A stretch of DNA of 38,231 nucleotides from Deltaproteobacteria bacterium. Its GTDB lineage: Bacteria > Myxococcota_A > Polyangia > Polyangiales > JADJMO01. Below the pieces are notes generated by a model. The model saw only the letters and a program-made list of their open reading frames with translations, had not been told where the DNA came from and did not search any database. Where the stretch lies: contig JALHOE010000073.1 of the NCBI GenBank assembly GCA_022843175.1, positions 1-38,231 on the forward strand. The letters run 5' to 3'. The translations under genes and the position numbers were made by a program. Shown here in pieces: positions 1-38,231 of the stretch. Positions within the stretch are counted from its first letter, which is position 1. The number at the start of each line of letters is the position of its first letter.

Positions 1-428
1 TCGAGCGACGCCGCCTCGACCCCCGCGAGGCGCAGCTCGCGCAACGTGCGCGCGAGCGCGCGGACGAGGCCCGGGCGATCGGCGATGGGCTCGAAGCGAC
101 CGAGCGCGTGACGAACGCCGTGCTCGTGCACCAGGCGCGCGCAGATCGCCTCGAGCACGAGGTGCCCGGCGACGGCGACGCCGCGCGCGGCGAGCGCGGG
201 CGCGGCCAATGCAGCGGCGAGGCGGGGGAGCGTGGCGACGCGCCAGCCGAACGCCGACCCGCCCGCCGAGCCACTCGAACCAACGACGTGACGCACGAGC
301 GAGGAGCCCGCTTCGAGCGAGTGTGCGAGGATGACGAGCTGCTCGTCGCGCCGGCGCGCACGGAGCCACGCTGCCGCTTCGTGGAGCCGCTGCGCGGACG
401 TTGGTGCTTCTACGATCCGCGACGCCAA
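1..428 (-). CDS. AddB/PD-(D/E)XK-type nuclease, N-terminal part (partial)
   Basis: An open minus-strand frame enters from the left edge and covers about 142 codons from a TTG start at 428. The start was chosen because AAGGTGG lies 6 nt upstream; an in-frame ATG at 488 would add 20 residues. The fragment opens with a P-loop-less AddB-like pattern: an early beta strand and helix (RIVEAPTSAQRLHEAAAWL), then a strand reading EQLVILAHS. Further on come a VATLPRLAAALAAPALA stretch and the segment GRFEPIADRPGLVRALARTL. This resembles the N-terminal inactivated-helicase part of the PD-(D/E)XK nuclease family (AddB-like, recombinational repair) common in myxobacteria. The nuclease motif itself would lie beyond the window, so the assignment rests on N-terminal resemblance only. 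Confidence 0.55.
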   Translation of the reverse strand, partial: MASRIVEAPTSAQRLHEAAAWLRARRRDEQLVILAHSLEAGSSLVRHVVGSSGSAGGSAFGWRVATLPRLAAALAAPALAARGVAVAGHLVLEAICARLVHEHGVRHALGRFEPIADRPGLVRALARTLRELRLAGVEAASL

Positions 429-549
429 GCCTGCCCACCTTAGTGATCGGGTTTGGAGCGGTCGAGCGGCGACGGGCGTGCTGAGCATCGCCCGCCGCTC
501 GTTGCGTGCACCGTGCCGACGCCAACCCTGCGAGATCGTTGTGCCCGAC

Positions 550-575
550 GCCGGCGGATCGCGCCATCCGCCGGC
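550..575 (-). terminator. Stem-loop downstream of the PEGA kinase gene
   Basis: A perfect 10-bp inverted repeat (GCCGGCGGAT at 550-559, ATCCGCCGGC at 566-575) has a 6-nt loop. It sits 31 nt past the kinase stop codon and upstream of the left-edge gene. There is no U-tract, so it may be a Rho-dependent or processing hairpin rather than a classical intrinsic terminator. The rest of the 429-606 gap is GC-rich and shows nothing else I can name. Confidence 0.35.
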
Positions 576-606
576 GGCCGCCGGCGGTCAGGATATGTCC
601 GGCCCC

Positions 607-2172
<1,566 letters not shown>

Positions 2173-2282
2173 GTCCCCTCCCATGGGGGGTGACGTACCG
2201 GAGATCCGGCCGCCGAGCACCTGAATCTAGTAGGAAGGAGACCTGAAAATGTGACCCGTGTGGAGCCGATTGTGTCCCCGCT

Positions 2283-2552
2283 TCAGGGGGAGAAGTCGGC
2301 GCTCCGTCGTCGCATGGGACGGGTGGGCTCGACCCCGTCGGGATCGAGCGCCGCGAGGACTCGGGCCTCGAAGTCGTGGGCGTGCTGGTAACCGTCGCCG
2401 GCGTCATGAATCGCGTCGCTGAGGCGGGTCGCCTCACGGAGCAGCTCGCGGCAGTCCGCGCAGGCGTCGATGTGGGCCTCCAGGCGCGCAGGGAGCACGC
2501 CGTCGATCGCTTCCGCGACGAGGTCGGTCACCTCGAGACACGCCTCCCTCAC
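2283..2552 (-). CDS. Zinc-finger anti-sigma factor
   Basis: A short protein of 89 residues starts at a GTG that overlaps the TGA of the sigma gene (GTGA), a sign of translational coupling. It carries the ZAS pattern HIDACADC (His-x3-Cys-x2-Cys) about 30 residues in, preceded by the helix VTDLVAEAIDGVLPARL typical of anti-sigma factors that bind ECF sigma regions 2 and 4. No transmembrane segment follows, so it is probably a soluble, redox- or metal-responsive regulator rather than a membrane sensor. The C-terminal part is Arg/Pro-rich. A GTG seven codons later (2531), preceded by AGGGAGG, is a possible alternative start, but the first one keeps the conserved Cys before VTDL. Confidence 0.85.
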   Translation of the reverse strand: MREACLEVTDLVAEAIDGVLPARLEAHIDACADCRELLREATRLSDAIHDAGDGYQHAHDFEARVLAALDPDGVEPTRPMRRRSADFSP

Positions 2553-3190
2553 GACGCCCTCGTGAGCTGTTGTCGCAGGCGCATCAGCGCGCGGCCGACG
2601 CGCTTGCGGGCGGCGGCCTCGTCGATGCCGAGCGTCGTGGCGATGTCGCGGAACGACTGGTCGGCGTCGTAGCGCAGAACGAGGAGCTCGCGATCGGAGG
2701 GCGGCAGCGACTCGAGCGCGACGCGCACCGCGGCGTCGCGCTCGGCGTGGTCGTGGAGCACCGACGCGTCGGGGCCGTGCAGATGATCGTCGAGCAGCAT
2801 CGCGAGGCGGCGCGACTGACGGAGGCGCGCGGAGACGCGTTGCCCGCAGATCCGCCGCGCGATCCCGAAGAACCAAGCGCGCGCAGTGCCCTCGGCGCGG
2901 TAGGCGTGCGCGCTGTGATAGGCGGCGATCAACGTCTCCTGTGCGGCCTCGTCGGCTTCGGACTGGGAGCCGAGCAAGAGGAAGCAGAGGCGACCGATCG
3001 CCGGGCCGTATTCGTGCGCGGCGAGCGCGATCGCGCCGTGGGCGTCGCGCGCGAGGAGCCGTGCGGCAATGCGGGTGTCGCGTGCATCGGCGGCGACGCG
3101 CGTGCCGCTGATCGCGAGCGAGGACGCTCGCAGATCCTCGACCTCCACGTCGTCCTCGACGCGTGCCCCCTTGCCCCTCATCAAGCCCAT
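2549..3190 (-). CDS. ECF-type RNA polymerase sigma factor
   Basis: This is a sigma-70 family extracytoplasmic-function factor of about 213 residues. Region 2 is visible in GSQSEADEAAQETLIAAYH and the following AWFFGIARRICGQR. Region 4 reads LPPSDRELLVLRYDADQSF and then an IATTLGIDEAAARKRVGRA helix-turn-helix. The N-terminus is longer than usual (about 60 residues before region 2), and the start is uncertain among ATGs at 3190, 3181 and 3241. I used 3190, with a weak GGGA upstream. It is co-transcribed with its anti-sigma gene by overlap, and the PEGA kinase follows on the same strand. Target promoters cannot be told from the window. Confidence 0.9.
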   Translation of the reverse strand: MGLMRGKGARVEDDVEVEDLRASSLAISGTRVAADARDTRIAARLLARDAHGAIALAAHEYGPAIGRLCFLLLGSQSEADEAAQETLIAAYHSAHAYRAEGTARAWFFGIARRICGQRVSARLRQSRRLAMLLDDHLHGPDASVLHDHAERDAAVRVALESLPPSDRELLVLRYDADQSFRDIATTLGIDEAAARKRVGRALMRLRQQLTRAS

Positions 3191-3353
3191 GATGGTCCCG
3201 AAGACGCACCAACGCGACTTGAGTTCTATGCGGCTCGCCATTTTGGTCGGGCACGGTGGGCATGGGCGGCCGATGTGGGCGCCGGATCGGGCCTTGCAGC
3301 CTGCACAGGTACGGACTCACCGCGTGGTGATTCCGAGCACACGAGGCTCGACG

Positions 3354-3842
3354 ATGAAGCACGTCTTGTTCGCAGAATTCAGCGATCCCACCACCGCCAA
3401 CTCGGCCGTTCGCGAGCTCCAGGGCGCCGGCGTCCGTCCCAGCCGCTGCGCCGTAAACGTCCACGACTCGACTCTGCAAGACAATGAGGAGCGGCCCCTG
3501 TCCGAGACCGACGCGCGCTCGGGGATCGCGATCGGCCTCGTCGCCGCTGCCGTCATCGGCGCGTTCATGGGCTGGCTGGTGACCGGGCCGCTCGGTCTGT
3601 TCGTGGTGTCGCGCGTCACCGGCGTCATGACCGGCATGGCGCTCGGCCTCGCGATCGGCTTCATCGGCGGCGCGATCAGCGGCGCGATGAACCCCAACCG
3701 CCAGCTCCAACGGATGGAGAAGCACGCCGGCCGCCACGGCAACATCGTCGCGACGGTGGAGATCGACGGCGTCGACCAAGAGGAGCAGGTGCGCAAGGTC
3801 TTCACCGCCCACGGCGCGCGGGTCGAGTCACGCACCGTCTGA
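3354..3842 (+). CDS. Glycine-zipper membrane protein flanked by two small alpha/beta domains
   Basis: The predicted protein has 162 residues, with ATG at 3354 preceded by GAGG at 8 nt spacing. The N-terminus (1-50, KHVLFAEFSDPTTANSAVR) looks like the alpha/beta half seen in stress proteins of the YflT/DUF1269 type. Residues about 55-110 are hydrophobic with many GxxxG spacings (GLVAAAVIGAFMGWLVTG and a second segment), giving a two-pass glycine-zipper membrane hairpin. The C-terminus (about 127-162, IVATVEIDGVDQEEQVRKVF) resembles the first domain in a beta-alpha-beta manner. It is transcribed away from the sigma operon. A stress-related role is inferred from the architecture only. Confidence 0.7.
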   Translation: MKHVLFAEFSDPTTANSAVRELQGAGVRPSRCAVNVHDSTLQDNEERPLSETDARSGIAIGLVAAAVIGAFMGWLVTGPLGLFVVSRVTGVMTGMALGLAIGFIGGAISGAMNPNRQLQRMEKHAGRHGNIVATVEIDGVDQEEQVRKVFTAHGARVESRTV

Positions 3843-3857
3843 GCGGCGACGGATCGG

Positions 3858-3863
3858 TATGAT
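3858..3863 (+). promoter_or_regulatory. Possible -10 element for the alkaline phosphatase gene
   Basis: TATGAT sits 9 nt before the ATG at 3873 in otherwise GC-rich DNA. If used, transcription would begin within a few bases of the start codon, giving a very short leader, and no Shine-Dalgarno sequence is visible. No convincing -35 is seen. Confidence 0.3.
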
Positions 3864-3872
3864 GGCGCCCTC

Positions 3873-5555
3873 ATGAAGAGGGCGCTGCTGTGTCTTGCGC
3901 TCACGCTCGGGTGTCCGCGCGTCGAGCAGCCCGTGCGCGCGCCGAACGTCGAGCGCGCGCCGATCGTCGTCGCGATCGTGGTCGACGCGCTCTCGGCGTG
4001 GGTGGCCTCGGAGCGTTGGCCGACGCTCCCGAAGGACGGCGGCTTCGCGCGGCTGCTCCGCGAGGGGACCTATCTCCGCGAGTCGCGCTATGCGCACGCT
4101 GTCACCGACACCGCGCCGGGGCATGCGGCGATCTTCACCGGCGTCACGCCGCGCGAGAACGGCATCACCCTCAACGAGCGGGTCCTCGACGGCAAGCTCG
4201 TGGGCTTCCTCCGCGATGACACCACGAAGTTGGTCGACGCCGGCGGGGTGACGACGGCGATCGGCTCGTCGATCGCGCCGCTCCGCGTGCCCACCGTGGC
4301 CGATCGGCTGCGCAAGAGTCAGCCGCGCGCGACGATCGTTTCCCTCTCGCTCAAGGACCGGGGCGCGATCTTCGGCGGCGGGCGCCACCCGACGGCGACG
4401 CTCTGGTTCGACGTCTCGCTCGATCGGTTCGTCACCTCCACGGCGTTCGCCAGCTCGCTGCCGGCGTGGGCCGCGCCGCACACCGTCACGCCCGCGCTCG
4501 TCTCGTTGCGCGCGCCGCCGTGGGAGCTCCTCGATCGCAAGTACGTCGAGTCGCATGCCCACGGGCTCGACGGGGAGGAGGGCGAGGGCGACTGGGAGGG
4601 GCTCGGCAAGACCTTCCCGCACGTCGTCGCCCGGGCGGCCAAACCCGCGGTCGCCTTTCGCGCGACGCCGAGCGCCGACCGCGCCGTCCTCGCGCTCGCG
4701 GACGCGGCCATTCGCAACCGCGATCCGAAGGAGCCGATGCTGCTGTCGCTCTCGCTCTCGGCGAACGACTACATCACCCACGTGTTCGGCCCCGATTCGT
4801 TCGAGGCGTGGGACCAGCTGCGACGGCTCGACGAAGCGCTGGCGAAGTTGTTCGCGACGCTCGACGCGGCGGTCTCCGCCGACGGCTGGTCGCTCGTCCT
4901 CACCGGCGATCACGGCGGCCCGTCGATCCCCGAGCTCCTGCACGATCGTGCGTGGTGCACCGGGAAGGACCGCTGGAACCGTCCGTGCGGGCCGGCCACC
5001 CGCCTCTATGTCCACGAGCTCAGCAAGCAGCTCGAGGACGCTGCGGTGGCCGAGCTCGGGCCGGGCCACTGGATCGACGGCGTCGCCGACCCGCTCGTCT
5101 TCTACACCGCCGCGGCGCGCGCGCTCGAGCCCGAGCGGCGGAAGCGCTTGGATAAGTTGATTATGGATCGCGTGCGCGCGGAGCCGGGCATCGCCGAGGT
5201 GCACCTCGTGCGCACGCTGCCCGCCGTGTGCCCAACTCACGCCGACGAGAGCGTCGCGGCCCTGGTCTGCCGCTCGGTCTCGCCCGATGGCCCCGGTGAC
5301 GTGTACGTCGTCACGAAGCCGGGTAGCTTCTTCGACACTCGCTACGCCGTGGGCAAGGGGCAGAACCACGGCACGCCGTGGTTGTTCGATCGCACCGTGC
5401 CGATCGTGATCCGCGCGCCGGGGCGCATCGCAGCCGGCGTGATCGGCGATGCGCCGACGAGCTTCGAGACGGCGACCCGCGCGCTCGAGTCGCTGCTCGG
5501 CGTGCCCCGACCGCCGAGCTGCTGCGGGCTCGACCTCGTGTCAGAGAAGCGATAG
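3873..5555 (+). CDS. PafA-like alkaline phosphatase lipoprotein
   Basis: This is an alkaline-phosphatase-superfamily hydrolase of 560 residues, predicted to release phosphate from phosphomonoesters in the periplasm or at the cell surface. The N-terminus MKRALLCLALTLGC is a lipoprotein signal with Cys14. Metal and catalytic positions seen are Asp38 (IVVDAL), Thr80 in TDTAPGHAAIF, Asp299 and His303 (ANDYITHVFGP), Asp346-His347 (LTGDHGG) and His499 (GQNHGTP). The Lys-x-Arg pair in SLKDRGAIFGGG (Lys161, Arg163) matches the phosphomonoesterase signature of PafA rather than phosphodiesterase relatives. Its 3' end overlaps the convergent hydrolase gene by 15 bp. A short AT-rich run of rare codons lies at 5148-5168. 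Confidence 0.88.
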   Translation: MKRALLCLALTLGCPRVEQPVRAPNVERAPIVVAIVVDALSAWVASERWPTLPKDGGFARLLREGTYLRESRYAHAVTDTAPGHAAIFTGVTPRENGITLNERVLDGKLVGFLRDDTTKLVDAGGVTTAIGSSIAPLRVPTVADRLRKSQPRATIVSLSLKDRGAIFGGGRHPTATLWFDVSLDRFVTSTAFASSLPAWAAPHTVTPALVSLRAPPWELLDRKYVESHAHGLDGEEGEGDWEGLGKTFPHVVARAAKPAVAFRATPSADRAVLALADAAIRNRDPKEPMLLSLSLSANDYITHVFGPDSFEAWDQLRRLDEALAKLFATLDAAVSADGWSLVLTGDHGGPSIPELLHDRAWCTGKDRWNRPCGPATRLYVHELSKQLEDAAVAELGPGHWIDGVADPLVFYTAAARALEPERRKRLDKLIMDRVRAEPGIAEVHLVRTLPAVCPTHADESVAALVCRSVSPDGPGDVYVVTKPGSFFDTRYAVGKGQNHGTPWLFDRTVPIVIRAPGRIAAGVIGDAPTSFETATRALESLLGVPRPPSCCGLDLVSEKR

Positions 5556-6326
5556 CTGCACGGGCGGCTTGCTGTAGCGGAACGGGCCCGTGCGCGCCGT
5601 CAGCGTCTCGCGCGGGGCGGCGACGCGCACGTGGACCTTGAGCGGAAGCGCGTCGCGCGCCCACTCGATCGCGTGCTCGCGGGTGTTGTTCGTCTCGGAC
5701 AGGTGCACGAGCACCACGGTGTGGGTGCGCGCGGTCAGCCGCCGCAGGAGCTCGTGCGCCTGTTTGTTGGACAGGTGGCCGCGCGCCGAGGCGACGCGCT
5801 GCTTGAGCCCCCACGGGTAGGGGCCGCTCGCGAGCATGCTCTCTTCGTAGTTGGACTCGAGGAGCACGACGTCGCAGTCTCGCAGGTGATCGACGAGGCG
5901 ACCGGTGGGCTCGCCGACGTCGGTGACGACGCACGCGGTGCCCTCGTCGTCCGAGATCTTGACCGCGACGTTGGCCGCGTCGTGCGGGAGCGGGAGCGGC
6001 GAGAGCACCAGATCGCCGATGGCGAAGGGCTCGCGGGTCTCGAAGCGGTATTCGTCGACCTGCGCGGGCAGGTTCACCTCGCGCGCGGTGGCTTCGGTCA
6101 TGTAGACCGGGATGCGCCTGCGCTTGGCGATGCGCGCGGCGTGGCCGACGTGGTCCTGATGCGCGTGGGTGATCACGATCGCGTCGGGGGCCCGTGCCCC
6201 GAGCTCGATCAGCGACTCCTCGAGCGCGCGCGGACCGATGCCGGCGTCGACGAGGACGCTGGTGGCGGCCGACTCGAACAGCGTGCAGTTGCCGCCGCTC
6301 CCGCTCGCAAGGACCGATACGCGCAC
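5541..6326 (-). CDS. Metallo-beta-lactamase-fold hydrolase, YycJ/WalJ type
   Basis: The protein has 261 residues and probably starts at GTG 6326 (RVSVLASGSGGNCT), with GAGAG just upstream. The SGSGGN opening, the metal-binding THAHQDHVGH motif, LPLPHDA, VVTDVGEPT and the late HLSNKQAHELL and LVHLSETNN segments match the YycJ/WalJ family. Members are 5'-3' exonuclease-like MBL proteins linked to DNA repair or cell-wall coordination. The DVVLLESNYEESML segment is a family hallmark. It is expressed alone, convergent with the phosphatase and divergent from the OsmC operon. The substrate is not provable here. Confidence 0.9.
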   Translation of the reverse strand: MRVSVLASGSGGNCTLFESAATSVLVDAGIGPRALEESLIELGARAPDAIVITHAHQDHVGHAARIAKRRRIPVYMTEATAREVNLPAQVDEYRFETREPFAIGDLVLSPLPLPHDAANVAVKISDDEGTACVVTDVGEPTGRLVDHLRDCDVVLLESNYEESMLASGPYPWGLKQRVASARGHLSNKQAHELLRRLTARTHTVVLVHLSETNNTREHAIEWARDALPLKVHVRVAAPRETLTARTGPFRYSKPPVQLSLL

Positions 6327-6429
6327 TGCTCTCTACGGTTAACGGATTTCTACCGACGCGTCGCGGTCGATCTGCACGCGAGCGGTCTCTGCCCTTGATG
6401 CCGCGGCGCGCGCGTGGCTCCCTGCCGGG

Positions 6430-6855
6430 ATGCCGATCAGCAAAGCCAGTGCATCGTGGGAGGGGTCGTTCAAAGAGGGCCGCGGCGTGATGAAGCCGGC
6501 CAACGGCGCGGAGGTCCCGTTCTCGACGGCGACGCGCTTCGAGGGCCAGAAGGGGAGCAACCCCGAAGAGATGATCGGCGCAGCGCTCGCCGGCTGCTTC
6601 TCGATGGCGCTCTCGGTCGGACTCGGCAGCGCCAACGCGCCGCCGAAGTCGATCCGCACCACCGCCGACGTGACGCTCGAGAAGGTCGAGGGCGGCTTCG
6701 GCATCACCTCCATCGCGCTCACCTGCGAGGCCGAGGTGCCGGGGATCGACGACGCGAAGTTTCAAGAGATCGCCGCCGCCACCAAGAAGGGTTGTCCGGT
6801 GAGCAAGGCGCTCGCGGCCACGACCATCACCCTCCAAGCCAAGCTGGTGTCCTGA
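6430..6855 (+). CDS. OsmC/Ohr family peroxidase
   Basis: A protein of 141 residues, the usual length for the OsmC subgroup, which reduces organic hydroperoxides with a pair of cysteines. Cys56 (AALAGCFSMAL) and Cys122 (KKGCPVSKAL) are both in place, as is NPEEMIGAALAG. The opening ISKASASWEGSFKEG is characteristic. Its TGA overlaps the ATG of the next gene (ATGA across 6852-6858), so the two peroxide-reducing enzymes are translationally coupled. The start at 6430 gives the family's usual N-terminus; only GGG lies upstream. Confidence 0.93.
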   Translation: MPISKASASWEGSFKEGRGVMKPANGAEVPFSTATRFEGQKGSNPEEMIGAALAGCFSMALSVGLGSANAPPKSIRTTADVTLEKVEGGFGITSIALTCEAEVPGIDDAKFQEIAAATKKGCPVSKALAATTITLQAKLVS

Positions 6856-7292
6856 TGCTCAAAGCCGGCGACCGCGCCCCCGACTTCACCGCACAAGATC
6901 ACCTCGGCAACACCGTTCGTCTCGCGGATCTCCGCGGCAAGACGGTGGTGCTCTGGTTCTACCCCAAGGCCGACACACCCGGGTGAACGCTCGAGGGTTG
7001 CGGGTTCCGCGACCTCGGCGCCGAGTTCAAGAGCAAGAACGCGGTGATTTACGGAGCGAGCTTCGACACGCCCGAGGACAACAAGGCCTTCGCCGAGAAG
7101 TTCTCGTTCAACTTCCCACTGCTCACCTGCGACGGTCCGATGGCGCAGGCATACGGCGCCGCCGATCCCGGCGTCACGAGCGGCTACGCCAAGCGGGTGG
7201 GCGTGGTGATCGATCCCGAGGGCAACATCAAGGAGTGGCTGCCCAAGGTCGACGCGAAGACCTACCCGCAGGATGTGCTGAAGCGGATCTAG
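6855..7292 (+). CDS. Selenocysteine-containing BCP/PrxQ-type peroxiredoxin (UGA read through as Sec)
   Basis: Reading from ATG 6855 through one in-frame TGA (6984-6986, codon 44) to the stop at 7292 gives a full-length peroxiredoxin of 145 residues. The first half reads AGDRAPDFTAQDHLGN and then VVLWFYPKADTPG. The TGA follows, and the frame continues TLEGCGFRDLGAEF with no frameshift. In BCP/PrxQ enzymes the motif is TPGCT, with the peroxidatic Cys exactly where the TGA stands, so residue 44 is read as Sec. Cys49 is at the U-x4-C spacing of the resolving cysteine. Later family features (VIYGASFDTPEDNKAF, GVTSGYAKRVGVVIDPEG) are intact. A SECIS-like hairpin follows the TGA (6991-7018). Thr41 and the downstream Arg (GFRD) complete the active site. 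It is coupled to the OsmC gene upstream. The alternative, a nonsense mutation at precisely the catalytic codon, is less likely. Confidence 0.9.
6991..7018 (+). promoter_or_regulatory. Bacterial SECIS-like element after the Sec UGA
   Basis: Four bases after the TGA, TCGAGG (6991-6996) pairs with CCTCGG (7013-7018) and TTGCGG (6998-7003) pairs with CCGCGA (7007-7012). G6997 is bulged and the apical loop is GTT (7004-7006). The loop begins 17 nt past the UGA, within the range for bacterial SECIS elements. The upper arm GGTTGCGGGTT closely resembles the apical part of the E. coli fdhF element (GGUUGCAGGU), including the GU in the loop that SelB recognises. Folding was done by eye. Confidence 0.8.
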
Positions 7293-7309
7293 CGCCGCGA
7301 CCGTTGGGG

Positions 7310-7354
7310 AGCGGGTTGTCAGGTGGATCTACCATCCACCCTCGACAACCCGCT
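7310..7354. terminator. Bidirectional terminator hairpin between convergent genes
   Basis: AGCGGGTTGTC (7310-7320) plus GGTGGAT (7322-7328) pair with ATCCACC (7334-7340) plus GACAACCCGCT (7344-7354) around a 5-nt loop, with a small internal mismatch. It begins 17 nt after the peroxiredoxin stop and lies before the end of the DUF2378 gene, so it can serve both. The remainder to 7403 is GC-rich with several GCGGCTCC-like repeats and no gene. Confidence 0.7.
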
Positions 7355-7403
7355 CGCTCACGCGCGCGGCTCCCGGCGCGCGGCTAGCCGCTCGCGGCTC
7401 CCG

Positions 7404-7979
7404 TCACCACTCGCAGAGGAACTCGCCCGAGGCCCAGGTCTCGAGGCGGATCTTGACCGTCGCGTGAATCCCGATCGCGCGCGTGGCCCCCTCGAAGCAC
7501 CCCACGTGGTGCGAGTCGAGGAAGTACGGCACGCGCTCGAGGCGGAGGATCGCGGCGTTCGGGCGTCGCTCGACCACGCGCGCCGCGCACCCCGGCACGC
7601 CGATCACGTAGCCCTTGAGGATCCCGTCGAGCGCGCTATGCGTCTCGGTCACGCCGGCCCACACCACGCGGCCGACGGTGCTCTCCATGAACGCGTGATA
7701 GGCGCCGCGCCCGAGCCTACGGAGCCCCTGGCGTAGCGACATGTCGGGGTAGAACGCTCGCGCCGACTCGGCGAGGAGCGCGACGTGCTCGCGCAGCGGA
7801 TAGTCCTGGAACGGCACGTAGCGCTCGCGCGCGCCCGCGAGCGTGAGGCCGCGGCGCTTGGCCTCGACGATCATGGGGATGACGAACATCCCCTTCTGCG
7901 TGAGCCCCTCGGGAACCCGCTTCAGCTCGGCCGCGACGTCGATCGGCGATTCCCAGGGCGGCTCGCGGAACTCGTCCAC
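7404..7979 (-). CDS. DUF2378 (TIGR02265) family protein
   Basis: The protein has 191 residues, from GTG 7979. It resembles the paralogous DUF2378/TIGR02265 family known almost only from Myxococcota. Features seen are QKGMFVIPMIVEAKRRGL, the tyrosine-rich helix YVPFQDYPLREHVALL, SLRQGLRRLGRGAYHAFMES and a C-terminal strand-rich region with LDSHHVGCFEGA. The fold is thought to be V4R/heme-NO-binding-like, but no function is established. It is the last gene of a minus-strand series: the small helical protein ends 9 nt upstream and the zinc-ribbon kinase lies before that. Co-expression with a kinase hints at a signalling role. Confidence 0.75.
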   Translation of the reverse strand: MDEFREPPWESPIDVAAELKRVPEGLTQKGMFVIPMIVEAKRRGLTLAGARERYVPFQDYPLREHVALLAESARAFYPDMSLRQGLRRLGRGAYHAFMESTVGRVVWAGVTETHSALDGILKGYVIGVPGCAARVVERRPNAAILRLERVPYFLDSHHVGCFEGATRAIGIHATVKIRLETWASGEFLCEW

Positions 7980-7988
7980 GCGGAGAGC

Positions 7989-8411
7989 TTACAACGCGGC
8001 CATCCGGTTCATCAGCCTTCCACACAGGTCCGAGGCCGCGTTCTTCTGCCGTTCGAGGGTGAGGCCGGCCTTGTAGATATTGCTCGCGGCCTCTTCGTTG
8101 CCGAGGCGTTGGTGCACGAGGCCGAGCAGCTCGTGATCGGCGGGCTCGCTGAAGTTGCTGACGAGCTCGGTGAGGGCGGGCAGCGCAGCGCGATGCGCGT
8201 CGAGGATGACCTCGGAGAGCTTGTTGGGCAGCTGCTTTGCGGGCTGGAGCACCATCATCTCGAGGACCTTGCGCTGGTCCTCGGGCTTGAGCTCGAGGAA
8301 GTCGGGCCGGCCGACGAGATCGCGGTACTTGGCGAAGGCCTCGTCCCACTTCATCTGCCGTGTGAGCGGCAAGATTTCTTTGATCGTCGCGACCAGCTCT
8401 TCCTTCGTCAT
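7989..8411 (-). CDS. Small helical (TPR-like) protein of unknown function
   Basis: The product has 140 residues and is almost entirely helical by eye, with alternating heptad-like Leu and Ala: TKEELVATIKEILPLTRQM, then KWDEAFAKYRDLVGRPDFL. The C-terminal half has a tetratricopeptide-like pair, ELLGLVHQRLGNEEAASNIY. There is no signal peptide and no membrane segment. I do not recognise the family. The ATG at 8411 was chosen over an upstream start because the upstream extension is Arg/Pro-rich and overlaps the kinase end; no Shine-Dalgarno is evident. It sits between the kinase (11 nt upstream) and DUF2378 (9 nt downstream), so it is probably their operon partner and could be a scaffold or substrate. 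Confidence 0.65.
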   Translation of the reverse strand: MTKEELVATIKEILPLTRQMKWDEAFAKYRDLVGRPDFLELKPEDQRKVLEMMVLQPAKQLPNKLSEVILDAHRAALPALTELVSNFSEPADHELLGLVHQRLGNEEAASNIYKAGLTLERQKNAASDLCGRLMNRMAAL

Positions 8412-8422
8412 GGCGGGGGAGG

Positions 8423-9358
8423 TTAACACGTCGCTCGCCACGCGTGCTCGAGGGCGTCGGCGAGGGCATTCGGGGTCGGAAAACGATCGCTCGGGTCCTT
8501 GGCCAGCGCGCACCCGAGCGAGGCGTCGAGGGGAGCGAGCTCCGGGCGGAGGGACGAGGCGGCGGGCGGCGGCGCCCGGAGGTGCAGGCCGCGGAGCTCG
8601 TCGAGGTCGATCGAGGGGAAGGGGGGGCTCGCGGTGAGCAGCTCGAACGCCGTGCAGCCGAGCGCGTACACGTCGGTGCGGGCGGAGAGCTCCAGCTCGC
8701 GCGCCTCTTCGTCGTCGAGCTGCTCGGGCGCCATGTACCAGGGGGTGCCGGTGCCGATGCTCTTGCTGCTCGCCCGTGCCGGCGTGCGCGCGAGGCCGAA
8801 GTCGAGCAGGACGGGCCGGCCGGTGACCTCCTCGATCAGCACGTTGCTCGGCTTGACGTCGCGATGGATGAAGCCGGCCGCGTGCACCGCGCCGAGCGCC
8901 TCGGCGAGCGAGCGGACGACGCCGAGCGCGCGCGCGATGGGCACGAACGCGCCGCGGTTGGCGTGCTCCACGATGATCTCCTCGAGCGACGGACCCTTGA
9001 CGTACTCCATCGCGACGAAGCTCTTGCCGTCCTGGTCCTCGCCCACGCCCGCGACGCGCACCACGTTGGGGTGCCGCACCGCCGCGAGCGCCGCCGCCTC
9101 GCGGGAGAAACGGTAGAGCGCGTCCGGATCCCTGGCGTGCTCGGGAGAGACCAGCTTGAGCGCCACCGGTTGGTTGCGCTTGAGGTCATGCGCGAGGTGG
9201 ACGACCCCCATCGACCCGACGCCGAGCGTTCGCTCGACGCGATAGCGACGCGCGAGCACCAGCGGCGGCTCGGGCGTGCCGCGGAGGGCTCCGCAGCGAA
9301 CGCATGTGCCCGCGGCCGTTGCCGTGTCGAGCGTCTCTCCGCAGTGAATGCACATCAC
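8423..9358 (-). CDS. Ser/Thr protein kinase with N-terminal zinc ribbon
   Basis: A compact kinase of 311 residues that ends right after the catalytic domain, with no membrane helix, so it is cytosolic. The N-terminus has two Cys pairs (Cys3/Cys6 and Cys19/Cys22; CIHC and CVRC), a zinc ribbon. The catalytic signature is LGVGSMGVVHLA, Lys68 in VALKLV, HRDVKPSNVL (165-174), DFG at 186-188 and MAPEQ. The start is GTG 9358 or ATG 9355, without a clear Shine-Dalgarno. It lies 39 nt after the S46 peptidase stop and leads into the helical protein and DUF2378. The third kinase in the window (20381-21778) has a similar ribbon, which suggests a subfamily. Confidence 0.93.
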   Translation of the reverse strand: MMCIHCGETLDTATAAGTCVRCGALRGTPEPPLVLARRYRVERTLGVGSMGVVHLAHDLKRNQPVALKLVSPEHARDPDALYRFSREAAALAAVRHPNVVRVAGVGEDQDGKSFVAMEYVKGPSLEEIIVEHANRGAFVPIARALGVVRSLAEALGAVHAAGFIHRDVKPSNVLIEEVTGRPVLLDFGLARTPARASSKSIGTGTPWYMAPEQLDDEEARELELSARTDVYALGCTAFELLTASPPFPSIDLDELRGLHLRAPPPAASSLRPELAPLDASLGCALAKDPSDRFPTPNALADALEHAWRATC

Positions 9359-9397
9359 TTCGCGGGTGGGATGCGCGACGTGACGCGATGTCGCCCG

Positions 9398-11455
9398 CTA
9401 CTTCCCCAGCTCGTCGACGATCCGCGACGCGCCGTAGATCTTGCTCAACGCTTCGGTGAGCGCGGCCGAGTGCACCGAGACCGCGCGGTTGACGGCCGGG
9501 TCGAAGCCGTAGTCGCCGCCGAGCGACTGGATGTTGCCGTCGAAGATGAGCCCGACGATCTCGGCGTCCTTGTTGAAGACGGGCGAGCCGGAGTTGCCGC
9601 CGATGATGTCGTTGGTCGAGGCGAAGTTGAAGGGCGTCGAGAGATCGAGCTTGCCCTTGGCCGCGAGCCACGACGCGGGCAGCGCGAACGGATCCTCGCC
9701 GGAGTGGCGGTCGAACGCGCCTGCGAAGGTCGTGATCGGCTTCACCGTCTTGCCATCCTCGACGTAGCCTTTGATCGAGCCGAACGAGAGGCGGTGGCTG
9801 CCGGTGGCGTCGGGGTAGATGCTCGTGCCGTAGACCTCGAACCGCGCCTTGGCGATGAGCTCGCCGTTCTTGGTGTCGACGGCCTCGACGTTGTCCTCGA
9901 AGCGCTTGCGGATCGCTCGCTGGTCGCCGTCGAGGCGGCGGAAGAGCTCGATGAGCGGATCGGTGGACGCGTCGACGGCCTTCTTGCCGCCCTCGAGGAG
10001 CGCCTTGCGCGAAGCGATGTCCTTGAGCGTGGTGCCCTTGATCAGGCGCGCGGCGAGCGTGGCCGGGGACTCCTTGCCGAACAGCTTCTTGACGAACGGG
10101 TGGTCGGCGCCGAGGCCCTCGCGCAGCTTGGTGAGCGAGAAGGTGAGGGTGAAGGTCTCGAACTCGTCGTAGATGGGTGCGCTGGTGAGCAGCTGCTGCT
10201 TGAGCGCCGGGAGCTTCGCCTCGGTGTACTCGCGGAGGCGCTTCTCGTTGGGCTTGGGCAGCTCCTCGGCCGCGCGCACCAGCGTGCGCGCGAAGGACGC
10301 GAGCTCGGAGCGGAACCCGAGGTTGCCCTCCATGTACGAGTAGTTGTCGAGGATCGCGCGGTACTCGTACTGCGCCTTCTCGATCGCCTCCCACGCGCCG
10401 CCGTAGGCCGCGCGCATCTTCGGGTCGGCGAGGACCTTCTGGCGGAGCGCGTTCTCGTCGCCGACCTTCTGACTGAAGAAGCTCTTGTCGTTGAGCGCGA
10501 ACAGCCGGCCACGATACGCCTTCACCGCGTTCTCGACGTAGAACAGCGTGGCGTTGGAGAAGCGCTTTTGCTCGGCGCCGCGGTGCTGGAACTCCGTGAG
10601 CTGCCCGCGGTACTCGGAGAGGTACATGAGCACGCGCGGCATGCGGAAGTCGCGCTCGGTCTCGAGCTTGGAGATCGTGTGCAGCCGCGACGTGCGCCCG
10701 GGCGTGCCGGAGGTGAAGGTGAGGTCGCCCTCCTTGGCCGCCTTCTTCGACCACTTGAAGTAGTGGTCCATCGCGGCGGGCTTGCCGCCCTCGTACACGC
10801 GCACGAACGACACATCGAGGTCGTAGCGGGGGAAGTTGAAGTTGTCCGGGTCGCCGCCGAAGAAGGCGATCTGGAACTCGGGCGCGAACACCAGGCGCAC
10901 GTCGTGGAAGCGGCGGTACTTATAGAGGTCGTAGCGACCGCCGTTGTAGAGGTTGACGACGTCGCAGCGCACGCCCTCGTTGGCGCCGCCCGAACACTCC
11001 TTCTCGAGCTTCGACTTGATCGCCTTCTGCGCGTCGGCGAACGCCTTGCCCTCGAGTCCCTTGGTCGCGCCGGTGACCTTCTCGGTGACGTCGGTGATCT
11101 CGGTGAGCTGGTCGATCTCGAGCTCCGAGCACTTGACCTCGTCGCCCGCCGTCTTCGCGTAGAACCCGCTCTTGACGTAGTCCTTCTGCGCCGTCGACAG
11201 CTGCTCGATGCAGTCGTGCACGCAGTGATGGTTCGTCATCACGAGCCCGGAGGCGGACACGAAGCTCGCCGAGCACCCGGTGCCGGTGCGCGCCGACGCC
11301 AGCCGCACGTGGTCGAGCCACTTGGCGTCGGGCGTGAACCCATACTTCTTGCCGACCGTGGCGGCCGGGAAATTGTTGTACGTCCACATGCCCTCGTCGG
11401 CGTGGGCGGCCGGAGCGAGGGCGAGGAGCGGCAGAGCGAGGATGGCGCGGCGCAT
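9398..11455 (-). CDS. S46 family serine peptidase (dipeptidyl-peptidase 7/11 type)
   Basis: This is a peptidase of 685 residues, close to the family's usual 700. It should remove dipeptides from peptide N-termini in the periplasm. A cleavable signal peptide ends at AHA-DE (about residue 19). The catalytic His lies in MTNHHC (about 76-77), the Asp is probably in the DLDVSFVRVYE region, and Ser622 is in GGNSGSP. FDGN after the serine carries Gly where acidic-specific DPP11 enzymes are reported to carry Arg, which favours DPP7-like preference for hydrophobic P1 residues (inference). The insert around 230-520 is the helical cap. Several extra cysteines near the N-terminus (CSAS, HHCVHDC, KCSE) could form disulfides. 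A GC hairpin (11485-11501) sits in the leader. Confidence 0.93.
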   Translation of the reverse strand: MRRAILALPLLALAPAAHADEGMWTYNNFPAATVGKKYGFTPDAKWLDHVRLASARTGTGCSASFVSASGLVMTNHHCVHDCIEQLSTAQKDYVKSGFYAKTAGDEVKCSELEIDQLTEITDVTEKVTGATKGLEGKAFADAQKAIKSKLEKECSGGANEGVRCDVVNLYNGGRYDLYKYRRFHDVRLVFAPEFQIAFFGGDPDNFNFPRYDLDVSFVRVYEGGKPAAMDHYFKWSKKAAKEGDLTFTSGTPGRTSRLHTISKLETERDFRMPRVLMYLSEYRGQLTEFQHRGAEQKRFSNATLFYVENAVKAYRGRLFALNDKSFFSQKVGDENALRQKVLADPKMRAAYGGAWEAIEKAQYEYRAILDNYSYMEGNLGFRSELASFARTLVRAAEELPKPNEKRLREYTEAKLPALKQQLLTSAPIYDEFETFTLTFSLTKLREGLGADHPFVKKLFGKESPATLAARLIKGTTLKDIASRKALLEGGKKAVDASTDPLIELFRRLDGDQRAIRKRFEDNVEAVDTKNGELIAKARFEVYGTSIYPDATGSHRLSFGSIKGYVEDGKTVKPITTFAGAFDRHSGEDPFALPASWLAAKGKLDLSTPFNFASTNDIIGGNSGSPVFNKDAEIVGLIFDGNIQSLGGDYGFDPAVNRAVSVHSAALTEALSKIYGASRIVDELGK

Positions 11456-11542
11456 GCGCCGGCGCTCTTAGCGGAGCCGCCACGGGCGGTCGACGACCGC
11501 CAGGGTTCCCCGCCGGCGGGTATGGTCGTTCGAGATTCCGAT

Positions 11543-11662
11543 CTACTCGCTATACGCGTTAGTTCGGTACCAGGGCGCGATCGGGCGGGGGCGCGGGCTG
11601 CGCGGTACGTCGGGACGCGGGCAGCGGCCGCTGCGTGCGCAACTAACGCGTATAGCGAGTAG
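11543..11662. repeat. 120-bp element bounded by perfect 22-bp inverted repeats
   Basis: Positions 11543-11564 and 11641-11662 are exact reverse complements over 22 bp (outer end CTACTCGCTATACGCG), enclosing 76 bp. Outside the perfect part the match continues imperfectly for about 10 more bases on each side. The arms are AT-richer than the neighbourhood. The interior is GC-rich and contains the 14-bp palindrome GCAGCGGCCGCTGC (11621-11634). No coding potential of its own is evident and no clear target duplication was found. It could be a MITE-like remnant, a cruciform-forming regulator or a processed hairpin RNA. It occupies most of the 263-nt gap between the S46 gene and the phosphatase gene. 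Confidence 0.8.
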
Positions 11663-11718
11663 TTGCGAATTTGAGGGCGGGGCCCGGGCCGGGCCCTCCC
11701 GCTCGGGACGCGGTTGGG

Positions 11719-12144
11719 TTAGCGGGGGCGGAGCTCGGCGAGGAGGCGCAGCACGTTTTCCTCGATCTGTGGGAGCGCGATCTCGGGGGCGAGCGGGAGG
11801 TCGGAGACCGACCAGTAGCGCACCTTCTCGACCCAGTCCGGGTAGCGCGCGGCGAGCATCGGCCGGTGCTCTTCCTCGTGGAGCGCGACGACGTGCCGGG
11901 CGCGCGTGAAGTCGACGATGCGGAGCGCCGTCGGGAGCAGCGACGTGCAGTGCATGGGGATCTTCCGCTCGGCCATCGCCCGGGCCGTGTGCGGCGAGAG
12001 CTCCCCGTCGACGATGTGCGCGAGCAGTCCGCGGGAGAACGCGCGCTCGGGGAGGCTCATCGCCTCGGCGTGGTGGTTGAACACCGCCTCGGCGAAGCGG
12101 CTGCGATAGAAGTTGCCGGTGCAAATGAAGAGCACGTCGGTCAT
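11719..12144 (-). CDS. Low-molecular-weight protein-tyrosine-phosphatase-like protein
   Basis: A protein of 141 residues with the P-loop of the LMW-PTP/ArsC superfamily at its very N-terminus: VLFICTGNFYRSR, giving Cys8-x5-Arg14-Ser15. The following AEAVFNHHAE helix and the later VVALHEEEH strand fit the fold. The acid loop appears as SVSDLPLAPE rather than the usual DPxxG, so the general acid may be the Asp there. Substrates could be phosphotyrosine proteins or another phosphorylated target. It is 24 nt downstream of the alpha/beta-hydrolase lipoprotein gene. The ATG at 12144 is the only sensible start for the P-loop. Confidence 0.85.
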   Translation of the reverse strand: MTDVLFICTGNFYRSRFAEAVFNHHAEAMSLPERAFSRGLLAHIVDGELSPHTARAMAERKIPMHCTSLLPTALRIVDFTRARHVVALHEEEHRPMLAARYPDWVEKVRYWSVSDLPLAPEIALPQIEENVLRLLAELRPR

Positions 12145-12168
12145 TCGGCGACCGGCATTCTGACACCT

Positions 12169-14097
12169 CTATTTGGGATCGCACTTCCCATCGCAGAAGT
12201 GCGCGATGACCCCCTCCTTGAGGAAGCGCGCCTCCTGCATGCGGGCCTGGTCGAGCTCGCGCACGAGGTCGTGCGGATCCTCGCCCCGGGTCGGCGGGAG
12301 GTTCTCCTTCGGCGCCTCGGGGGTGCCGAAGTCGAACTCGACGATGCCGGAGCCGCCCATCAGCGGCGGCGTGCCGGGCAGCAGGCCCCAGATGGGGCGG
12401 AGGGACGGCTCCACCACCTTCGCGTTCACGGCGCGCGCGATGATGTGCGCGCCGAGCGGCGTCACCTGGTGGTCACCCTTGGCCACGTGCAGCAGCACCT
12501 CGTGCTTCGGGGTGCCGGGGAGCGGCTCCTCGTTGATGTAGCGGATGTAACCGCCCGGCTCGGTGCGGTCCCACAGCATCTGCACCAGGCCGAGCACCTG
12601 CTGCAGATCGTACGCGGTGAGGTACGAGCCCTGGAGGATGAAGAAGAACGGCGTGAAGTCGATGCTGCGGTTGAGGAGGATCGAGTACGGCGCGCCGGGC
12701 TCGCCGAGCACGCCGCGCGTGACGTCGGTGCTGAGGGCCATGTACGTCGCGCCGAAGATGCCGCCCTGGCTGTCGCCGCGCCAGTAGCCCGCGCTCGGGT
12801 CGATCGCGCTCTTGCCGTCGAACTGCACCTCGGGCTCGTTGACGAAGCGGCCGCGCATCATGCGCATCGCCAGCAGTTCGTTGAGGAGGCCCTGGTGCTG
12901 GCGGTCGATCGTGTCCTTGAAGCCGCCGATGTCCTCGATGATGGTGTCGGTGAGGACCGGGCGGTCCTCGCTCGCCATACCCGCGAGGTCGACCGCGAAC
13001 GCGACGAAGCAGTCCTGGTCGGCGATCTTCGCGAGGTAGCCGTTCTCTCCCTCGGTCTTGCGACCGAGGAGGCCGTGGCCGTTCTGCAGCAGCGGGCACG
13101 GCTTGGTCGTGGCCACGTTGGGGATGTGGACGAGGAACTCGAACTCGGCGAAGCCGTTCTGTTTGGGCAGGCCGTCGGGACCGCGCACGAGCTTGGTCGG
13201 CGGCTCGACCCGGGTCGTGTAGAGCGGCACCTTCATCATGCCCTTGATGCGCTTGCGGATGTACTTGTTGGGGTTCGCCTCGACGGAGGTGATCCGATAC
13301 TCGGGGCCCTCTGCGCCCACGAGCTTCAGCGCCTCGTCGCGCATGTGCACCATCGAGCGGGTGAGGCTGTCGCGGCTCGCGGTCGAGAAGTCCCAGGCCA
13401 GCTGCAGATCGCCGCGCGCGATGCCCGCCTTCTCCAGCGCCGGGAAGATGTCGTTGTTGTAGAGGGCCCGGCGGCTCTCGATCGCCGGGTCGGGCTTGTT
13501 GTCGCGGAGCGCCGCGAACGCGGGCGACGGCGGGATCGTCGTACCGTCGGGGTCGACGACGCGGCGTATCGCGACGACGTACCGCGACGCATCGCGGAGC
13601 CGCACGACCGGCCGGATGATGAAGGTCTGCTCGTCCGGGTTTCGCCCCGACATGTCGAGCTCGGCGAAGTGGGGCACGAGCTCGCCCCGAGTGACGTCGA
13701 GGACGATCGTCGGCGAGTCCTTGGTGATCGATTTGCCGAGGTCGTCCTGGGTCGGCAGTCCCTTCGTCGTCGCGTAGGGGAGCAGCGTGATCAGGCTCTG
13801 CGACGGGGAGAACCCGTCGAGATCGGCCCACGCGGCGGGGTTGGTGTCCTTGCCCTTGTGCTTGGGGAGCGATGTCGCCCTGAACGCGACGCGCTTCTTG
13901 GTGACCGTCGTCGGGTCGTCGACGAGGGCGGTGTTGGACGGGAACGGGAACCCGCAGTGGTAGGGGACGAGCGGGTCGCAGTCGGCGTTCCAGTACTCGG
14001 GCACGATCGGCGGGCGGGGCGTCGTCTGCGGCGGCGCGCCCTCTTGGGTGGAGCAGGCCGAGAGCAGCAGGACCAGCGGTGCGAGGCGGCGAAGCAT
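12169..14097 (-). CDS. Alpha/beta-hydrolase-fold lipoprotein
   Basis: A lipoprotein of 642 residues, from ATG 14097. The N-terminus MLRRLAPLVLLLSAC puts Cys15 at a lipobox; longer starts would spoil the signal. Early on, CDPLVPYHCGFPFPSN recalls the PFPSD opening of large surface lipases and VolA-like proteins. A nucleophile elbow GDSQGG (in YWRGDSQGGIFG) supports a serine hydrolase. LLQNGHGLLGR earlier would be the oxyanion strand, and HVAKGDHQVTP near the C-terminus supplies a candidate catalytic His. The last residues hold two Cys (HFCDGKCDPK). No close named family is evident. TAGAAT a few bases before the ATG may be a -10 with a very short leader. Likely exported to the outer membrane or surface. 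Confidence 0.7.
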   Translation of the reverse strand: MLRRLAPLVLLLSACSTQEGAPPQTTPRPPIVPEYWNADCDPLVPYHCGFPFPSNTALVDDPTTVTKKRVAFRATSLPKHKGKDTNPAAWADLDGFSPSQSLITLLPYATTKGLPTQDDLGKSITKDSPTIVLDVTRGELVPHFAELDMSGRNPDEQTFIIRPVVRLRDASRYVVAIRRVVDPDGTTIPPSPAFAALRDNKPDPAIESRRALYNNDIFPALEKAGIARGDLQLAWDFSTASRDSLTRSMVHMRDEALKLVGAEGPEYRITSVEANPNKYIRKRIKGMMKVPLYTTRVEPPTKLVRGPDGLPKQNGFAEFEFLVHIPNVATTKPCPLLQNGHGLLGRKTEGENGYLAKIADQDCFVAFAVDLAGMASEDRPVLTDTIIEDIGGFKDTIDRQHQGLLNELLAMRMMRGRFVNEPEVQFDGKSAIDPSAGYWRGDSQGGIFGATYMALSTDVTRGVLGEPGAPYSILLNRSIDFTPFFFILQGSYLTAYDLQQVLGLVQMLWDRTEPGGYIRYINEEPLPGTPKHEVLLHVAKGDHQVTPLGAHIIARAVNAKVVEPSLRPIWGLLPGTPPLMGGSGIVEFDFGTPEAPKENLPPTRGEDPHDLVRELDQARMQEARFLKEGVIAHFCDGKCDPK

Positions 14098-14144
14098 GGC
14101 CTCGATTCTACGTTGAAACCGAACCGGCCTTGACGGCATCCGCA

Positions 14145-14167
14145 ATAATAGACAGCATGTCTGTTAT
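14145..14167. promoter_or_regulatory. 23-bp AT-rich palindrome, probable operator
   Basis: ATAATAGACA-GCA-TGTCTGTTAT is a two-fold symmetric site with 9 of 10 matching positions per arm (core AGACA/TGTCT perfect). It stands out from the GC-rich flanks and lies 15 nt before the DUF2325 start and 47 nt before the divergent lipoprotein start. Shape and length resemble sites of dimeric regulators such as the Fur/Zur family, but the sequence does not match a consensus I can assign. Confidence 0.6.
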
Positions 14168-14182
14168 GTCGAAGGAGCTCCC

Positions 14183-14512
14183 ATGCGCGTGGCTTTCGTC
14201 GGGGGAATGGATCGCAACGAGTCGGCGCTGATCGCGGCCGGTCGGCAGCGAGGCATCGACGTCGAGGTGCACTACGGCGATGTCCGCGGCCGGGGGGCCG
14301 ACGCCCTCGCCGGCGTCGTCGCCCGCGCCGATCACGTGATCGTGGTCACCGGCACCAACAGCCACGGCGGCGTGAAGCTGGCCAAGCAGTACGCGCACGC
14401 CCACGGCAAGCAGGTGTGGATCATGCGCGCGTGCGGCCTGGCGCTCGCCAAGCGCGTGCTCGACGACGTCGCCACGGGGCGCGACCTCGCCCAAGTCGCC
14501 CGCGCGGCGTGA
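14183..14512 (+). CDS. DUF2325 family protein
   Basis: A compact cytosolic protein of 109 residues. The ATG at 14183 is preceded by AAGGAG at 7 nt, the best Shine-Dalgarno in this region. It opens with RVAFVGGMDRNESAL, a Rossmann-like first strand with a Gly-rich turn. The middle VIVVTGTNSHGGVKLAK carries the Ser-His pair and Lys seen in DUF2325, and QVWIMRACGLALAK closes the sheet. Function is unknown in the family; members often neighbour metal or redox genes. The palindrome directly upstream suggests tight repression. Exonuclease III follows 30 nt later on the same strand. Confidence 0.75.
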   Translation: MRVAFVGGMDRNESALIAAGRQRGIDVEVHYGDVRGRGADALAGVVARADHVIVVTGTNSHGGVKLAKQYAHAHGKQVWIMRACGLALAKRVLDDVATGRDLAQVARAA

Positions 14513-14542
14513 TCCCGGACGAGGTAGAGTGCGCGGCCTCCG

Positions 14543-15316
14543 ATGAAGGTCGCGACCTGGAACGTCAACGGGCTGCGCGCGCGTCACGCGCAGCTCATCG
14601 CGTGGATCGCGGTGGAGCAGCCGGACGTGCTCTGCCTGCAGGAGATCAAGGCCACGCCGGCGCAGATCCCCGATCCGCTCACCACCCTCGCGGAGTACTG
14701 GTCGTTCTGGCACGGCGGGCCCAAGGGCTACTCGGGCGTCTCGCTCCACTTCAAGCGGTCGACGTTCCCCGAGGCGCCGAAGTTCTCGCACCCCACCTTC
14801 GACAGCGAGTACCGCATCGTCGAGGCCACCGTCGGGGGGATCCGCTGGGCGTCGGTCTACATCCCCAACGGGGGCAAGGACTTCGTCGCCAAGATGGCGT
14901 TCCTCCGCGAGCTCGAGCAGTGGACGCGCGCGAGCAAGGGCGAGCCGCTGGTGATCTGCGGCGACCTCAACGTCGCCCTCACCGACGCTGACATCCACCC
15001 CAAGGAGCTGCGGCCCGGCTCGATCGGCGTGCGGCCCGACGAGCGCGCGCTCCTCTCGCGGGCGATCGGCAACGGCCTGGTCGACGTGCTCCGCAAGCAC
15101 CACCCGGACGACGACCGCCTCTACACGTGGTGGGCTCCCTGGCGCGACATGCGCGGCAAGAACGTCGGCTGGCGGCTCGACTTCGTGCTCATGAGCGAGG
15201 CGCTCGCGGCCACGAGCAAGAGCGCCGAGGTCCGCAAGGACGTGCTCGGGAGCGATCACGCGCCGGTCGTCGTGGTCTTCGAGACGACGAGCGACAAGGC
15301 GCTCGATGGTGGGTGA
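14543..15316 (+). CDS. xthA: Exodeoxyribonuclease III
   Basis: The predicted enzyme has 257 residues, the normal length. It is an AP endonuclease and 3'-5' exonuclease of base-excision repair. All signature segments are present: KVATWNVNGLRAR with Asn7, CLQEIKA with Glu34, VICGDLNVAL, GWRLDFVLMS and GSDHAPVVV with the catalytic His near the end. TAGAGT at 14525-14530, 12 nt before the ATG, is a possible -10, and no Shine-Dalgarno is seen. Its last 11 bp overlap the start of the EamA transporter gene, so the two are probably co-translated. Confidence 0.96.
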   Translation: MKVATWNVNGLRARHAQLIAWIAVEQPDVLCLQEIKATPAQIPDPLTTLAEYWSFWHGGPKGYSGVSLHFKRSTFPEAPKFSHPTFDSEYRIVEATVGGIRWASVYIPNGGKDFVAKMAFLRELEQWTRASKGEPLVICGDLNVALTDADIHPKELRPGSIGVRPDERALLSRAIGNGLVDVLRKHHPDDDRLYTWWAPWRDMRGKNVGWRLDFVLMSEALAATSKSAEVRKDVLGSDHAPVVVVFETTSDKALDGG

Positions 15317-16187
15317 GCTCGCCGCCGTCGTCGCGGCGATCGCCTGGGCCTTCGGTTCACTCCTCTTCGCGCGGATCGGTCGCGACGGCGTCCCGCCGGG
15401 CGCGATGAACCTCGGCAAGCTCCTCATCGCGGGCAGTCTGCTCGCGCTCACCGCGCTCGCCCTCACCGGGCACGTCGTCCCGCTCGGCGCGCCGACCAGC
15501 GCGCTCGTGCTCCTGACGCTGAGCGGCTTCGCCGGCCTCTCCCTCGGAGACACCGCGTACTTCAGCGCGATCGTCACGCTCGGCGTTCCGCGCGCGATCC
15601 TCTTGTTGTCGTCGGCGCCGGTGTTCGCTGCCCTCGGCGGCTACTTGTGGCTCGGCGAGCGGCTCGACGTGCGCGCGCTCACCGGCATGGCGCTGGTGTT
15701 CGGCGGGATCACGCTCGTCGTCGTGCGCAAGGACGCGCCGGGCGTCTCGAGCGCGCGCGGCGTGTTCTACGGCTTCGTTGCGGCGCTCGGGCAAGCCGCG
15801 GGGAGCCTGCTCTCCCGCCGCGCGATGCAGGTCGGGCTCGAGCCGCTCGCGGCGGCGGTCGGACGCATCCTCACCGGCGCGATCGGGCTCTACGCGATCG
15901 CGCTGCTGACGCGGGACGCCATCCCGTGGACACGCGCGCTGTTCCAGCGCCGAACGATCGTCCGCGTGGGCCTCGCGTCGCTCATCGGGACCTACTGTGG
16001 GATCTGGCTGGCGCAGACCGCGCTGCTCCGATCGCGTTCGACCGGCGTGGCGACGACGCTGCTCGCGACGTCGCCGGTGTTCGCGCTGCCCATCGCCCAC
16101 TTCGCGGGGAGCGAGAGGATGACGGTGCGCGCGGTGATCGGCGTGCTGATCACCATCGCCGGCATCGCCGCGCTGTCCCTGCGTTGA
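15306..16187 (+). CDS. EamA/DMT family transporter
   Basis: An inner-membrane protein of 293 residues with about ten hydrophobic helices in two EamA repeats. The second repeat begins near GVFYGFVAALGQAAGSLLSR. Typical drug/metabolite-transporter landmarks are GLSLGDTAYFSAIVTLG and SSAPVFAALGGYLWLGERL in repeat 1 and TSPVFALPIAHF with the closing GVLITIAGIAAL in repeat 2. It starts inside the end of xthA (ATG 15306). The substrate is unknown; relatives move amino acids, nucleosides or drugs. It converges on the PHM-like gene with a 17-nt gap that holds no obvious terminator. Confidence 0.9.
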   Translation: MVGELAAVVAAIAWAFGSLLFARIGRDGVPPGAMNLGKLLIAGSLLALTALALTGHVVPLGAPTSALVLLTLSGFAGLSLGDTAYFSAIVTLGVPRAILLLSSAPVFAALGGYLWLGERLDVRALTGMALVFGGITLVVVRKDAPGVSSARGVFYGFVAALGQAAGSLLSRRAMQVGLEPLAAAVGRILTGAIGLYAIALLTRDAIPWTRALFQRRTIVRVGLASLIGTYCGIWLAQTALLRSRSTGVATTLLATSPVFALPIAHFAGSERMTVRAVIGVLITIAGIAALSLR

Positions 16188-16204
16188 CCCTCGGTCGTTC
16201 GTCG

Positions 16205-17188
16205 CTACTTGCGGCCGGGGCAGACGCCCTCGAAGCACACGTCGACGCCCTTGCTCGGGTAGTACCAGCCGATTGCGAAGCACATCTCCTCGAGCGCGGA
16301 CTCGCCGAACTTCACCTCCTCGGCGGAGGTGTTGTTGTACTCGCACTTGTAGGAGATGCCGCTCGTGCCATCCATCTCGAGCGCCGGGTTCACCTGGAAC
16401 ATCTTCGGGTCGGCCCAGTTGGTCTCTTCGACGAGCGGCGCGAGCGACGTGTCGTTCGCGGCCTTCGAGGACCACAGCGTCATCTTGGTGCCGAACTGGT
16501 GCTGGTGCGTGGTGAGGAAGAACACCTTCGTGCCCGCCTGACCCTTCTGGAACTTCACGCCGGTGTCCCAAGCGGACTTCGGCGGGATCGTGATCTTGGT
16601 GCTGCCCCACAGGAACGCGTCGGCCTGCTCCATCGCGCCGGCGGAGGCGACCGGGACGCCCTCGAACGACCAGGTGCCCTTGGCGGTGAGCTTCGACTTG
16701 GTGGCGTTGATGTAATGCGCCTCCAGCTTGATCATCTGGTTGGCGTCGATCTTGATGCCGACGTTGGGCGGCAGCTCGGTCACCCCGTTGGGCTTCGCGG
16801 TCTCGCCGATCATCACCTCTTTGCCGGAGATGAGCCCGGCAAACGGGGTGCAACCCTGCGGGGTGAGGTTCTCCTCGGCGGTGGTGGCCTTGTAGATGAT
16901 CAGGTGGTGGGACCCGGGAGCGAGCGTGCCGATCGCCTTGGTGATGAACATCGGCTCCGGGTTCTTGAGCCGCACGTACACGCAGACGGTCTTCTCGACG
17001 CCGGGCGGGAGCTCGAACGTGAGCGACGCGGACTTGTCGGTCGCGATCACGGCGGCGCTGCTCGTCCCGGTGTCGGTCGCGGTACCCGTGTCCGCGGTGG
17101 TGCCTGCGTCCGGCGCAGCGGGCGTCGAGTCGCCGCTCGATCCGCAAGACGCCACGAGAACGGCCCAGACGAAGACGGTGCTGCGCAT
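16205..17188 (-). CDS. PHM-like copper type II monooxygenase lipoprotein
   Basis: A lipoprotein of 327 residues (WAVLVASC, Cys15), from ATG 17188 with GGAGG 8-9 nt upstream, followed by an Ala/Asp/Thr-rich linker. The body matches the two-domain copper fold of peptidylglycine alpha-hydroxylating and dopamine beta-monooxygenases. Candidate ligands for the first copper are His94-His95 (GSHHLIIYK) and His158 (AHYIN). For the second copper they are His228 and His230 (THQHQFG) and Met302 in GESALEEMCFAIGWYYP, the hallmark segment. Such enzymes hydroxylate with ascorbate or another reductant; the bacterial substrate is unknown. Cysteines near the C-terminus (KCEY, EMC, VCFEGVC) may form disulfides. 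It is divergent from the EEP-like lipoprotein with a mirrored leader. Confidence 0.85.
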   Translation of the reverse strand: MRSTVFVWAVLVASCGSSGDSTPAAPDAGTTADTGTATDTGTSSAAVIATDKSASLTFELPPGVEKTVCVYVRLKNPEPMFITKAIGTLAPGSHHLIIYKATTAEENLTPQGCTPFAGLISGKEVMIGETAKPNGVTELPPNVGIKIDANQMIKLEAHYINATKSKLTAKGTWSFEGVPVASAGAMEQADAFLWGSTKITIPPKSAWDTGVKFQKGQAGTKVFFLTTHQHQFGTKMTLWSSKAANDTSLAPLVEETNWADPKMFQVNPALEMDGTSGISYKCEYNNTSAEEVKFGESALEEMCFAIGWYYPSKGVDVCFEGVCPGRK

Positions 17189-17194
17189 CACGAG

Positions 17195-17277
17195 TTCCTC
17201 CACAATGTCTCCCTTTTCGGGATTGCGCGTCATGGTAGAGTCGCGCGCGCCCTTGCGCCAGGAGCATTGTGGAGGAA
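17195..17277. repeat. Inverted leader repeats carrying both ribosome-binding sites
   Basis: TTCCTCCACAATG (17195-17207) and CATTGTGGAGGAA (17265-17277) are perfect 13-bp reverse complements. Each contains the GGAGGA ribosome-binding site of the gene it faces, 18-19 nt from the first base of the repeat to the ATG, so both divergent mRNAs start their coding region behind the same CATTGTGGAGGAA. The 57 bp between them must hold both promoters. TAGAGT at 17236-17241 is the best -10 candidate for the rightward gene. Confidence 0.75.
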
Positions 17278-17282
17278 GCGCG

Positions 17283-18575
17283 ATGATGACCAGGATGATT
17301 GGCGTTTCGCTCGTGGCGCTGCTCGCCGCCTGCGGATCGAAGGATGAGAACGCGACCGCGGCGGCGAACGACGCCGGCTCGGACACGGCGGTCGCCGGCA
17401 ACGAGCTGACGCTCGAGACCTGGCAGATCGACTTCTGGGGCCAGAAGGACGCGCCGTACCACGCCGCGCGCCTCGACGGGATCGGCAAGGCCCTCGCCGC
17501 GGGCGGCAGCGACGTCGTGTGCCTGCACTACCTGTGGCGCAATGCCCACCGCGATCGTGTCATCGCGGCCGCCAAGCCGCACTACGCGCACGTCGCTGCG
17601 TTCGAGAGCAACCTCGACACGCCGGTGAGCGATCCGACCGACGACACCGGCATGGTCGTCCCGCCGCGCGCCGAGCCGCCGTGCTCCGCCGCGCCCGACA
17701 CGGTCGCGCGCATCGACTCGATGTACAGCTGCCTCGCGAAGTCCTGCTCCTCCATCCCCGACTCGATGGACGGGCGGTTCACCAACTTCGACTGCTACAC
17801 GTCGAACTGCCTCGCCGAGGGCGTCGACGTGATCACCAAGGACCCGCGCTGCGCCGCGTGCGGGGCGATCAACCTCGAGGACGCGACCTACGCCGAGGGC
17901 AAGAGCGAGTGCACGACCAACAAGAACGGCGGCCTGATCTTCGACGGGGCCAACGCCACCGTCATCCTCTCGAAGTACCCGATCAAGTCCTCCGAGCTGC
18001 ACGTGCTCCCGAGCACCAACATCCGCCGCTCGGTGGTGCGCGCGGAGCTCGACGTCGGCGGCAAGTCGGTCGAGGTGTATTGCGGCACGCTCGGTAACCA
18101 GCCGAACGACTTCACCCAGCCCTACGTCGGCCAGTACGGCAAGGGCAAGACCGACGTCGAGGGCTGGATCGCCGAGAACCTGCTCCAGGCGCAGAAGGTC
18201 GTGTCGTTCGTGAAGAAGACGAGCAAGGGCGCGGCCGTCGTGATGATCGACACCCGCCAGAGCAAAGAGGTGAAGGAGGGCGACAAGATCGTCATCACCA
18301 AGTCGAACACCTCCGGCGCGATCGACACGCTCGCTGCGGGACTCACGCAGGCGACGCCGCCGGGCACGAGCCTCTGCAACTTCTGCAACGACCATCCCGG
18401 CCACCCCGACCAGCCGCAGTACCTCTCCGAGTACGTCTTCTTCAAGGACCTACCGAAGACCGCGATGAAGTCGATGGTCGCCTCGCGCAAGGAGCGGCTC
18501 TACACGGGGGGCGACGGGAAGCTGTACCCGCTGGCCGCGTCGTACTCGCTGAGGACGACGATCGCGCTGCCCTGA
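17283..18575 (+). CDS. Endonuclease/exonuclease/phosphatase-like lipoprotein, degenerate active site
   Basis: A lipoprotein of 430 residues (LLAAC, Cys17), with ATG 17283 behind GGAGGA. The fold order of the EEP superfamily is recognisable: LTLETWQIDFW, then a helix and GGSDVVCLHYLWR, later ATVILSKYPI, a VYCGTLGNQ strand, AAVVMIDTRQ and a C-terminal SEYVFFKDL. The usual catalytic residues are altered: LQE is LHY, the GDFN motif is IDTRQ and THL is CGTLGN, so hydrolytic activity is doubtful. It has a cysteine-rich insert at about 125-220 (SCLAKSCSS, CYTSNC, CAACG, probably disulfide-bonded) and a further CNFCND later. It pairs with the copper monooxygenase gene through a mirrored leader, so the two may act together outside the cytoplasm. 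Confidence 0.65.
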   Translation: MMTRMIGVSLVALLAACGSKDENATAAANDAGSDTAVAGNELTLETWQIDFWGQKDAPYHAARLDGIGKALAAGGSDVVCLHYLWRNAHRDRVIAAAKPHYAHVAAFESNLDTPVSDPTDDTGMVVPPRAEPPCSAAPDTVARIDSMYSCLAKSCSSIPDSMDGRFTNFDCYTSNCLAEGVDVITKDPRCAACGAINLEDATYAEGKSECTTNKNGGLIFDGANATVILSKYPIKSSELHVLPSTNIRRSVVRAELDVGGKSVEVYCGTLGNQPNDFTQPYVGQYGKGKTDVEGWIAENLLQAQKVVSFVKKTSKGAAVVMIDTRQSKEVKEGDKIVITKSNTSGAIDTLAAGLTQATPPGTSLCNFCNDHPGHPDQPQYLSEYVFFKDLPKTAMKSMVASRKERLYTGGDGKLYPLAASYSLRTTIALP

Positions 18576-18584
18576 GCCGGCTCG

Positions 18585-20380
18585 CTACAACCCGAAGCGC
18601 CCGGTCAGCGCCGCGTACACGCCCGAGACATCGACGTTGCCGTTGGCGATCGCGTGCCGCGGGGCGAAGCGGTAGCCGGCCTCGAAGTGCAGAGAGAACG
18701 GGCCCGAACCCGCGAGGCGCACGCCGGCGCCGACCGCCACCCCGAACGATGCGCGCGACGCGATCCGGTTCGCGATGATCTGTTTCACCTCGACGTTGAC
18801 GTTGGTGCGGACGCGGTCGTAGAGGAACTGCGGCGTGATCGCGAGGTAGGGCGCCCACTCCTCCGCGGGGCGCACCCTCACCGGCAGGCCGACGCAGAGC
18901 ACGTCCGCGGTGTGCCCATCGTGGGTGCCGCCGACGCCATAGCGCTCCCAGGACGGACGGAGGCCGAGCGACAGCACCACGTGCGTGGTGCGGAGGTTTC
19001 CAGAGAGCTCGAGCGCGAGCACGCTGCCCAGGCCGAGCCGCCTGCGTGCGTCGTAGCCGCCGGTCCACAGCCCGAGCTCCCACGGATAGAACCGAGTCGG
19101 CTCCACGGCGGGTGGGGGAGCGGGCGTCGGCGTCGGCGTCGGCGTCGGCGCGGGCGCGTCGTTCGCGGCCACCGCACCCGCGTAGCTCGCGTCGATCGGT
19201 AGCTCGGCAGCGCCCTCGCCGGTCGCGGTCAGCGCGCAACGGAGGACGTGCGCTTTGCCGCGCGGGAGCGTGATCGCCGCTTGGGCGAGCGGGCCGCCGT
19301 CGAGGCCGCAGAACATCCCCGGCACCTCGATCGTGCCGTCCACCGTCGCCGTGGCCGTGCGCGCCGCGACCGCGACCACCCGCAGCGTCGCGACCTCGCC
19401 GAACGGCCCCTCGAACAGATCGGCGTCGATCGCCGAGACGCGCGCGTGATAGGTGCCGCTCGCGACGTTGCGCGCTTCGAGCTTGGTCACGCTCGCGGGC
19501 AACCTCGCGTCGACGATCAGATCGTTGAACGCGCTGTCGCGCGCGAGCTGAACGTGGAACTTCTGGATGCCCGCCTCGGTCGTACCGAACGTGCCGCTCA
19601 CGTCGGCGCTTCCGAAGGTGAGCAGCGTGGTCGGGATCGCGACCGTCCACGCCGGCGCGCGGGGCAGGGGCACGGGCTTCGTCGGCGGCTTTCCGAGGTC
19701 GGCCTTGCTGCCGAACCCCTGGTCGACCTCGACCTTTTTGCCCGCTGCCGCGAGCGACGACTTGCCCTTGTAGACCGCGAGGCGGGTGGTGCTCTTCGGG
19801 TCCACCGACACCTTGGACTCGCCTCCGATCTCGACGGTTCCGCTCGGCGTCGCGATCGGCTTCGGCTTGCCCGCGAGCGCGCCGAGGTGCGCGTAGAGCT
19901 CGCCCTTCATCAACGTGGTGTCGGAGGCCGACGCCTGCTTTTGCGACGACAGCAGGCTCGACGCGCCGAGGATCACCACCAGGGTGTGCTCCGACAGCTG
20001 CAGGCGAGAGGTGTCCTTGAAGGTGAGCTCGGCGGACGAATCCGCGAGGGTGCTCACCTTGTGGCCGCGGTCGAGATCCTCGTTCAGCTTCGCGGTGTGC
20101 GCGCCCGGCGTGGAGGCCTCGACGTCCTTGCGGATGAAGGTGACCTTCGCGGCGGCACCGGGCTTCGGCGTGCGCAGCACCGTCCCTGGCTTCAGCTTGT
20201 GGGGCATCGGGCCGAGCTGCGGATTGGCCTCGTGCAGCAGGTCGTAGCGCTTGGGGTCTCCGTAGACCTTCTTTGCGACGAGCTCGCACGTGTCTCCGGC
20301 GACGACGACGTACTCCGGCTTCTCCTGCGCGGCGGCCGTCGTTGCGACGGCCACCACGGCGACGATTGCGAGCCCGCGCT

Positions 20381-20384
<4 letters not shown>
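18585..20384 (-). CDS. LysM-FecR envelope protein with C-terminal beta-rich domain
   Basis: A protein of 599 residues, from ATG 20384 with GGAGGAA 5 nt upstream; the ATG overlaps the kinase TGA (ATGA). Signal peptide about 1-19 (VAVVAVATTAAAQ). A LysM-type peptidoglycan-binding segment follows (about 25-72: VVVAGDTCELVAKKVYG, then PHKLKPGTVLRTP). The FecR-like region comes next (about 80-220: GHKVSTLADSSAELTF, MKGELYAHLG, IATPSGTVEIGGESKVSV). A fibronectin-like stretch and a (TP)n Pro-rich hinge lead to a beta-rich C-terminus of about 170 residues that ends in Phe-Gly-Leu, consistent with an outer-membrane barrel. It likely spans from peptidoglycan to the outer membrane. Translational coupling to kinase and cyclase suggests it is part of the same signalling path. 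Confidence 0.8.
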
Positions 20385-21774
<1,390 letters not shown>

Positions 21775-21778
<4 letters not shown>

Positions 21779-23490
21779 GCGACCTCGGCGACCCGCACCG
21801 GCGCGCGCTTGCCGCGGAGGGGCTGCTCGCCGAGCGTGTTGAAAGACCACGAGTCCCCGGCGGCCTGCGCGGTGGCCTCGGTGACCAGCGTCTGTCCGGG
21901 CCGCGCGAGCGCCTCGAGCCGCGCCGCGATGTTCACGATGTCTCCGATCGCGGTGTACTCCATGCGCGACTCGGAGCCGAGGTTGCCGACCACGGCGTCG
22001 CCGCTCGACAGCCCGATCGCGAGCTTCACGTCGAAGTCGTAGGTCTCCTTCCACGCCGGGGCGCTCGCCTCGACGAATCGATGCATGTCCTCTGCCGCGG
22101 CGAGCGCGCGCTCGGCGTGATCGGTCTGTGCGTTGGGCGCACCGAACACCGCCATCACCGAGTCGCCCACGAACTTGTCGACGATGCCGCCGTGGCGAAA
22201 CACCACCTCGGTGAGCACCGTGAACAGCTCGTTGAGGAACGCGACGACGCGCTCCGGACGCGCGCCCTCCGCGAACGGCGTGAACGCGACCACGTCGGCG
22301 AACAGCACCGTGATCGTCCGGCGCTCGCCGCCGAGCTGGATCTTCTTCTCTCCCGCGGCGATCGACTGCGCGACCTCGCTCGGGAGGTAGCGGCTCAGAT
22401 CGGCCTCCACCGTGGCGCGGCGGAGGATCTCCCGCTCGCCCTCGGCGATGCCGTCGGCCATCCGCTCCAGCGACGCGCCGAGATCTTGCAACTCGTCGCC
22501 GGTGCTCACCGTCGAGCGGGTCGTGAGCTCGCGACGCCCGTACGCCCGGGAGAGCTCGACGAGCGAGCGAATCGGCCTGGTGGTCCGCGCCGCGAGGTAC
22601 GCGCCGAGGCCGAGGGCGAGGAGCGCGAAGCCGCCGGCGGCGATCCCGAGCAGCCGGCGCGACGCAGCGAGCGTCGCATACACCGCGCTCGCGGGGCGAC
22701 GAACGACGAGCGCCCAGCGGTGCTCGGGCAACGATCGCGCCGAGCCGACCATCGCCTCGCCGCTCGCGCTCGTGAACTCGGTCGCCATGGCGAAGGGCTT
22801 GGCGAACGCGCCGCTCGGCAGGCTGGTCTGCGCGAAGAGATCGCGGCCGAGGAGGGAGCCGCCCGGACCGATGGTCTCGTCTCCACCGGCGAAGATCCGC
22901 CCGCCCTCGTCGAGGAGCAGCACGCCGTCGGGGCGGCCGTCGAATCGATCGCGCGAGATGCCCCGGATCTGCTCGTCGAGCGCCGCGTCGCGCAGCGTGC
23001 CGAGCACCCAGGCGCGCAGCTCTCCGTTGCGAAACACCGGCTCGAGGAAGCGCAGCGTCGTGTGGTTGAGTTGCCAGCTGCCCCGCGCGTCCGGCGCGGG
23101 CTTGGCGTTCGAAAGCTGCTCCGGCGGGGCGGTCGTCGTGACGCCGGCGCGGTTGATCGCGTCGAGCAGCTTGCCGTTGCCGTCGTAGACCGCGACCTGC
23201 GCGAGCGGGGTGGCGCGGGCCATCGTCTCGCGCGCGAGCTCCAGACGTGCGTCGTCGCTGCCGATGCTGGCCTCGGTCAGTACCCGCCCGACGCGATGGG
23301 TGGCCTCGGACGCCTCGTCGAGCGAGCGCTGGATGACGGTGGCCACGTGATCGATGACCGCTACCTCGAGCTGACGCTCGGACGTCTCGAGGCCGCGCTT
23401 CTGGATGCGTGCGGTGGTGTAGGCGAGGGCGCCGAGCGGCAGGGCTCCCGTGAGCAGGAGTGCGAGGGTCCATTTCCTGCGCAGCTTCAT
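21775..23490 (-). CDS. Membrane-bound class III adenylate/guanylate cyclase with sensor and HAMP domains
   Basis: A cyclase of 571 residues. Two membrane helices (about 8-28 and 281-301) bracket a periplasmic sensor of about 250 residues with the double-Cache look (ATPLAQVAVYDGNGKLLDAI, FLEPVFRNGELRAWVLG). A HAMP linker (TTRPIRSLVELSRAYGRREL) precedes the catalytic domain at about 390-560. Metal-binding Asp399 (VLFADVVAFT) and Asp443 (KFVGDSVMAVFG), base-recognising Lys439 and Asp517 (YTAIGDIVNIA), and transition-state Asn520 and Arg524 are all present. The Lys/Asp pair favours ATP, hence cAMP. It is the first gene of the three-gene ATGA-coupled operon and diverges from the kinase-receiver gene. 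Confidence 0.93.
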
Positions 23491-23529
23491 GGGCGCGGCC
23501 AGCGTACGCTATAACGCGTTAGGGCGATC
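23491..23529. promoter_or_regulatory. Shared divergent promoter region of cyclase and kinase-receiver genes
   Basis: Only 39 bp separate the two start codons. TATAAC at 23510-23515 reads as a -10 toward the kinase-receiver gene, and the complement (GTTATAG) can serve the cyclase direction. The following AACGCGTT is an 8-bp palindrome. GCTATA(A)CGCGTTAG here resembles the arms of the inverted repeat at 11543-11662. No -35 is convincing. Confidence 0.45.
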
Positions 23530-24804
23530 GTGATGCGCGACGACTCCACCAAGCCGGAGCGGAAGACGAGCAAGCCGCGCGTTCCACTGTTTCGCGTCGG
23601 TGAGATCCTCGGCGAGACGTACGAGATCCTTGGCGTGCTCGGCCAGGGGGGGATGGGTCAGGTCTTCGAGGCGCGCGATCTCGTGCTCGACCGACGCGTC
23701 GCGATCAAGGCGGGTTGGCCCGACCGCGAGGTGCACTGGTTGCGGCTCGAGGCGCGCGCGCTCGCGGCGCTGCGCCACCCGACGATGGTCACGGTGTTCC
23801 ATCGCGGGACGCACCGCGGCATCGAGTACGTCGTCATGGAGCGGATCTACGGCGTCTCGCTCCACACCCACATCGCGCGCCGCCGCGCTTCGCAGCATCG
23901 CTTCACGATCCGCGAGGTGCTCGACGTCCTTATCGGCGTCGCCGACGGCATCGCCGCCGTGCACCGAGTCGGCCTCGCGCATCGCGACATCAAGCCGGGC
24001 AACGTGATGCTCGCGCCCAACAATCGCGTGGTGCTGATGGACTTCGGTCTCGCGCTGCCCGAGGCCTCGGGGATGCCGAGCTCCCCCATGGGCACGCCGG
24101 ACTACATGGCGCCCGAGGCGATCATGAACGACAGCCGCTCGGGGGAGCGCTTCGCCGTCGACCTCTACGCGCTCGGTGTCATGGCGTACGAGATGCTCAC
24201 GATGCGCACCCCTTTCGGCGGAAAGAACACCGCCGACGTATGGACGGCGCACCTGTCGGACGACGCGCCCGATCCGCGCGAGCTGCGCGACGACATCCCC
24301 CCGCAGCTCGCCGAGCTGGTCCTCGCGCTGCTCGAGAAGACGCCCGAGAAGCGCCCCGAGAGCATCGACAGCGTCGGCGCGGCGCTGCGTGCGCTGCGCG
24401 GCGCCGAGCCGCTGCAAATGGGGCGCGGGTCGTCGGTCCTCATCGTCGACGACGATCCGGAGATGGCGTCGCTGCTCCGCGTGATCGTGCGCTCGAGCGT
24501 GCCGAGCGCCGCGGTGGCCACGGCGCACGACGCCGAGGCCGCGATCAAGCTCGTGCACCAGCAGCCGCCCGATCTGCTGCTGCTCGACCTCCGCATGCCG
24601 ACGATGAACGGCGTCGAGCTCGCGATGTACCTCCGCGGCACCCACCTCGCAGACGCGACCACGATCGTCGCGGTGAGCGCGCTCGCGCAAGAAGACGACC
24701 TCGCGCTGCTCGGCGAGCTCGGGATCACGCGCTTCGTCGCCAAGGGCCCGGACCTCTCGCCGCGGCTGTCGGCGGTGCTCCGCGAGCTCGACCGGAGGCG
24801 TTAG
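23530..24804 (+). CDS. Ser/Thr kinase-receiver fusion protein
   Basis: A protein of 424 residues from GTG 23530 (ATG 23533 is the alternative). Kinase domain about 30-290: LGQGGMGQVFEARD, Lys60 (VAIKAG), HRDIKPGNVM (151-160), DFG at 171-173, MAPE. After a linker of only about ten residues comes a complete response-regulator receiver (303-424): acidic pair in IVDDDPE, phospho-acceptor Asp353 (LLLLDLRMPTMNG), Ser383 (AVSA) and Lys405 (FVAKGPD). A His-Asp phosphate could therefore directly tune kinase output. There is no membrane segment. The adjacent Hpt gene begins 1 nt after this stop and is the natural phosphodonor candidate. Confidence 0.93.
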   Translation: MMRDDSTKPERKTSKPRVPLFRVGEILGETYEILGVLGQGGMGQVFEARDLVLDRRVAIKAGWPDREVHWLRLEARALAALRHPTMVTVFHRGTHRGIEYVVMERIYGVSLHTHIARRRASQHRFTIREVLDVLIGVADGIAAVHRVGLAHRDIKPGNVMLAPNNRVVLMDFGLALPEASGMPSSPMGTPDYMAPEAIMNDSRSGERFAVDLYALGVMAYEMLTMRTPFGGKNTADVWTAHLSDDAPDPRELRDDIPPQLAELVLALLEKTPEKRPESIDSVGAALRALRGAEPLQMGRGSSVLIVDDDPEMASLLRVIVRSSVPSAAVATAHDAEAAIKLVHQQPPDLLLLDLRMPTMNGVELAMYLRGTHLADATTIVAVSALAQEDDLALLGELGITRFVAKGPDLSPRLSAVLRELDRRR

Positions 24805-24805
24805 C

Positions 24806-25078
24806 GTGGACGAGCTCGAAGCCGAGCTCGCGGCGCTGCGGCTCGAGTACGCAGCGAGCCTGTCGCCCAAGGCCCGGGCGATCGTCGTTGCGCTCGCGAC
24901 CGACCGCGAGGAGGCGCGCGCGCTCGCTCACCGTCTGCGGGGGACGGCCGGCTCGTTCGGGTTCGCCGAGGTGAGCGCGGCGGCGGGCGCGCTGGAGGAC
25001 GCACTCGAGCGCGGGGAGGACGTCGCGCACCTGGTGGCCGGCCTCATCACGGCTGCGTCGAGGGCAACAGCCCGCTGA
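24806..25078 (+). CDS. Stand-alone histidine phosphotransfer (Hpt) protein
   Basis: A four-helix Hpt-like protein of 90 residues. The GTG at 24806 is preceded by GGAGG at about 8 nt, inside the end of the kinase-receiver gene. The phosphorylatable His42 lies in ALAHRLRGTAGSFGFAEV, matching the HxLKGxAGxxG signature, and helices on both sides are Ala/Glu-rich. Hpt proteins pass phosphate between receivers. Here the likely partners are the receivers of the upstream kinase fusion and of the convergent hybrid histidine kinase. Its last 32 bp overlap the end of the histidine kinase gene on the other strand. Confidence 0.85.
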   Translation: MDELEAELAALRLEYAASLSPKARAIVVALATDREEARALAHRLRGTAGSFGFAEVSAAAGALEDALERGEDVAHLVAGLITAASRATAR

Positions 25079-27410
25079 GCAGCTCGCGCACCGCCTGAAC
25101 GAAGTGCTCCTCGTCGGTGCGCGACTTGGTGAGCCACCGCGTGATCCCGAGCGAGAGCTCCACGCGCTCCTCGTGCCCGAGATCGCGCGCCGTGTAGACG
25201 ATCAACGGCGTCGAGCGCGCGCGCTCCTGCCGCAGCTCGGCGACGACGTCGAACCCGTCGCGTCCGGGCAGGCCGATGTCGAGCACGATCAGGTCGGGCG
25301 CGGTCGTTCGAACGGCCTCGAGCGCGCTCTCGGCGTCGCCGGCCTCGAGCACCTCGACGCCGAGCGTGCGCAGGCGCGCGGCCATCACCGTGCGGAAGCC
25401 CGCGTCGTCCTCGATCAGGAGGACGCGTGGCACCCCTCCCTTGCGCCGGCCCCAGCGGAGCGCGTGCTTGATGCTCTGGTCGTCGAGCGGGTCGAGGACC
25501 CACTCCACCGGCAGCGGCGCCGCGCGGCGGTCGTCGTCGGGCAAGCGGCCGGTCAGGACGATCGTCGGCGACTCGTCCGGCGTGAACCGCCTGGAGAGGG
25601 CCTCGACGATGTCGAGCGCGTGCGAGTCCGGCAGATCGACGTCGACGATGACGGCCGCGGGGTGCGAGTTGTCGAGCCATCGCTCGGCCTCCGCGAGATC
25701 GCTCGCCCGCGCGACGACGCAGCCTTCTTCGGCGAGCAGCGGCGAGAGGGCTTGCGACAGGGTGCCGCGCGCGTCGACGAGGAGGACGAGGCGGCGGGGA
25801 CCGTGCGCGACCGAGCGCATCGTGCTCACCGCCTTGGCCGGCAGGTCAGCCCAGAACAGCGCGCCCTTGCCGGGGAGCGTCTCGACGCCGATCGCGCCGC
25901 CGTGCTGCTCGGCGATCGCCTTGCTGATCGAGAGCCCGAGGCCGGTGCCGCCGCGTCGCCGCTGATCGGACGCGTCGACCTGCTGGAACTTGCCGAAGAG
26001 CTTCCCGAGCTGGTCGGGCGGGATCCCGGGCCCCTGGTCACGCACCGCGAGCCGCACCGTGCGCGGGCCGCGCCGCTCCGCCGAGACGGTGACCGTGGTG
26101 TTCGGCGGCGAGAACTTGATCGCGTTGGAGACCAGGTTGGTGAGGAGCTGGGTGACGCGGTCCTCGTCGGCCACCAGGCGCAGCTCGGGGGGCGCCTCGA
26201 CGCGGACCCGCAGCTCGGCCTGCTGCGCGAGGGTCTCGAGCGCGCGGACGACGCCGTCGATCACGGCGCGCGCAGAGATCTCGCGTGGATCGAGCTCGAG
26301 CTTGCCGGCCTCCATCTTCTCGAGATCGAGGATGTCGTTGACCAACCGAATGAGCCGGTCGGAGTTGGAGCGCGCGATCTTCACGAGCTCGAGCGCCTCC
26401 CCGGGGAGCTCGCCGACGACGCCGCCCTCGAGCAGGCCGAGCGCTCCGCGGATGGACGTCAGCGGCGTGCGCAGCTCGTGCGAGACGATCGACACGAACT
26501 CGTCCTTCATGCGCTGCACCTCTTTGCGCCGCGTGATGTCGCTGCTCAGCTCGAGGATCGCGCGCGGCGCACCCTTGTCGTCGCGCTGCAGCACCCAGCG
26601 GCTGCCGACGATGAGCTGCGCGCCGTCCTTCTTGGCGCGCACGAGCTCTCCCTCCCAGTAGCCGTCTCGCTCCAGGATCTCGACGACCGCCTGGCGCGAG
26701 CCGGAGTACGTCGTCCGCAGCAGGTCGTGGGCGATCTGCCCGAGGGCCTCGTCGCGGGTGTAGCCGTAGGCGCGCTCCGCCCCCTGGTTCCAGTACAGGA
26801 TGTGCCCCGCGAAGTCCTTCACGAGGATCATGTCGTTGGCGAGGTCGAGCAGCTCGGTGTTGAGGCGGAGCCGCGCCGCGTTCTCGACGGCCTCGCGGTG
26901 GAGCTCCGCGAGCTCGAGTGACTTGCGACGGAGCTCGATGTGCGCGGAGATCAACCGCGAGAGCGAGGTGAGGGCCTCGCGCTGCGGGGGCGTCAGCGTG
27001 CGCGCCACGTGATCGACGACGCACACCGTCCCGAGCTTCTGCTTGCCGTCGCCCTCGATCGGCGCGCCCGCGTAGAAGCGAACGTACGGCTCGCCGACGA
27101 CCAGCGGGTTGTCGTGGAAGCGCTCGTCCGCTCTTGCGTCGGGCACCTCGAACAGCCCGTCCTCGAGGATGGCGTGCGCGCAGAAGGCCTGGTCGCGAGG
27201 CGTCTCGGTGGCCGCGATCCCGACGCGAGCCTTGAACCACTGACGGTGCTCGTCGATCAGGGTGACGAGCGCGATGGGCGTGCCGGCGATCTCGGCCGCG
27301 ATGCGCGCGAAGTCGTCGAACGTGACCTCGGTCACGCTGTCGAGCAGCCGCGTCCGCGCGAGCGAGGCGAGTCGCTCCTGCTCGTTCTCGGGGAGGGGCG
27401 CGGGCTTCAC
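25047..27410 (-). CDS. Hybrid histidine kinase, GAF-PAS-HisKA-HATPase-REC-REC
   Basis: A cytosolic hybrid kinase of 787 residues. GTG 27410 overlaps the TGA of the response-regulator gene (GTGA). GAF domain about 25-160 (ALVTLIDEHRQWFKARVG, CAHAIL); PAS about 185-297 (DMILVKDFAGHILYWNQGAE). HisKA has His311 in VSHELRTPL. The ATPase shows the N box (LVSNAIKFSP, Asn429), DQGPGIP and GGTGLGLSI. Receiver 1 (about 539-655) keeps the acceptor Asp590 (VIVDVDLP) but has Asp-Pro where Lys-Pro is usual (VLDPL), so it may be impaired. Receiver 2 (about 661-780) is complete: EDD, Asp711 (IVLDIGLPG), Lys762. No membrane helices, so it senses something inside the cell. Confidence 0.95.
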   Translation of the reverse strand: MKPAPLPENEQERLASLARTRLLDSVTEVTFDDFARIAAEIAGTPIALVTLIDEHRQWFKARVGIAATETPRDQAFCAHAILEDGLFEVPDARADERFHDNPLVVGEPYVRFYAGAPIEGDGKQKLGTVCVVDHVARTLTPPQREALTSLSRLISAHIELRRKSLELAELHREAVENAARLRLNTELLDLANDMILVKDFAGHILYWNQGAERAYGYTRDEALGQIAHDLLRTTYSGSRQAVVEILERDGYWEGELVRAKKDGAQLIVGSRWVLQRDDKGAPRAILELSSDITRRKEVQRMKDEFVSIVSHELRTPLTSIRGALGLLEGGVVGELPGEALELVKIARSNSDRLIRLVNDILDLEKMEAGKLELDPREISARAVIDGVVRALETLAQQAELRVRVEAPPELRLVADEDRVTQLLTNLVSNAIKFSPPNTTVTVSAERRGPRTVRLAVRDQGPGIPPDQLGKLFGKFQQVDASDQRRRGGTGLGLSISKAIAEQHGGAIGVETLPGKGALFWADLPAKAVSTMRSVAHGPRRLVLLVDARGTLSQALSPLLAEEGCVVARASDLAEAERWLDNSHPAAVIVDVDLPDSHALDIVEALSRRFTPDESPTIVLTGRLPDDDRRAAPLPVEWVLDPLDDQSIKHALRWGRRKGGVPRVLLIEDDAGFRTVMAARLRTLGVEVLEAGDAESALEAVRTTAPDLIVLDIGLPGRDGFDVVAELRQERARSTPLIVYTARDLGHEERVELSLGITRWLTKSRTDEEHFVQAVRELLSGLLPSTQP

Positions 27411-27780
27411 GCTCTGCCTGCGACCAGTGCGCGCACCTCGTCGGGCAGCTTCATCGGATCGAAGGGCTTGCGGATGACGCCGATCGCGCCGAGCGACAGC
27501 CACCGATCCACCTCGTCACGGAGGACCTTCGCGGTCATGAAGATCACGGGCGTGGCCGCGAGCGCGGGGATCGCCCGCAGCGCGACCAGCGTGGCCGGTC
27601 CGTCCATCTCGGGCATCATCACGTCGAGCAGGATGAGATCGGGGATGGTCTCCCCGGCCATCCGCAGGGCCTCGGCGCCGGAGGCCGCGGTGCGCACCTC
27701 GAGCTTGCCGACCCGCGAGAGGCTCATCGACCCGATCGTGCGAATGTCGGGCTCGTCGTCGACCAACAGCACCGTCTTGA

Positions 27781-27784
<4 letters not shown>
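27407..27784 (-). CDS. Single-domain response regulator (CheY-like)
   Basis: A receiver-only protein of 125 residues with no output domain. Acidic pair LLVDDEPD, phospho-acceptor Asp54 (LILLDVMMPEMDG), Thr84 (FMTAK) and Lys106 (VIRKPFDP) are all present. ATG 27784 overlaps the kinase-receiver TGA (ATGA), and its own TGA overlaps the histidine kinase GTG, so three genes form one coupled unit. It could shuttle phosphate from the hybrid kinase or act as a phosphate sink. Confidence 0.93.
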
Positions 27785-29046
<1,262 letters not shown>

Positions 29047-29098
29047 CGGCCGCGAGCGTAGCGGACGCCGCGCGCGGTGAACACGTCGGTACGGGAGG

Positions 29099-30244
29099 TC
29101 AGCGGATGATGCCGAGGGCGCGCAGCGCGAACCCGACCAGGCCCGCTCTCGACTCCTTCGCGGGCGTCGCAGGTTCCGCCGGTTCCGCCGCTTCCGCCGC
29201 TTCCGCGGGCGCTCCGCCGCCCATGACCGCGCGCTCGAGCGCCTCGGCGAACGCGGCGGCGGACTGCGGACGATCGGCGGGCTTCTTCGCGAGCGCCCCG
29301 AGGATGACGCGCTCGAGCTCGGCGCTCACCTCGATGTGCGGCGCCCGCGTGCGGAGCGGGATCGGTGGCTGCTCGATGTGCAGCTGGAGGAACGCGTTCG
29401 CGTGCTTGGCCTCGAACGGCAGGAGGCCGGTGAGCGCCTCGTAGAGGATCACGGCGAGCGAGTAGATGTCGCTTCGCGCGTCGAGCAGCTCGCCGCGTGC
29501 CTGTTCGGGCGACATGAACTCGGGAGTCCCGAAGATCATGCCCTCCTTGGTCAGCGCGACGGAGTCCGCCCGCAGCTCCTCCTGCGTCACCTTCGCGAGC
29601 CCGAAATCGAGGAGCTTCACGAAGTCGGCGGGCGCTCCCTCGGTGCACACCATGAGGTTCTCGGGCTTGAGATCGCGGTGCACCATCCCGAGCGCGTGGG
29701 CCTCGGAGAGCGCTCGCGCGGCCTGCGCGACGATCGACACCGCACGGGCCGCGGGCAGCGGCCCCTCTGCCTTGACGAGCTGGTGCAGGTTCCGGCCCGC
29801 GATGTGCTCCATCACGATGAAGAGGAGCGAGTCGGCCTCCTCCGCGCCGTAGAAGAAGACCCGCGCCACGTTCGGGTGGCGCAGGCGCCTCATCGCCGCG
29901 GCCTCGCGGTGGAAGCGCGAGGCGAGGTCGCGACGCTCGGAGAGCTTGCGGTGCAGGATCTTCACCGCGACCTTCCGCTGAATCGACTGCTGGGAGGCCT
30001 CGTAGACGCTACCCATCCCGCCGGTCCCGATCTTTTTGACGATCTGGAACTCGCCGTTCATCAGCGTGCGACCGATCAGCGGATCCACCCTGGGGGAGCG
30101 AATCGGCGCGGGCGGCGCGGGCGGAGGGGGCGGTTGGGGCACGCTCGGTTGGGGCACGCTCAGCCGTTCAGCAAGGCGCGGACCAGCACCGCTCCGTTGG
30201 AGCCCGTGCTCGCGTTGCACGATCCCCGTGCGGCGGCTGCACAC
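29099..30244 (-). CDS. Ser/Thr protein kinase with Pro-rich N-terminus
   Basis: A kinase of 381 residues counted from GTG 30244; the start is uncertain because no Shine-Dalgarno is visible, and GTG codons nearer the domain (for example 30157) are possible. The N-terminal tail has a tandem SVPQP repeat and a poly-Pro run. Kinase core about 65-330: IGTGGMGSVYEAS, Lys95, HRDLKPENLM (189-198), DFG at 213-215, FMSPEQ. The C-terminal tail is an Ala/Glu/Pro repeat (AEAAEAAEPAEPATP) ending in a short hydrophobic patch, so it may associate with a partner or membrane weakly. It lies 52 nt upstream of the kinase-receiver operon and 60 nt downstream of the HAD gene, all in one direction. Confidence 0.9.
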   Translation of the reverse strand: MCSRRTGIVQREHGLQRSGAGPRLAERLSVPQPSVPQPPPPPAPPAPIRSPRVDPLIGRTLMNGEFQIVKKIGTGGMGSVYEASQQSIQRKVAVKILHRKLSERRDLASRFHREAAAMRRLRHPNVARVFFYGAEEADSLLFIVMEHIAGRNLHQLVKAEGPLPAARAVSIVAQAARALSEAHALGMVHRDLKPENLMVCTEGAPADFVKLLDFGLAKVTQEELRADSVALTKEGMIFGTPEFMSPEQARGELLDARSDIYSLAVILYEALTGLLPFEAKHANAFLQLHIEQPPIPLRTRAPHIEVSAELERVILGALAKKPADRPQSAAAFAEALERAVMGGGAPAEAAEAAEPAEPATPAKESRAGLVGFALRALGIIR

Positions 30245-30304
30245 AACAAGAGGCCCGCGCTCCAGTCGAGGCCTCGACGATTGGATGAAGTTCTCGATCC
30301 GCCT

Positions 30305-31120
30305 TTAAAAGGCGCGGTCGATCGCCTCGGCGACGCCGCCGCCCTCGCCGGCGCGGGCGAGGAGCCGGTGGGTTGCCGCCTTTTTCACGTCGTCCGGGGC
30401 GCCGTTCATCACGAAGGAGCGACCGGCGAACTCGAACATGGAGAGATCGTTGTACCAATCGCCGACCACCACGCACTCGTCGCGCGGGATGCCGAGGCGT
30501 TCGGCCAGGCGGCCGAGCGCGTAGCCCTTGCTGCACTCGGGCCGGAACGAGCGGACCATGTGGCGCTGACCGAAGGCGAAGCGGGTGTTGAGCACGCGGC
30601 TCCCCCACCGCTCGTCGAGCGCTCCACGAGCGGCGGTGACCGCTTCGTCCTCGCCGAGGCCAAGGGTCATCGCCACGGTGCCCTCGGTGCGCCACGCGTG
30701 CGAGTCGGCGAGCACGGGGTGGTAGTGGATCTGCTCGCTCCAGATGCGGACCCAGTCGTCGTAGCTGCGGGCGCTCTCGTCGGCGTGGATGTCGCCGTGC
30801 GAGAACACGAACGGGACGAGGCCGTGCTCGCGGAGCGTGGACACGAGCCCCTGCGCCGTCTCGAGATCGACCGGGCTCGCGTCGAGGACCTCGCCGGTGA
30901 CCGCGCTCGCAGTGGTGGCGCCGTCGCCGCAGACGATCGCGCCGTCGAGCTCGAGCGTGCGGGCGTGGTGGAGCGTGCCACCGATGAGCCGTCCCGTGGC
31001 GAGCGTGACGTAGACCCCGGCGTCGCGCGCGTGGCGGATGGCGTCGACGTCGCGCGGGGCGATGGTGCCGTCGCGGCGGAGCAGCGTACCGTCGAGGTCG
31101 AGCGCGAGGAGGCGTCGCAA
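30305..31120 (-). CDS. HAD-IIB (Cof-type) phosphatase
   Basis: A haloacid-dehalogenase hydrolase of 271 residues, probably from TTG 31120, which gives RRLLALDLDGTLLRRDG at the very N-terminus with nucleophile Asp8 and Asp10. LATGRLIGG supplies motif II (Thr), SKGYALGRLAERLGI the Lys of motif III, and VVVGDWYNDLSMFEFAG motif IV; ADESARSYDDW lies in the cap. The GDxxND and cap pattern place it in the Cof/IIB subfamily, which dephosphorylates sugar phosphates, nucleotides or flavin precursors. It is 18 nt downstream of the DUF3298-type lipoprotein gene. The stop lies within the near-palindrome CCTTTAAAAGG. Confidence 0.92.
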   Translation of the reverse strand: MRRLLALDLDGTLLRRDGTIAPRDVDAIRHARDAGVYVTLATGRLIGGTLHHARTLELDGAIVCGDGATTASAVTGEVLDASPVDLETAQGLVSTLREHGLVPFVFSHGDIHADESARSYDDWVRIWSEQIHYHPVLADSHAWRTEGTVAMTLGLGEDEAVTAARGALDERWGSRVLNTRFAFGQRHMVRSFRPECSKGYALGRLAERLGIPRDECVVVGDWYNDLSMFEFAGRSFVMNGAPDDVKKAATHRLLARAGEGGGVAEAIDRAF

Positions 31121-31138
31121 GGGGGCGGAGTTGTAGCT

Positions 31139-31876
31139 TCAGGGGGCGACTACGTCGAGCGGTCCGGGGCGCCTGCGGATCTTCGCCAGCACCGGCCACG
31201 CGATGTGCGCCTGCATCGGGCCCTGGGCATACGGCCCGGCCTCGTACGGATCGAACGCGAAGATCAGGCCGTCCTTGCCGACGTTCCAGGTGTGGAGCAT
31301 CTCCTCGACCGAAGTGAGGGTGCCGTCGGTGACCCATTGGGCGTCGGCGCGACGGAGCGCGTCCATGCACGCGGCGTCGATCGTCGGCTTCCAGGGCTGC
31401 ACGAAGAGATCGTCGAGCGCGAGCCTGCGCGCGTCGTCGCCCTCGATCGCGTAGGTGCGCGCGCTCGTGTGCTGCATGCCGTGCGCGCCGCCCAGGTAGT
31501 CGTCCTGCTCGCAGCGGATGCTCACCAGCTCGGGCAGGAGCGTCGTGACCCCGCACTGGATGTGCAGGCTCCACTCGTCGGGTGAGACGAAGGGCGCGTC
31601 GTCGCGGTTCTCCTTCGCCTTCTGCGCCTCCGCGAGGAACCCGCGCGCGGCCTTGACGTGGTCGTGCTCCATCTCAGCAGAGATCTTCGCCGCCGCCTTG
31701 GCGCTCGGCAGCGTGAGCACCAGCCACTCGACGTGCACGTCGGGCTTCTTGTGGTTGAACGAGCGCACCTCGAACGCCGGCTTCACGTGCGGCGCGACGG
31801 GCGCCGGCGCGGGCGCCACCGGGACGGGCGGCGCGGCCTGGCAGCCGAGCAGGAGCAAGAGGGCGAGGGATCTCAT
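31139..31876 (-). CDS. DUF4163/DUF3298-type lipoprotein
   Basis: A lipoprotein of 245 residues: MRSLALLLLLGC puts Cys12 at the lipobox, followed by a Pro/Ala/Val linker. The body reads like the PdaC/RsiV C-terminal DUF3298 family: YLGGAHGMQHTSARTYAI, then RLALDDLFVQPW and the closing DPYEAGPYAQGP. Members bind lysozyme-like enzymes or peptidoglycan in Gram-positives; the role in myxobacteria is unknown. The ATG overlaps the TGA of the metallophosphoesterase (ATGA). Confidence 0.8.
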   Translation of the reverse strand: MRSLALLLLLGCQAAPPVPVAPAPAPVAPHVKPAFEVRSFNHKKPDVHVEWLVLTLPSAKAAAKISAEMEHDHVKAARGFLAEAQKAKENRDDAPFVSPDEWSLHIQCGVTTLLPELVSIRCEQDDYLGGAHGMQHTSARTYAIEGDDARRLALDDLFVQPWKPTIDAACMDALRRADAQWVTDGTLTSVEEMLHTWNVGKDGLIFAFDPYEAGPYAQGPMQAHIAWPVLAKIRRRPGPLDVVAP

Positions 31877-33045
31877 GGTGCTCGGTGAACGCGCAACAGG
31901 CTCTCTTCGTTCGGCACGCCGAGCCGGAGCGGGAAGCCGTAGTGGCCGGTGCCGCGGTGCACGTAAAGGCGATCGCGCCCGCGTGCCCACAGACCGTGGT
32001 CGGGGAGCTTGGTGCCGAACAGCCGGAGGAACGTCCAGCCGCCGCCGAGGCTGACGAGGCCGACCTGCCCGCCGTGGGTGTGCCCCGACAGCACGAGATC
32101 GCCCTCGCGCTCCGGAAGGTGGCGGAAGGCGCCGGGATCGTGGAGCAGGACGATGCGCAGGTGCTCGGGCTTTCGCGGGTGCGCCGCGCACACCGCCGGG
32201 ATGCGCTTCGCGCGCTCGCGGAAGTGATAGTCGAACCCGACGATCTGCACCTTGCCGGCGGGCGTGGTCACCGTGGTCTCGTCGTCGATCAGCAGCGTCA
32301 CGTCGTTCTCCGCGAGGGCCGCCATCACCAGCTCGAGCGCCTCGTGATCGTGGTTGCCGAGGCAGGCGAACACCTTGCCGCGCATCGCGCGCAGCGGGGA
32401 GAGCGCCTCGGTGAGATCGCGCACGTCGCGCTGCGACTCCATGGTGAGGAAGTCGCCGGTGAGGAAGACGAGATCCGGCTCGCGGGCGACGGCGCGCTCG
32501 CAGATGGCGCGCAGCCGCCGGACCGACATGAACGGGCCGAGGTGAGGATCGGTGATCTGCACCACGCGCAGCGGGCGCTCCTCGCGGAAGCTCGACGTGC
32601 GGTGGGGGCCGAGCGCGCTCACTTCGCCGTCGTTGACCACCACGTCGACCTCCTCGAGCCGCGAGGACAGCGACTGGAAGAGGCCGAACGCGCCCAATAG
32701 ATAAGGAATGTATACGAATGGCGGAGGGACGAAGATGCCGAGGAGCGCCCACGGCAGCGCGAGGAACGTGCCCCCGACGAAGAACGACGCGGGCAAACTC
32801 ACGAGCACGCGGAACGGGAGGGGGCGCAGCCGCGGACGCGCGAGGAACAGGAAGTGGACGAAGACGGTGGCGTGCAGCCCGAGGAACACCGGGCGGAGCG
32901 GGCCGGCGTACGGGTAGATGCCGGCCGCGATCAGCGAGTGGATGCCGAGCATCACGCCGACGAACGTGGCGTAGAGCCGATTGCGGATCGCGGCCGCGGT
33001 GACGACCACCGAGAGCCACAGCGCCGCCGTCAGAGCCGCGAACAT
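31873..33045 (-). CDS. Membrane-anchored calcineurin-like metallophosphoesterase
   Basis: A YaeI/YkuE-type phosphoesterase of about 390 residues; ATG 33045 was chosen, while an upstream TTG (33090) would overlap the helicase end. Four or five hydrophobic helices occupy the first 130 residues (FAALTAALWLSVVVTAAAI and others). The catalytic domain follows with metal-binding motifs in order: VQITDPHLGPF, FLTGDFLT, CLGNHDHE, VLLHDPGAF and SGHTHGGQVG. Relatives cleave UDP-diacylglucosamine or other membrane phospho-linked lipids; the substrate here is open. The helix VYIPYLLGAFG is written in unusually AT-rich codons (32695-32721). It is coupled by overlap to the DUF3298-type gene. Confidence 0.92.
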   Translation of the reverse strand: MFAALTAALWLSVVVTAAAIRNRLYATFVGVMLGIHSLIAAGIYPYAGPLRPVFLGLHATVFVHFLFLARPRLRPLPFRVLVSLPASFFVGGTFLALPWALLGIFVPPPFVYIPYLLGAFGLFQSLSSRLEEVDVVVNDGEVSALGPHRTSSFREERPLRVVQITDPHLGPFMSVRRLRAICERAVAREPDLVFLTGDFLTMESQRDVRDLTEALSPLRAMRGKVFACLGNHDHEALELVMAALAENDVTLLIDDETTVTTPAGKVQIVGFDYHFRERAKRIPAVCAAHPRKPEHLRIVLLHDPGAFRHLPEREGDLVLSGHTHGGQVGLVSLGGGWTFLRLFGTKLPDHGLWARGRDRLYVHRGTGHYGFPLRLGVPNEESLLRVHRAP

Positions 33046-33064
33046 CGACCGGTACCTGATGCCG

Positions 33065-35557
33065 TCAGCGGCCGATGCGGCGCAAGACAATGACCGGCTC
33101 GCCGATGTCCCGCGATTTCGGCTCGTCGATGCGGGCTTCGAGGAACCAGTCGTCGTCGCCCTCGAGGTCGGGGAGGATCTGCTGGACCTCGTAGGTTGTC
33201 TCGTCGAGCTTGGTCAGCTTCGGGCTCCGGTCGTTGCGGAGGCCGGTGTGGTCGGCGCGGAAGGGGGCGAGCTCGCGCTCGAGGCGCGGCTTGGTCCAGC
33301 GCTCACCCTCGTCGTCGGTCTCGGCGATGAGCTCGAGCACCAGCTCCTCGGACCGGAGCGACTGGACGAGGCGGTGGAGCTTGTTGCGCACGAGGATGCG
33401 GAAGCCGCGGGGGTCGCGGGTGACGTCGCTGACGACCTCTTGTTGCGGCGCGAGCGGCTCGCGCGAGGGATCGCGGATGCGCTCCCACTCCTCGAGTAGG
33501 CTCGCGTCGGTCCCGCGGACGATCGCGCCGAGGAAGGCGACGACGTCGTCGACCGCGTCGTTCTTCGCGAGCGCGGGGACCGTTTGTATCATCACTTTAT
33601 ATACTTCGGATAAGTAACGGAGGAGCACGCCCTCGGAGCGCTGGAGGCCGTAGTCCTTCACGTACCCGGAGAAGGTCTGCAGCGTCTCGAACATCTCGCG
33701 GGCGATGCTCTTGGGGCGGATGTTCTCGCCCACCCACGGGTGCGCCTTCGCGAACAAGTTGTAGGAGTCGTAGATGAACTCGCGGTTGGGCTTCGGGTAC
33801 TCGAGCTCCTCGAGGGCGGCCTTGCGCTCGTCGAACTCGACGCCCTCGGCCTTGAGCCGCGCGAAGGTCTCGGAGCGGAGCTTCTCGAGCTGCGCCCGGA
33901 GGATGACGTCCGGGTTCTCGACGATCGACTCGGCGAGGGTGAGCACGTCGAGCGCGTAGGTGTCCGAGGCGCGATCGAGGCGCTCCACCGTGTCGACCAG
34001 CCACAGGGAGAGCGCGTGGTGGAGCGAGAAGTCGTCCTGCAGGTCGACGTGGAGCTGAAGCCGGCCGTCGACGCGCTCGATGATCGCGGCGTCGAGCAGC
34101 GACTGGAAGAGCGCCATGCCGTGGGCGCGGAGCTGCCGCTTCTGCGCCGGAGTGTCGTGGCTGTCGCGGCCGAGGCGCACGAGCGCCTTGCACCCTCCGC
34201 CCCGCGGGCGTTCGAGCACGTTGAGGATCATCCCGTGGTTGATCTGGAACCGCGAGACGAGCGGCTCGGGCTGCGACTCGGTGAGGCGCTGGAACGTGCT
34301 GCGATCCCAGTGGAGGAAGCCGAAGTCCGGCGGCTTCTTCTTCACCAGCTTCTTCTTCTTGCTCGGATCCTTGGCGACCTTCTCGTCGATCTGCAGGTTC
34401 TCGATCACGTGCTCGGGCGCCTGCGCGACCACCCAACCCATGTCGTCGAAGCCCTTGCGGCCGGCGCGGCCGGCGATCTGCTGGAAGTCGCGGACGGGGA
34501 GGATGATCGTCTTCTCGCCGTCGTATTTGCAGAGGCGGGTGAAGAGCACGGTGCGGATCGGGATGTTCACCCCGACGCCGAGTGTGTCGGTGCCGGAGAT
34601 CACCTTGAGCAGGCCGCGCTGCGCGAGCTTCTCGACGACGAGGCGGTATTTCGGCAGGAGGCCGGCGTGGTGCACGGCGATGCCCTGGCGGAGGAACCGC
34701 TGCATCTCCTTGCCGTAGGGCGACTCGAACCGCACGTTGCCGAGCGCCTCGGCGATCGCCTTCTTCTCGTCCTTGCTGGCGAAGTCCTGCGAGAGCAGGT
34801 CTTGCGCGACCTCGGCGCACGCGCGCTGGGTGAAGTTGACGAGGTAGATCGGCGCGCGGCCGTGGTTGACCAGGTCGGCCACCGTCTCGTGGAGCGGCGT
34901 CTCGCGGTATTCGAACTCGAGCGGCACCGGGCGGTGCATGCCGCGCACGACCTTCGTCTCGATGCCGGTGCGGCCGTCGAGCTCGTCGACGAACTTGTCG
35001 ACCGGGCCGAGGGTGGCGCTCATGAGGAGGAACCGCGCGTGCGGCAACGTGAGGAGCGGGACCTGCCACGCCCAGCCGCGATCGCGGTCGCCGTAGTAGT
35101 GAAACTCGTCCATGATCACGGCGTCGCAATCGAGATCGGCCCCCTCGCGCAGCGCGCGGTTGGCGAGGATCTCGGCGGTGCAGCACACGATCGGCGCGGT
35201 GCTGTTCACCGAGGCGTCGCCGGTGATCATCGCCACGTTGTCGGCGCCGAAGTCCTTGCACAGGGCGAAGAACTTCTCGCTGACGAGCGCCTTGATCGGC
35301 GACGTGTAGTAGCTGCGCCCGCCGTCGCTGAGCGCCTTGTAATGCATCGCCGTGGCCACGAGCGACTTGCCCGACCCGGTGGGCGTGTTGAGGATGACGT
35401 TCTTGCCGGAGAAGATCTCGAGGATCGCCTCCTCTTGGGCCGGGTATAGCTCGATCCCGAGTCCGCTCACGTACGCGAGAAATCGGTCGAGCAGCTCGTC
35501 GGAGGACGTGCCGGGCGGGGGCGCGGCGAGCGGGGGAGACACCGAAGCTCTATACAT
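33065..35557 (-). CDS. Ski2-like DEAD/DEAH-box helicase (DUF3516 type)
   Basis: A large helicase of about 830 residues. Motif I TPTGSGKS (58-65), motif Ia SPIKALVSEK, motif II MDEFHYYGD (DEFH at 150-153), motif III SATLG, motif V DTLGVGVNIP and motif VI QIAGRAGRKG define the Ski2/Mtr4 group. The C-terminal 400 residues (KDYGLQRSEGVLLRYLSEVY and onward) correspond to DUF3516. The likely role is RNA or nucleic-acid unwinding. The start is ATG 35557 or GTG 35542. The ATG leaves only 6 bp to the divergent PAP2 gene, with a TATA-like run between, so a leaderless mRNA is possible. A run of AT-rich rare codons including one TTA lies at 33584-33618. Confidence 0.93.
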   Translation of the reverse strand: MYRASVSPPLAAPPPGTSSDELLDRFLAYVSGLGIELYPAQEEAILEIFSGKNVILNTPTGSGKSLVATAMHYKALSDGGRSYYTSPIKALVSEKFFALCKDFGADNVAMITGDASVNSTAPIVCCTAEILANRALREGADLDCDAVIMDEFHYYGDRDRGWAWQVPLLTLPHARFLLMSATLGPVDKFVDELDGRTGIETKVVRGMHRPVPLEFEYRETPLHETVADLVNHGRAPIYLVNFTQRACAEVAQDLLSQDFASKDEKKAIAEALGNVRFESPYGKEMQRFLRQGIAVHHAGLLPKYRLVVEKLAQRGLLKVISGTDTLGVGVNIPIRTVLFTRLCKYDGEKTIILPVRDFQQIAGRAGRKGFDDMGWVVAQAPEHVIENLQIDEKVAKDPSKKKKLVKKKPPDFGFLHWDRSTFQRLTESQPEPLVSRFQINHGMILNVLERPRGGGCKALVRLGRDSHDTPAQKRQLRAHGMALFQSLLDAAIIERVDGRLQLHVDLQDDFSLHHALSLWLVDTVERLDRASDTYALDVLTLAESIVENPDVILRAQLEKLRSETFARLKAEGVEFDERKAALEELEYPKPNREFIYDSYNLFAKAHPWVGENIRPKSIAREMFETLQTFSGYVKDYGLQRSEGVLLRYLSEVYKVMIQTVPALAKNDAVDDVVAFLGAIVRGTDASLLEEWERIRDPSREPLAPQQEVVSDVTRDPRGFRILVRNKLHRLVQSLRSEELVLELIAETDDEGERWTKPRLERELAPFRADHTGLRNDRSPKLTKLDETTYEVQQILPDLEGDDDWFLEARIDEPKSRDIGEPVIVLRRIGR

Positions 35558-35563
35558 GGGTCC

Positions 35564-36337
35564 GTGCTCTCCGTCGCTCTCACCGCCGCCCTGGCCGTCA
35601 CCCCCATCGAACCGAGCCCCCACGACCCGCGCACGCCGGCGTTCCAGCTCTACGCCGAGATCGACATCCCCGTGCTGGTCATCGGCGCGGTGTTCGGCTC
35701 GGCCCGCTTCTTCCGGACGCAACGCGCGTACTGCGCGCCGCGCTGCGATCCGTCGGAGCTCAACGCGTTCGACCGCACCACCGCGGGGTTCTGGAGTCAG
35801 CCCTGGGCGCGCGTCTCGGACGTCGGCGTGGGCCTCCTGGCCGTGTCGTCCGCGACCATGCTCGTGGCCGACGAGGGCTTCCTCCCCGCGTTGAACGACG
35901 CGGTGGTGATCGCGCAGTCGGCGCTCCTCGCCAACTCGGCGCCCTCACTGATCACGGTCGCTACCGAGCGCCCGCGTCCGTTTCTCTACGGCGACAGGGC
36001 GCCGGCCGACGCGCGCACGGACGCCGACACCGGCATGTCCTTCATCAGCAGCCACACCTCGATGTCGTTCGCGCTCGTGACCTCGACGTTCATGGCCATG
36101 CACCGGAGGCATCCCGGGGCGTCGAACGCCGTGCTCGCCGTCGGCCTCCCGATCGCCACCACCGTGGCCACCGCGCGCGTGCTGGCCGGTCGGCATTTCA
36201 TGACCGACGTGATCGCCGGCGCGCTGGTTGGCTCCGCGATGGGCATCCTCGTGCCGGCGCTGCACGAGCTTCCGATCCGGGTGACGCCCACGGTCGACAA
36301 GCAGGGCGCCGGTTTCAGCGTGCAGGGCGTTCTGTGA
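35564..36337 (+). CDS. PAP2-family phosphatase
   Basis: A protein of 257 residues from GTG 35564. The first 13 residues (LSVALTAALAVTP) look like a short signal or first helix. The three PAP2 motifs are present: ERPRPF (135-140), SFISSHTSMSF with His164 in place of the usual PSGH setting, and RVLAGRHFMTD (Arg205, His211, Asp215). It probably dephosphorylates lipid phosphates such as phosphatidate or undecaprenyl pyrophosphate at the membrane. TATACA (35551-35556) is a candidate -10 about 8 nt before the start, so the message may be leaderless. The stop overlaps the next gene's GTG (GTGA). Confidence 0.88.
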   Translation: MLSVALTAALAVTPIEPSPHDPRTPAFQLYAEIDIPVLVIGAVFGSARFFRTQRAYCAPRCDPSELNAFDRTTAGFWSQPWARVSDVGVGLLAVSSATMLVADEGFLPALNDAVVIAQSALLANSAPSLITVATERPRPFLYGDRAPADARTDADTGMSFISSHTSMSFALVTSTFMAMHRRHPGASNAVLAVGLPIATTVATARVLAGRHFMTDVIAGALVGSAMGILVPALHELPIRVTPTVDKQGAGFSVQGVL

Positions 36338-37518
36338 GCGAGGTCGCCGTCGTCCAGCAGATCGACGCGCTCGAGGCCGAGGGCCTCGGCTCGACGAAAC
36401 GCGAGACGCTCGTCGAGCTGTTGCCGCGCCCGCTGCCGACGGCGCTCACCGCCGCCGAGCTCACGGAGTACGCGCGGCGGGTGCGCAACCTCGCGCTGTT
36501 CGACTTCGTGTCCGTGACGATCGACGGGCGCGTCCTCCACGTCCGGGTGCGGCGCAAGGCGACGATCTCTCCGACCGTCGACTTCTCGAGCGGCAAGACG
36601 CTGCGCGACTCCAAGATCACCCTCGGCCTCACCGAGAACGACATCGACGGCCGCGGCACGCGCCTCGGTGGAAAGGCCAGCTACAGCGAACGCGGACTCA
36701 ATTTCGCGGTGTGGATGAACCAGCACCCGTACGGGCCGCGGCGGTGGATGAACGAGCTCGAGGTGTTCTACGCCGGCTCCGGCTTCCGCTTCGAAGGCGA
36801 CGCCTCGAAGTGGCATCGCAACCGCTTCGGCGGCTTCGTCGAGTTCCTCTCGCCGTTCCTCTACGGGCGCCATTGGCGCTACGAGCTGCAGGTCGAGGCG
36901 TATCGGGAGACGTACACCTACGTCGACACGCCTCACGCGCTCCGCAGCGGCACCTACGCGGGCGTGGTGAGCGAGCTGATCTGGGATCGCTACTCGTGGA
37001 ACGACCTCACGCCGAACGGCGCGCGGCTCACCCTCGAGGTGAAGCCGGGAGTCTTCCTCGGCGCCGCCGAGCCGCGCCACGAGGCCCTGGTCAAGGCGCT
37101 CGGCGCGCTGAAGCTCGGCGAGGCCACCGCGCTCGTCGCCTTCGGCAAGATCGCCGCCGTCAACGGCGGCAACGTAAACCATAGTCTGCTTATAGGAAGC
37201 CAGCAGGGCGTGCGGGGCCTGTCGGACTCGCTCCACCGTGGCGCGAAGGTCGGCTTCGCGAACCTGGAGCTGCGCCACGCGCTGTCGCTCGGCAAGCGCT
37301 GGTACCTCCAGGGCGTGCTCTTCACCGACGCCGCGCGGTTCCAGCCGATGGACGCGCGCGGCGACGCGACGCCGTGGGTGAACGCGTGGTCCACGGGCGC
37401 GGGCGTGCGCATCCTCCCGACCGCGCTGGTCGATACGCTGCTCCGCTTCGACGTGGCGCGGCTTCACGCGCCGAACGGGAGCTGGTTCTACCAGCTCGGG
37501 ATCACCCAATACATCTGA
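36334..37518 (+). CDS. Omp85-like POTRA/beta-barrel protein without visible signal peptide
   Basis: A protein of 394 residues from GTG 36334, which overlaps the PAP2 stop. Residues about 5-75 form a POTRA-like unit (VVQQIDALEAEGLGSTKRET; then RRVRNLALFDFVSVTIDG). VRRKATISPTVDFSSGKTL is the linker common in Omp85/TamA-type proteins. From about 95 on, the pattern is alternating aromatic beta strands: FLSPFLYGRHWRYELQVEAY, YAGVVSELIWDRYSW, and the final WFYQLGITQYI. A family member should be exported and inserted in the outer membrane, yet no signal sequence precedes the POTRA region and no earlier start codon exists in frame near the junction. Rare AT-rich codons occur at 37172-37200. Confidence 0.75.
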   Translation: MSEVAVVQQIDALEAEGLGSTKRETLVELLPRPLPTALTAAELTEYARRVRNLALFDFVSVTIDGRVLHVRVRRKATISPTVDFSSGKTLRDSKITLGLTENDIDGRGTRLGGKASYSERGLNFAVWMNQHPYGPRRWMNELEVFYAGSGFRFEGDASKWHRNRFGGFVEFLSPFLYGRHWRYELQVEAYRETYTYVDTPHALRSGTYAGVVSELIWDRYSWNDLTPNGARLTLEVKPGVFLGAAEPRHEALVKALGALKLGEATALVAFGKIAAVNGGNVNHSLLIGSQQGVRGLSDSLHRGAKVGFANLELRHALSLGKRWYLQGVLFTDAARFQPMDARGDATPWVNAWSTGAGVRILPTALVDTLLRFDVARLHAPNGSWFYQLGITQYI

Positions 37519-37521
37519 CGC

Positions 37522-38231
37522 TCACTTCACGAGCGCGGCCGATGTCTTGCCGTATTTGTCCCGCACGAGCTTCTCCGCGGTGACGAACGCGACGCCGCGC
37601 TTGCGAAGCTCGGCGATCAACGTGGGCAGCGCGTCGGCGGTGAGGGTCTGGGTGTCGTGCATCAGGATCGAGCCGCGTCGGCCGAGGTCGATCCGCTTGA
37701 GGATGCGATCGACGATGCACGCCGAGCTGTCGCACGTCCAATCGAGCGCCTCGATGCTCCAGCCGATGTGGACACCGTGCTTCGCCACGATCGGGAACAC
37801 CCGCGCCTGCTCGTCGTCGGTGCCCGAGAGGTACGGCTGCCCGAACGGGGCGCGCACCAGGGTCACCCGCGGCGCGCACGGGGCGACGAGCGCGAGATCG
37901 TCCTCGAGCGCGCGCAGCTGGGCGTCGACGTCGGTGGAGGTCTTGGACAGATCGTAGTGATTGCCGGTGTGGTTACCGAGGACGTGCCCCTCGGCGACGA
38001 TCCGCAGCAGGCTCTTCTGCGCCTCGCTGCTCGTCCTGAGGTCGATCGTCGCGCGCGAGTTGATGAAGAACGTGGCGCGGATCTTCTCCGCCTTGAGCGT
38101 GTCGAGGATGCGGTTGGTCGTCGCCGGGTTCGGGCCGTCGTCGAAGGTGAGCGCGACGGTGTTCGGCGTGGTCGGCTGCTCCCAGTGACGGAGCATCGGG
38201 TAGGCGTCGCTCGGCGGCGCGGTGGGCGGCG
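37522..38231 (-). CDS. Polysaccharide deacetylase (NodB domain), 5' end outside window
   Basis: A minus-strand frame runs off the right edge; 236 codons are visible. Counting from an internal Met at 38196, NodB motif 1 is TFDDGP (Asp19, Asp20), motif 2 HTGNH (His76, His80), motif 3 RAPFG, motif 4 the IGWSIEALDWTCD segment and motif 5 ILMHDTQTL. It removes N-acetyl groups from peptidoglycan or another polysaccharide in the envelope. A Pro/Ala-rich stretch (PPTAPPSDAYP) precedes the domain and points to a signal or linker further upstream. It converges on the Omp85-like gene with 3 bp between stops. Confidence 0.93.
   Translation of the reverse strand, partial: PPTAPPSDAYPMLRHWEQPTTPNTVALTFDDGPNPATTNRILDTLKAEKIRATFFINSRATIDLRTSSEAQKSLLRIVAEGHVLGNHTGNHYDLSKTSTDVDAQLRALEDDLALVAPCAPRVTLVRAPFGQPYLSGTDDEQARVFPIVAKHGVHIGWSIEALDWTCDSSACIVDRILKRIDLGRRGSILMHDTQTLTADALPTLIAELRKRGVAFVTAEKLVRDKYGKTSAALVK

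Follow-up and report, generated by a model that had tools for sequence, protein, structure and literature searches.

The 120-bp noncoding element at 11543-11662 of the window (the whole stretch of 38,231 nucleotides that was analysed) resembles a known kind of bacterial repeat, the REP pair, but has unusually invariant and strictly paired arms. It is read here, with a probability of about 0.6, as a REP-type extragenic repeat that exists as an inverted dimer with a passive spacer, each arm being a recognition site for a protein. The unit would comprise two copies of an imperfect palindrome of ~30-47 nt, each a putative sequence-specific site for one DNA-binding protein. This protein would need two inverted sites at preferred distances, and the spacer would chiefly set the distance, such that the arms alone are conserved. 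A REP-binding single-strand (Y1/HUH) transposase or a domesticated relative is the leading candidate for such a protein, the main rival candidate being a host DNA-binding protein.

The perfect 22-bp inverted arms, CTACTCGCTATACGCGTTAGTT, lie at 11543-11564 (plus strand) and 11641-11662 (minus strand) and are separated by 76 bp. The runner-up among perfect inverted pairs in the window, at a start-to-start distance of at most 160 bp, measures 13 bp, and inverted pairs like the 22-bp one are expected by chance only ~6e-6 times. The features of the element, together with a second REP-like pair in the window, are as follows.

11526..11572, plus strand: left arm in its extended form (perfect part 11543-11564), a pseudo-palindromic hairpin unit made up of the outer flank ATTCCGAT, the nucleus CTCGCTATACGCG, and the inner part TTAGTTCGG
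11565..11640, no strand: GC-rich spacer of 76 bp, unrelated to the spacers of other copies and within the commonest length class (76-78 bp)
11621..11634, no strand: exact 14-bp palindrome in the spacer of the window copy
11633..11679, minus strand: right arm in its extended form (perfect part 11641-11662), an inverted copy of the left arm with an outer flank of the CGCAA type
7294..7370, no strand: family C REP-like pair, with arms of 27 nt at 7294-7320 and 7344-7370

An initial annotation, made from the letters alone, had described perfect inverted repeats around a GC-rich core, with arms richer in AT than their surroundings, in a gap between two same-strand genes; each of these statements is borne out. 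The GC content is 0.45 in the arm and 0.83 in the spacer vs 0.70 in the window, and the flanking genes, both predicted on the minus strand, occupy 9398-11455 and 11719-12144. As judged from their translations, the former may encode an S46-like peptidase and the latter a small phosphatase-like protein. The interval 11300-11900 harbors no terminator-like or promoter-like site, in line with the annotation's view that a terminator does not explain the repeats; an intrinsic terminator was rejected on the zero terminator-like sites in this interval, the other copies being inspected by eye. The predicted fold of the element is very stable on both strands (z of -6.2 and -5.7), and no Rfam family matches in the window at gathering score.

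A search of the assembly to which the window belongs (9,753,182 bases in 470 contigs, 95% complete) established that the element is not single-copy, so one of the conditions that the annotation had named as refuting its reading does not hold. At ≤3 mismatches, the arm has 44 matches and its reversed control none. These arms, termed family A, form 21 complete inverted pairs, and two more stand alone near contig ends, giving ~23 elements. The lone arms, on contigs C18 and C39, lie 63 and 96 bases from the end, where a partner at the usual spacing of 76-78 bp would be lost; their partners were thus probably cut off. Six of the 23 elements have a contig end no more than 231 bases away, where simple proportion predicts fewer than one, which suggests that the hairpin or the repetitiveness of the elements interrupts assembly.

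The family is sharply bounded. A 47-nt sequence model built from the 44 arms scores them at 47.7-57.5 bits, while the next matches in the genome reach 17.5, 16.2, 14.9, and 13.2 bits. In an 838-kb sample of the assembly, eight arms are found at 0-1 mismatches and then one at 4, on C24, which belongs to a distinct variant. Beyond three copies of this variant, no single or decayed family A arm was found in the genome. These three best sub-family matches (C24, C178, and C191) each occur singly, read ATCTACCGCGTAT(W)(Y)GCGTTAG(W)T, and form a more symmetric palindrome than the paired arm, varying at positions 11, 12, and 20, as the family A arms do. According to the simple gene caller, they lie 12, 58, and 17 bp, respectively, from the nearest predicted gene start, and the C24 site overlaps the predicted end of its other neighbor by 2 bp. 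One neighbor of the solitary variants (loci L272, L273, and L274) looks BamD-like by eye.

Nineteen of the 22 core positions are identical in all 44 arms, and in the extended arm 23 of 47 columns are invariant. Between -7 and +21, variation is confined to -4/-3, -1, 11, 12, and 20; positions -4/-3 are CG or GC in 43 of the 44 arms, and further inward, positions 22/23 are mostly CG or GC. The gradual fading of the match outside the perfect part, remarked upon in the annotation, is also seen over all copies: the arm reaches to about -17 on the outside and +29 on the inside, with its degenerate positions fixed.

Within an element, the arms match each other no better than they match the arms of other elements. 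Whole-arm complementarity is 0.773 in cis vs 0.778 in trans (p 0.69) over 20 of the 21 complete pairs; L073, whose arms nearly touch, was omitted, and the two arms near contig ends lack a partner. Compensatory changes between arms over the whole arm are therefore not seen, as cis equals trans. A borderline excess of cis pairing is found at positions -1, 11, 12, and 20 (0.775 vs 0.711, p 0.053), and the other sub-tests give p 0.058 for the degenerate positions, 0.96 for the outer flank, and 0.34 to 0.60 for the rest. Within an arm, the outer and inner CG/GC positions show no signal of covariation (16 + 6 matching, 11 + 6 mismatched, and 5 other). Because cis arms are no more complementary than trans arms, a full hairpin is not the main cause of arm identity, and each arm seems to be held to one rule independently of its partner.

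The spacers are held to a length rather than to a sequence. Among the 21 complete elements, the spacer measures 76-78 bp in 13 and 40 bp in 4, with 17, 51, 57, and 62 bp occurring once each; all 21 are inverted doublets at characteristic distances, as REPINs are. Kinship was not detected among the family A spacers, in that none of 190 pairs scores above the shuffle maximum of 32, when the 17-bp spacer is omitted and the other 20 are trimmed by 8 bp at each end. The mean pair score lies a little over the shuffled value (16.4 vs 15.7, sd 0.26). As spacers are unrelated among copies, the 14-bp palindrome noted earlier in the core, although exact, is specific to the window copy. A recently copied REP dimer is expected to share its spacer with its source.

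All elements are extragenic. With genes called by a simple codon-usage caller, for which some neighbors may be wrong (e.g., to the right of the dnaK-linked copy), none of the 23 elements overlaps a predicted CDS, the coding fraction being 0.862 in 838 kb; family A is thus extragenic and repeated, as is characteristic of REPs. Seventeen elements have genes on both sides, in 10 co-directional gaps, 6 convergent gaps, and 1 divergent gap. The background, 181 gaps of ≥150 bp, comprises 90 co-directional, 24 convergent, and 67 divergent gaps, so divergent gaps are underused by the elements (1/17 vs 67/181, Fisher p = 0.008). Of the neighboring gene ends that face an element, 25 of 40 are 3′ ends. 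No common theme among the flanking proteins was apparent by eye.

Family A shares its nucleus with two further repeat families of the same genome, B and C. In the 838 kb there are 52 occurrences of the nucleus CTCGCT(n)ACGCG, n being one or two free bases: 32 in family B, 4 in family C, 6 in family A, and 10 elsewhere, without a palindrome by eye. Family B has the form AGGCG-CTCGCTNACGCG-CGCGCCT and family C the form ACAACCCG-CTCGCTNACGCG-CGCGGC; the three families thus have a common nucleus and different basal stems. Their consensus forms fold alike, with a basal stem, a mismatch or bulge, and a CGC/GCG apex, which amounts to an imperfect palindrome of 20-40 nt, as in REPs. The bare 20-mer folds weakly; the folding refers to consensus forms and not to individual arms. 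In the window, the family C consensus matches exactly at 7345-7370, and the arms of the family C pair are 81% complementary and 23 bp apart.

Family B is abundant. Its REP, AGGCGCTCGCTNACGCGCGCGCCT, has 622 genome-wide matches at ≤1 mismatch to the inner 22 bases (e.g., L198:10412, L197:9287, and L204:2597). In 55 relatives it is at the level of the reversed control, with one match each in four genomes and none in 51, the control yielding one or two matches in 3 relatives; a search of viral_contigs with the family B pattern gave 0 matches. All 29 matches at ≤2 mismatches lie outside CDS, and 1 of 27 is in a divergent gap. Families B and C are present as inverted pairs, tandems, and singles; of 37 family B matches in the sample (≤3 mismatches, one site being counted on both strands), 19 belong to inverted pairs and 6 to tandems, and 12 stand alone. 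Both families also have more divergent sites, in greater number than shuffled sequence yields. Among 11 family B spacers, which are shorter and were compared untrimmed at sites with ≤4 mismatches, 4 of 55 pairs score above the shuffle maximum of 21, two of them between contigs and two within one cluster. On the basis of the common nucleus, family A belongs to a species-specific REP expansion, within which it forms a subfamily of few copies that always occur in pairs. One genome holds several REP families with a common nucleus, one of which is strictly paired, with invariant arms and free spacers. This combination poses the question of whether a paired REP carries its spacer along when copied or is maintained by selection locus by locus.

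The element resembles a REP dimer, broadly defined, and is REPIN- or BIME-like and unlike a MITE; a RAYT-driven family is not claimed. REPINs, as described by Bertels and Rainey 2011 (PMC3116915), are REP doublets that form hairpins. Family A agrees with that account in having two conserved inverted ends (16-mers in REPINs), a characteristic spacer length (a 71 bp class in REPINs), an extragenic location, a preference for doublets, and a predicted hairpin (PMC3116915). It differs from REPINs in lacking same-sequence singlets, clear compensatory arm changes, detectable kinship among spacers, and a RAYT gene flanked by its arms. In REPINs, singlets are expected to be decayed remnants, less conserved than the doublets; here the only solitary sites are the three of the distinct variant. 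PMC3733652 describes REP dimers with spacers unlike in sequence yet similar in length, and PMC3733652 and PMC8266576 put most BIME linkers at 20-100 bp, with sequence differing among some of similar length. Like BIMEs and tagged REP dimers in these papers, family A consists of a REP and an inverted REP with a variable linker, and the bulge in the stem, conserved in the REPs of E. coli, is likewise found here (PMC3733652, PMC8266576). Unlike the GTAG/CGTC-tagged dimers, it has no tag before the palindrome and a low copy number (~23). A GTAG does occur at the outer end of each family A arm, by eye inside the palindrome on its 3′ side, and no constant tetranucleotide of the GTAG/CGTC kind was seen by eye outside the stem of families B and C.

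Integron attC sites, ~60-120 bp long, have inverted ends around a variable core and an R-box, GTTRRRY. Family A elements are comparable to them in length and in having inverted ends around a variable core, but unlike them are dispersed single sites. An attC assignment is not supported, as the GTTRRRY motif fits only 12 of the 44 arms (A at position 20), 32 having T.

Among known agents, RAYTs have been proposed to spread REPs, and REP pairs are usually explained as their products. The genome encodes four Y1_Tnp proteins over the Pfam cut-off, and five genes match NF047646 at 34-45 bits, below the cut-off of 80, a sixth match reaching 17.4 bits. Since three genes are common to both lists, six Y1/RAYT-like genes are counted without the 17.4-bit match; a gene on C128 is among the six and was found by PF01797. 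The ~1.5 kb around each of the six genes (shorter where a contig ends) holds no family A arm, so a RAYT link is unproven. As the assembly, at 95% completeness, is spread over 470 contigs, a RAYT gene flanked by family A arms may be missing from it. A B-type site with an intact nucleus lies ~0.2 kb behind the RAYT-like gene on C15, which, at the density of family B, may be chance, and a C-like site at the gene on C187 has 6 mismatches, which is at chance level. At L263-L267, five small paralogs of the HUH (RAYT-like) transposase type have no family A repeats alongside. Subclasses of the RAYT-type protein family without REP association are described in PMC6006769.

The annotation had likened the arms to the terminal repeats of MITEs, and this comparison is not borne out. 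If an insertion sequence not seen here had supplied the 22-bp terminal inverted repeats, a MITE derived from it would account for an element that is repeated, short, extragenic, and inverted at its ends, since MITEs are short, noncoding, repeated, and flanked by inverted ends. MITEs are also expected to have a shared interior, while none of the 190 spacer pairs reveals one, and neither a clear target duplication nor a parent element was found. Over 20 elements, the best target duplication is 8 vs 2.8 expected at 2 nt, with scattered offsets and undefined boundaries, and thus none is outstanding; the assembly contains no longer copy with the same ends, the 44 arms being short-paired or at contig ends; and the ends vary at fixed internal positions. 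A MITE is therefore very improbable. The annotation had also proposed a small structured RNA or a protein-bound cruciform. A small RNA or an mRNA-end hairpin, acting after transcription as a stability or processing element, would suit the very stable fold on both strands, the 3′ ends that face the elements, and the borderline cis excess at four degenerate positions, but it is at odds with the lack of any whole-arm cis excess and with a window devoid of Rfam matches and, around the element, of terminator-like sites. By eye, the dnaK-linked copy moreover has a separate terminator-like hairpin of its own between the gene and the element. This reading is improbable. The protein-bound site is the part of the earlier proposal that the substitution pattern best supports: the absence of singles and decay, the equality of cis and trans, the absence of a RAYT neighbor, and the absence of a GTAG tag together suggest that a sequence-specific protein may read each arm.

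The role of such a protein divides the remaining alternatives. A host-useful binding element, either paired and operator-like or architectural (nucleoid, insulator, or gene-end boundary), locally selected and now immobile, would explain the invariant arms, the unrelated spacers, and the missing decayed copies, all of which are easier to reconcile with selection acting locus by locus than with copying. The degeneracies, which fall at a few fixed positions and vary largely independently in the two arms, point the same way, as do the solitary variants on C24, C178, and C191, which vary at 11, 12, and 20 near predicted gene starts. An old selfish repeat family is expected to contain decayed and single arms, and the missing singles, missing decay, and unrelated spacers argue against a selfish reading. 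However, the flanking genes share no theme by eye, convergent genes flank 6 of 17 elements, contrary to a promoter regulon, and the nucleus is common to an extragenic repeat with 622 matches that looks mobile. The kinship with abundant family B and the placement of the pairs away from promoters argue against a pure host reading, which is considered unlikely. A further scheme, put forward tentatively and with low confidence, is that of a species-specific pair-site system in which one protein of near-absolute arm specificity needs two inverted sites ~40 or 77 bp apart. The arms would then be near letter-perfect while the spacers drift freely, and the protein would also act on the solitary symmetric variants near gene starts, as targets with one site each. 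If so, the elements would serve as functional boundaries or looping sites that arose from the REP expansion and would not be selfish remnants.

The preferred reading, a protein-recognized REP dimer, concerns a family that was found in this genome only. At ≤2 mismatches, the arm is absent from 95 relatives. With filters so strict that 11 of the 44 own arms are lost, the arm model reaches E ≤ 0.1 in 8 of the 182 other genomes searched in the order, each time with a single short, partial match; the best foreign match (17.5 bits, E 0.009) is at chance level. A degenerate arm pattern gave 0 matches in genome_contigs and 0 in viral_contigs, from which near records may be absent. By DnaK, the closest named records belong to uncultured Deltaproteobacteria (92% identity), those of Sorangium and Labilithrix reaching ~77-78%, so the genome is probably Polyangia-like. 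The literature on myxobacterial and deltaproteobacterial repeats does not name the family in the titles and abstract openings among the matches listed, which is no proof of absence. A search for orthologs of the neighboring peptidase in four genomes of the genus and family gave no match, a negative that carries no weight in the absence of a positive control, and thus yielded no empty site at this locus. By eye, the sequence that follows dnaK in the sister genome G001 does not align with the dnaK-linked locus, and in 574 kb of its ~9.6 Mb there are 4 nucleus matches, none within a palindrome by eye, along with other repeats. G001 has other paired palindromes, at L179:9683-9874 and L192:10646-10813, with arms ATCCCCAGCCTGAAGGCTGGGGCAGG and CCGCGGGCTGAAGCCCACGGCA. 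Behind dnaK, the sister genome carries a long simple-repeat array of GCGAAC units that is partly masked as N (L097), and a related genome carries, likewise behind dnaK (L100), an inverted pair with 17-bp arms, CCTAGCAGGCCGTTGAG, 96 bp between them, and extra internal repeats.
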